From the NCBI RefSeq assembly GCF_037975245.1, contig NC_092575.1, forward strand, positions 28,979,341 to 29,043,340: 64,000 nucleotides of DNA, written 5' to 3'. The notes below the pieces were generated by a model, which was given only the letters and a program-made list of their open reading frames with translations, had not been told where the DNA came from and did not search any database. Positions 1 through 64,000 of the stretch are shown piece after piece (the stretch's first letter is position 1; every line of letters begins with the position of its first letter). The translations under genes were made by a program, and so were the position numbers. The stretch comes from Apostichopus japonicus (taxonomy: Eukaryota; Echinodermata; Holothuroidea; Aspidochirotida; Stichopodidae).

Positions 1-3000
1 TACCACCATCAGAGTAACATGGTGGAATGGCACTTTTTCAATGCCGGAATAGAGCACATTTTCTATGGCAGAATGTACAAATTTGCTTTCCGCTGAAAAA
101 ACGTTGTTTTCCGCTGACAAATTTGTGTGCGAAAAACACCGTTACCGTTTTTTGGGATGAGCAGAGGTGAGCTACTGTGACGATCTGGTCTCGCTAAGTT
201 TCATCCTTTAGGGGGCGGACGGGAGGGGTGTATTTTGTGATATTTTCACAATAACAGAGTATAGAGTGAGAATATATAGGGCTATATAATACTACTTCTT
301 TAAGTAATCCCTAATTACAAACACCCAAGCCTCCTGTAAATTATAAGCAGCTTAACTGTTCTGACATGAACTTGGTCTAACCATCCTTATCGACATTCTT
401 TGATACTTTCTCAAGTTATTTTCATCATCCTGAATTTGGTATCCTAAAATTAAGGAAAAATATAGTGTACAAGTAACTGCAAAAAAAAGTTGTTTTCCGC
501 ACAAGAATTTTTTCAGCGGAAAGTAATGTGCGGAAATTACCGTGTGCAGAGAACAACTGAAACCTGCCTAACCTACCTAACTTTAGGCTATCATACTCAT
601 AGGTCTAACATTGGTTCTATTGCTTCCAAATAATCTTTTCAATTTACGCTCAGCGTCTTACTAGATACAGCACACAAATTTGATGGTATACAAGGCTAGC
701 CAGGGTTTCTGTAGCCTAGCGTTGTCTAATCATGCACTTAGGCCTAGGCCGGGGCCCTGTCCCAAGTAAAATACTATGACTACTAGTGTAGTAGTACTAC
801 TACTAGTAGTAGTACATAGGCCTAGGCCAAACTCAGGCCTAGGCTATCAATCATATAGGCCTACCCTAACGTACATGCCTTAACAACATTTAAAACGAAC
901 ATTACTGAAAGCTTTTACCAGCAAGTGATTGTCAATATGCCTGCTAACTGACGTGGCAATGATATGTTAATCATATACTGTACATACTAGCTTTCTGTAG
1001 AATATTGTTGGTTAGTTGCCAGCCTGTTACTTGTACTTATTTGCATGCTCCGCTTGTGCGATTAAAAGGTTGCCTGAAACACCAAATATATACATGACGT
1101 ATACGTGTAACCAACGTCAAAAATTTACCACCGCCGGTGGATGTTCCTCATTCAAGTCATAGTATCGATAAGGGTGTCAGGACAACTCGTCCAACTACCG
1201 TCTTGAATATGGCACGCCATTTCCGCTTCATTGCTACCAACATTTATCAAACTACTTATTTCTAGAAGTTTACACAGTACTACTGTTCTGGATAATCTAC
1301 GCCTCGATAGTATGCCCAGACATATAGTAAGATCACATAAGACAATTTCTCAAACGTCCGAATGCGGCCTTTCTGTCTAGCCCATATATGTAAGTAATTT
1401 GGAAACTGAAAAGAGTTCTGGACAAGGGGCACAGCCACCATAATAGTACTGGTTGGGCAGGGGTGTCAGTCCCAATTGAAAAGTGGGGGGTGGGGGCATA
1501 TAATGACTGAACATGGATAAAACTGAAGGAGTGTGAGCGTAGCATCCGAGGAACATCGAGAAACATTATGTATTGTCTATAGGTAACATACTGCTGCTTT
1601 TGATGTGCGTATATACCAGTCTAGAGGGCCTTCTTTTGAAAAAAAAAGTTTAGGGGCTGGGCCAATTCCCAATAGGGACAACCATGACACTAACTTTGCG
1701 GAGCGACATCATCAGTTGGAGTGTAGCGTAGCGTAGCAAGAAATTTGTAACAAAAGAGTAATAATCATAAAATTAATCAGCATTATTTTCACGATGTTTA
1801 AGCAACCACAAATGTGCCAGGAGAAACCCGCAGGGGCTTATGGATTACAACTTACACGTCGGATGGCTTCCATTTCAACATTTAAGCTAAGTTGCCCACA
1901 AGGCCCGAATGCTGCGGGCTTTCCGATCTCCTGCTTTGGCATAAGGCCTCAGAGGTGTAAGGGCGCGGTTCCTCATTTAATTTACGCTATAAATGAAATC
2001 CGTAATTGTTATTTCAACCCAGTTGAAAAGTTTTATTTTTCATCGAGATGTTGAGCAGATAAGAATAAATCATGAATAACTACTAATCTCATGGCACAAT
2101 GTTTGAGCTCCTTTTATGAGATACACGAGTCTTTATGAACCTCATAGGCTTAGTGCCTACACGACCCAGTCACTAAACCTGCAGTGGGGAGGAGGACATT
2201 TGATATTATGTCCCCACCCTTCAAAAGGTGGGGTACGTGTCTCCTTGCCCCCACTACCATGATTGAAACCCCTGGGGAGGGGCTAAGATTTTCCTCGTCT
2301 GGGATGGGTAAGAGGAGGAGTCAGCCCATCCCCTTTGAAAAATGTTGATAAAACGACGATGCTTAGATGCAAAATAGTATTTTATTGAAGAATGTTGAAG
2401 AATTTTCGACAACGACTGCTAGGATTGTTTGTAATATTATGTCTGCTAGATGGGGACTGAACCCTGCTCCACCACTTTCTGATATGTTTTCCTCCTCCCA
2501 GAGGTATGCGTGGCTGCATAATTTTCACTGGTTCCTAATCTATTTCAAAATGCCCGATTACAGTTATGAGTACAAATCCAAAAGGCCAAGCACGTGTCCA
2601 AGCAACTCTGCAAGAATATGATTACAAGTAAGTCCTCCTCGGCACTGCAGTTCTGCTGTAACTTTCAATACCAGATGTGTATGTAACCAGAGATCACACC
2701 CGGATTGAATAAATACAACTCAGAAATAGTGGCGACACCAAGGGTACAGGGGCATAGGGGACACAGCAACTGCCTTCTACAATCATGTCCCTCTCCCGCC
2801 CCACCCCCCAACCCCCACCCTGAGCTGGCTCCGGTAAACAAAACTGAAGTACACACGAAGAAAGTAAAACCAAAATCAGGAATCTTAGGGTTGACTCCCA
2901 GTAATATAAAAGTAAAGATACAGAGGCCCGTGTCTTTTGACATTAAAATTTTATCACAATTATGTGAATTTTAATATTAATTTTAACAACTGAACTTTTG

Positions 3001-4084
3001 CTCCATAGAGCTGACTTGGGTTCCATTGGTAATGCAATGGGGTAGGGCGAGCAGCATGGCCTAACCTCCATCGTTAATTGCTGGGGATGGGCTATCAGTG
3101 GGGTATTTATTGCAATACGACCACTACGACAGGTCCTGGGTGCCCTCAGACGATGATCCAGAGGTATATTTATAAACACACACCCAGCCCTTCCCCCTCC
3201 CACCATGTTCAACCTCAGACAAACTTTAGGGGAACTTATTTACAAAACATTGCATATAGACTTAATACTGACCTAACTTATAATTATGCCTCAGAATGCA
3301 AAATTTGAATGCACTTGTAATCATTTTCTGGGAAGTTGTATCCCATGACCAGTTCTGGGACCCGTCACATCCATCCTTTTACAAAAACCTTGATCCGCCT
3401 TCGGCCCTTCCATAAAGGTTAACCCTAACCTAAATCAGTCGGCGAGGGTAGAACTCAGTTTTTGCCCATGCTAACTGCTAAACTATTTGCTCGCCCTCCG
3501 CGTCCCCCACCTGACCCCCAAAACGTTCATCCTACTCATGAAATTTGTGTTCAGTGCCATAGGCAGCTATTAAATTGTGGAGAATGGGAGAAGGTTTTCT
3601 CGACATTTCGATGTTACTTCACAAAACATTTTAATCAACAAACTATTTACAGTACTATTATCGAAATTTATTTTTTTTCTGGAAATATCGACTATTTTAT
3701 ATTAAAATTTCGTTTTTTTCTTAACTTCGGTTTTTGGTTTTGTGATCTTCAGTATTTCAAATTATCGACAATTCTTCTTCTGGCTATTTTCTCGAAATGT
3801 TGACATTATATGAAGAAAATGTCGAAACCAACTGAATAAATCGAACGGTTGAAAGCTTGGGTGCGAAACTTGCTTTGATTAATATTATCCAGATTCCTTA
3901 TTATGATGATTACAGTTTAAGTTGAACTAGCTAAATAAGCTTTATGATACTATGAAATATCATTTAAGCAATGCTGTTCTTGAGGTTTTTTAGACTTTTC
4001 TGTTTACTTAACTTAATGATAATATTGTGCTGACTGAGTATATACGAACGTGATTAACAGCTTGCATTAGATACATCAATCTAC
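1..4084. other. no gene recognised; AT-rich intergenic DNA
   Basis: I see no supportable coding region here. The open frames are short, lack recognisable motifs and overlap each other on both strands. The stretch contains a recurring short motif resembling TTTTCCGCTGA near 85-130 and 480-540, and palindromic tri-nucleotide runs of the GTAGTAGTAC type around 780-820 beside repeated TAGGCCTAGGCC motifs. None of these shows a clear element boundary. Confidence 0.5.
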
Positions 4085-4245
4085 TTTGTGATAGATCGCA
4101 ACTAACAGTAAATGCAAGCAAAACTTAAGCCTATATTTTCTCAAAAGATAAGGTAAAACAAAACATGCATGTTATTAAAGTTGATAATGATGTTCTTGAC
4201 ATTGTTGATTATTATACGCATCTAGGTACAGTGTTTAATTATAGT
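4085..4245 (+). pseudogene. reverse transcriptase C-terminal fragment (non-LTR retrotransposon remnant)
   Basis: The plus frame reads LTVNASKT, then a stop, then AYIFSKDKVKQ, and further on DNDVLDIVDYYTHLGTVFNYS. This is the familiar 'LTVNxxKTxxMIFxxG ... YLGxxF' segment that follows the catalytic YADD box in RTE- and CR1-type LINE reverse transcriptases. It is a short, stop-interrupted fragment with no catalytic motif upstream. It runs directly into the tandem array that follows, whose unit contains its last codons. Confidence 0.7.
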
Positions 4246-4720
4246 AGTACGTTTAATTATAGTAGTACGTATCTAGGTACAGTGTTTAATTATAGTAGTA
4301 CGTTTAATTATAGTAGTACGCATCTAGGTACAGTGTTTAATTATAGTAGTACGTTAATTATAGTAGTTTGTATCTAGGTACAGTGTTTAATTATAGTAGT
4401 ACGTTTAATTATAGTAGTACGTATCCAGGTACAGTGTTTAATTATGAGCAGTACGTTTAATTATAGTAGTACGTATCTAGGTAGAGTGTTTAATTATAGT
4501 AGTACGTTTAATTATAGTAGTACGCATCTAGGTACAGTGTTTAATTATAGTAGTACGTTAATTATAGTAGTTTATATCTAGGTACAGTGTTTAATTATAG
4601 TAGTACGTTTAATTATAGTAGTACGTATCCAGGTACAGTGTTTAATTATGAGCAGTACGTTTAATTATAGTAGTACGTATCTAGGTAGAGTGTTTAATTA
4701 AAGTAGTACGTTTAATATAT
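4195..4720. repeat. tandem repeat derived from the reverse transcriptase fragment
   Basis: The core units are TTTAATTATAGTAGTACG (18 bp) and ATCTAGGTACAGTG. They combine into about nine higher-order repeats of roughly 50-55 bp. The first copies encode the LGTVFNYSS end of the adjacent reverse transcriptase fragment, so the array appears to have grown from that fragment. Some copies carry an insertion (ATGAGCAG) or a one-base loss. Confidence 0.85.
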
Positions 4721-6204
4721 GCTGGAAAAATGCAAGATCACTAGACAAGAGGTGCCATTTATAGTCTCTTGGCCAAGTCATAGCAGTTGCCAATTGACTT
4801 ACAAATTCAATTATTTGATTAAATTGTTCAGTCCTGTTCCATTGTACAGGTGCGAAGTTTGGGGGCTTGCAGACATTTCCCAGGTTGAGGCCTTTCACCT
4901 AAACTTTTCTTGTGGACTATCCGTTCTTATATTTCCTCTTATTTTCTTTCAAGCCATTGAAAAAATTTCAAATGTGGTTCAAAACAAACCGTCTATGGTC
5001 CTATACGCCATATAAAGCAATAATATGCGTCCTTTCTAGACTACAAAGGTAACCCCATTAATGAAACCATTTAGGCAGAATGTTAACATAACATTTCCTT
5101 CTGTCACATTATTATTAATGTAAACGACGAGAACTATAGAGCTCTATATGAATAATGTTAGTATTGTAGATGCTACGGTGGCCCATGTGGGACATGAACA
5201 TCTAACATTCCATCTCACAATTTCAACCTTGTTCTCGGAATTTCAACCTTATTCTCGAAATTTCTACTTTTTATTTCTTAAAATGTTCGACTACCCCTTT
5301 TTTTCTTCGAATTTCTACATTTTATACCGAAAGTTCTACTGTTTATCTAAAAAAGGGTATTTCCTTTTCGAAATGTGTCTTTTTGTATCAACATATTTCT
5401 ACTTGTTCCTCGAAGTTTCGATTCAATATTTTTTACTAAGTTCTGTCATTATGTTTCAACTATTTTATCAAAATTACAACTTAACACCGAAATTTATAAT
5501 TTTGATCTCAAAATTAAAGTTTTCGTTTCAAAGTTTTACTCTTACTCAGTGTTTCATTAGCCTCCTTTTTTTATCGAAATCGAATTGGGATAATTTCCAG
5601 GAACATGAAAAAGTTAATATATTACAGTACAAGTTGACTGTTTCATCTCAAATTTCAATTTTATTTTTTCTTGCAACATCTCCATCTCTTTCTCGAATTT
5701 ACGACCTATTCAAAATTGTTTACTTCTTAACATTTAATTTAGTTGTATGTCTTAATTTGACTTGGAATTTTTACTTTTTATATCTAATTTCGATATTTTA
5801 TTTCAGCTTTTCTATTGGAATCTGTTAATTTTATGTTAAACGTTTGAGAAACGGTTCAACTTTCATTGTTTCATCCAAATAATGAACTTTCATGTTAAAA
5901 CGTTAGATTATAATTATATATATATATATATTTTAAACAGAACCCTATGGCTTTGTCTTTTCTTGCACATTTCAAAAAAAGAATATTTAATTTAACAGAG
6001 CAGACAAACACGCTTTCAAGTTTGTTTGCAAAGTTCTTACACTCCTGTGAGTGGCAAAGTACCCCCCCCCCCCCACCGCTTTCCCACAGAAATTTTCGGG
6101 GACGGAAAAAGAAAAAGAAATACGTATGGTCAGGGACGTCTCAAGAGGGGGTATGGGGGTGTCTCACCCCCCCCCCAATCTTTGTAAAACTGACGATAGT
6201 TGGA
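4721..6204. other. no gene recognised; very T-rich stretch
   Basis: The region is extremely rich in T and in TTTC/TTCGA-type motifs. It is open for 226 codons in one plus frame (5148-5828), but the predicted product is almost only Phe, Tyr, Leu, Ser and Ile, as expected from base composition. I do not call it a gene. Confidence 0.45.
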
Positions 6205-6251
6205 AAATTTGAGTGCGACAGTCGGAATTTCCGACTGTCGCACTCAAATTT
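6205..6251. repeat. perfect inverted repeat, 23-bp arms, 1-base centre
   Basis: The left arm runs AAATTTGAGTGCGACAGTCG plus GAA, and the right arm is its exact reverse complement around a single T. It sits about 70 bases after a CAGGGACGTCTCAAGAGG motif that resembles the 5' end of the hAT-like elements elsewhere in this window. It may therefore lie inside such an element, but I could not place the other end. Confidence 0.8.
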
Positions 6252-6649
6252 ACCTAGGCCTATTCATATACTCTTTTGACTGTGAATGACCTAAAAATTT
6301 CGGTCAAAATGAGTCATATTTACCACGTTTTCCTTGCCAATTTGAGAAATTGTATCTCGCGATCTTTATACTCCACCATACAAAACTCCGCATGATTTTG
6401 AATACTCTAAAAAAAAGTGCCTAATAGAACTACTGTACAACGTTCGCCAGCTTCAATTATTATGTACTAATTTTGCTATTGGCTGGGTTGACCCTGTTCG
6501 CTAGTTCAGGATACTATATTGTCTCTATGGTAAACACGCAATGATAATATACGGAAGCTTAAAAGTGCCATCAACATAAGAAAAACTTTGCTCCAAAAGT
6601 TGACATTTTTCAGTAAATTGTTTTAGATAACAAGATAAAATCTTATCAA

Positions 6650-6930
6650 AAATCAGAAAAATGTTGGATTGCTCAGTTGCTTTAACTGAGCAATTGAACA
6701 ATTTTCTGCAAAATGTTTAATTAGCAATTACTTATCATATCTCGTCAATTGGACATTTTGCTGCAAAATGTTTAATTGTTCACTTCATTCCATCTGAGCA
6801 ATTGAAAAATTTTCTGCATAATGTTTAACTGAAAAGTTATCGTATCTCGTCAACTCAACATTTTTCTGCAAAATGTTTAATTGTTCACTTCATTCCAAAT
6901 GCTCAGTTGGAATGAAGTGAACAATTGAAA
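6650..6930. repeat. short tandem duplication ending in an 18-bp hairpin
   Basis: Units of roughly 100 bp share TTTCTGCAAAATGTTTAATT and ATATCTCGTCAA. The last copy ends in a perfect inverted repeat, with arms at 6879-6896 and 6909-6926 and a 12-base loop. The left arm begins AATTGTTCACTTCA. A smaller hairpin (TTGCTCAGTT ... AACTGAGCAA) lies at the left edge. Confidence 0.65.
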
Positions 6931-7857
6931 AAAAAAAATTCACGTGAGTGATAAATAGCCCCCCCCCCCCCCCAAGAAAATGATATTAAGCGCGCTAGGA
7001 AAAAGCACTGTATTTTTTGGTAATTCACTATGTCGTCGAATATAATTTGTTGAAAAAAAGTTTTCCCCCTTGTTACATTAACAAAGCTTTTGTAGTCAGT
7101 AGTCTATGTAGCCTTCAAGCAGATAACTTATACTCAGTTGCGTAACCAGAGTGATTAATAAGTTTGTGAAGTGAGGGCCAGTGGGTACAAATGTATCGAA
7201 CAAAATTCGGAACAAAAGTGCAGTCGCGAAAGATGGGGTGTCTGACTGACACTGACCGTATCGTTGACGAGTAGCGGGGGGGGGGGGGGGGGGGGGTACA
7301 AGGCAGCAGTCGAAATTTTCTGGCTCCTAAACCCATCCAGTTGGAATTTCAACCACTACACACGCCAATCATCAGGGCTTAGCTACGTCCCTGGCTATGG
7401 TATATTTGATAATGGATCGGCTACTAATTTTTATAGCACGGCGTGATCTGCTCCCATAATGTGTTCCTCATCAGCCTTTCTATAGGCATAGAACGAGTTT
7501 TCTCCGAACGAATTATCTTTGGTTAAGTAATTGACAATTGTAGTCAAAGTTCCGTGCTTCCGTGGGACATTGGAGGGTCGTCTTTAATAAAACTTCACTG
7601 AGATATGATATACCTGCGTATTATAAACCCAGTCACCCACACGTACTATTATGTTTTTGTTAAGTTTAGTTTAGTAGGGGAAAAAAAGGATCAGAAGGGA
7701 CACTCAAGTCCACATCGAGGACCCTATAGGAGAGAAAAAACTGAAGACACAAAAAATCAGACCCGATAATATTGCTTAAAGGAGTGCTTGTCCAAAGCAT
7801 TCTTAAACCCATTTAGTTATGTCGAATATTAGTCCTATACTTTGTAACTTCTTATAC

Positions 7858-7870
7858 CGTATATATATAT

Positions 7871-7911
<41 letters not shown>
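7858..7911. repeat. (AT)n microsatellite
   Basis: An alternating TA/TATACA run of about 50 bases, almost pure. It is followed directly by ACAGGGCCGGTGCAACTGAG, which could be the start of a dispersed repeat. I see no partner end. Confidence 0.85.
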
Positions 7912-7914
<3 letters not shown>

Positions 7915-8271
7915 GGCCGGTGCAACTGAGAGAATGGAACACATGCCGCATTTCTTCCCTTCCATAAAATTTAGGTTAAAGTGACTTAACTTTGAAGGAA
8001 CACGCACGCAAAGTCGTACGCACATATGTAGTTAAAAGCATAGATATGATATAACCAATTTGCATCTAAGCCCAATTACCGGACATTAAAATTCTCAAGG
8101 CTCCAGTGCGGACGTCAGCAAAGTTTTGGTCCTTTCCCCTAACATTTGAATTCGTAACAGATGAAGGCTATGTCTATGGTGAAGTCTATGGTGTTATCAA
8201 AAGTCATATCAATATAAGCGTTTAATTAAACTTAAATTCTGGTGATAGCCCCTCCAACAAACGTCTATATA

Positions 8272-8400
8272 TATATAATTGAAAACGTAATGAGAAGGAA
8301 AATCCAGAACAGTGAAAAATCTTCCAGCCTCCACCGTGATTCGAACCCGTGCCTCCGCCTTTGTACGCGGACACCCTAACCAACTAGGCTATGGACGCTG
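8272..8400 (-). mobile_element. tRNA-derived SINE-like repeat, copy 1
   Basis: Read on the minus strand, the head has an RNA polymerase III box A-like motif (TAGCCTAGTTGG, complement of about 8380-8391). This is followed by a box B match GGGTTCGAATC (complement of 8338-8348), spaced as in a tRNA. After the tRNA-like head comes GGTGGAGGCTGGAAGATTTT, then a tail ending in an ATATAT run. The same body and tail occur at about 9,960-10,165 on the other strand, so this is a dispersed family rather than a tRNA gene. Target duplications were not identified. Confidence 0.7.
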
Positions 8401-8477
8401 ATTATATGTCCAGAGGTTCGAAACCGGTAAGGAAGGTCGTAATTTGCTTTGCACTGTAGGCGTTTGACACCTGTGTC

Positions 8478-9800
8478 CAGGGGCGTATCCAGGGGGCGCA
8501 ACAGGCGCGCGCCCCCCTATTGGCCGTCACCAAAAAAAAAAAGTTTAGCAAAAAAAAAAAAAAAATTGATGACGACCTTTATGTGAGATGTCGGTGATCG
8601 CTCAACCCCCCACCCGTATGCTTTATTTTTTGTTTGCCAAAAAAAGGTTCTGGCGAAGTTCGGCGGCATAATAGTTTTAGAAACATAGATGGTAATTGTG
8701 TTTGTATTACCACAGTAAACACTAAGTGACATGCCAGCCATTCTAAATTGTGCATTTTGTGTCCATATTTACTGGAAATGTTGCTTATTATTAAGGTCGA
8801 AAAATGGATCACATATGGCCATGGGCGGCGATCCTGGGGGGATATATCCCCCATGAAAATGGGTGGAGGGGATGTAATACACCATATCCCCCCCCCCCCC
8901 CACCAAATGCCAGGGATAAGAATATTTTCATGCCTACATTTATGCATCTTCGTTAATGTACGGCTCTTTTTTAGCTTCATTTCTCGCCTACCATAAACGC
9001 AGTGCGATCTTTTCAAATAAAGCGTCTTTATAAAGCAAGAATAGTTGACTGTAGGCTTCATTGGCCCTATAACAACAAAATGTATTATTGCGCCCACGGT
9101 ATTGATATAGTACATATATGCACCCTCAAAGTATTCATATAGGCCCTATAGTAGGCCTACACAAGTACGTGTTCCCTCGAACAGCTGAGAATCTCATGTT
9201 ACCAGGGTAATGCTTAATACACGTTTCACCTGGATGCCCTAGCAATCGGTACCTAGGAATGTTACTATGTGTAATTGTGTATTGCATGTGTATAGGCCTA
9301 TAATAGCCTGCATGAGGCCATTTTCTTCATCGAATAATATAAAAGAGCTCTCGAACATTCTAACGTTGCGCCTGAAACAAGATTGACAGGGGCAATTTTC
9401 CCAAAATAACACCCGAAATTAAAAAAAAAAGTATTTTGGATCCTGATTATGAGATATTTCGGACATGACATTCCTATTTTAAAGTTGGGTATATGCCGCC
9501 TGGAAACCTCGGGAAGTGCCGTTTCCGGCCATCTAGAGGGTTTGTTAATCCCAAAATTTTCTTGTACGCTTCGCGCCATATATGGTGGCGCTACGCTTAG
9601 ATAGTCAACAAGGTCATATCCCCCCCCCCACCCGGAAGTACGGATCGCCGCCCATGCATATGACACCATTTTGCATTTCAGCCCTTCCTCGAAAGCAAAA
9701 ATTGTACACCCCTCCCCTTAGACCCATCCCCCAGGACGGCGATCATTCATGCCTGACGCCCCCCCCCCCCCCCCATTGGAAAATCCTGGATACGCCACTG
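8478..9800. mobile_element. hAT-like non-autonomous element (composite, nested)
   Basis: The left end reads CAGGGGCGTATCCAGGG. The right end, read in reverse complement, is CAGTGGCGTATCCAGGA, so the termini are inverted repeats of the type seen at 52,670 and 54,393. No convincing 8-bp duplication flanks it. Inside, ATGGGCGGCGATCC near 8,820 and its reverse complement near 9,655 suggest a second element nested in the first. A segment near 9,505-9,600 (CTACGCTTAGATAGT region) is also present inside the element at 52,670. The open frames here are not coding. Confidence 0.55.
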
Positions 9801-9959
9801 TGTATCGAACAATAAATTAACATAAAGTCTGTTCAAAGTATCTCTTTCGAGATCCGGCCTTAGGAATCACAAATGATTTCGAGTTGGTTAGCATCATGTT
9901 TGATCTCTAGAGTAAGGCAAATATGTCACCAAAACTGAACTAGTATTGTTCCATACAGC

Positions 9960-10122
9960 TGGTAAACGCCTACAGTGGAATCCGCAGGGTATTCGCATTT
10001 AAAGCGGTAGGCCCGGGTCCTGAATCCTGGTGGAGGCTGGAAGTTTTTCCACTGTTTATGGATTTTCAAACTCATTACAATTTCAATAAATATATATAAA
10101 TACATATTTTTATATATATATT

Positions 10123-10165
<43 letters not shown>
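9960..10165 (+). mobile_element. tRNA-derived SINE-like repeat, copy 2
   Basis: A degenerate tRNA-like head (box B relic GGGTCCTGAATCC near 10,015-10,026) is followed by TGGTGGAGGCTGGAAGTTTT and CTCATTACAATTTCAA. The tail is a long ATAT run. The body and tail match copy 1 at 8,272-8,400 in opposite orientation. The 5' head is more decayed than in copy 1. Confidence 0.6.
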
Positions 10166-10167
<2 letters not shown>

Positions 10168-10499
10168 TTTTGATGTTCTTTTAAGCTTTAGTTTTGAAGC
10201 TATGTTGTTCACAAGGTTTCAAATTTTGTCATTTGTTAGCCCCAGAAGGTGTAATATTACCAAAATAAATTACATTTGGACTTAAGGGGATGTTAGCTAT
10301 GTTGTATAGCAGCCGACTGGGGGGGGGGGTATGAGGGCAAACACTTTGATAGGGGGGATACCCCTCACCCCCTGCTTTGCACCGCAGCTGATCTTCACCA
10401 AAAACAAGGTTTGTGCTTATCAAGTTGGATCTACAAACCAAGTCACAAGTACATTTAAGCTTTACTAGTTTTGGCTTTCTGTGTTGACAATATTTTCAA

Positions 10500-11815
10500 A
10501 ATTTGACCTCAATATACCTTTGACCTACCGAGACACAATTGGGTTCTTGTACTCCTTAAGGTGGAACCACATACAAAGTTTAACCATGTCCCGTTTGTTT
10601 ACAAGTCAAGGACTAATCCCAGAAATAAACTAGAGCACCAATGGTGCAGAAGCTCATACCTTTTCGAGCTTCAAAATGTAGGGCCCAAAAAACTTTATGG
10701 CCCACCAAATTTCAGGCCATTTTTCGGATTCCACCAATTTTGGGCCCATGAGGGATAACCCCCCCTCCGTTAGCAGAATCCTGGCCACACCACTGGCTAT
10801 AATTCCTATTTTCCCCCTTTAAATCCTATTTTACCCACCCTCTCAAACAATACCACTGACCTACCCTATTAAACTTTCTCCCCTCTACCTGAGCAGACCT
10901 GAAGCACTCCTTGCCAAAATTTTGGCTGGCTGCCTACATACCTCAGGCTCAAAGACTTCTAAGAATCGGCAAGTGCTGATTGGTTAGAGGGCTCTCATGC
11001 TTACAGTTCAACAGTTAATAACAACTCCCAGTCCTGCTTTAATTCCACTAACAGCCTCTGCAGAGCTTAACCACAAATGTAAACAAACACTGCAGAGACT
11101 GGGACACAAATTAAAGGAGCTTTGGCAAAAGGTGAAGGCTCAGATCTTTTTAAACAATGGGGATTAATTGTAATTAATTAACTTTTGACCAAAAATTATT
11201 AGGCATCACCTTATTCATACACAATCCAACAATCATCATTTCAACTTTGAATATGATCCATCAAAATCTTGAGGAGATTGAGATACTTGAAAATATTACA
11301 AAGAATGACCCACGATGACCCCCTAAATGACATTTGACCTCAATATTCCAAACACCCCTCGTAACTCTCATCCCGAGGAACATTGTGACCAAGTTTCATT
11401 ATAGCTGGCCATACACTGTACGAACAGGAGCAATTTGAAAATATAGGGCCGCGGCCCGGGCCACAAAAGACCCCTAGTTGATCTTTGATCTCAAATTCAT
11501 GAGCACCCTGAAGGTAAAACTCTCATAGCACTATTGTGACAAACCCTCAACATTGTACCATGGAATCTGTAGGAGAAGAAGCATTTTACGTATTTCCACA
11601 AAATGGCCCATTACGGCCCACAGGTGACCTTTGACCCCAAATTTCGGACCATCTCTGATGGCCCTATACACAATGGTCCTTGCGTCCAAGTTTCATGAAA
11701 TTCCATCAAACACTGTGCGAGTGGGAGCGGTTTTACCAATTGTTGACGGATAGAGTGATAGACGCCGCACTGTAACAATAGCTCACACCAGCATGCTGGT
11801 ATGAGCTAAAAACTG
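10500..11815. repeat. dispersed repeat-like stretch with 'TGACCTTTGACC' motifs
   Basis: The stretch has several TGACCTTTGACCCCAAAT and AAGTTTCATGAAATTCCAT motifs. It ends in a near-palindrome (AGCTCACACCAGCATGCTGG ... TATGAGCT). An AGCTCATACC motif near 10,650 is the inverted counterpart of its end. This style is typical of repeats dispersed in marine invertebrate genomes. I infer an old transposon but cannot assign a family or confirm the termini. Confidence 0.4.
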
Positions 11816-12318
11816 CATTCAGGTTTCTATGAGATAATTTGTTGGTTTCTTGCAACCATATACACCTGACAAAAGGTTCCTTCTTTTTGACATTTGTTGA
11901 CCTCATCCTGGCCTTTGACTGTCACTGAAAACAATAAGACTTTGTCTTTTTATTTTGACACATTCTCAAGCTAAGAATGCAATCCAGGCTAAATTTCTCA
12001 TCATGGCTTTGTGTTTGCAAGGTGTTGATATTTTGACGACTGCCGACCTCCAGTTTAAACTATTACCTTACTCTACTCAATTGGGAGATTCACATACAAA
12101 GTATAAGATCAATCCAGCTTTCACTTACTAAAATATTATGATGACAAGGTTTATCCTTTTCTTGAGATATTGTTAACAAGTTTGTAACGCTTTAAACAGC
12201 AATGACTGTAAGTGACCCTTAACCTCCACAAAAAACAATGGTTTCTTGTATTCACTGTGGGCCATCCACATACATAGAAGTGAAGAAAAAACAAGTAAGA
12301 TATATATTGGACTCTGCC

Positions 12319-12324
12319 TTTATT
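12319..12324 (-). promoter_or_regulatory. dgcr8: candidate polyadenylation signal for dgcr8
   Basis: This is the nearest canonical AATAAA that I find on the minus strand downstream of the dgcr8 stop codon, about 800 bases after it. It would give a 3' untranslated region of ordinary size. Weaker variants such as TATAAA lie nearer. The call rests on position only. Confidence 0.3.
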
Positions 12325-13124
12325 GCAAATTTGGAGATGACTCAAGCACACTTATTTGACAACAAGTGCACTTATTTGACAAGAATGTTGATAGCAAATA
12401 GTTCTTGACATTATAGTTCCAGTTTGTCATGTTAACAAACTGTGAAACTGCCAGTCCTTGGAACAAGTATAGAACATCTTGTAACTAAATTGTTTGTACA
12501 AAACTACTATCCTGAAATCCAGGAAATAAATAAATAGAGAACATTAATGATATTCACTGGCTGTCCATGACATAACATATTGGTCACCTCTCACTTTAGA
12601 TGACGAATGCAATAGTTTCACGAACATGCAAGAAATGCACTTCCATCATCATAAAGTTATGGCGTTATCATTTCTGTCATTTAACATCATCTTTTGGCAG
12701 TGATTATCACTAATGATTAAGAGACCTGATATGGTGAGTAAGGATACAGTAATGCATGCTATTGTAGAATAATTTCCCCAAGAAGAAGTACTGTCCTACC
12801 AACACACAGGCTTCAAGCAATGCTTACATGAGCAAGAAGAAAAATACCTGAGATCATTTCAATGGAGAGTGCTTTGAAATAATCAAACCAAATAGCCAAC
12901 AAAATATACATTGTCAATATGTATTTCACTCCTCTCACAGATATTTACTTTTCATATTGCTGTCAGCTTGTAGGCAATGCCTGGTAGTTTATAGGAGTGT
13001 TAAATGATTGAGTTAAACATATCCTATAGTTATAGACAGGTTTCTATGCTAAGGTGTGTAGTATCATCTTCTGTTGGTTACTGATGAGGTTCATTCCAAT
13101 GAAGTTGATGGTATGGAGGAAAGC

Positions 13125-13169
13125 TCACTTGATGATTTCTGAGGAGTTGAGACATAAATCTGCATGAAC
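13125..13169 (-). CDS. dgcr8: dgcr8 exon 16 (C-terminus and stop)
   Basis: The acceptor is AGATCTTTAG. It encodes [14 protein letters not shown] followed by TGA (13,125-13,127). The frame follows exon 15 in phase 0. The last residues are not conserved in the family, so this exon rests on the splice site, the phase and the prompt stop rather than on homology. Confidence 0.75.
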   Translation of the reverse strand, partial: VHADLCLNSSEIIK

Positions 13170-16100
13170 CTAAAGATCATATGTTAAATTCATCATAAAT
13201 ACCATTCTAATTACTACAGTGTTTGACAAGTTAACAAAAGCTGTGCACTTATATAGAATCAGTGTTTTTGTTCAGAAATATTTAATAGGTCTTTTTCCTT
13301 ATTATCGGCAACATTGATATATGGCTATTTACACAGCAGCCACATGATGTGAGACATCTTTCAAAAAACTTACATCATACAGACAGTATTTAGCAACCCC
13401 TTACTTGAGATAATTTGTTTTGCTAAAATTCTTATAAAGCTTTTGTAACTACTGGTAAAATATGTGACTGACAAACTGTGACTATTTCAAATCATAGCTA
13501 GGTTTAGTTCTTTACACTTCATTTAATTACATTTAACAAAGTAAACAACACATTGTCATTGGATACCACCCTTCATACAGATTCACATCAAACATCAAAC
13601 TCATATGTATATTCATATCACTGCTAGTTCACAATTTGAATAATAAATGGCAGGATTGTCTTACAAACCTAGAGCTTTATTTAGCATTCACTTCATCCAT
13701 GTTTTATTACTGGCAAGACAATTATGAAACATACCTCCAAGTACTTTATAGAGTTTTTCTTACATTTTGCTCAGCTGCAATATTTGCGCCGTAAGCTTTT
13801 CTCATCTCTTCCTTCAGCTTTGCCATAATTTTTTCGTTTGGTTTGTTCTTCGGTTTGTTGGACAACGCCAAAATTTTCTTCTCTTCTTCCTATTTGGTAG
13901 GAAATGGACAAAATTATATCGGTTAACTAGGTATCATGATTCTCCACGTACGGAGTTAGGTGTGTATCGGTTAACTAGGTATCATGATTCACCACGTACG
14001 GAGTTAGGTGTGTATCGGTTAACTAGGTATCATGATTCTCCACGTACGGAGTTAGGTGTGTATCGGTTAACTAGGTATCATGATTCTACACGTACGGAGT
14101 TAGGTGTGTATTGGTTAACTAGGTATCATGATTCTACACGTACGGAGTTAGGTGTGTATCGGTTAACTAGGTACAATGATTCTACACGTACGGAGTTAGG
14201 TGTGTATTGGTTAACTAGGTACAATGATTCTACACGTACGGAGTTAGGTGTGTATTGGTTAACTAGGTACAATGATTCTACACGTACGGAGTTAGGTGTG
14301 TATTGGTTAACTAGGTACAATGATTCTACACGTACGGAGTTAGGTGTGTATTGGTTAACTAGGTATCATGATTCACCACGTACGGAGTTAGGTGTGTATC
14401 GGTTAACTAGGTACAATGATTCTCCACGTACGGAGTTAGGTGTGTATTGGTTAACTAGGTATCATGATTCACCACGTACGGAGTTAGGTGTGTATCGGTT
14501 AACTAGGTATCATGATTCACCACGTACGGAGTTAGGTGTGTATTGGTTAACTAGGTACAATGATTCTACACGTACGGAGTCAGGTGTGGTGTTTTATCTT
14601 AAGATGACTATACAATGAAACAAACTAAAGAAAGGCTTGATGACCTTACCAAAGGCTACCTTAGGGTTGAAAGGTTCTCTCAAGGCTATAGTTATAAAAG
14701 CTAACATTTATTACATGGACGCCAGAATTAATTCCAAAGAGTGTAATTTTCATGCATTGTGGCCACTGACCTTCTATTTTATCTGGATCTCTTTTATTAT
14801 ATGGACTTTTTATTATCTGGACCACTTTCATCCTGACCATTTATCTGGACCTCAAGTATCCCAACCTTTTATTATCTGGACCTCTATTACCCTGATCATA
14901 TATTATCTGGACCTCTATTACCCTGATCTTATATTATCTGGACCTCTATAATCCTGATCTTTTATTATCTGGACCTCTATTATCCTGATCTTATATTATC
15001 TGGACCTCTATAATCCTGATCTTATATTATCTGGACCTCTATTATCCTGATCTTATATTATCTGGACCTCTATAATCCTGATCTTTTATTATCTGGACCT
15101 CTTTTATCCAGATCTTGTATTATCTGGACCTCTATTATCCTGATCTTATATTATCTGGACCTCTATTATCCTGATCTTATATTATCTGGACCTCTATTAT
15201 CCTGATCTTGTATTATCTGGACCTCTATTATCCTGATCTTATATTATCTGGACCTCTATAATCCTGATCTTATATTATCTGGACCTCTATTATCCTGATC
15301 TTATATTATCTGGACCTCTATAATCCTGATCTTATATTATCTGGACCTCTATTATCCTGATCTTGTATTATCTGGACCTCTATTATCCTGATCTTATATT
15401 ATCTGGACCTCTATAATCCTGATCTTATATTATCTGGACCTCTAAATCCTGATCTTATATTATCTGGACCTCTTTGATCCTGATCTTTTATTACCTGGAC
15501 CTCTATTATCCAGATCTTGTATTATCTGGACCTCTATTATGCTGATCTTATATTATTTGGACCTCTATTATCCTGATCTTATATTATCTGGACCTCTATA
15601 ATCCTGATCTTATATTATCTGGACCTCTATTATCCTGATCTTATATTATCTGGACCTCTATTATCCTGATCTTATATTATTTGGACCTCTATTATCCTGA
15701 TCTTATATTATCTGGACCTCTATAATCCTGATCTTATATTATCTGGACCTCTTTGATCCTGATCTTTTATTACCTGGACCTCTATTATCCTGATCTTGTA
15801 TTATGTGGAACTCTATTATCCTGATCTTATATTATCTGGACCTCTTTTATCCTGATCTTATATTATCTGGACCTCTAAATCCTGATCTTGTATTATCTGG
15901 ACCTCTATTATCCTGATCTTGTATTATCTGGACCTCTATTATACTGATCTTTTATTATGTGGACCTCTATTATCCTGATCTTTTATTATCTGGACCTCTG
16001 TTATCCTGATCTTATATTATCTGGACCTCTAAATCCTGATCTTGTATTATCTGGACCTCTATTATACTGATCTTTTATTATGTGGACCTCTATTATCCTG

Positions 16101-19100
16101 ATCTTTTATTATCTGGACCTCTATTATCCTGATCTTATATTATCCGGACCTCTATTATCCTGATCTTATATTATCTGGACCCCAAGTATCCTTTAATTCT
16201 TACCTGATTATTGTGACCTGGGATTCATAAAGTACTGCATCCTTATCTATCTATTGTCTAGTATTTCCAGACAAACTAGGTCTCATGTTATCCTGCTCAC
16301 CCTCTTTAAAGCTGTCTACCTCAGAGAAACATCCTGGTTCTGACATATATTCCTACTCAATATTTAACATTAACATATATGTATGTTTATTATAGTGTTT
16401 TGCATACCAAATCAACATAAATATAATAATATTGTCCAATAATGAAACTGAAAATAGTGTTATGAGAAGTGGCCAATGGTCAGCTTTCTGTTAGTGTTAG
16501 AAGATCTTACCTTTTTAGCTTTGCTGATTTCAGTCACCCCTTTACCATACATCTTGATAATGCCACCCCAAGTTGTAACTTTGGGGTAAATTTGCTACAG
16601 GAAAACAAAATATAAGAAGTCATGTTTCATATATGGAATGACAATTTCAACCAGTTTGTCATTTTGGTGTGCATATACTAGCCAAAAGATCATATTTTAG
16701 ACAAATGAGCTTTCATCTCTGTCCTATGATATCATATGGTACCCCAGCACAAAGACCCACCATATGCAATGTCCGTTTGGCTTACATACACAAATACACA
16801 TACATAGACCTTTTGGAGATTAGCAGATGTTGATTAGATGCATTTAACACTTATTGCTCAACTAGTTTGATCTCATGTATTTGCAGAGCAAGTACATTGT
16901 ACGGAACACACAACCAGTGTCAGTTTTGGAGATATGCATGTAATGTAATAGCACAACAGCAACTATTAACTTCTGTAGATATGGAAATTCAATGAAAAAG
17001 AGAGACAGCTTCCTGCATCAACCTATATATTGTTTATTCATAACAAACAAAATGCATTTACAAAAACAATAAGATAGCAGTCTCTAATGTGTACAATATT
17101 CACTCAATAGATGTCACTAAACGAATGCATTAGGCAGCCAAAGTTATTGTTTTTGAAAACTGAAGCAATATAAAGCCATTGTAAAGAGTACCTGCACCCC
17201 CCACCCCCTCCACCCTCAGAATAATATTCTATGTAAATATTAGAAGAATGATATCCTGATTGCCTGACTTTTAATATATAAAGAATACATAGTTCACATA
17301 ACTTTTATTTGTCTGTCAACAATTTGATGCTAGATCAACACTTGAACAGGCAGTTTGGTTTCATTGACTGTAGGACATGTAGTACCAATATTTAACATTC
17401 ATTAGCTGTTGGCACCAGCCTGGTGCCTAAAACAGTATATAACTATTTCATGGTCCACAACCATCTGTAATCACTCTTTCATGTTGTCTTACCTTTAAAA
17501 TTAGCTGTGCTCCAATCTGTTTCCCAGACTTGCTGTTCTTACATGGCCCCTGAAGATGTCATGAAATAATAACAATCATTTAAAGTTGTATTGACTATAG
17601 CAGCAGCAGAACAATGTTAGCCAGTCAGGAAATAACAAGAGCCCAACAGGCACTGCTGTACTATTGTAGTCTGGTTCCTTGCTTAGTGGAATATTTAAAT
17701 GTTGCATTTGGGGTGGACATAAAATTTTGGGCCCAACAAAAGTTTGGCCCCCAAATGGGCCCAGATGTACCAACTACTAACCAACAACAAAACTGAATTC
17801 CAAATTTGGATATTCTGATTTAGGTTGAAGAGTAATTGCAATTTTAAAATGTTGGCCCTCCCCCAAAAAATTGGACCTGATAAATATTTGCGCATAAATG
17901 GTCCCAAAAATAGCTGGCCTCAACAAACTGGCTCAAAAATGTCCGTATATGTCCGCAAATATTGAATGCCGAAACTTGTGAGCCCAAATGGTCCCAAAAT
18001 ATTTGGGTCCAAATCATTTGTCCCCAAATGCATTTGAGGTGGAAATATACTTTTGGCAGCCGGCGCGAAAATGGGCCTGAAATTTTTTTGGGGGCTAAGT
18101 GGTCACAAAAAAGTTAGGCCTACATGTACCAGCTATTGACCAACAACTGTAAACTAAGTTTGGCTACAATCTGACTTAAGGTTGCTGATTTATTGTAATA
18201 AAGATTTTTACGTTTGACTCCATAACCTTATTAATATTCATAAGGTCAGTACCAGAAACAATAGGGTGCACTTTCTCACTATAATACTGCTACACAGCAA
18301 GTATGACAAATATCCATCACTCCATTGTTGAGTTATCATGGACCAAATCACGTGTCACAGATGCACTCACTCACATACACCTGACTGCATAGGATACATA
18401 TAATGAAGGTATTGAGGCAAGCCACATTTCTCGGAGTGAAAATATTGTATGGGGTGTTTTAATGTATAAGAAAAATTGTATACCTGTTGTAATCAAAAAA
18501 AGTCATGGCCTCTTTGTCATGCATTTACTTGACTTTCTCAGTTCAGCATAGAATGCTAAAAGACTACAAATGTATGGCAAATGATTCTCAACACTGATTG
18601 TTACAACTTTTCATCTCCAAATATATGTGTTCTAGGAGAGCAGTAGCACTGGTATAGCAAGTGCATATCAGTTCAATATTTCTAGCCAGTTTCCAGTCAC
18701 ACCCACCACCCCCCCCCCCCCTCCTCATCCATGAATGAAAACTCAGCAGTCATGAATTCTTGATTTGCTTAATAAATTGTCAGACACTTTGTCAAACCTA
18801 CAAATTAGATTTAACAACCAGAGACTTGACAACCCTCCTAGTGGTTATTTGCCTGGTAACTAGGACAATCAAATCCAGCATTTAATTAGCTGACTAGTCG
18901 TATCTCTGTTATTTGCACCAGTAATGAAAGTCAGAACCTTTCAGTTTAATTGGCTGTTTTAACAGTTTGTCATCATGACAGGCTGAATGATAATGAGCTG
19001 TTGACCTTTGGTAAGGAGCCATTACCTCTTAAAATGACTATGATACAATGGCTTATACTCACTGTGACAGAGAATGGTCCTAAAGACATCGTGTAGCTTA

Positions 19101-22100
19101 AGGTGTGATGACCAGTAACTGTGACATTAAAGTTTAACTCCATGTCTTTTTTGCCGTGCATCCTAAAAGCAAGGTAACAAGAGGAATTAAAAGTTGCAAA
19201 GGTGGGGAAACCAGGTCCTTGCAATTAACCATTTCAAATGAAACTACTTTAAAGAATATAGGATTATTGAGTACAAATGTAACATTCTGCCACACTAAAC
19301 TCAATAATGATGTAATATCAAATTTTCTTATAACATTAATGACAACAATATATGTTTGAATTTGTGTACTTGCTAAACAACAGCAACATTTATACTCTTA
19401 GTAGATTTCACTGTATCTGAAATATACCTTTGTTTGTAATCCTGTAGAACACAGAAAGGCGAAAGATTCCCAGTCTTTAAGCAAAGGTCTGCCACTCTTG
19501 GATCATCAATACTGATTTGGTTGAAAAACTATAACACAGAAAAGCAAATATGAGCAGATTAGAATTCAAAGTCTGGAATGTTCCTTCATACTCATGCAGC
19601 GAGCCTGAGATACATGTAGCCATAGCACTGCTAGAGTGAAAATAGGTCTATCTTCAACTTGATAACTGCAGCTGTGGGCTAATGGGATACCCCTAGTCTT
19701 TGCCCGCTACAGTGGAAATAGGTCTATATTCAACTTGATAACTGCATCAGTGGGCTAATGGGATATCCCTATTCTTAACCCTGCTATCTTCAACTTGATA
19801 ACTGCATCAGTGGGCTAATGGGATACTCCTAGTCTTAGTCCTGCTATGATTAACTTGATAACTGCATCAGTGGGCTAATGGGATATCCCTATTCTTAACC
19901 CTGCTATCTTCAACTTGATAACTGCATCAGAGAGCTAATGGGATATCCCTATTCTTAACCCTGCTATCTTCAACTTGATAACTGCATCAGTGGGCTAATG
20001 GGATACTCCTAGACTTAGTCCTGCTATGATTAACTTGATAACTGCATCAGTGGGCTAATGGGATATCCCTATTCTTAACCCTGCTATCTTCAACTTGATA
20101 ACTGCATCAGTGGGCTAATGGGATATCCCTATTCTTAACCCTGCTATCTTCAACTTGATAACTGCATCAGTGGGCTAATGGGATACTCCTAGTCTTAGTC
20201 CTGCTATCTTCAACTTGATAACTGCATCAGTGGGCTAATGGGATATCCCTATTCTTAACCCTGCTATCTTCAACTTGATAACTGCATCAGTGGGCTAATG
20301 GGATACCCCTAGTCTTAGCCCTGCTATCTTCAACTTGATAACTGCATCAGTGGGCTAATGGGATACCCCTAGTCTTAGTCCTGCTATCTTCAACTTGATA
20401 ACTGCTGCAGTGAGCCTAACCATTCAATTTATTCCATTTATGGCTTCATTACAAATTCCTAATTGGTTTATATTGTCAAAATCCTAACACAGGACATACA
20501 TATAAACCCAACTCACAACACATATGTAGTAACCTGTAGCTTGTACATTTCTGAAACAACCAATCTTTAAATGTGCCAATAGGTTCGTCAAGTAAAATGA
20601 TATATAATGTATACATAAGTCATATATAATCATGGACATTTATTCCAACTGTCTCATATCTGTTGTAGTCAGATATGTTTATATATCTGTTCTATACTGT
20701 AGGTTAACTACATCCTAACTACAAAACAGAATTGTAGCCAGATATGTTTATATATCTGTTCTATACTGTAGGTTAACTACATCCTAACTACAAAACAGAA
20801 TTGTAGCCAGATATGTTTATATATCTGTTCTATACTGTAGGTTAACTACATCCTAACTACAAAACAGAATTGTAGTCAGATATGTTTATATATCTGTTCT
20901 ATACTGTAGGTTAACTACATCCTAACTACAAAACAGAATTGTAGTCAGATATGTTTATACATCTGTTCTATACTGTACATCCTAACTACAAAACAGAATT
21001 GTAGCCAGATATGTTTATATATCTGTTCTATACTGTAGGTTAACTACATCCTAACTACAAAACAGAATTGTAGTCAGATATGTTTATATATCTGTTCTAT
21101 ACTGTACATCCTAACTACAAAACAGAATTGTAGCCAGATATGTCAAAGAATATGAGTGATTACCTAAGCTGCTCCCAACCAATCAAACATTAAAAAGCTT
21201 ATATTATTATCTAATCCTACTTTATGTCAACTTTAAAAATAACTTCATTAAACTGATAGATAAGCACTGTCACAAAATTCATTAAATTAATCTCTACGTA
21301 TTAAACACATGACCAGTCACAAAATTGCTAAACAGAATATTAGTAATAGCACTGATAACATTTCATGTGTCTGTACTACATCCTACGAGCATGAATTTTC
21401 TTTGATGTTACTTTTATCAAATATCTCACCTCCATGCTGTTATCATCCTCGTTGGGTTTATTTTGATTCATGATACCAGGTAGAAGGATCTCCAGGGTCT
21501 CTTGAGCTAATTATAGAGGCAAGACAGCAAACTTTGAAGTGCTTATGTTGTTGATAGGTCAATGAGATTAGTATCCCTGGAGCTAATGTCATTTACTTAT
21601 TGATAACGTCTGACATTATATCTCATTGCATGTAATCTGATAAAGAACTCCCATTTTAGAGCCTAGGTAGAGACCAGATACCTCCAAATTGCAAGACTAA
21701 AATAAAAGTAAAACTGTGGTTCCTTTTGGTTTCTAAATTATAGTCAGAATATCCCAGATTATAGGAAGCTTACGAAACTCAGAGCTTCAATCTCAACGTG
21801 TAGAAACAATTTTGGAAAATTCACATTTCCAAACCAATGAAACTGATCCAAATCTAAAGATATCTCTCACACAGACTGTTTGGTTGGTCTGACCTGAAAC
21901 AGCTTCAGAATGGTGTGAATACACGTTTAGGCTATACATGCCGAGACAGACTGTTTGGTTGGTCTGACCTGAAACAGATTCAGAATGGTCTGAATACACC
22001 ATAGGCTATACATGCCCACACAGACTGTTTGGTTGGTCTGACCTGAAACAGCTTCAGAATGGTCTGAATACACGTTAGGCTATACATGCCCACACAGACT

Positions 22101-25100
22101 GTTTGGTTGGTCTGACCTGAAACAGATTCAGAATGGTCTGAATACACCATAGGCTATACATGCCCACACAGACTGTTTGGTTGGTCTGACCTGAAACAGC
22201 TTCAGAATGGTCTGAATACACGTTAGGCTATACATGCCCACACAGACTGTTTGGTTGGTCTGACCTGAAACAGCTTCAGAATGGTCTGAATACACGTTTA
22301 GGCTTCACATGCCCATACAGACTGTTTGGTTGGTCTGACCTGAAACTGCTTCAGAATGGTCTGAATACATGTTAGGCTATACATGCCCACACAGACTGTT
22401 TGGTTGGTCTGATCTGAAACAGATTCAGAATGGTCTGAATACACGTTAGGCTATACATGGCCACACAGACTGTTTGGTTGGTCTGATCTGAAACAGATTC
22501 AGAATGGTCTGAATACACGTTTAGGCTTCACATGCCCATACAGACTGTTTGGTTGGTCTGACCTGAAACAGATTCAGAATGGTCTGAATACACGTTTAGG
22601 CTTCACATGCCCATACAGACTGTTTGGTTGGTCTGAACTGAAACTTTAAATCACTTTTGATGATGTCATAAGGGCAAATCAACTGAATATTTTCTTTTAT
22701 GGTATTTCAATCATTTATTCACTTAGCAAAATGAGACAACATGTAGTTACCAGCTTTGACCTTGGCAGCTTTCTTATTCTGTGCCTGACCTCGGCCATAT
22801 TTTGTTCCATCCACAAACACCACTGCCTCAAATGGATAGTTGGAATTGTCTGGAAATAAATCAATAAAATTATGTTGCAAAAACAGGGGCTTCACATGGT
22901 CACACATGGTATTTCTCTCAATAATGTTATTTTGTTAACTTGTGTCCCAAGAAAGAATAATTTACCAGGTATTGAAGAGTAAAATAAACATGATCAAGCT
23001 CCTTGAGAGGCACTAATTATAACATTTAGTGCAGATTTTGCCCTACTTATAATATTTAGTGCAGTTTTTGCCCAAAGAAACTTAGTAGTTTTAGTATTTA
23101 ATGAACCCATAATTCTCAATATTGGTCTTCAAAATTCAATCATTCCAATCTATATTGCAAGGAAAAGCTAGAGACTAAATATATCAAAGTATAATAGTGC
23201 ATAAACTATTTGACCAATTATTAGGCAAAGTAATCAACTTTTGACATTCTTTTCCTCTTGACCACTTCTAGCAGAGACTCATCAATTGTTTGGGTAAGAG
23301 GAGTGCCATTCTCCAACTGTGGAGAAGATTCATTATGCAAAGTAGTGTAAATGGTTTGCTGATCTTTAAATGGCTGATTTGTATGTGGCATTCAATGCAT
23401 ACAATTAGCATATTAATGACCCAAACTACAGGCAACAACTTGTATTAACAAAAAGCATCACATGTCCATCCATGGGATAGACGAAAGAGTAATATTCCAT
23501 CATGGTATGTTAACATAATAAATACTGAACAGTCTGTAATAACATGGTTATCCCACAAAAGGTCATATTGTGTCTGACTTCAGCTAAAGCCTCAGAGAAA
23601 GTTTGGTGATTGAATTTTCAGAAAGGTAAATATTTACTTACTGCTCTCCTCAACTGTAAACTTGGGATGGACCCGGAGCACCTTTTGGCAATACTCATGT
23701 AGCACAGCAATAGGAGACTTATCCTGGATGTTCATAACTAACTCTGTTGAAAGAGAACACACATACATGTTAGAATAATAATCTACATAATTAAACTGAT
23801 CACCAGAAACCTTGGATGCAAAAAGATTATCTCAAACAAAGCACAGACCTTTAGTTCTTAGCAACCCCTAGTTATTTCAAAAGAAAAACAAGCTTTGTAC
23901 AGCATAGACTTCTCTCTGCACCATCTTTTGTTTGCACATATTGGTAACACAGTATGCAGGGAACTTTAATATCTGACTGGTGCCACCAGATAACAAATGG
24001 CTGTATAGGGACTGCCACCAAATAAGGGCTGGATGGGTCAGGTGGTAGAGTGCTGGGCTTGTCACCTAGAGGTCACCTAGTGGTCACCTTGAAGTCACTG
24101 ATTCAATTCCCATTCTAACCATCTATTTCTTTGTTCTTTTCCGCTGTTAATAATTTCTCAGTCAGTTTTCTGTTGTTCATGTATGTCATACTTTTTAAGA
24201 ACATAGGCAGTATACCTTAGTTATAATATCACTAGTTGTGAGCAGTATACCCCCACTGATACTAGCATTAGTTGTAAGCAGTATACCCTCACTTATACTA
24301 TCATTAGTTGTAAGCAGTATACCCTCACTTATACTATCATTAGTTGTTAGCAGTATACCCTCACTTATACTATCACTAGTTGTTAGCGGTATACCCTCAC
24401 TTATACTATCATTAGTTGTTAGCAGTATACCCTCACTTATACTATCACTAGTTGTTAGCAGTATACCCTCACTTATACTATCACTAGTTGTTAGCACTAT
24501 ACCCTCACTTATACTATCATTAGTTGTAAGCAGTATACCCTCACTTATACTATCACTAGTTGTTAGCAGTATACCCTCACTTATACTATCATTAGTTGTA
24601 AGCAGTATACCCTCACTTATACTATCATTAGTTGTAAGCAGTATACTCTCACTTATACTATCAATAGTTGTTAGCAGTATACCCTCACTTATACTATCAT
24701 TAGTTGTAAGCAGTATACCCTTACTTATACTATCACTAGTTGTAAGCAGTATACCCTCACTTATACTATCATTAGTTGTAAGCAGTACACCCTCACTTAT
24801 ACTATCATTAGTGGTAAGCAGTATACCCTCACTTATACTATCATTAGTTATTAGCAGTATACCCTCACTATACTATCATTAATTATCAGCAGTATACCCG
24901 CACTTATACTATCATTAATTATCAGCAGTATACATTAGTTATAATATCATTAATTATCAGCAGTATACATTAGTTATAATATCATCAGTTATTAGCAGTA
25001 TACCCTCACTTATACTATCATTAATTATCAGCAGTATACCTTAGTTATAATATCATTTGTTGTAAGCAGTATACCCTCACTTATACTTTCAATAGTTGTT

Positions 25101-28100
25101 AGCAGTATACCCTCACTTATACTATCATTTGTTGTAAGCAGTATACCCTCACTTATACTATCATTAGTTATTAGCAGTATACCCTCACTTATACTAGTTA
25201 TCATTAATTATCAGCAGTATACCTTAGTTATAATATCATTTGTTGTAAGCAGTATACCCTCACTTATACTATCAATAGTTGTTAGCAGTATACCCTCACT
25301 TATACTATCATTAGTTGTAAGCAGTATACCCTCACTTATACTATCATTAGTTATTAGCAGTATACCCTCACTTATACTATCATTAATTATCAGCAGTATA
25401 CCTTAGTTATAATATCATTTGTTGTAAGCAGTATACCCTCACTTATACTATCAATAGTTATTAGCAGTATACCCTCACTTATACTATCATTAATTATCAG
25501 CAGAATACCTTAGTTATAATATCATTTGTTGTAAGCAGTATACCCTCACTTATACTATCAATAGTTGTTAGCAGTATACCCTCACTTATACTATCATTAG
25601 TTATATAAAGCAGTTTGCCCTCACTTATACTACCATTAGTTTTTAAAAATTGCAAAACATCGATTGAGTCAATTCATTCTCATGACAACATAAGCTCTTT
25701 CACTTATTCTACATCATTAAGTAATGAGAAACACATACAAGAAATAACAAGACTACAAATTGAATATATTTCTCACCCTTTTTTGTACTTAGAGCATTTC
25801 CCTCCAAGTTTTGTACCTCAACTTCATAGGTTGGCACAGTGGGCTGAAATAGTTTATAGAGAAACAAACACACTGTACATGTTCTATATACTATGACAAT
25901 GTATAAAGTACACATTATGTACCTATTATGAGAAGCTATTAACATGCATAAAATACTGCACTGTACTTATATTGAGAAGCTATTAACATGAATAAAATAC
26001 ATACTAAACTATGTACACAAGATGTGTAATATAACTTTATCATTTCCATTTCACAGCAGGATGCCAAACAAGATGTGTAATATAACTTTATCATTTCCAT
26101 TTCACAGCAGGATGCCAACAAGATGTGTAATATAACTTTATCATTTCCATTTCACAGCAGGATGCCAAACAAGATGTGTATATAATTTTATCATTTCCAT
26201 TTCACAGCAGGATGCCAACAATATGTGTAATATAACTTTTATCATTTCCATTTCACAGCAGGATGCCAATAAGATGTGTAATATAACTTTTATCATTTCC
26301 ATTTCACAGCAGGATGCCAACAAGATGTGTAATATAACTTTTATCATTTCCATTTCACAGCAGGATGCCAATAAGATGTGTAATATAACTTTATCATTTC
26401 CATTTCACAGCAGGATGCCAAACAAGATGTGTAATATAACTTTATCATTTCCATTTCACAGCAGGGTGCCAAACAAGATATGTAATATAACTTTATCATT
26501 TCCATTTCACAGCAGAATGCCAAACAAGATGTGTAATATAACTTTATCATTTCCATTTCATTGCAGGATGCCAAACAAGATGTGTAATATAACTTTATCA
26601 TTTCCATTTCACAGCAGGGTGCCAAACAAGATATGTAATATAACTTTATCATTTCCATTTCACAGCAGGGTGCCAATAAGATGTGTAATATAACTTTTAT
26701 CATTTCCATTTCATTGCAGGATGCCAAACAAGATGTGTAATATAACTTTATCATTCCATTTCACAGCAGGATGCCAATAAGATGTGTAATATAACTTTAT
26801 CATTTCCATTTCACAGCAGGATGCCAAACAAGATGTGTAATATAACTTTTATCATTTCCATTTCACAGCAGGATGCCAATAAGATGTGTAATATAACTTT
26901 ATCATTTCCATTTCACAGCAGGATGCCAAACAAGATGTGTAATATAACTTTTATCATTTCCATTTCATTGCAGGATGCCAAACAAGATGTGTAATATAAC
27001 TTTATCATTTCCATTTCACAGCAGGATGCCAATAAGATGTGTAATATAACTTTATCATTTCCATTTCACAGCAGGATGCCAAACAAGATGTGTAATATAA
27101 CTTTATCATTTCCATTTCACAGCAGGATGCCAAACAAGATGTGTAATATAACTTTTATCATTTCCATTTCATTGCAGGATGCCAAACAAGATGTGTAATA
27201 TAACTTTATCATTTCCATTTCACAGCAGGATGCCAATAAGATGTGTAATATAACTTTTATCATTTCCATTTCATTGCAGGATGCCAAACAAGATGTGTAA
27301 TATAACTTTATCATTTCCATTTCACAGCAGGATGCCAATAAGATGTGTAATATAACTTTCATCATTTCCATTTCATTGCAGGATGCCAAACAAGATCTGT
27401 AATATAACTTTATCATTTCCATTTCATTGCAGGATGCCAACAAGATCTGTAATATAACTTTATCATTTCCATTTCATTGCAGGATGCCAACAACACCAAC
27501 TTGGCAATTGTTTTGCCGAAATATCACTTGTTTAGTGCTATGATTTGGGTAAGGGTTAAAAGGTTCTTGTGGGAGAGGCTTTGGTGCAACAAAAGAGCTT
27601 CTTCAATACAATAATGCAAATTATAAAACTTACTGGCTTATATATTTACGAGTGGCCCACTTACCTGTTTCCCCACAACCTATGCACCACATTCTACCGT
27701 GTCTAGAATGCCCTGGTAAACTTTTAACACTGTACACCCTCACTGGCCCTAATGGCCTTCCTTCATTTTTCTACCCACAAAGTGTCTCACTGTGTTTTTG
27801 GGAGTTAGGAAAATTTTCGCGAAATTTGCCCGAAATACCTTGGATTTATACTCTAGAAGTTTCCTATCAGGACTTCTGCACTTCCAAGGATCTTTTCTAG
27901 CCTGATAAGTATCCTTTTCTTGTAGTGAAGGGTGTTTTTGGGGGCTGTTTCTAGACACTGTAGAATGTGGTGCATAGGTTGTGGGGAGACAGGTAAGTGG
28001 GGAACGAAGTAAATATTGTAAAACAGAGTGAATTAGCTCTCACTCGCATAATTAGTTTACTGCTCTGTAAGGATGCTTTAAAACACATGCAGTGACTGTA

Positions 28101-31100
28101 ATATGCTTAACACTACATGCAAGCAAGGGAACCACTATTTTGTACTTGTATACTTCAAGGAGGGACACATTACAAAATAACCACAGCTGGTTTAACTAAA
28201 GGTAACTGAGGTACACACTCAGGTGGTTTAACCATAAATCAGAGGGATGCATAAGAAAGATAATATCTCATTCTTACCAGCTGAGGTCTGTCCACAACTT
28301 CCTTGGCTTTCCTTTGCTTCCAATAGTTTCTTCTGGCTGACCATGTCCTGGAAAGAATACAAGCAACCTCAAGGACCTCTTAAGCAGCAGCTCCTAAACA
28401 ATGCTAGTCTCATGCAAAATTATACAACTATGTGTTGCTTCAATGAACAATGTACTATAATTGTTGCATTGTTTCCATGTACCATTATACAAGTATGTGT
28501 TCATGAACAATTATACAACCATGTGTTGTTTCATGTACAATTACACAATATATTTTGTTAACAGGAAAACAACTATGTGTTACATTCATGAACAATTATC
28601 AACTATATATATGTTTTCTTTTATAACCAAACATACAAATATGTATTATTTTCATGAACAACTATACAACTATGTGTTGTTTTCATGTACAATTATACAA
28701 TATATATTGTTAACAGGAAAAAAATATGAGTTAAATTCATGAACTATTATCAACTATGTACTGTTTTATAAACAATCATACAAATATGTATTGTTTTCAT
28801 GAACAATTATACAACTATGTGTTGTTTTCATTTACAATTACACAATATGTGCTGTTTTCATGAACAAGGAAACAATTGTGTTATATTAATGAACAATTAA
28901 CAACCCTGTGTCTATTTCATGTACAATGAAACAACGGTCTTCCTCCGTGTACAATTATACAATAATATAGTAGGCGGTCCATTCTTGACAGGACCACCCT
29001 GTTTAACATGTTGCACAGTAAGGGAAATAATAAAGGCAAACATGAATAAACAGTAAAGGAAATAATAAAGGCAAAGCACTCTGCCATAGAGGCCCTGGGC
29101 AAACAGATCATGGTCACGTTGAGAATGAACAAAACCATGATCAATGGCCTACACAATAATGATGAGCTAATACAAATAAATAAATTTCAAACTTGCATAT
29201 AAACTTTTTGTCACAGAATATACTCACTGGAACTTTCTGATTTTTACTTCCTCAAAATCAAAGAGTTTCTTGGCATAACTGTGCAGCTCACCAGCCTCTA
29301 TAAGATGAAAAAGAGAAGTCTATTTGTAAGCAAGTCAGGCATTCAAAAAGTAGTTTCTTACTACTTTCAGCCTAGAAGTACTAGTTCATACAAGTATTTA
29401 GCCTAAGTAGGGAAGGCCAAGAAACGGTTTTTACGAACTTTACAATCTTATAAAATTGGAATCTTTTATTTTTACTCAGCACATCTCCGCTTACCAACAT
29501 TATATCTCCACGCCGGAAACAATAGATTTTGAATTTGGGCGATAAAATCAGTGTGAATTTGGAGTTTCACTTTGATGTGCTAAGTGCGCACTTAAACTTG
29601 TAACAATCACATGTACCTGTTTCTGAGTATACCTATTGTATGATATCACACAACCAGCTGCCCTGTACTATGGATGTCTCTATGGCAACTAACCGGACTA
29701 CTAGTACTATGGATGTCTCTATGGCAACTAACCAGACTACTAGTACTATGGATGTCTCTATGGCAGCTAACCGGACTACTAGTACTATGAATGTCTCTAT
29801 GGCTACTAACCGGACTACTAGTACTATGGATGTCTACATGGCATCTAACCAGGCTACTAGTACTATGGATGTCTCTATGGCAACTAACCGGACTACTAGT
29901 AATATGGATGTCTCTATGGCAGCTAACCAGGCTACTAGCACTATGGATGTCTCTATGGCAGCTAACCAGGCTACTAGTACTATGGATGTCTCTATGGCAG
30001 CTAACCAGGCTACTAGTACTATGGATGTCTCTATGGCAACTAACCGGGTTACTAGTAATGTCTCTATGGACCACCTAGATTGTGAAAGGCAAAACCCACT
30101 CCAGTTTAAGTGATGTAAACAATCTTTCAACCATCAGTTTTACAGAAGACTGTATGACAGATATGAAAGGGGTTTTTTAACTGTAGAGAAAACAACCACA
30201 ACTCTGAAAGATGTCGTTTTGATTGACCAATCCAGTGTAGATTATGTGGACGTCATGGACATAAGGGAAGGTCATGCTTTAACAACAAACACATGTATTA
30301 GATTCCTGGGTAAGATGAGGGTGCCGCTTCATACACACCCTGTCATGTGATTACTCCTGACAACACCTATAATGAATCACACATAGTATTCCATAATAAA
30401 CATCTGAATAGTACACCCATTGATGTAAGAGTTTTAACCGTTTTCAATAAATTCACAATTTTGTGACCACCACGAAACATCAAAATTTGTTTTTAATATG
30501 CATCACCTAGGCTAAATATGTGATAGTTTGAATTTGATTATATTTCCACAACAATAAAAGAGAAGTACAAATGTCAAGATAAAACAAGGTGGTGGAGGAG
30601 GGCTGAAAAGGCAATAGATTGTACGAGCAGTCCCCCTTAAACAGTACAGGTACAAAAACATGAAATGTATTTGCTTTCCCCCTTACTGCCAGTAACATGT
30701 GGGGTGCCACAGGGGTAAATTCTGGGCCCATTACCCTTTCTTTTGTTTATTAATGACATGGGTCTAAGTATTAATCATTGCTAGGCAGACATGTATGCAG
30801 ATATTACAACATTTCATATGAATGGCAAGTCTATAGATGATTTAAATACCAAACTTAATGAGGATATTGCTAATGTTTGCGAATATTCTTATTTATTTTA
30901 TATTTCAGGGCCTCAGGGAGAGATAAGCTTTACACTGTATACCCTTTAATGTTTAATAAATAAGTACTACTTTTAACAAAGAGGTACTACTCAAGAAGTA
31001 CTGAATCATACTACTTTTAACCTATATGCAAGTACTGCTGTATACTACTTTTAACATAGAACTATTGATTTACACTACTTTTGGCTGGAAGTACTGATTC

Positions 31101-34100
31101 ATACTACTTTTAACATAGAAGTGCTGATTCATACTACTTTTAGCCAGAAGTACTGATTCATACTACTTTTAACATAGAAGTACTGATTGATACATTTTGC
31201 TAGAAGTACTGATTCATACAACGGAAGTACTGATTCATACTACTTTTAACATGCAAATACTGATTCATACTACTTTTGGCTAGAAGTATTGATTCATACT
31301 ATTGAAGTACTGATTCATACTACTTTTAACATAGAAGTACTGATTCATACTACTTTTGGCTAGAAGTACTGATTCATACTATAGAAGTACTGATTCATAC
31401 TACTTTTAACAGAGAAGTCTGATTCATACTACTATTGGCCAGAAGTGCTGATTCATACTACTTTTAACATATAAGTACTGATTCATACTACTTTTTGCTA
31501 GAAGTACTGATTCATACAATGGAAGTACTGATTCATACTACTTTTAACATGCAAATACTGATTCATACTACTTTTGGCTACAAGCACTGATTCATACTAT
31601 TGAAGTACTGATTCATACTACTTTTAACATAGAAGTACTGATTCATAATACTTTTGGCTAGAAGTACTGATTCATACTATAGAAGTACTGATTCATACTA
31701 CTTTTAACATAGAAGTACTAATTCATACTACTTTTAACATAGAACTACTGATTCATACTTCTTTTGGCTAAAAGTACTGAATCATACTATTGAAATACTG
31801 ATTCATACTACTTTTAACATGTACTGATTTCATACTACTTTTTACATAGAAGTACTGATTCATACTACTATCGGCTAGAAGTACTGATTCATACTGTACA
31901 AGTACTGATTCATACTAAAGAAGTACTGATTCATACTACTTTTAATATAGAACTACTGATTCATACTTCTTTTGGCTAAAAGTACTGAATCATACTATTG
32001 AAATACTGATTCATACTACTTTTAACATGTACTGATTTCATACTACTTTTTACATAGAAGTACTGATTCATACTACTATCGGCTAGAAGTACTGATTCAT
32101 ACTGTACAAGTACTGATTCATACTACTTTTAACATAGAAGCATTGATTCATACTACTTTTTACATAGAAGTACTGATTCATACTAAAGAAGTACTGATTC
32201 ATGCTACTTTTGGCTAAAAGTACTGAAACTTTTTATTGAAATATTGATTCATACTACTTATAACATAGAAGTACTGATTCATACTACTTTTTACATAGAA
32301 GTACTGATTCATACTACTTTTTACATAGAAGTACTGATTCATACTACTATCGGCTAGAAGTACTGAGTCATACTATAGAAGTACTGATTCATACTACTTT
32401 TAACATAGAAGCACTGATTCATACTACTTTTTACATAGAAGTACTGATTCATACTAAAGAAGTACTGATTCATACTACTTTTAACATAGTAGTACTGATT
32501 CATACTACTTTTGGCTAAAAGTACTGAATCATACTTTTTATTGAAATATTGATTCATACTACTTTTAACATAGAAGTACCTGTACTGATTCATGCTATAG
32601 AAGCACTGATTCATACTACTTTTTACATAGAAGTACTGATTCATACTACTATTGGCTAGGAGTACTGATTCATACTACTTTTAACCTGCAAGTACTGATT
32701 CATACTACTTTTTACATAGAAGTACTGATTCATACTACTATCGACTAGAAGTACTGATTCATACTACTTTTGTCCTGCAAGTACTGATTCGAACTACTTT
32801 GGGCCTACAAGAATGCATTCATACTTACTATTGGCCTCAAAGTACTGAATCAGATTATATTAACCTTAAAGTATGATTCAGAGTACTTTAAACATCTAAG
32901 TACTGTTTCACACTTCATTAAGCCTAGAAGTACTGTTCCATACCATACCACTTTTAACATACTGTACAAGTACTATCCATACTACTTTTATCATACAACT
33001 CCTCTTCCATTCCACTTTAAACAAAAAAACTTCATACTACTTTCAACATACAAGTACTGTACCATGCTACAGTACATTTAACATAACAGTACTGTCCCAT
33101 ACTACTTTAACATACATGCACTACATGCACATCCCCACACATTCGGTGCCTTGAATGTAAAGGTGACTTGCTTATAATTACTATATGCAAGTAACCAGAA
33201 ACTATACTTGTTACCTTGGTATCATGATGCTTCCAGGCTACATGGCGATCTATTCTTATATACAGTGATGCTCACCCAATGCTTCATCTGGCCGCATCTG
33301 TAGCTTGTTTTTAAACCGATCATCCCCTTTCTGAGCAGTAGAGGAACCCACAAGGGCACTAGTCCTCTCCTTAGAGGAACAAGGATCACCACAACTAGAT
33401 GCAGAGTCAGGGTTAATATCAGACTTCGACTGCTCTTTGGAGGATTCTGTGAAGCAAAATATTTGTATCAGAAGTTGCTGCAGGTAACCAGAAAGCAAGA
33501 CACATATAAATTGCTCTGTATGTAACTGGAATTGCATAGACTCTATCTGCCTGTGGTTAAGGATAATTCATATAAACACCTATGTAAAACTCACTAACTG
33601 TCTAGTAGAACAGAAATGAGTTATCCTAAAGATGGAGGGGTACCAGAGTAACTTTCAAACCTGCTGTTTCTTCTGCAGATGTAGCCTCTTCCTCTTTAGC
33701 TCTCTTGTAATGCAAGCAAGGAATGGATGCCAGTGGAACTTTATGTTTCTAATGGGAAGAATATAAGAGACATTGAAAGGTTTTCATTGTGATCATTAAA
33801 TTCTGTGGTAAACTCACAGTAAGAAACTACATGTATCGAATAGAGCTTACAGGAGAGTTAAAACATACAAAGAACAGATCCTCTAGAAAGAAACCTTCAG
33901 TATGTTGCACCATCTCACCTCAATGAAATGTGGTAATCCCTTCTTGTACTACTGATTGGCTTGAGACTCTTACACAGTTGGTTAAATCAAGTAAAGACAT
34001 TTTCATGAAACCCAAAATAGCACTACCTGTATTGTAGGATGTATGTAAAGCAAAGATCAGTTTCCTAAAACCAATCTCTTTCTTTACCCTACCAAAGTCC

Positions 34101-37100
34101 CCAGGAATGAAAAGATAACCAAAACAAAAATGCAAAACAATATTGAAACATTTGTCATCTGAAGAAACAGTTTACAACTATTATTAAAAGGAATGGTTGT
34201 AACCACATTGATTCCTTCTTGGAGTGGTATAAGTCATGTGACCTGTTCCAACCTACAGTATTTACAGTTTACACATACCCGTACACATACCCATACACAT
34301 ACCATACAGTTACACATACCTGTACACATACCTGTACAGATACCCGTACAGTTTACACATACCTGTACAGATACCCGTACTGATACCCGTAAACATACCA
34401 TACAGTTACACATACCCGTACAGATACCCGTCCAGACACTTTACAGTTACACATACCCGTACAGATACCATACAGTTTACATATACCCGTAAACATACCA
34501 TACAGTTACACATACCCGTACAGATGCCCGTACAGATACCCGTACAGATACCCGTAAACATACCCGTACAGATACCCGTCCAGATACTATACAGTTACAC
34601 ATACCCGTACAGATACCATACAGTTTACATATACCCGTACAGATACTATACAGTTACACATATCCGTACACATACCTGTACAGATACCATACAGTTACAC
34701 ATACCCGTACAGATACCATACAGTTACGCATACCCGCACACATACCATACAATTACACATACCCGTACACATACCATACAGTTACACATACCCGTACACA
34801 ACCCGTACAGATACCATACAGTTGACACTTACCCGTACACAACCCATACAGATACCATACAGGTACGCATACCCGTACACATACCATACAATTACACATA
34901 CCCGTACACATACCATACAGTTACGCATACCCGTACACAACCTGTACAGATACCATACAGTTACGCATACCCGTACAGATACCATACAGTTACACATACC
35001 CATACAGATACCTGTACACATACCATACAGTTAAATATACCTGTACACATACCCTACAGATACCATACAGTTACACATACCTGTACACATACCATACAGT
35101 TACACATACCCGTACAGATCCAGGTCCTAGGAAGTAAGGTCTAGACCAAGTACAAACTCTGCTTGGTTTATGAATGTACACATCAATACCACTGCGATGA
35201 GTGATGGACATCCAGTTTTCAGGCAGCCCTTCAAGAGGCTCTCTGCCTCTCTCTAAAGGATAAAACATAAAGAAACTGACTGATCAGTAGTCTGATCAGT
35301 GATCAGACTAATAAAGTTACTTCACTGTTGTAGACCTCAAGTAGAATTGTACAACAAGATGGCTCCTCTCCTAAACAATGTCAACAGGCTTGTTGAATGT
35401 TAGCAAACTTGGAAGGAGTTGGACTACTATCTGAGGCACTTGAGGGTCACATGTTCCATACTAGTTCATACTAAGTCATGAAAGCTGCATTTGAGTTGCA
35501 GTTTGCACGATTCTGATGGCACCATGCCTAACTTTGAAAGCATAAATAATGCAAAATATTACATTTTCTTGGTGGACCAGACTTGCACAGGGAACAGTGG
35601 AATTAGCCAAACTTTTCAAAGGTTGCCAAAAAAAACAGTGAAAGATGAAATCTATCAGACACAAAATTTGTTGTATTTGGTGACGATCTGACTTATTGAG
35701 AACAGACAAGTGGCTGTAACCAAGTAGATCTCTAAATTCAATGAAAGTGTACAATTATGATTGAATACTGCAGAACATGGCTTGGTAGTAGATCCCTAAG
35801 TTCAATAGAAGTGTATCAATTATGATTGAATACTGCAGAACATGGCTTGGTAGTAGATCTCTAAGTTCAATAGAAGTGTACAATTATGATTGAATACTGC
35901 AGAACATGGCTTGGTAGTAGATCTCTAAGTTCAATAGAAGTGTACAATTATAATTGAATACTGCAGAACATAGCTTGGTAGTAGATCCCTAAGTTCAATA
36001 GAAGTGTATCAATTATGATTGAATACTGCAGAACATGGCTTGGTAGTAGATCCCTAAGTTCAATAGAAGTGTATCAATTATGATTGAATACTGCAGAACA
36101 TGGCTTGGTAGTAGATCTCTAAGTTCAATAGAAGTGTACAATTATGGTTGAATACTGCAGAACATAGCTTGGTAGTAGATCCCTAAGTTCAATAGAAGTG
36201 TATCAATTATGATTGAATACTGCAGAACATGGCTTGGTAGTAGATCTCTAAGTTCAATAGAAGTGTACAATTATGATTGAATACTGCAGAACATGGCATG
36301 GTAGTAGATCTCTAAGTTCAATAGAAGTGTACAATTATAATTGAATACTGCAGAACATAGCTTGGTAGTAGATCCCTAAGTTCAATAGAAGTGTATCAAT
36401 TATGATTGAATACTGCAGAACATGGCTTGGTAGTAGATCCCTAAGTTCAATAGAAGTGTACAATTATAATTGAATACTGCAGAACATAGCTTGGTAGTAG
36501 ATCCCTAAGTTCAATAGAAGTGTACAATTATAATTGAATACTGCAGAATAGAAGTGTACAATTATGATTGAATACTGCAGAACATGGCATGGTAGTAGAT
36601 CTCTAAGTTCAATAGAAGTGTACAATTATAATTGAATACTGCAGAACATGGCTTGGTAGTAGATCTCTAAGTTCAATAGAAGTGTATCAATTATGATTGA
36701 ATACTGCAGAACATGGCTTGGTAGTAGATCCCTAAGTTCAATAGAAGTGTACAATTATAATTGAATACTGCAGAACATAGCTTGGTAGTAGATCCCTAAG
36801 TTCAATAGAAGTGTATCAATTATGATTGAATACTGCAGAACATGGCTCTAAGTTCAATAGAAGAGTACAATTATAATTGAATACTGCAGAATAGAAGTGT
36901 ACAATTATGATTGAATACTGCAGAACATGGCATGGTAGTAGATCTCTAAGTTCAATAGAAGTGTACAATTATAATTGAATACTGCAGAACATGGCTTGGT
37001 AGTAGATCTCTAAGTTCAATAGAAGTGTATCAATTATGACTGAATACTGCAGAACATGGCTTGGTAGTAGATCTCTAAGTTCAATAGAAGTGTATCAATT

Positions 37101-40100
37101 ATGATTGAATACTGCAGAACATGGCTTGGTAGTAGATCTCTAAGTTCAATAGAAGTGTATCAATTATGACTGAATACTGCAGAACATGGCTTGGTAGTAG
37201 ATCCCTAAGTTCAATAGAAGTGTATCAATTATGACTGAATACTGCAGAACATGGCTTGGTAGTAGATCTCTAAGTTCAATAGAAGTGTATCAATTATGAT
37301 TGAATACTGCAGAACATGGCTTGGTAGTAGATCTCTAAGTTCAATAGAAGTGTACAATTATTATTGAATACTGCAGAACATGGCTTGGTAGTAGATCCCT
37401 AAGTTCAATAGAAGTGTATCAATTATGACTGAATACTGCAGAACATGGCTTGGTAGTAGATCTCTAAGTTCAATAGAAGTGTATCAATTATGACAGAATA
37501 CTGCAGAACATGGCTTGGTAGTAGATCTCTAAGTTCAATAGAAGTGTATCAATTATGATTGAATACTGCAGAACATGGCTTGGTAGTAGATCTCTAAGTT
37601 CAATAGAAGTGTACAATTATTATTGAATACTGCAGAACATGGCTTGGTAGTAGATCCCTAAGTTCAATAGAAGTGTATCAATTATGATTGAATACTGCAG
37701 AATAGAAGTGTACAATTATGATTGAATACTGCAGAACATGGCTTGGTAGTAGATCTCTAAGTTCAATAGAAGTGTACAATTATTATTGAATACTGCAGAA
37801 CATGGCTTGGTAGTAGATCCCTAAGTTCAATAGAAGTGTATCAATTATGACTGAATACTGCAGAACATGGCTTGGTAGTAGATCCCTAAGTTCAATAGAA
37901 GTGTATCAATTATGATTGAATACTGCAGAACATGGCTTGGTAGTAGATCTCTAAGTTCAATAGAAGTGTACAATTATTATTGAATACTGCAGAACATGGC
38001 TTGGTAGTAGATCTCTAAGTTCAATAGAAGTGTACAATTATTATTGAATACTGCAGAACATGGCTTGGTAGTAGATCCCTAAGTTCAATAGAAGTGTATC
38101 AATTATGACTGAATACTGCAGAACATGGCTTGGTAGTAGATCCCTAAGTTCAATAGAAGTGTATCAATTATGACTGAATACTGCAGAACATGGCTTGGTA
38201 GTAGATCCCTAAGTTCAATAGAAGTGTATCAATTATGACTGAATACTGCAGAACATGGCTTGGTAGTAGATCCCTAAGTTCAATAGAAGTGTATCAATTA
38301 TGACTGAATACTGCAGAACATGGCTTGGTAGTAGATCCCTAAGTTCAATAGAAGTGTATCAATTATGACTGAATACTGCAGAACATGGCTTGGTAGTAGA
38401 TCTCTAAGTTCAATAGAAGTGTATCAATTATGATTGAATACTGCAGAACATGGCTTGGTAGTAGATCTCTAAGTTCAATAGAAGTGTACAATTATTATTG
38501 AATACTGCAGAACATGGCTTGGTAGTAGATCCCTAAGTTCAATAGAAGTGTATCAATTATGACTGAATACTGCAGAACATGGCTTGGTAGTAGATCTCTA
38601 AGTTCAATAGAAGTGTACAATTATTATTGAATACTGCAGAACATGGCTTGGTAGTAGATCCCTAAGTTCAATAGAAGTGTATCAATTATGACTGAATACT
38701 GCAGAACATGGCTTGGTAGTAGATCCCTAAGTTCAATAGAAGTGTATCAATTATGACTGAATACTGCAGAACATGGCTTGGTAGTAGATCTCTAAGTTTA
38801 ATAGAAGTGTATCAATTATGATTGAATACTGCAGAACATGGCTTGGTAGTAGATCTCTAAGTTCAATAGAAGTGTACAATTATTATTGAATACTGCAGAA
38901 CATGGCTTGGTAGTAGATCCCTAAGTTCAATAGAAGTGTATCAATTATGATTGAATACTGCAGAACATGGCTTGGTAGTAGATCCCTAAGTTCAATAGAA
39001 GTGTATCAATTATGACTGAATACTGCAGAACATGGCTTGGTAGTAGATCTCTAAGTTCAATAGAAGTGTACAATTATTATTGAATACTGCAGAACATGGC
39101 TTGGTAGTAGATCTCTAAGTTCAATAGAAGTGTATCAATTATGATTGAATACTGCAGAACATGGCTTGGTAGTAGATCCCTAAGTTCAATAGAAGTGTAT
39201 CAATTATGACTGAATACTGCAGAACATGGCTTGGTAGTAGATCCCTAAGTTCAATAGAAGTGTACAATTATAATTGAATACTGCAGAACATGGCAATAGT
39301 TACAACCTTAAGCAAATACAGCTGTAAGACAACAAGAATTTCTCCTAGTATTGTAAATAAACATAGGACTTACTTTTAAGAACTATTTTATCTCTGACTG
39401 ATATAACACCTTGTTCCCTATCCTCCTCTGCTGGCTCCCTCACTTTACTCCTCACAAAAACATCATTATTTTTCTCCTCTCCATTGACTGTCCTCTTCTT
39501 TCCCTTGTTATCCACCTGCTGCCTGAGTTCTTTCTCCAGAAGATCGTCAATATCGATGTCGATGTCGGAATCATCAGAGTGCATCTCCATCTCTTTGATT
39601 CCAACTGCTTCTTCTTCTTGTTCATTTTGGTTACTGACATTAGGTAGGTGCAATGCAGATGCAGGCTTTGGGCTTTTATCTTCTTCAGTGTTCATCTCTT
39701 CAAGCAAATCTTGATTTTCTGACATGATTGTCTTTTCTTGTACAGAAGGAAGGCTCTGTTTGTTCACTGCTGCATTGTTTAAGAGTGTATCCTGTTGGGT
39801 TGCTGCACCAGTTTTGTTACTGTTCTGTGTTCCACCCGAGACTGTTGTTTCTTTTGCACCCCTCTCTACACCACTGAGATTGGTAGATGACAACAAATTT
39901 TGTTCAGACGTTTCTTTACTGTTTAATGTATCCATTTGTTCCAAGTTACCCTTGACAAAGTGATCAACGTTCTCTACTAATTTAATGTCATTTTGTCTTG
40001 ATAGTGGCAATACAACTTGTTCCTTGTCCAAAATGGAACTTCCTTTGTTGTGAGTGTTCATGGCCAGAGGAGTGAGTGTGCTTGGTGATGCTGATGACTT

Positions 40101-41821
40101 CATCCCAGAAGATAAATTTGTATCTGGTCTGCCTGAAGCCCACTGTCTACTTGGCAGTCTTTCACTAAGTGGATTTGCAGCCTTTAACACAAAATTTGTC
40201 TGGTTTAAAAGATCTAGCTCTCCTTTCAAATCTTTGCGTGGTAAATCAAATTGTTCAATGCAGTCCCCATCTTTTGGTAATGTGATGCTTGTGGCATAGG
40301 CTTTAATTGGTCTTTCTTTCTGAGAACCCTTTGAAAGTCTCTGATTTAGTGAAGGCTTAACACTACTAAGAGTTTTGGTTGTAGTGGAGTGTCCATCCTG
40401 CCCACTTTGCTCAAACAACTCAAACACATCTGAGGTAGGTTTATCTGAGAGTGAAGTGCATGTAGACCTCCATTCAGTGTCCATGTTTGAGAGGGCAGAA
40501 TGTCCAGATGATACCAAACCCTCTGGGATGTCTACCTGATCAGCAGTAGCATTTGGAATTTTGTGTGAATATGAAGTAACAGGTGTTGAGTTTGTGTCAT
40601 CTAGAGAATCTAGAGAACTAATTACCGGAGCCAGAATCAATAACTGTTGCTTAGAAGAAGCACATGTATTTTGAGTACCTGTGTACACAATGGTTGTTGA
40701 TGGAAGGGAATTCTGAACCAAGTCTGCATCCATGTGCTGGGGCTGAGACATGATGGTGGCACTACCCTTTGATGGTGATATAGTTTTAAGAATGTCAGAA
40801 GGAAACTGATGAATTCTTCCCTGGCTCGCAGAGGTCCCACGTTCATCTGTCAATGATGCCCCCATATCTGATCCAATCGATACTTGGATTGGTTGAGGGT
40901 CAGAACTCACTCCTATTACTTGTAAAGCATCAGTGGGTTTTGTGTGGCTTACCTGTTTGGAGAAACCAGTAGTCTCTGCTGTTTCCTTGAGCAATAATTC
41001 CTCCTGGCTGCATTCACTGTCTGTATCAAACAAGTTATCACGTTCTAAAACCTCTGTTTTTAAGAAGGTATCCAGTTTAAGAGATGAACGTTCAGATGTG
41101 ATGCAAGGAATTACTTTGTCAGTACTAGCAGGCTGTTGTGATGTTCTTTGTCTATGATCAGGTTGTTTATCACTCAATTCTTCTTTTACAACCACTGGGA
41201 GTGTCATATTTTGCTTAATGACACATAATTCTGAAGATGATGTGCACTGGTCTATATCTGAATCACTTTCATCAAAGGAAAAGGGTGAAGGCATTGATGA
41301 AGAAGTACTTTCTACAAAACTGAAGGTGTAAGGTTGGCTAATAGATGATTCAGTTGAGGAAGTTCCTGGAATGTCTCTTCCTTGGTTTGCATAAGATGTT
41401 TTCCTCCTTTTAAAAGATTTGGAAGAACTAGAGTTTGGCAAGTTTGAAGATGTTCCATCCGGCTCATCAATTGTTCCAACTATTTCAGGATGATGCATAA
41501 GATCATTGGATGTTCCTTCACCAAGTAAGAATAAATCATCTGCCCATGAAAACGTTTCACTCTGTGCATACGCCCCGATGGATGCAGGATTTTCTGGCAT
41601 GGCATGGTGACCAAAGTGATTCAATTCGTCAAACTCAGATGGCATTGCTGTGTTGATGCCCTCATAGTCAAGAAGAGATTGATGTTGAAGGGAGAGAGGG
41701 TTGTTGCGAAGCTGAGATTTGGATGATGATGATGATGAAGCCTTAAGGTTCTCATTTAGAGACTTTGGTTGGTTGAACCCTTGCATCCTAGTATGATCCA
41801 TCAGATGCTTAAATGAACAGT
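13125..41821 (-). CDS. dgcr8: DGCR8/Pasha, Microprocessor complex subunit (16 coding exons)
   Basis: DGCR8 binds primary microRNA hairpins in the nucleus and guides Drosha cleavage. The joined exons give 1,275 residues from the ATG at 41,801; human DGCR8 has 773. Residues 1-745 are mostly Ser/Thr-rich and low complexity. An acidic [15 protein letters not shown] motif and a basic GKKR patch (746-772) match the segment before the human WW domain. The WW-like region is at about 819-849 (WSRPYFLG). IPCLHYK contains Cys868, at the position of the heme-ligating cysteine of human DGCR8. dsRBD1 is at about 1018-1090 and dsRBD2 at about 1126-1195. The Drosha-binding helix is at about 1226-1255. All splice phases agree and every intron is GT/AG. 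The extra length is almost all in the first large exon. A 5' untranslated exon must lie beyond 41,821 and was not found. Confidence 0.97.
13764..13889 (-). CDS. dgcr8: dgcr8 exon 15 (Drosha-binding tail)
   Basis: The acceptor is CCTACCAAATAG (a weak pyrimidine tract) and the donor is GTAAGA. It encodes [20 protein letters not shown] then [20 protein letters not shown] and QN. It aligns with [20 protein letters not shown] then LQEEMKRLAEER, the C-terminal helix of human DGCR8 that contacts Drosha. Phase 0 on both sides. Confidence 0.93.
13917..14590. repeat. 48-bp minisatellite (GGTTAACTAGGTATCATGAT), intron 14
   Basis: Fourteen copies with a constant 48-base period, containing CCACGTACGGAGTTAGGTGT. 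The left edge is only about 27 bases from the acceptor of dgcr8 exon 15. The array therefore occupies the place where the branch point would be expected. The 283-codon plus-strand frame over it is an artefact of the period being divisible by three. Confidence 0.95.
14790..16200. repeat. 31-bp minisatellite (TATTATCTGGACCTCTATTA), intron 14
   Basis: About 45 copies of a 31-base unit ending in TCCTGATCTTA. Variants include ATAATCC for ATTATCC, TTTTATT for TATATTA, and missing triplets. Blocks of several units recur, as expected from unequal exchange. Confidence 0.95.
16511..16594 (-). CDS. dgcr8: dgcr8 exon 14
   Basis: The acceptor is TTTCCTGTAG and the donor is GTAAGA. It encodes [20 protein letters not shown] then TEISKAKK, aligning with [20 protein letters not shown] of human DGCR8 just after dsRBD2. 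Phase 0 on both sides. Confidence 0.95.
17493..17549 (-). CDS. dgcr8: dgcr8 exon 13 (dsRBD2, last helix)
   Basis: The acceptor is GACATCTTCAG and the donor is GTAAGA. It encodes [19 protein letters not shown], aligning with GWCKNKRVGKQLASQKILQ, the RNA-contacting helix of dsRBD2 in DGCR8. Phase 0 on both sides. Confidence 0.95.
17700..18165. repeat. diverged tandem duplication rich in GGGCCC/TGGTCCCAAAA, intron 12
   Basis: Two diverged halves share ATGTACCAACTACTAACCAA (second copy ATGTACCAGCTATTGACCAA) and the following lines, about 350 bp apart. Many GGCCCAAAT and GGTCCCAAAA motifs occur. A similar GGGCCCAAAA-rich patch occurs near 10,680-10,750, so this is probably a dispersed repeat. Confidence 0.5.
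19063..19162 (-). CDS. dgcr8: dgcr8 exon 12 (dsRBD2 core)
   Basis: The acceptor is TTGCTTTTAG and the donor is GTGAGT. It encodes [20 protein letters not shown] then [13 protein letters not shown], the beta-sheet part of dsRBD2 ([20 protein letters not shown] in human). It leaves in phase 0. Confidence 0.94.
19428..19528 (-). CDS. dgcr8: dgcr8 exon 11 (start of dsRBD2)
   Basis: The acceptor is TGTGTTATAG and the donor is GTATAT. It encodes [20 protein letters not shown] then [13 protein letters not shown]. It aligns with [20 protein letters not shown] then LLSPYQILHECLKR of human DGCR8. It leaves in phase 2. Confidence 0.96.
19630..20418. repeat. 60-bp minisatellite (AACTTGATAACTGCATCAGT), intron 10
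   Basis: About 13 copies, with a period of exactly 60 over most of the array. Variants alternate between GGATATCCCTATTCTTAACC and GGATACTCCTAGTCTTAGTC, and the pattern suggests duplication of multi-unit blocks. The first unit carries an insertion. Confidence 0.95.
20668..21147. repeat. 69-bp minisatellite (CAGATATGTTTATATATCTG), intron 10
   Basis: Seven copies, of which two lack the GGTTAACTA segment. Each unit holds two small palindromes (CAGATAT ... ATATCTG and GTAGGTTAACTAC). A transcript of the array could therefore form a row of short hairpins. Confidence 0.92.
21430..21506 (-). CDS. dgcr8: dgcr8 exon 10 (end of dsRBD1, linker)
   Basis: The acceptor is TATAATTAG and the donor is GTGAGA. 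It encodes [20 protein letters not shown] then DNSME, matching [20 protein letters not shown] of human DGCR8. It enters in phase 1 and leaves in phase 0. Confidence 0.95.
21870..22650. repeat. 73-bp minisatellite (GACTGTTTGGTTGGTCTGAC), intron 9
   Basis: About ten and a half copies. Variants differ in ACAGCTTCAG versus ACAGATTCAG and in CGTTAGGC versus CGTTTAGGC. The CAGACTGTTTGGTTGGTCTG core is an imperfect inverted repeat. Confidence 0.95.
22751..22849 (-). CDS. dgcr8: dgcr8 exon 9 (dsRBD1 core)
   Basis: The acceptor is TTTATTTCCAG and the donor is GTAACT. It encodes [20 protein letters not shown] then [12 protein letters not shown]. These are the beta strands and the KKxAK helix of a double-stranded RNA-binding domain. 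It aligns with [20 protein letters not shown] and the following SSKKLAKNKA of human DGCR8. Confidence 0.97.
23642..23743 (-). CDS. dgcr8: dgcr8 exon 8 (dsRBD1, first part)
   Basis: The acceptor is TCTTTCAACAG and the donor is GTAAGT. It encodes [20 protein letters not shown] then [13 protein letters not shown]. It aligns with [20 protein letters not shown] of DGCR8, the start of dsRBD1 including its first helix. Phase 1 on both sides. Confidence 0.96.
24028..24120 (+). pseudogene. tRNA-like sequence (SINE head or tRNA pseudogene)
   Basis: TGGGTCAGGTGGTAGAGTGC resembles a box A/D-arm and GATTCAATTCCC resembles box B. A CTGGG/CCTAG stem brackets an anticodon-like loop. An extra repeated GGTCACCTAG segment spoils the fold between the anticodon and T arms. 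I consider it a tRNA-derived repeat rather than a working tRNA. Confidence 0.4.
24185..25640. repeat. 36-bp minisatellite (AGCAGTATACCCTCACTTAT), intron 7
   Basis: About 40 copies with a period of about 36 bases, alternating GTTGTAAGC and GTTGTTAGC forms. The right part (after about 24,890) is less regular, with copies of the TTAGTTATAATATCATT type. A higher-order pattern of about 180 bases recurs there. The long open frame over it is an artefact of the period being divisible by three. Confidence 0.95.
25777..25843 (-). CDS. dgcr8: dgcr8 exon 7
   Basis: The acceptor is AAACTATTTCAG and the donor is GTGAGA. It encodes [20 protein letters not shown] and KK, matching the short PANQKLITLSVQDAPTKK stretch before dsRBD1 in vertebrates. 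It enters in phase 0 and leaves in phase 1. Confidence 0.92.
26015..27490. repeat. 52-bp minisatellite (TATCATTTCCATTTCACAGC), intron 6
   Basis: About 28 copies with unit lengths of 50-53 bases. Variants include CACAGCAGG versus CATTGCAGG, and CAATAAG versus CAAACAAG. On the plus strand each unit ends in a splice-acceptor-like CATTTCACAG, but the host gene is read from the other strand. Open frames across the array are artefacts. Confidence 0.95.
27656..28001. mobile_element. inverted-repeat element with 53-bp termini, dgcr8 intron 6
   Basis: The arms at 27,656-27,708 and 27,949-28,001 start CCCACTTACCTGT and are inverted copies with two mismatches over 53 bases. Between them lie about 240 bases with no coding frame. 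It resembles a MITE or fold-back element. I found no clear target-site duplication, so the family is open. Confidence 0.8.
28278..28347 (-). CDS. dgcr8: dgcr8 exon 6
   Basis: The acceptor is TTCTTTCCAG and the donor is GTAAGA. It encodes [20 protein letters not shown] and PQL, aligning with the basic RTWAERRQFNREMKRKQ segment of vertebrate DGCR8. It enters in phase 2 and leaves in phase 0. Confidence 0.95.
28385..28940. repeat. degenerate repeat (CATGAACAATTATACAACTA), intron 5
   Basis: Roughly fifteen diverged units of 30-45 bases built on ATGAACAATTATACAACTAT and GTGTTGTTTTC. It is more diverged than the other arrays in this gene and fills most of a short intron. Confidence 0.85.
29228..29297 (-). 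CDS. dgcr8: dgcr8 exon 5
   Basis: The acceptor is CATCTTATAG and the donor is GTGAGT. It encodes [20 protein letters not shown] and KF, aligning with the [20 protein letters not shown] segment of vertebrate DGCR8 that leads into dsRBD1. It enters in phase 1 and leaves in phase 2. Confidence 0.95.
29668..30060. repeat. 39-bp minisatellite (ACTATGGATGTCTCTATGGC), intron 4
   Basis: Ten tandem copies with a period of 39 bases. Because 39 is divisible by three and the unit lacks stops, several frames stay open across the array on both strands. These frames are artefacts and not genes. Confidence 0.95.
30690..30905 (+). pseudogene. reverse transcriptase remnant (non-LTR) in dgcr8 intron 4
   Basis: The plus strand reads VTCGVPQG, a stop, [14 protein letters not shown], and after a second stop [19 protein letters not shown]. 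These are the GVPQGSxLGPLLFxxYINDL and YADD boxes of LINE reverse transcriptases. It carries two stops and is cut off on both sides. It lies antisense to the host gene. Confidence 0.8.
30960..33115. repeat. 30-bp minisatellite (GTACTGATTCATACTACTTT), intron 4
   Basis: About 2.1 kb of alternating GAAGTACTGATTCATACTAC and TTTTAACATA or TTTTGGCTA segments, with frequent partial units. Copies are most regular in the middle and decay at the right end (after about 32,780), where point changes and spacing differences accumulate. No other intron has this unit. Confidence 0.95.
33276..33446 (-). CDS. dgcr8: dgcr8 exon 4 (linker)
   Basis: The acceptor is GCTTCACAG and the donor is GTGAGC. It encodes a hydrophilic Ser/Lys/Asp linker ending [14 protein letters not shown], corresponding to the poorly conserved linker between the heme region and the dsRNA-binding domains. 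The intron between exons 3 and 4 is only 214 bases and is one of the few without an array. Confidence 0.9.
33661..33748 (-). CDS. dgcr8: dgcr8 exon 3 (IPCLHYK, heme-ligand cysteine)
   Basis: The acceptor is CCCATTAG and the donor is GTTTGA (a weak consensus, but the phase and homology require it). It encodes [20 protein letters not shown] and then an acidic run. The Pro-Cys pair is the heme-ligand site of DGCR8 (Cys352 in human). It leaves in phase 1. Confidence 0.95.
34262..35118. repeat. ACCCGTACAGATACC-type array, intron 2; overlaps the splice donor
   Basis: Degenerate short tandem units alternate CACATACCCGTACAGATACC and CATACAGTTACACATACC over about 850 bp. On the gene's strand the unit reads TCTGTACGGGTATGTGTAAC. 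That is the end of exon 2 (TCTGTACGG) joined to its donor (GTATGTGTAAC), so dozens of donor-like copies lie directly downstream of the real one. Confidence 0.9.
35110..35252 (-). CDS. dgcr8: dgcr8 exon 2 (WW / heme-region exon)
   Basis: The acceptor is ATCCTTTAG and the donor is GTATGT. The exon codes for [20 protein letters not shown], then the segment with [16 protein letters not shown], which aligns closely with the WW-like part of the DGCR8 RNA-binding heme domain used for dimerisation. It enters in phase 1 and leaves in phase 0. The last exon bases and the donor are themselves the unit of the tandem array that fills the start of the next intron. Confidence 0.96.
35695..39295. repeat. 65-bp minisatellite (GAATACTGCAGAACATGGCT), intron 1
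   Basis: About 55 copies over 3.6 kb. Unit classes differ by TATCAATTATGATTG, TATCAATTATGACTG, TACAATTATTATTG and TACAATTATAATTG, and by GATCTC versus GATCCC. Truncated units (for example near 36,545, 36,895 and 37,700) mark old rearrangements. The array ends about 80 bases from the donor of the large exon. Confidence 0.97.
39374..41821 (-). CDS. dgcr8: dgcr8 exon 1 of the coding set (large N-terminal exon)
   Basis: An acceptor TTTGTTTTCACAG ends at 41,822 and the donor GTAAGT begins at 39,373. The open frame continues upstream of the acceptor, but I start at the ATG at 41,801 (MDHTRMQ), because the codons before the acceptor read like intron. It encodes residues 1-809 plus one base. The protein is rich in Ser, Thr, Asp and Gln and has no folded domain that I recognise. 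It ends with an acidic/basic segment and KIVLK, matching KTVLK before the human WW region. An upstream exon could add residues, because the frame stays open from the acceptor to the ATG. Confidence 0.92.
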
Positions 41822-41822
41822 C

Positions 41823-43021
41823 TGTGAAAACAAATGATTGCCAATTAAATTCTACACAAGAAAATGCACGAACCAACAGGACATACTAATTCTGCTGTGT
41901 TTATCAAAGCTAACCGCACTATAACTCAATGTTGACAGCAAATATGAATTTCTGTTCTGTAACAATTTACTATCACAAATTCAGTGTTGAACAAATAAAG
42001 CAAGACTGTGGGAGCAAATTGTTACTAAGTTCTGATTTGACATTAAAAGAATACTGTAGCTCATTCAGAGGTCCTTATCAGTTAGTTAACCCCAAAAATA
42101 TGAAATAACACTACACAGAGGCATATCTCATCTGGTTTGCAGGTTGATAGAAAATGATCCAAATATTCCAAAAACTTCAAAAGTACAAACATGGTGATAA
42201 TGCCGCATTCACTAAGTATCATACTTCAAACCTGGGCTGAACATTATACCCACTAGAACATCATTGTAAGTAATAAACTTGTTGAACTATTAAAGCCTTC
42301 AAAAGATGATCTGAAATATTATTATACTATAATGGCTAGGAAGGTTTTCTGGAACAGGGCCAACAGAAAGTAACTTTGTGACTTCAAAAACCTGCTCCTT
42401 CCACAAATGAATTTTGGAAAGTGGTCACTGTATTCCAAGGATATTGCAGTCAACCTGTAAAACAGATAAGTAAACAGTTTTGTGTAGTCATATTTTGCAG
42501 TTCTTTACACAAGAAGCAAGTGTGGGAATTATAAGTCATATGGGTTAATGAACTGAAACCAGCATCGTACTGTAAATGCTTTACAGATGAGGACTATTAA
42601 AACATGAAATCAATGAATGTACCTTCTTTCTGTTCCCAAAGCTGCAATTTTAGTAATGAGGAAACCAAGCAGTGGCAGGCTAGATATTTCTGTCCTGGTA
42701 GAACCCTATTCACACATTATCACCATAAGATACATCCTTTCTCATCTGTTGACCTTTCAAAAAAAGGTAAGAAAACAATGTCAGCATTGCTAACAAACAG
42801 CATATCACTTTTAATTCAAACCTATCAACCAGCGTTAAATTACTGTACTATACAGGACTACACTGGACTTGTAAACCTGACTACACATGTTCGATTCCTG
42901 TCCTATAGAAAGCTTATCTGCCCTTTCATATTTGGTAACAATGTCCCAGTCAAACTTCCATTGTTCATTTACTTACACACAAACTTAATTTCCCTTAAAG
43001 TCACATCCTGTCAATTTCTAG
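41823..43021. other. no gene recognised; upstream of the dgcr8 large exon
   Basis: This should be intron or 5' sequence of dgcr8. I see no conserved coding exon. A 147-codon plus-strand frame (42,604-43,047) has no recognisable motif and runs into the satellite array, so I leave it out. Confidence 0.4.
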
Positions 43022-46000
43022 ATCAAATAATGCACTGTGGCTCTTGACTGGCACCACTCAGCATAGAAATGACTATGTAAGGATCAAATAATGCATTGTG
43101 GCTCCTTACTGGCACCACTCAGCACAAAAATGACTATGTAAGGATCAAATAATGCATTGTGGCTCCTTACTGGCACCACTCAGCACAAAAATGACTATGT
43201 AAGGATCAAATAATGCATTGTGGCTCCTTACTGGCACCACTCAGCACAAAAATGACTATGTAAGGATCAAATAATGCATTGTGGCTCCTTACTGGCACCA
43301 CTCAGCACAAAATGACTATGTAAGGATCAAATAATGCATTGTGGCTCCTTACTGGCACCACTCAGCACAAACATGACTATGTAAGGATCGAATAATGCAT
43401 TGTGGCTCCTTACTGGCACCACTCAGCACAACCATGACTATGTAAGGATCGAATAATGCATTGTGGCTCCTTACTGGCACCACTCAGCACAAACATGACT
43501 ATGTAAGGATCGAATAATGCATTGTGGCTCCTTACTGGCACCACTCAGCACAAACATGACTATGTAAGGATCGAATAATGCATTGTGGCTCCTTACTGGC
43601 ACCACTCAGCACAAACATGACTATGTAAGGATCGAATAATGCATTGTGGCTCCTTACTGGCACCACTCAGCACAAACATGACTATGTAAGGATCGAATAA
43701 TGCATTGTGGCTCCTTACTGGCACCACTCAGCACAAACATGACTATGTAAGGATCGAATAATGCATTGTGGCTCCTTACTGGCACCACTCAGCACAAACA
43801 TGACTATGTAAGGATCGAATAATGCATTGTGGCTCCTTACTGGCACCACTCAGCACAAACATGACTATGTAAGGATCGAATAATGCATTGTGGCTCCTTA
43901 CTGGCACCACTCAGCACAAACATGACTATGTAAGGATCGAATAATGCATTGTGGCTCCTTACTGGCACCACTCAGCACAAAAATGACTATGTAAGGATCG
44001 AATAATGCATTGTGGCTCCTTACTGGCACCACTCAGCACAAACATGACTATGTAAGGATCGAATAATGCATTGTGGCTCCTTACTGGCACCACTCAGCAC
44101 AAAAATGACTATGTAAGGATCGAATAATGCATTGTGGCTCCTTACTGGCACCACTCAGCACAAACATGAATATGTAAGGATCGAATAATGCATTGTGGCT
44201 CCTTACTGGCACCACTCAGCACAAACATGACTATGTAAGGATCGAATAATGCATTGTGGCTCCTTACTGGCACCACTCAGCACAAACATGACTATGTAAG
44301 GATCGAATAATGCATTGTGGCTCCTTACTGGCACCACTCAGCACAAACATGACTATGTAAGGATCGAATAATGCATTGTGGCTCCTTACTGGCACCACTC
44401 AGCACAAACATGACTATGTAAGGATCGAATAATGCATTGTGGCTCCTTACTGGCACCACTCAGCACAAAAATGACTATGTAAGGATCGAATAATGCATTG
44501 TGGCTCCTTACTGGCACCACTCAGCACAAACATGACTATGTAAGGATCGAATAATGCATTGTGGCTCCTTACTGGCACCACTCAGCACAAAAATGACTAT
44601 GTAAGGATCGAATAATGCATTGTGGCTCCTTACTGGCACCACTCAGCACAAACATGAATATGTAAGGATCGAATAATGCATTGTGGCTCCTTACTGGCAC
44701 CACTCAGCACAAACATGAATATGTAAGGATCGAATAATGCATTGTGGCTCCTTACTGGCACCACTCAGCACAAACATGACTATGTAAGGATCGAATAATG
44801 CATTGTGGCTCCTTAGTGGAACCATTCTGCATAGAAATGGCTATGTAAGGATCGAATAATGCATTGTGGCTCCTTAGTGGAACCACTCAGCACAAACATG
44901 ACTATGTAAGGATCGAATAATGCATTGTGGCTCCTTACTGGCACCACTCAGCACAAACATGACTATGTAAGGATCGAATAATGCATTGTGGCTCCTTACT
45001 GGCACCACTCAGCACAAACATGACTATGTAAGGATCGAATAATGCATTGTGGCTCCTTACTGGCACCACTCAGCACAAACATGACTATGTAAGGATCGAA
45101 TAATGCATTGTGGCTCCTTATTGGAACCATTCTGCATAGAAATGACTATGTAAGGATCCAATAATGCATTGTGGCTCCTTACTGGCACCACTCAGCACAA
45201 ACATGACTATGTAAGGATCGAATAATGCATTGTGGCTCCTTACTGGCACCACTCAGCACAAACATGACTATGTAAGGATCAAATAATGCATTGTGGCTCC
45301 TTACTGGCACCACTCAGCACAAACATGACTATGTAAGGATCGAATAATGCATTGTGGCTCCTTACTGGCACCACTCAGCACAAACATGACTATGTAAGGA
45401 TCGAATAATGCATTGTGGCTCCTTACTGGCACCACTCAGCACAAAAATGACTATGTAAGGATCGAATAATGCATTGTGGCTCCTTACTGGCACCACTCAG
45501 CACAAACATGACTATGTAAGGATCGAATAATGCATTGTGGCTCCTTACTGGCACCACTCAGCACAAACATGACTATGTAAGGATCGAATAATGCATTGTG
45601 GCTCCTTACTGGCACCACTCAGCACAAACATGACTATGTAAGGATCGAATAATGCATTGTGGCTCCTTACTGGCACCACTCAGCACAAAAATGACTATGT
45701 AAGGATCGAATAATGCATTGTGGCTCCTTACTGGCACCACTCAGCACAAACATGACTATGTAAGGATCGAATAATGCATTGTGGCTCCTTACTGGCACCA
45801 CTCAGCACAAAAATGACTATGTAAGGATCGAATAATGCATTGTGGCTCCTTACTGGCACCACTCAGCACAAACATGAATATGTAAGGATCGAATAATGCA
45901 TTGTGGCTCCTTACTGGCACCACTCAGCACAAACATGACTATGTAAGGATCGAATAATGCATTGTGGCTCCTTACTGGCACCACTCAGCACAAACATGAA

Positions 46001-47112
46001 TATGTAAGGATCGAATAATGCATTGTGGCTCCTTACTGGCACCACTCAGCACAAACATGACTATGTAAGGATCGAATAATGCATTGTGGCTCCTTACTGG
46101 CACCACTCAGCACAAACATGACTATGTAAGGATCGAATAATGCATTGTGGCTCCTTAGTGGAACCATTCTGCATAGAAATGGCTATGTAAGGATCGAATA
46201 ATGCATTGTGGCTCCTTACTGGCACCACTCAGCACAAACATGACTATGTAAGGATCGAATAATGCATTGTGGCTCCTTACTGGCACCACTCAGCACAAAC
46301 ATGACTATGTAAGGATCGAATAATGCATTGTGGCTCCTTACTGGCACCACTCAGCACAAACATGACTATGTAAGGATCGAATAATGCATTGTGGCTCCTT
46401 ACTGGCACCACTCAGCACAAACATGGCTATGTAAGAATCAAATAATGCATTGTGGCTCCTTACTGGCACCACTCAGCACAAACATGACTATGTAAGGATC
46501 AAATAATGCATTGTGGCTCCTTACTGGCACCACTCAGCATAGAAATGGCTATGTAAGGATCAAATAAGGCATTGTGGCTCCTTATTGGCACCACTCAGCA
46601 CAAACATGACTATGTAAGGATCAAATAATGCATTGTGGCTCCTTATTGGAACCATTCTGCATAGAAATGGCTATGTAAGGATCAAATAAGGCATTGTGGC
46701 TCCTTACTGGCACCACTCAGCACAAACATGACTATGTAAGGATCAAATAATGCATTGTGGCTCCTTAGTGGCACCACTCAGCATAGAAATGATTATGTAA
46801 GGATCAAATAATGCATTGTGGCTCCTTACTGGCACCACTCAGCACAAACATGACTATGTAAGGATCAAATAATGCATTGTGGCTCCTTATTGGAACCATT
46901 CTGCATAGAAATGGCAATGTAAGGATCAAATAAGGCATTGTGGCTCCTTATTGGCACCACTCAGCACAAACATGACTATGTAAGGATCAAATAATGCATT
47001 GTGGCTCCTTACTGGCACCACTCAGCACAAACATGACTATGTAAGGATCAAATAATGCATTGTGGCTCCTTATTGGCACCACTCAGCATAGAAATGGCTA
47101 TGTAAGGATCAA
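43022..47112. repeat. 61-bp satellite-like array (AATGCATTGTGGCTCCTTAC)
   Basis: About 67 copies over 4.1 kb. Central units are nearly identical (GGATCGAATAATGC and CACAAACATGACTATGTAA). Units at both edges share GGATCAAATAATGC and often CATAGAAATG, and a CCATTCTGCATAGAAATG variant unit is interspersed. The pattern fits homogenisation from the centre, with older variants at the edges. Confidence 0.97.
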
Positions 47113-50100
47113 GGGATGGAGCAGTTGGTAGAACACTTGCAATGCTGAGGTTAATGAAGCTCCTAATCCTGTTTCTTTGTTTTTTCTCAAGTTTTTCAAA
47201 TTTGTTGTCATGAATGTATAAACTTGCACAAAACAAGTGAGTTTGGCTTAAAGCAGCTTTTTGCATCACTTTCTATGATTTTCTTAACCTCATTGACCCC
47301 ACCATGCTATAACAACATACATAACAGTTAGCTTAGCTATCGAAATCTAACTTCAAATGGTGGAATAAAAGATAAACAATTGACAATTCTGAATGTTGTT
47401 TTTCTCAAAGATATTTTAGGTTAGGATCGCAATAAACCTGCCCGTAATATGAATATTAAATTATATAAATCCCCTTAAGTATTTTATCGATAAGTCTGCT
47501 TATTGAGTTAATTGGATGATAATTATTTAGCCATGATTTTGTGCATCCTTAAGCGTTACGTAATAATGTATTGTTAATAGAGTATCGGAATTCGGCACGA
47601 GCAGTATATAAGTAACATATAGCCACGTGCATTCCTTTTTCTGTCTCCAGCTTGAACCAAGCAAAACTGTTGCTCTTGTTTAATTATGCAAAAGCTGAAT
47701 GAGAAACAAAGACAGAAAGAGAACGTAAACTAAGGCCGAAAGCCGACGCTTATATTGAGACATTCTAGAACAAAAAGGAAGACATCTATTGAGGCCAAGT
47801 GAAGATGAGGCTGAATGGAACCTGAGATAAGAAAAAAATGTAAACCTTAAGAGAATACTGTATAAAGGAAGATGATTCTAACTTTAAATAATTTGTTGTT
47901 GTTGTTGTTATATTTATATTTCACATTGAAAACACATATACTCTCTCTGTCCTTCCTTACAACCTTGTCAAACTCTCTCTGCAAAATATCCATAGCCGTC
48001 ATTGGAAAATGAGGTCAATAATGTTCACTCTGCTGGAGTCTTTAGAAACCCAGTACAGCAATATCTACTACAAAACCATGCTTTATTTGGCATTGCTGTG
48101 AATAAATCTATTTTAAGCACAGCTCACAAATAAACATGTTAGCTATTCACTGATTGGTTTCATTTAAACTAGTGGATTTGGGGAACTGTATGAGATTAAT
48201 TTTAAATGAGGAATTTGTGAGAAGACACTCTACTCATTATCTGCAAAAGTCCAGAATTACTTGCCAATTAGTGCTCTTGGCAGCAAGAAACTTGGCAAAT
48301 ATCGTAGTTTGCTGTTTTGTGATAAATACATGTAAAAAACTTGATGGACATGTCAAAAGGGTGGGAAAACTGTGACAAAATGCAAAAAGCTGCTCAAAGA
48401 TATGTTCACTCCATGTACTTACCTAATATTCTTAAACAATCTTACAAACAAATATTATGTTTTAAATATTACCTCAATTCTTAATTGGAGCTGACAGGTT
48501 GCTGCATGTGATATTATCTCTTGTTCATGTCTATGCATATCTTTCTTATGAATATAGTCAAAGAAATGAACAACAGCAGCAACTTTGACCAAACCCAAAG
48601 AAAAATTATATTTGCACTCAATATAACTTCAAAACAAAGGTTCAATCACTGCATGTCATTGTAAATTTATTCCATCAAAGAGTAAAACTAGGTATTATCA
48701 TATGGTCTGTTACATGTCAAGAACCAAAGCATTGACGAGGATGAGCCGTATCATTACAGACCCTACCCAAGGCAAGACCGTCGCAAACATGACACAATCT
48801 TGTCTTAGGCAGTGAACAAAACAACACAGCCAATCATTCCAGGCACTGCATCATCATCATCTAGCCTTCAACTGCTCTCATCCATTTCTGGTCAAAATTT
48901 ACCTCTGATTTCTTCCTGATGTTTTTCAAGGCTGTTAGACTGTCAGAGGAAGTACCAACTCAAGTAACCTGAGAGGATCCTTAGTTCCCTACTTGTGATC
49001 ATTATACAGTAAGGAAAATAGTTATAAAGATTTTCATGTTTTAATTAGTGAGCTAAACAACTACCAACCATCAGGACTTTTTGTGGTATCGAAGAAGTTT
49101 ATATTCAACAGAATCCAGTTATGTGAAGCATCAATCTCAGCAAATAAAAATACATACATGTACCCTTGCTACAAAATAAAAAGATAAAAGAATGTACTAT
49201 TATACACTAGGGATCGAATATAAGTTTTTACATAGTTTAAATATGCCTGATGTAGAACTTATTTAGCCTACCATTGTGGTAGAACAAAGATGGTATCAGG
49301 TCCAAACCCTACACTGGTGTTGGCTTCAACAACCTTGTAATACTCCCACCAAGTGCTAACCACCTGTACAAGTATATTTAACAAAATATACTAACATTTT
49401 ATTGGGAGTGTTCTGTTATTGTTTTTTACAAACAAAATGATCAGATAGTGCGATGAATCTCTGAACACAGTGCAAATTGACTGTTTTAATGTGACAGAGA
49501 CATAAATACTTTCTCCTTTGGCTTGATGAGTCTCTCAGCTCATTGATTTTGACCGCGTGCAAGTTTGCCATATATACTTGATCACTCAGTAGTCTGATAA
49601 ATAACCACAATCTTTTTAAGATGGTGACTCTGTTTAAAGGCTGTTCTAAACCTCCTTTGAAGAATTAATAATTTTTCCCTATGGTTATCAAAGTATTTCA
49701 GTGTTAATTTCCTATATCCTGTTTATGAACTACAAAGAAAGCATAAAACACCACATAAATCTGAAAATATATTAGACTTCTAATCAACCACAGCAAATAC
49801 TCTAATGAAATTGATTTGCATTAAAAGTTTCTGCAACATTGTCAGTTTTGGTTTGCTATACATATCCTTCTGATGTAGTGTAGACTGTAAAGTTTTTTTT
49901 AGCAGGGGAAACTGAAAAGGAAGCAGTGGATATTTCTGATAAATTTTTTCATAGCCACTTGCATAAGACCATCATGCAGTTGGTGCATTAAGTCCTAGGG
50001 ATATCAATTCAAGGTTAAATGAAATTATTTTTGCCATTAAAAAATGGCAATAAACTACATATTTGGTTACAATAGACTATGTTACTTAAGATTACAATAA

Positions 50101-50312
50101 TACATTAAAACCAATGAAGCCTATCCAGGTTCATGACCAGTTCACCTCTCTAGCAAGTGAAGAAATTGTGAAAAGGTGAAAAAGTTATTTGATGTTCATA
50201 TTTTCACATAGGCAAACAAATGATACTTAATGTTTGACCTTGGTGTAAAGCTTTTACCCTCCTGGACCATCATATGTGAGAATGCAATGGTTACTTTCTT
50301 TCCAAAATCAAA
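47113..50312. other. no gene recognised
   Basis: AT-rich sequence with only short open frames and no recognisable motif. The start (GGGATGGAGCAGTTGGTAGA, about 47,113) resembles a tRNA-type D-arm and may be a relic SINE head. A cDNA-adapter-like sequence lies at 47,588-47,601 and is listed separately. Confidence 0.4.
47588..47601 (+). other. cDNA-library adapter-like sequence GAATTCGGCACGAG
   Basis: This is an exact match to the EcoRI adapter widely used in directional lambda ZAP-type cDNA cloning, which marks the 5' end of many ESTs. A 14-base chance match in 64 kb is improbable, so a cDNA-clone read or vector end may have entered the assembly here. A natural coincidence cannot be excluded. 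Confidence 0.6.
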
Positions 50313-50572
50313 GTGGCTATTCCTACGACTAGTCGTAAGAATAATTTATAAATACACATGCGCAGTTGCTTTAACATGGCTATTTTTACGACTAGGCGTA
50401 CTATTTTTACGACTAGGAGTAACAATTATCTCCGGTTAGGGTTAAGGTTAGTGTTTAGGGTGATGGTTATCCCTACTACATGCAGCTTTATTTACTTTAC
50501 TGCGCTTGAATTCGCCGATGTCGTAAGAATATTTTATAAATAATTGTTACGACTAGTCTTAAGAATAGCCAC
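50313..50572. mobile_element. inverted-repeat MITE-like element, 260 bp
   Basis: The termini GTGGCTATTCCTACGACTAG and (reverse complement of the right end) GTGGCTATTCTTAAGACTAG continue into TCGTAA and AATTTATAAA. This gives inverted repeats of about 40 bases with a few mismatches. Inside, extra TTTTTACGACTAGG copies and a GGTTAGGGTTAAGGTTAG stretch occur. No target duplication was clear, so I do not name a superfamily. Confidence 0.75.
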
Positions 50573-50879
50573 AGCCTTCAAAAATAACTGTACCCAAGCA
50601 ATGCCCCTAACAAAGTATGCCAGTTACTTAATATCAGGCTTGACCAACTGTAGGCCTATGTGGAATTTTGAACCAACCACAGAAAAACTCCAATTGACAT
50701 TGATAACTAAGTGCAAGCATTACTTTGATGCTTGTTACTGTCACACTGTACCCATCATGCGCACTGTTATTATTAGCCCAAAAAAAAAGGCCTCTTCAAT
50801 GTAAATCGTACTTTCTGGCTCACCTTACGAGTCCGAGTCACTATAGCTTAGGCCTAGGCTACAAAACGTACTCTAGGAG

Positions 50880-51080
50880 TAGGAGAACGGACGCCACTAA
50901 ATGTTAACCCGCGTAGCGGTTCGGTTCATCGGTAAGGATCCCGAGCGAGAATGATCTCACCTGACGTCACAGTCTTGCATAACTACGTAGATGCACATGT
51001 TGTACATTTCACGTGTACAGTGCGGGTACGAGCTCGTGTAACACGTACGAATTGCCGGGCCAAGTCCCGCTCGCGATTAA
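50880..51080. promoter_or_regulatory. CpG-rich patch with a TGACGTCA site
   Basis: Local CpG density is far above the surroundings, with a perfect cAMP-response-element palindrome at 50,962-50,969. It could be the distant 5' promoter of dgcr8 or part of a repeat: GCCACTAAATGTTAACCC at about 50,896 has an inverted relative near 51,850-51,870. No transcript evidence is visible. Confidence 0.25.
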
Positions 51081-51189
51081 GTAAAAGAGGTGAGAATAGG
51101 AGACAAGTACACAAATATATCCAAACGTTTCACGGTTTATTCTTGACATTTTAAGTTAACAAATGTATATAAGAAAGCTGCAATAAAGT

Positions 51190-51765
51190 ACTGTTGTATT
51201 TATCTTTATATCTCAAGTATAGCAGGTCTCACAAGTTATTACACAGAGTTAACTAACCTCCAAGACCTGGTTGTGTACATATATAATTTTAAAAACTGTG
51301 AGTACCGTTTCAAACCCATATATCTATCTTCATCTCAAGTAACAGGTCTCACAAGTTATTACATAGATTCAACTAACCTCCTAGACCTGGTTGTGTACAA
51401 ATATCAAATTTAAAGCTGCAAAATTCACTTCAAACGTTTAGATCTATCTTCATCTCAAGTAACAGGCCTCACAAGTTGTTACATAGAGTCAACTAACCTC
51501 CAAGACCTGGTTGTGTACATATATCATTTAAAAAATTTCAAGCACCGTTTCAAACCACTATTATATCTATCTCTATCTCGTAGCAGGCCCCACAAGTTGT
51601 TACATAGAGTCAACTAACCTCCAAGACCTGGTTATTTACAAATATCATTTAAAAACTACAAGTACCGTTTCAAACCGCTATTATATCTATCTCTATCTCG
51701 AGTAGCAGGTCTCACAAGTTATTACATAGAGTCAACTAACTTCCGAGACCTGGGCAAAATAACGT
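51190..51765. repeat. tandem repeat of about 125 bp, five copies
   Basis: Units share AGGTCTCACAAGTTATTACA, GAGTCAACTAACCTCCAAGA and CCTGGTTGTGTACA, with ACCGTTTCAAACC at the junctions. They are moderately diverged. The repeat lies between the CpG-rich patch and a second CpG-rich stretch at about 51,770-51,850. Confidence 0.9.
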
Positions 51766-52669
51766 AATTCGGGAACCGAGAGCGCCGAGCACAGTTGCAC
51801 CCGAAACCGAGTTCCGAGGGCACTCGAAATGGTCCGACCCGCTGTAGGGGTTAGTATTTAGTGGCTTCCTAGGAGAACAGATGACGCATAGCGTTAGCCT
51901 AAGTTTAGGTTGTACGATAGGCTAGCTATACCGACAGTTAGGCTTAGTCTAGCCAATGTTTTTGTCAATATTCGGTCGAGGCCACGAAACTTAAAGACAA
52001 GGGAAACTGGATTGAAAGTTATCTGTTTCATTTTACTATGTATATACCATTGAAATCTGGAATATGAAATGTTGAAAGTTTTTCTGTTTCGATGAGCGTT
52101 TGACGCCAGCCTCACACATGTATGGAACGCGAACTGGGTAAAATTTCTGCTGTTGTATAATGTAAAGTTGTTGTTTAATTATGTTGTTGTTAGCATGCAA
52201 GTAATGGCAGCTCGTTTACATTATATTTATTTACATTCAGGAAACGCGCAGCTGCATTGCAGATGAAAGATATTGGCCGCATGAATGGAATGGGAAAATG
52301 TTTTTACACATGGGACTACAACTGGGCGATCATGGGGTGGACATGACCCACCAATATTTAAGGTGGGGGATATAGTATCTAATATCCCCCCAATATTTGG
52401 TGGCATAGTTATTTTTTGGTGGCTATAAATAGAAAAATGCTTAAGATTATTATCCAAAACTTCATCCAACATATGCTGCATGAAGTAAATGGCACTTCGT
52501 GGTCGTTTCTTTGACATGTGACCGTATAGCAAGTTGTCACTCATGATTATTATCCGGTCTGTACATCTCTTGTGTATGAGTGTAAGTACGTACAATCATA
52601 TATATGATCCACATCAATATGGGTTCACTGGGTTTTCATTTTGCCTGTTTCCTACAAGATTTCTAACCG

Positions 52670-52930
52670 CAGGCGCGTAACCAAGAGAGAGGGGGGGGGC
52701 GACCCCTTGAGCATATTTATTTTGTATTTTTTTTATGATATCGCTAGTACTTTCAAAATAGAAAATAGTTGCAACTTACAAGGCCTGGGAAGTGCCATTT
52801 CCAGCCATCTGGGAGGCATTTTCAGCCAAAATTTTCTTTTACGCTTCGCGGCAACACATGGTGGCGCTACGCTTAGATAGTTTGCCTAAAGGATTCGCCC
52901 CTCCCCTGCAAATTCCTCGCTACGCACCTG
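52670..52930. mobile_element. hAT-like non-autonomous element, 261 bp
   Basis: The termini CAGGCGCGTAACCAAG and (reverse complement of the right end) CAGGTGCGTAGCGAGG are inverted repeats. The flanks TCTAACCG (52,662-52,669) and TCCAACCG (52,931-52,938) match in 7 of 8 bases, as expected for an 8-bp hAT target duplication. The inside holds a G-run and a CTACGCTTAGATAGT segment shared with about 9,600. It has no transposase. Confidence 0.75.
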
Positions 52931-53099
52931 TCCAACCGTGTGACATTTGTTACTCAATATCCCCAAGAAAAGTCACAGACTTTCACCGAAAGTAGTATTT
53001 ACTTTTTTTCGAAATAAATTAGCTAGGCGGACCGCATCAGTAATCAAATTTGGTTTGCCGTTAATAAAGGAAAATAGGGCTGTATAGCAAAAGAAATAT

Positions 53100-55435
53100 T
53101 CAAAAGTTAAAGCTATAGAGAGCGCTGCGAAAAAGAGAAGGCGAGGTAAGATTTCCGGACTAGAGCAGATACTTTTTGTTAAAGAAAGTTCTGAGGCTCG
53201 TGCCCAACTTAGGGCGGTTCAAAACGAGCTTCTAATTTATTACAATTATATACTTCAAGGTACTACCATTAGATCTCGCGCAAGATGAGAGGAAGGGGAA
53301 AAAACTTTTGAATTTAGAAAAGAGAACTAAGTCCTAGCGGAGGGGGGGGGGGGTGAGGCAAGGTTGTCCAATGAGTCCTTATATCTTTTAATTCTGGCAG
53401 TTGAAGTATTAGCTTTAAAGTAACAAATAATATGAATATTTAATGCATAACTATAAGCGGTCAGGAATTTGAGGTTTTACAGTACGCAGACGACACCGCT
53501 TTTTTGAGTCTTTCACTTCAAGTCTTCAACTATCAGGGTTCTTAATCTGCTAAAGCAGGCGTCATGCGTAGACTAGGACCTTATGAAACGAGAGAACCCG
53601 GGTTTATTGCAAATGTTCAAGTTAAGACCACTCATTGCCCGTGAACTTCCTTGTCTCTCTTTCACAACGGATGGGAATGCTTTGTTCCATTTAAATTTTC
53701 TTACTTAACTTTCTAGATTGAAAAAGTGCCTTGGAACATTGGCACCCAAGGATTTAATACCTTTTAACCGCAAATTTATTGTTAAAACGTTTGCATTTTC
53801 ACAGCTTGTTTTTTATTTTTTATTTCTTGTGTTGCCTAGTCCTCCGAGTAAGTTTATTAAAGATCCGGACAATATTAATTTTGATTTCATTTGGTAAGGC
53901 AATCCGGAAAAATTAAACGGTCAACAAGTATCAGTCCTATTATTGAGGTTTGATTTAAAGTAAATGGAAAGTTTCATCAAGAGTTTAAAGTGTACTTGGG
54001 TTACAATTTACTGTAATGATATACATGCATCCATTGAAATTGTTTTTCAACATTGCGTTAGGTTCATTTGGTAAAAAGTTCTCTTCCAGTGCAATCGTGC
54101 TAAGGAAGATATTCACAATATTAATAACGCGTTTTTTAATCAACTTACATATGCTTGGTGTGACATTTCCTTCAACAGTCCAACTGTAAATTTTGGTAAT
54201 CAATTCGCCTGGAATGATTCCTTTATTCGTGTAGATAATACGGTGGTTATGTACAATCTTCTGTTTAAGAGGAATGTATTACATGTCAGCGACTTGTTTG
54301 ATCAGTATGGTAATCCAATGGCGTATAATAGGTTCATGCGCCTATTTCAGATAAAAAGTTCCCATTTCTTTATAGTTTGGTTTAATTGGTTGCAGGGGCG
54401 TAGCGAGCGGGGGGTGTGGGGGGTGTCACACCCCCCCCCCAATAATTTGGTCGCTGTCGGCAAATTTTGGGTCTGTCGGCCAAAGGAGAAAAGGTGAAGA
54501 GAGCGGAAGGGGAAGAAAGAAGGAAAGCTGAATAGAGAAAAGGAGAACGGGAGCTTCTTCCGTGTCAAATTTGACTTAAAATATGCACCAGATTGCATCT
54601 AAGGACGTTTCAAAACTAAAAATTTTCCAAAGGGGAGGGGTAGACCCCCTACCCTTAGACCCCTCCCCCATTTCAGTCACCACTTCCAGATCCGTCGGCA
54701 AATCAAATTTGACTTAAAATATGCACCAGATTGCATCTAAGGAAGTTTCAAAACTAAAAATTTTCCAAAGGGGAGGGGGACACCCCCTCCCCTTAGAAGC
54801 CCTCCCCCATTTCAGTCACCACTTCCAGATCCGTCGGCAAATCAAATTCTCCACAACCCCCCCCCCCCCCCCAACAAAAAAACCTTCGCTACGCCCCTGA
54901 TTGGTTGTATTCCCCTGGGTTGGAGAAGAGCTGGCTTTATAAACACTGACTCTATTAATCACAACTGTTATTGGTTTAATTTCGTTATGAATGCGATTTC
55001 AGTCTCTCAATTGATATATTCTAAGATGCTTTCTCATATAAACAAGAAACCTACAGCACTAGTAAAATGGAATAAAGAGTTCAATGTTTTTACGGAGAAG
55101 GACTGGCCATTTTTTAAATGCCGAGTTATACTGTTTCAGATGTAAAACTTGCGATATTTTCAATTCTGTTTTAATACATAGAATAACTGGGATTAATAAA
55201 CTTTTGTTTAGTATGGGCAAAACTAAGAGTAGCCAATGTACCTTTTGTACCACACAGGTTGAAAGTCTTGAGCACTTGTTTGATTGTCAGTTCACATCAA
55301 ATCATACTTAGAAGTGGAAAATTGGTTTTTAAGAAAGCAATTTTTCTTCACAAAAAAAAAGATATCTATTTTGATTTGGGATTGAATGTATCCATCCATA
55401 TAACTTTTTAAATCTACATGTGAAATGTAATAGTT
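53100..55435 (+). pseudogene. decayed L1/Tx1-like LINE (ORF2 reverse transcriptase remnant)
   Basis: Pieces of one LINE polyprotein appear in order on the plus strand, separated by frameshifts and stops. First is a TTIRSRAR ... EGEKT..NLEKRT segment (about 53,260-53,330). Next is VRQGCPMSPYLFILAVEVLA (about 53,355-53,415), and then the catalytic box QYADDTAFLS (about 53,480). Last come the C-terminal DLFDQYGNP stretch (about 54,290) and the CTFC ... EHLFDC zinc knuckle (about 55,240-55,290). The endonuclease part and some RT blocks are missing. A hAT-like element interrupts it at 54,393-54,899. The sequence runs into a TCA microsatellite. Confidence 0.85.
54393..54899. mobile_element. hAT-like non-autonomous element, 507 bp, inserted in the LINE
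   Basis: The left end is CAGGGGCGTAGCGAGC. The right end in reverse complement is CAGGGGCGTAGCGAAGG. Perfect 8-bp target duplications ATTGGTTG flank it (54,385-54,392 and 54,900-54,907). Inside is a tandem duplication with a period of about 138 bases (AATTTGACTTAAAATATGCA recurs). It has no transposase. Removing it restores continuity of the LINE frame, so it jumped in after the LINE. Confidence 0.92.
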
Positions 55436-55437
55436 AC

Positions 55438-55726
<289 letters not shown>

Positions 55727-55875
55727 AACAATAATTAAAATAATCATCATCATAACAATATTTATATCATGATAATAGAAATAATAATCATAATAATATT
55801 AATTATTATAATTATTCAAATAATAATAATTCTTATTATATTAGTAATAATTATAGTTATAATTATAATCATAAT

Positions 55876-56969
55876 AGTCGTGAAGTCACAAAATCCGTGT
55901 CCCTAGATTGAGATCCGAAGTACAGGGGATAATGTCAGAGCCTGATGATCTCATATTCTGTATACAGTACAAATGCGTCTGTTTGTTATTAACTTCATTT
56001 CGTGTTCACTCGACCGTTGAACAGCTATATAGGTTGGTAAACAGACTTGATTAAAATCGTGTTGGTAAGATATATATAACCACCTAAAGTTGCGGTACTT
56101 AAATCACACTATGGAGTACTTGTGTTTCGGTGCAGACGTTATATATGCGCATTTGGTACTGTGATATAACAACTGGAGACGATAGAATATGTAAAGGATA
56201 TGTGCGTCACAACTTTAAAGTAAGTAATTAGTAAGTTCGTTAACACGGTGGCAACCATTGGCTTTACTGTCGGAGGAATGTATCTTACATTGAATGTACT
56301 TACGCCTACTGATGTATGGTCTATGGAGTTTAAGAATCTATATGTCACTTTAGACTGCCGACGCTCACTGTAATACTCGCACTGGTAATGCCGGTTGATA
56401 AACATAACATTTATGAAATTTATTTGTTCTTGTAACGCACTTGATCGGCAGCAAAACTTGTGGATTTTATTTAGCTCTGAGAAACTTTATGACGCTATAT
56501 GATTAGCATGATGTTGACTCTGATTACAACAAGAAGCGCAGATGTAAAGAAATACTAAGTGAATTTTCGAGATCTGATGATTTGAAGTGCGGTCACAAAA
56601 AAACTTAACAGGCGTTACAGAAGTACCGAGTTCACTATAGATGTTTAAATGATTTATACATCGAAAAACACAATATCCTTCTTAATACTTATTGAATATG
56701 TGTGTTAACACGGCTGCTCATGCCGTAATAGTAGGCCTCGCTCAATTAATGTTATCATATCTTCATACATAGACTGTAGCTATATATGTGAAATTGACAC
56801 CCGTTTAACTAGAGGCGAGTAACCGTAGACACCATTGTCCGTCACAGCAGCATTTCATGGGCCATCTTATTGATTCCAGATTTCAGCCTCTTCAGTCACC
56901 ATACGTTCATTGAAGACGAGAGTATTGGCTAGAACTGTCTGGTTTTACGTAGGCCATTAAGAATTTAAA
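55876..56969. other. no gene recognised; upstream of the GPCR
   Basis: No coding exon is seen. This stretch should contain the promoter and 5' untranslated region of the GPCR, but no clear core element stands out. An in-frame TAA at 56,958-56,960 closes the frame just before the GPCR start. Confidence 0.4.
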
Positions 56970-58319
56970 ATGACGTCATCACTTCCGTCAGTGGCATCAA
57001 GTACTCGTGATTCATCTACAGAATACATCACGTTGCCTCCTGTACTCTTAGGTACGTACTTCATACTTGCAGTCGTCACGATATTTGGCAACGCTCTGGT
57101 CATCATAAGTTACGTAATAGACCGCTCGATCCGCCGAAGCACTGCTAATGCTTACATCTTTAATTTAGCAGTCGCAGACTTTTTCGTCGGTGTCTTTGAC
57201 TTACTCGCAACATTCATATGGGCTGTTTCTGGTGGTTCCCTAAGCCCTGTATTTATTCCCTGCTTTTTGTGGGGTTGCCTTCAACATGCAATGACGCTCT
57301 TTTCTGCGATAGCTGTTGCATTTCTTAGCTGGGACCGGTACAAACTCGTCTCTGACGCTCTTATTTACATACGTGACCAAACTCCAAAGAAAGCAATGGT
57401 CAGATCTCTCATCGCCTGGTTCTTCGTCATTCTCTACGTCACCGTAGTCCACACTATGGGAATCATTTTTAGTGCTTCTCTGGGCGCTGGTTGCATACAA
57501 AGTAAAATTCCAAGGAAGGTTATCTTAGTTTCTTTCTTTCCAGATTTTCTGATTCCATTGTCTATTACTGTGGTGTTAAATGTAAGCGTTCTTTTAGCCT
57601 TAAGGAGAAGAACATTGGCTAGAATAGAAGAACAAATAGGGCATCATAAGGCTCGAAGATCAATGGGTTACTCAACGAATGATGCTGTGAAGTCTGGTAC
57701 AAGCAACTCTGAATCTTCGAGGGGCCAAGTCAATGGAAACGCAAACATACAAGGTGAACTAAGGATCAGCAACGAAACGCTGTTTGACACAGAAGGATTC
57801 GAGATCCAAAATTCGGTAGAAAACAGATCAACGGTGAACAAAACGGCTGGTAATTCAATTACGGAGATTAGTACCCAAAACCACGAAGACTCTTCATCTG
57901 CGACAAAGGACAATGTTACTAACCGAGCAGACAGTCTCTGTGAAAGTAAGTCTGAGCTGCGACTTTCACATAACATGAAATCCACAGTACGGAATACTAC
58001 ATTAAATGGGAGTAAAGAAAATATACAAAACCTTGAGAAGAAGGAAGATATTCCTAAGGAGGCATTGCGAGAACGCAAAAAGTTGTTGAAGGTTGTTAAG
58101 GCCTTGATCGTTTTTACACTAATTTATATTGCCTGCTGGATTCCTTTCTATGTAGTGTCTTTCTTATCGTTAATAAAGTCCGATCTCAATCCCTGGGCGT
58201 TCTACATAGGCGCATTAATATTGGCTTCTAATTCAGCAATCAATCCTTTTATTTATGCAGTCATGAGTATGAAATTTAGGAACAGATTCATTTTAATTTC
58301 AAAGTGCAAATTTAAGTAA
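56970..58319 (+). CDS. orphan class A (rhodopsin-like) GPCR, intronless
   Basis: The product is 449 residues with seven membrane segments and is likely a plasma-membrane receptor. Visible class A marks are GN at 40-41 (TM1), NLAVAD at 65-70 (TM2), Cys98 and Cys175 for the extracellular disulfide, WDRY at 121-124 (TM3 end) and Trp150 (TM4). Further marks are Pro196 (TM5), CWIP at 389-392 (TM6) and NPFIY at 425-429 (TM7). Intracellular loop 3 is long (about 214-368) and Ser/Asn-rich, as in muscarinic and histamine H3-type receptors. The position of the amine-binding Asp in TM3 (3.32) is Gln105, so a classical amine ligand is unlikely. An in-frame TAA lies 12 bases before the ATG. The C-terminal tail is very short and ends KCKFK. 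No ligand is assigned. Confidence 0.93.
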   Translation: MTSSLPSVASSTRDSSTEYITLPPVLLGTYFILAVVTIFGNALVIISYVIDRSIRRSTANAYIFNLAVADFFVGVFDLLATFIWAVSGGSLSPVFIPCFLWGCLQHAMTLFSAIAVAFLSWDRYKLVSDALIYIRDQTPKKAMVRSLIAWFFVILYVTVVHTMGIIFSASLGAGCIQSKIPRKVILVSFFPDFLIPLSITVVLNVSVLLALRRRTLARIEEQIGHHKARRSMGYSTNDAVKSGTSNSESSRGQVNGNANIQGELRISNETLFDTEGFEIQNSVENRSTVNKTAGNSITEISTQNHEDSSSATKDNVTNRADSLCESKSELRLSHNMKSTVRNTTLNGSKENIQNLEKKEDIPKEALRERKKLLKVVKALIVFTLIYIACWIPFYVVSFLSLIKSDLNPWAFYIGALILASNSAINPFIYAVMSMKFRNRFILISKCKFK

Positions 58320-58633
58320 TAAAATGTTCCGATATTACATTTAAAATTTAACTCATATCACTGCATAGTGCAAGACAACGTTCTTATTCCCACTAGTAAA
58401 TGCATGTGTAAACGGCCTGTTGATTATAGATAATATCTTTTAAAATGTTCATTGGATTGGGACCATAAAAATATACGCAAATATAGACTATGACATTAAA
58501 GGCAGTGACCCATTAAATTATTTATATCGAAAAAGTTGGTAAATGATAAGTATAACGATTGAATTAAGAAGACATAATTGTAGCTAAATTTAACATTAAA
58601 TGTTAGATACACATACTGCATAGGCTTTCTAGT

Positions 58634-58892
58634 CACTTCGCCCAACAACCATTTCGCCCAACTGCCAACTGCATATCCCGTAACGTTAACAATTCCCGAA
58701 CGTTTCATATTTAGTCAAGGTTGGGCGAAATGACCAGGCTGGTTGGGCGAAATGACCAGGCTGGTTGGGCGAAATGACCAGGCTGGTTGGGCGAAATGAC
58801 CAGACTGGTTGGGCGAAATGACCAGGCTGGTTGGGCGAAATGGTAAGGTTGGGCGAAATGGCAGTTGGGCGAAATGGTTGTTGGGCGAAGTG
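58634..58892. repeat. fold-back repeat with internal 22-bp tandem units
   Basis: Perfect 33-base inverted arms lie at 58,634-58,666 and 58,860-58,892 (left arm CACTTCGCCCAACAACCATT then TCGCCCAACTGCC). Between them are about five copies of GGTTGGGCGAAATGACCAGG. Every unit carries the same TTGGGCGAAATG core as the arms. It may be a fold-back transposon whose subterminal repeat expanded. No target duplication was clear. Confidence 0.85.
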
Positions 58893-59719
58893 TCCTGCTT
58901 CCGTGACATGCATACATGGAGATTAGCAGTCTCTGAAGTGAATGACTACCAAGTCTAAAACGATCTCAGTATGCTACTACTCGGATAGTAATTTCGATTT
59001 AGACATCATTCAGTTATTGAGTGTATTAAATTATACAACATTGATTGGAGCTGAAATAGTTTGCGTATCTTATTTATGAATGGAGAACAAAAAGGTTTTT
59101 ACGCTGTTATGTAGCGATACTATATTTTTTCTGAACTTACATGTACGATAGCAACATATGCGTACGCAGAATTGCTTTGCAGTGTATATTAACAGTACAC
59201 ACAGCACCGGAAGTACTCTACGTCGCCACATATTTAAGAAACACTATGGAACAGACGCGCCTTTCAAAATTAGCAATACTAATCATAGAAAGGCAAACCA
59301 CCAACACATGTCTTATCACACGAGATGAAAAAGATCATCGACATCTTTGGCCACAGAAAAAACCGCAGTAAACATTTTTTCTAACTAGTCAACTGTATAC
59401 CTGGACATCCCCGAATATGAGTGTAGATGTATGTATATATAAGAAACATTTTCTTTTTCATGGATGGTTGAACAATGTATGTTTTTCTGGAGGTAGCTGA
59501 GTACTGTGTTAAATACGGTAACTAAATAGGAGCTTAAAAAATATACTGTCCAATTTTTCCCTTCAAAGTGATGTTACCATTTTTTCTTCTTCTAATTTGT
59601 GTAAATTTTGTGGGAAGTGTAAATTTCTAAACGTGAGATTATGAAATAAAGAATGTTTAGATGCAACTTGCAAGGCCTCAGAAGTGTCATTTCCGGCAAT
59701 CTGAGAGGCATTTTTTGAT

Positions 59720-60075
59720 TTGGTGATATCAGTAAATGATTTACTGATATCATCAAATCATTTGCTAACATCATCAAATGATTTGCTGATATCAGTAAAT
59801 GCACATAATTGCTGATATCAGCAATTCATTTGCTGATATCACCAAATCATTTGTTGATATGTACATATCAGCAATTCATTTGATGATATCACCAATTCAA
59901 TTGCTGATATCATCAATTGATTGCTGATATCATCAAATAATTGGTGATATCAGCAATTGAATTGGTGATATCAGCAATTGAATTGGTGATATCAGCAATT
60001 GAATTGGTGATATCAGCAAATGAATTGCTGATATCATCAAATGATTTGCTGATATCATCAAATAATTGGTGATTA
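59720..60075. repeat. palindrome-rich repeat (TGATATCAGCAATTGAATTG)
   Basis: Short units built from GATATCA, ATCAAATGATTTG and CAATTGAATTGG occur in both orientations, so almost any part can pair with another. The right half (59,935-60,010) is a tandem run of a 23-base unit. Just before it, GGCCTCAGAAGTGTCATTTC is related to segments in the hAT-like repeats at about 9,510 and 52,785. Confidence 0.8.
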
Positions 60076-60079
60076 AATT

Positions 60080-63000
60080 GGTGATTATAGTCTCATGATT
60101 TTGACGTTTTAGCCTGAATATGACATTTACAGATGGAATGTTTTATTTGTAATAAATGTTAGTTGAAATTTCGAAAAACAAGATGAAATTGCGATATTTT
60201 GCAGTAAACTTTCAACTGCTTCATCTGAACTGAACTTTTGACAGCGTCATTCTCAAATTTCATTATTTCAAAAAATGACCTAGGAAATTCTCCTTTTGTT
60301 TCCCTCGCCAATTGGACTTGCTTCTTAGCCTACATATAATATATCTCAACTTATTATCCCACTAGCTCGACTATATTAAGGCCTATCAAAAGTGACATTT
60401 TGGGGATTTCGGCTTGTTGGTCAGAACTTCGACTCATTTCTAAAAACATGAAACCGTTTGTGTAGACATTGCGACAGGAAGGTCAAAGTTGGAGATTTAT
60501 AACTTGAAATATCGATATTTTCATCTCGGCTCTTTATTGGAATTGCGACGTTTTCTATTACAGTTGCATGTGTGACATCGGAGAGTTTCAATCTTTATTG
60601 TTCTAGAGACTCCTTTTCAACATTTTGTCACTTCTTACAACTTTGCGTATTGAAATATTTTACTCCTAAAAGATGTGAAAGAAGTTACCAATCGAACAGT
60701 TTGCTATGGTTTTTGTGTTTGTATACTATATGTAATCATTCATCAAATAAAATAAGGAACGCTGACAATGAAAGTACTTGAGGATTATGCTGCAGTTTGA
60801 AAGTATTTCCAAATGACGGGGACTGAACTCCATTAGTGATGTGATTGAATTTATGACTACATATACTTCAGTAATTACATATATGCATACACTCTCATGT
60901 GATTATTCAACACCGTGTGTTAATCTCGGAAGTCATCGCACATCAATGTCTACCCCTCCCTTACATTGGGGCAAATCCAAGTTGTACATAGGAGGAGGTG
61001 GCATGGGACCACTGAAGCCGACTGTCATGTAGAGGGGTCCGGGGGAGGGGTCTACGTGATATGGTGCATTCTGAAGCATATACCGGTACTAAGGGTATAT
61101 AAATATACCTATGCAAATTTGTGTGGGGTGCACCCGCTAGGTCAGCGCTGGTGCCACGCGTCCTCTTTCTCCCTGGGCCATCATACCCAATCTATAGGTA
61201 AAAAGTTTGGAAAATGTTGATTATTTTCCTCTTTTAGTTGTATATTATCAATTATTTAGTATAGTCGTACACTACAGTAAAATCACAGTATGTTACATAT
61301 AGTGTTTGTGTGAAACAGACCTTAGACCTTAAAGCTATAGCATTCAAACAATGCTTTCATATAACATAAAATCTTCCAATAGTATAATTTGCAAAAGTTG
61401 GTTTTTCTTTTAAATTTCACAACTTCTTTAAGATAGCAGATGTCAGATAGCATCGGAGTTGTTCCGCATTCTCAAGAAGAAAAAGTAAGAGTGAGAGAGA
61501 GAGGGACGTAGGTGGAAAGAGGTGGGGTGAGAGAGGGGTGGAGCTGAGAGAGATTAAATCAGACAGCAGTAGTATCTTACGAACAGGAATATTTGGTTAA
61601 GAATCTTTGGAAACATTGGGTTGCTATCGGTATTCATTTAATTTAATTAGTAATATCCTGTAAAATATCGAACTGCTTAGTTAACATCTCGACAAAATGC
61701 AACAAACTGTTGTGGTATGAATGGATGGAGGGAGATATGGGAATCAATATTCCTCAAGTTTTGCCAATTATTCGATCAACGTCTCTCTATACTTTAATTC
61801 TTCATAACACTCGCAGAAACACAAAAGTCTAAATTCTTATGTGCTTGGAAGGACCTGAGTAGCATTTTCAACTAATCAAACACATATATACTGTGCCGAA
61901 ACTGAACATATATTGCAGGTTGCGAAACATGTATACACTAACATCATATACTAAAACAGGTAACAAATAAGGGGAATTCCCCGTCCTTTCCAGCTTTTGT
62001 GTCATGTGCTAATCACCATTCTAGGTGACCTGTATTCCTGGTATCAAACTGAAAGAAAAAGAATGAAAGCAGAAAAAAAAGATAAAGCCTGTGAAGAGAC
62101 GACACACGACATAAATAGCAGGACGCATTGAAACCAAGGTTCTAATCTAAGGCTTCTTCGTCATTCCAGAAGGAAGGAATTTCGTCAAAATACCTTTGAG
62201 GGTTCGCATTTATCAAACCAAATATTACCAAGCTGTTATTTTTCTCACATATTTCCCATGTTTACTCAAAATAAACACGACCAACTATACAAGCACGTAT
62301 ATGCCAAGGAGCCAACGATTCCCATAATTGTTTGGATAGATAACCGCTCCTCTGGTGATCCGACAAAGCTTAGAGTTACTTTCATACAGATCACTGCCTT
62401 TACTGAAAGCCGTAACAGAAGAGAAGGTTGGCAGGCATGGATCCTTCAATAAATCGATGACACTTAACAGTTAGCAGCAGATCATTGACTGTTCAGTATG
62501 TCACATCCTGTAGGGAGTCTCAATTGAAGTTATATACAGTACAGTAATACCAACCGGTATTTCGTCTCAGTCATTCAATGTATTCTCAATTTAGAATGGT
62601 TATTCGGAACATGGAAGAAACTAAATTACTGTCCGTGTAGTTTAATCTTTGCCTGGAACTTGAAAACTCAAAAGTTATCAGCTACACTCTGTACAGAAGC
62701 ATGATCATACTACTTTGAGGAAGCGATAAAATAGTATCATACTGTTGTAGGGAGACACCAACTGACGCTACCATATCTACAGGTGAGTGAAATGATTATG
62801 GTCTCATTTATATGGAAGCATGCGACCGTCATAAACGAATTACGACTTTAATGTTATTATATTTTTTTTTCAAATTTTACAATGTCAAAAAGTTATTACA
62901 GTTTAACATGACCGTCGTAAACACACATCCAACTGAAATCAATTTAATGATGTAACGTTATTGATTTGATATCGGTTTCAAATGCTACTTACATGACAAT

Positions 63001-64000
63001 TGGTTGTAACACTTTTCGATGCATTTGACCTCATTCGCTACATTGAACGTGTGCGAATATAAAGCTGGAGGCAGAAAACTTTCTAAAATGTTAGGATGCT
63101 CAACCTTACTGAAGACCTTTATTGACAGGGTCACAGTGATAATACACCGCCATTTCCGTTCAGATGGAGGCGGCTATGTCTGTTTGCGTACGTGTGATGT
63201 GTGGATGAGTTCAAAGACGGGCATAAGTTACGACCGGCTCAGTGATGAAACCTGCGGCGCTGCAGGAGCATTTTCAGAGCCACAAACAATACAGGCAGCT
63301 TTCGGCACCTTTAGTGTCGCATGGGGGGAAAGGGGGGGGGGCCAGCTAGTATGAGTATGGAAGGAAAGGGCAACTGCCCAACATTTCCAAACTCTTGATA
63401 ATAAATATTTGAATCATTAAGTTTTATCATTCATCTCTGCACCGTAACTGACTGCCCTTCTCCATCCATCCATCACAGCGAATATTAATTGTATACATAC
63501 ATTTGAGTAGCAAACCATAGCATTGAGGGACTGGTATATAGACTTGCCAACTTTTATGCAATTGGTGACGTGTCCGTATGCCAGCGAACAAAATGATGAC
63601 CCTGAAATCAACACTTGAAGCTTTTGTCTGTTTCGTAACCACAAGAACAATGACGAAGGCCAGGCGCCATTTGCGAATCATTTATTTTGACTTCTATTTT
63701 AACACTGACGGTGGCATACTCCTGTTAGAGTCAATCTGCCCGGATGTTCTCGTTCAGGGATTGTCCATAAAAGCAGCAGGAGAACATCTTTTTTAATATA
63801 TTATCAATTAGGATCTGGTATTTTATGGCTTGCATGTTGAAGAGCACGAATGAGTACATGAGGTGCAAAAATTTTGTCAATTGATTTTGTTTAAGATATT
63901 TTTACTATACTGAGTGAAGAGGTTTGTTTACAAGTGACGTAAACTTCAGGCTCTGATAGCAAAAAAATCGATATGGTCATGGTACGGAAAAATTGATGGT
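60080..64000. other. no gene recognised
   Basis: Only short open frames without recognisable motifs are present. The longest (63,019-63,354, plus, 111 codons) ends in a G-run and has no family resemblance that I can see. A purine-rich GAGAGAGAGA stretch lies near 61,490-61,555. The end of the window may reach into a gene not visible here. Confidence 0.4.

Follow-up and report, generated by a model that had tools for sequence, protein, structure and literature searches.

In the genome of the sea cucumber Apostichopus japonicus, an exon of a minus-strand gene ends within a tandem array whose units resemble the 5' splice site of that same exon. This raises the question of whether the splice site was itself the seed of the array and what a series of additional donors directly downstream means for the gene. 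The stretch of DNA analyzed, termed the window, spans 64,000 nucleotides (G000:C15:28979341-29043340) of an assembly of 671.6 Mb in 35 contigs.

Gene Model of the Exon 2/Intron 2 Boundary

The gene is dgcr8, in which exons 2-7 and the terminal part of exon 1 splice to a single open frame with ordinary splice sites. Compared with the DGCR8 PDB chains using phmmer, the spliced exons 2-7 match human DGCR8 (6v5b_C) with an E value of 1.3e-39, and the open frame of exon 2 alone gives an E value of 1e-16. The exon 2/3 junction, with GSVR encoded before it and KHK after it, aligns without a gap to human GSIR-KHD. Exon 2 presumably encodes the beginning of the DGCR8 Rhed/WW-like region. Its 3' end reads GGATCTGTACGG, and intron 2 opens with GTATGTGTAACTGTATGG from position 35109 on the minus strand. 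The long open frame that leads up to the donor of exon 1 is taken as a putative N-terminal dgcr8 exon, for which a Pfam search gave no match.

39374..41885, minus strand: putative N-terminal exon, open up to its donor, with 39374 as the last exon base (open frame; splice join)
35110..35252, minus strand: dgcr8 exon 2, protein end ..FLGPGSVR (phmmer homology to DGCR8)
35110..35119, minus strand: exonic part of the repeat, ATCTGTACGG (recurrence inside the array)
35104..35109, minus strand: native donor GTATGT in phase 0 (gap-free junction; U1 duplex of -9.5 kcal/mol)
34262..35119, minus strand: apparently donor-seeded minisatellite with ~61 units past the exon, mainly GTATGTGTAACTGTATG and GTAT(C/G)TGTACGG (TRF, reading, segmentation)
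33749..35109, minus strand: dgcr8 intron 2, 1361 nt (gene model)
33661..33748, minus strand: dgcr8 exon 3 (open frame joining and DGCR8 alignment)

Extent, Units, and Origin of the Array

The array, which an earlier note on this DNA had described from its letters, is real. TRF and reading of the sequence agree on ~34262-35119 (widest TRF rows 34270-35116; edges by reading ~34262 and ~35119), an extent that takes in the final 10 bases of exon 2 and the donor. The repeat is imperfect, its intronic part segmenting into 61 units, of which 19 are 17 nt long, 4 are 18 nt long and 38 belong to two 12-nt types. With the native donor counted, GTATGTG occurs 25 times in the array, preceded by G in every case, and GGGTATGTG occurs 13 times; the "dozens" of donor-like copies in the earlier note are thus somewhat high for the longer motif. 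Read in frame, the array provides 12 codons and then a stop.

The exon end ATCTGTACGG has 11 further occurrences, all within the array, and is absent from both strands of the rest of the window. Chance cannot reasonably account for this match. Exact recurrence was used here because a profile test built on one consensus, which does not represent both 12-nt types of unit, finds only a 7-base exon/array run. Across the 671.6-Mb genome, the 21-base core unit GGTATGTGTAACTGTATGGTA with at most 1 mismatch gives 14 matches (8 exact), all in the dgcr8 array, compared with 1 match for its reversed control in the same scan. A BLAST-type search outside the locus returns at least 9 rows at 8 places with 67-77% identity; the 7 of these 8 places that were inspected all carry other units, and one of the places, PARG, is a second array that appears donor-seeded. 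The earlier note had reasoned that the same unit away from dgcr8 would argue against seeding by this splice site, and the core unit is found only at the dgcr8 locus. A transposable or dispersed origin of the repeat unit was rejected on the basis of this genome-wide confinement.

Seeding of the array by the dgcr8 exon 2 splice site, as the earlier note had supposed, is therefore well supported at the level of sequence. The residues encoded by the exonic bases are conserved in human DGCR8, so these bases would be older than the array and the direction of copying would be from the exon into the array. Taking together the observed layout of the sequence, the gene model, the confinement of the unit to one locus, the effects on the reading frame and the other genomic cases, the array is very probably a minisatellite that grew from the exon 2/intron 2 boundary, as a tolerated side product of repeat turnover in a genome rich in minisatellites. 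The last ~10 exon bases and the donor would have been duplicated in tandem via slippage or unequal exchange, and the duplicated segment would then have been amplified, giving units of 12 nt and of 17-18 nt. The copy adjoining the exon would stay the working 5' splice site with the remaining copies as intronic decoys, and transcripts from strong later copies, being frameshifted or stopped, would be removed. The array probably has little effect so long as the first donor copy is used, and most likely it has no selected function.

Other Arrays That Start at Splice Donors

A genome scan for three MAGGTATGT motifs in a row gives 185 matches versus 50 for the reversed motif. Among the matches listed (up to C14:2754061) there are 16 arrays, the 5' flanks of which were inspected in 16 of 16 cases; the reversed motif gives 8 control arrays up to the same position and 16 in the whole genome. 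The equivalent scan with MAGGTRAGT gives 74 matches versus 142 reversed, and its full listing comprises 18 arrays and 11 loci of one dispersed unit. The 16 and 18 arrays make up the 34 that were judged. An exon donor forms the start of 9 of these 34 other arrays (5/16 in the MAGGTATGT set and 4/18 in the MAGGTRAGT set), 6 with database homology and 3 at plausible exons (L069, L075 and L078).

PARG exon array, MAGGTATGT set: PF05028 across the junction, E 1.3e-36
C2H2 finger gene array, MAGGTATGT set: fingers continue in the next exon
RWD exon array, MAGGTATGT set: E 1.5e-5
Calbindin/secretagogin-type EF-hand exon array, MAGGTATGT set: E 2e-11, next exon seen
L069 array, MAGGTATGT set: exon without homology
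Saf4/Yju2 array, MAGGTRAGT set: PF04502, E 2.8e-12
Fy-3 array, MAGGTRAGT set: PF10154, E 7.8e-11
L075 and L078 arrays, MAGGTRAGT set: no Pfam match

The C2H2 finger gene is one that we take to resemble ZNF143. In the donor-start arrays, exact recurrence of the exon end covers between 4 and 28 bases, the weakest matches being those of RWD (4 exact and no more) and PARG (4 exact, 11 with mismatches). The array at L075 (G000:C2:13555000-13556700) has a 33-nt in-frame unit, and 28 exonic nucleotides recur within it. The unit at L069/L073 (G000:C14:2751200-2756500) is 30 nt, which would add ~10 residues per copy if later donors were used. In the stretches inspected, those later donors that equal or exceed the first in strength all lie at a multiple of three (19/19 at L069 and 4/4 at L075), and the frame stays open there.

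The remaining 25 of the 34 arrays were judged by eye alone over 200-260 nt upstream; among these, L077 may have a short first exon, and the array edge of L064 lies perhaps outside the inspected flank. At L084 (G000:C10:509950-511650), also viewed by eye, the array ends a few bases from an apparent exon acceptor on the opposite strand and is a possible acceptor-side neighbor. An automated codon-use exon score was set aside as a test; at a threshold of at least 5 bits it is passed by 8/34 arrays versus 10/37 donor-like motifs outside arrays at the same loci, and dgcr8 exon 2 itself scores only 0.7 bits. It is passed by 6/9 donor-start arrays and 2/25 others, the 9 having been picked by eye beforehand. 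Since the score does not separate arrays from background motifs, homology (6/34) is relied on, and the exons at L069, L075 and L078 are unproven.

Minisatellite turnover thus reaches splice sites often enough for simple genome scans to find the cases. A broader proposal is that donor-seeded arrays form a recurrent genome-wide class, with dgcr8, PARG and Yju2 among the genes affected, and a standing source of splicing variation; changes in copy number would give in-frame extensions at some genes (L069, L075) and decoys that throttle expression at others (dgcr8). As a whole we regard this as unlikely.

Strength and Reading Frame of the Later Donor Copies

The earlier note had suggested that donor strength be scored copy by copy. 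Every GT was scored by its duplex with the U1 5' end (ViennaRNA), and the resulting product was translated through the end of exon 3. Sixteen sites, the native donor included, lie at or below the native value of -9.5 kcal/mol, so that 15 later copies match or beat the native donor in U1 pairing. The nearest copy that beats it is the following.

35080, minus strand: first intron base of CAG followed by GTATGTGT, offset +29, -10.2 kcal/mol (U1 duplex)

This +29 copy is open through exon 3, yet frameshifted, and among the 16 sites only the native donor is both in frame and stop-free. In-frame open GTs occur only at -6, +6, +12, +21 and +33 and are weak (-5.1 to -1.9 kcal/mol). The idea that several later copies keep the frame open consequently fails for all 15 strong copies. 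The related idea that a later donor could add residues to what is presumably the heme region of the DGCR8 Rhed domain fares no better, with the strong copies out of frame or past a stop and the in-frame open GTs weak. Considered from the sequence, the frame favors use of the first donor.

Masking of the decoys by RNA structure was also considered. The array RNA fold is far more stable than shuffles (z of -12.7, 20 shuffles), and in accessibility the native donor takes ranks 14, 4 and 7 of 25 at pairing spans of 60, 120 and 250, respectively. It has no consistent advantage over the other copies, and this candidate was rejected.

The pattern of strong copies, the nearest at +29 and none giving an in-frame open product, is what would be expected if later copies were sometimes chosen and the resulting frameshifted or stopped mRNAs decayed, with repeat number tuning the DGCR8 level. 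Set against this are the arrays at donors of 6 homology-backed unrelated genes (9 with the unproven exons), as expected of a by-product, and the lancelet "mirages," in which splicing is reported to remain regular (PMC3087553, PMC3902484). Such tuning of DGCR8 therefore appears improbable; a regulatory role of the array is no more than a possibility.

Frequency of Arrays at Donors Compared with Control Motifs

Splice donors might also be preferred minisatellite seeds in this genome, for example via U1 or R-loop effects. The MAGGTATGT scan is in agreement with this, giving 16 arrays versus 8 for the reversed motif among the matches listed, even though single copies of the reversed motif outnumber those of MAGGTATGT 4.4-fold (65,617 genome occurrences versus 14,957). 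The reversed motif TGTATGGAM has strand counts of 26,417 and 39,200 and probably belongs to an interspersed repeat present in many copies. The MAGGTRAGT scan points the other way, with 74 matches versus 142 reversed and, up to C15:8604061 among the matches listed, 15 arrays (21 with the dispersed unit) versus 14 control arrays; the single motif occurs 26,642 times versus 31,450 reversed. The comparison uses one reversed control per motif, with many MAGGTRAGT control rows counted by position, and array loci with both motif and control are present at C2:15031717 and on C15 near 8.60 Mb. Within dgcr8, the span from the donor of exon 1 to the DNA just past exon 7 holds 7 arrays, and 1/7 crosses a splice site; the six others, downstream of exons 1-7, are 63-368 nt from the nearest splice site. 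Donors do give rise to arrays, but an excess over other sites is not demonstrated, and the two motifs disagree. A seeding preference for donors is accordingly judged very improbable.

The dispersed unit found with MAGGTRAGT, AAGGTGAGTGCTAGGGGGG, forms arrays at 11 loci on C3, C5, C7, C16, C19 and C22 and represents a dispersed minisatellite family with a consensus donor.

Relation to Known Repeats at Exon-Intron Boundaries

The original paper on lancelet mirages is reportedly Canestro 2002, and the human IFI6 (6-16) minisatellite is said to supply multiple splice donors (Turri 1995). Mirages are described as tandem repeats across exon-intron boundaries, present in Adh3 and the globins BflGb6/BflGb9 (PMC3087553) and also in PGBD5 and troponin C (PMC3902484), with Adh3 units of 10-72 bp and possible duplication of either boundary (PMC3087553, PMC3902484). 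The dgcr8 repeat likewise spans an exon-intron boundary, including 10 exonic nucleotides and the donor at a junction backed by protein alignment, and its copies carry splice signals (the 25 GTATGTG motifs and the 16 sites at or below -9.5 kcal/mol, each count including the native donor). It differs in the gene concerned and in having ~61 short units of two length classes. The dgcr8 array is best read as a donor-side mirage of the lancelet kind, of which this genome has several.

In human IFI6, two downstream minisatellite units are reported to act as donors and give different isoforms (PMC4526556). The dgcr8 minisatellite similarly sits at a 5' splice site with its repeats as further candidate donors, and by this precedent later donors could be used to add residues near the heme region. 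Unlike IFI6, however, the strong later copies of dgcr8 all break the frame or lie behind a stop and the in-frame GTs are weak, so that an isoform-generating role is largely refuted by the frame and retains hardly any probability. In human segmental duplications, expanding minisatellites change the structure of genes and are able to activate splice sites (PMC2812944); in contrast to these repeats, by which exons are changed or introns created, the dgcr8 array keeps an existing junction.

A literature search at the level of titles recognized no boundary-spanning repeats beyond the lancelet mirages, IFI6 and those of PMC2812944, and no repeat of this kind in DGCR8, the only gene searched by name, was among the titles listed. 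The donor-side mirage in dgcr8 is a clear example of a 5' splice site that has been multiplied many times, with 15 of the copies as good by U1 pairing, beside a strongly conserved exon. The choice of the spliceosome among adjacent near-identical donors becomes testable on natural alleles.

Repeats and Other Features of the Surrounding DNA

The window is rich in repeats, with 19 merged arrays (at least 100 bp) making up 32% of its length, the largest being a 61-bp unit repeated 67 times at 43021-47110. Despite this abundance, insertion of a pre-existing array at the boundary with an exon match by chance is extremely improbable, the core unit being at the dgcr8 locus alone, the exon suffix absent elsewhere in the window and the exon encoding conserved residues. 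A perfect (TCA)96 trinucleotide repeat with 100% matches is located at 55438-55726. A rhodopsin-type GPCR is encoded at 56961-58319 in a single open frame of 452 amino acids (PF00001, E 9.2e-33).

Elsewhere in the assembly, a COX1 match on contig C35 (40-1380) has 11 in-frame TGA codons; reading of TGA as a sense codon fits animal mitochondria in general. Contig C29 (14745-31219) carries five partial COX1 matches with in-frame TGA, which are perhaps copies of mitochondrial DNA or part of a rearranged mitochondrial contig.
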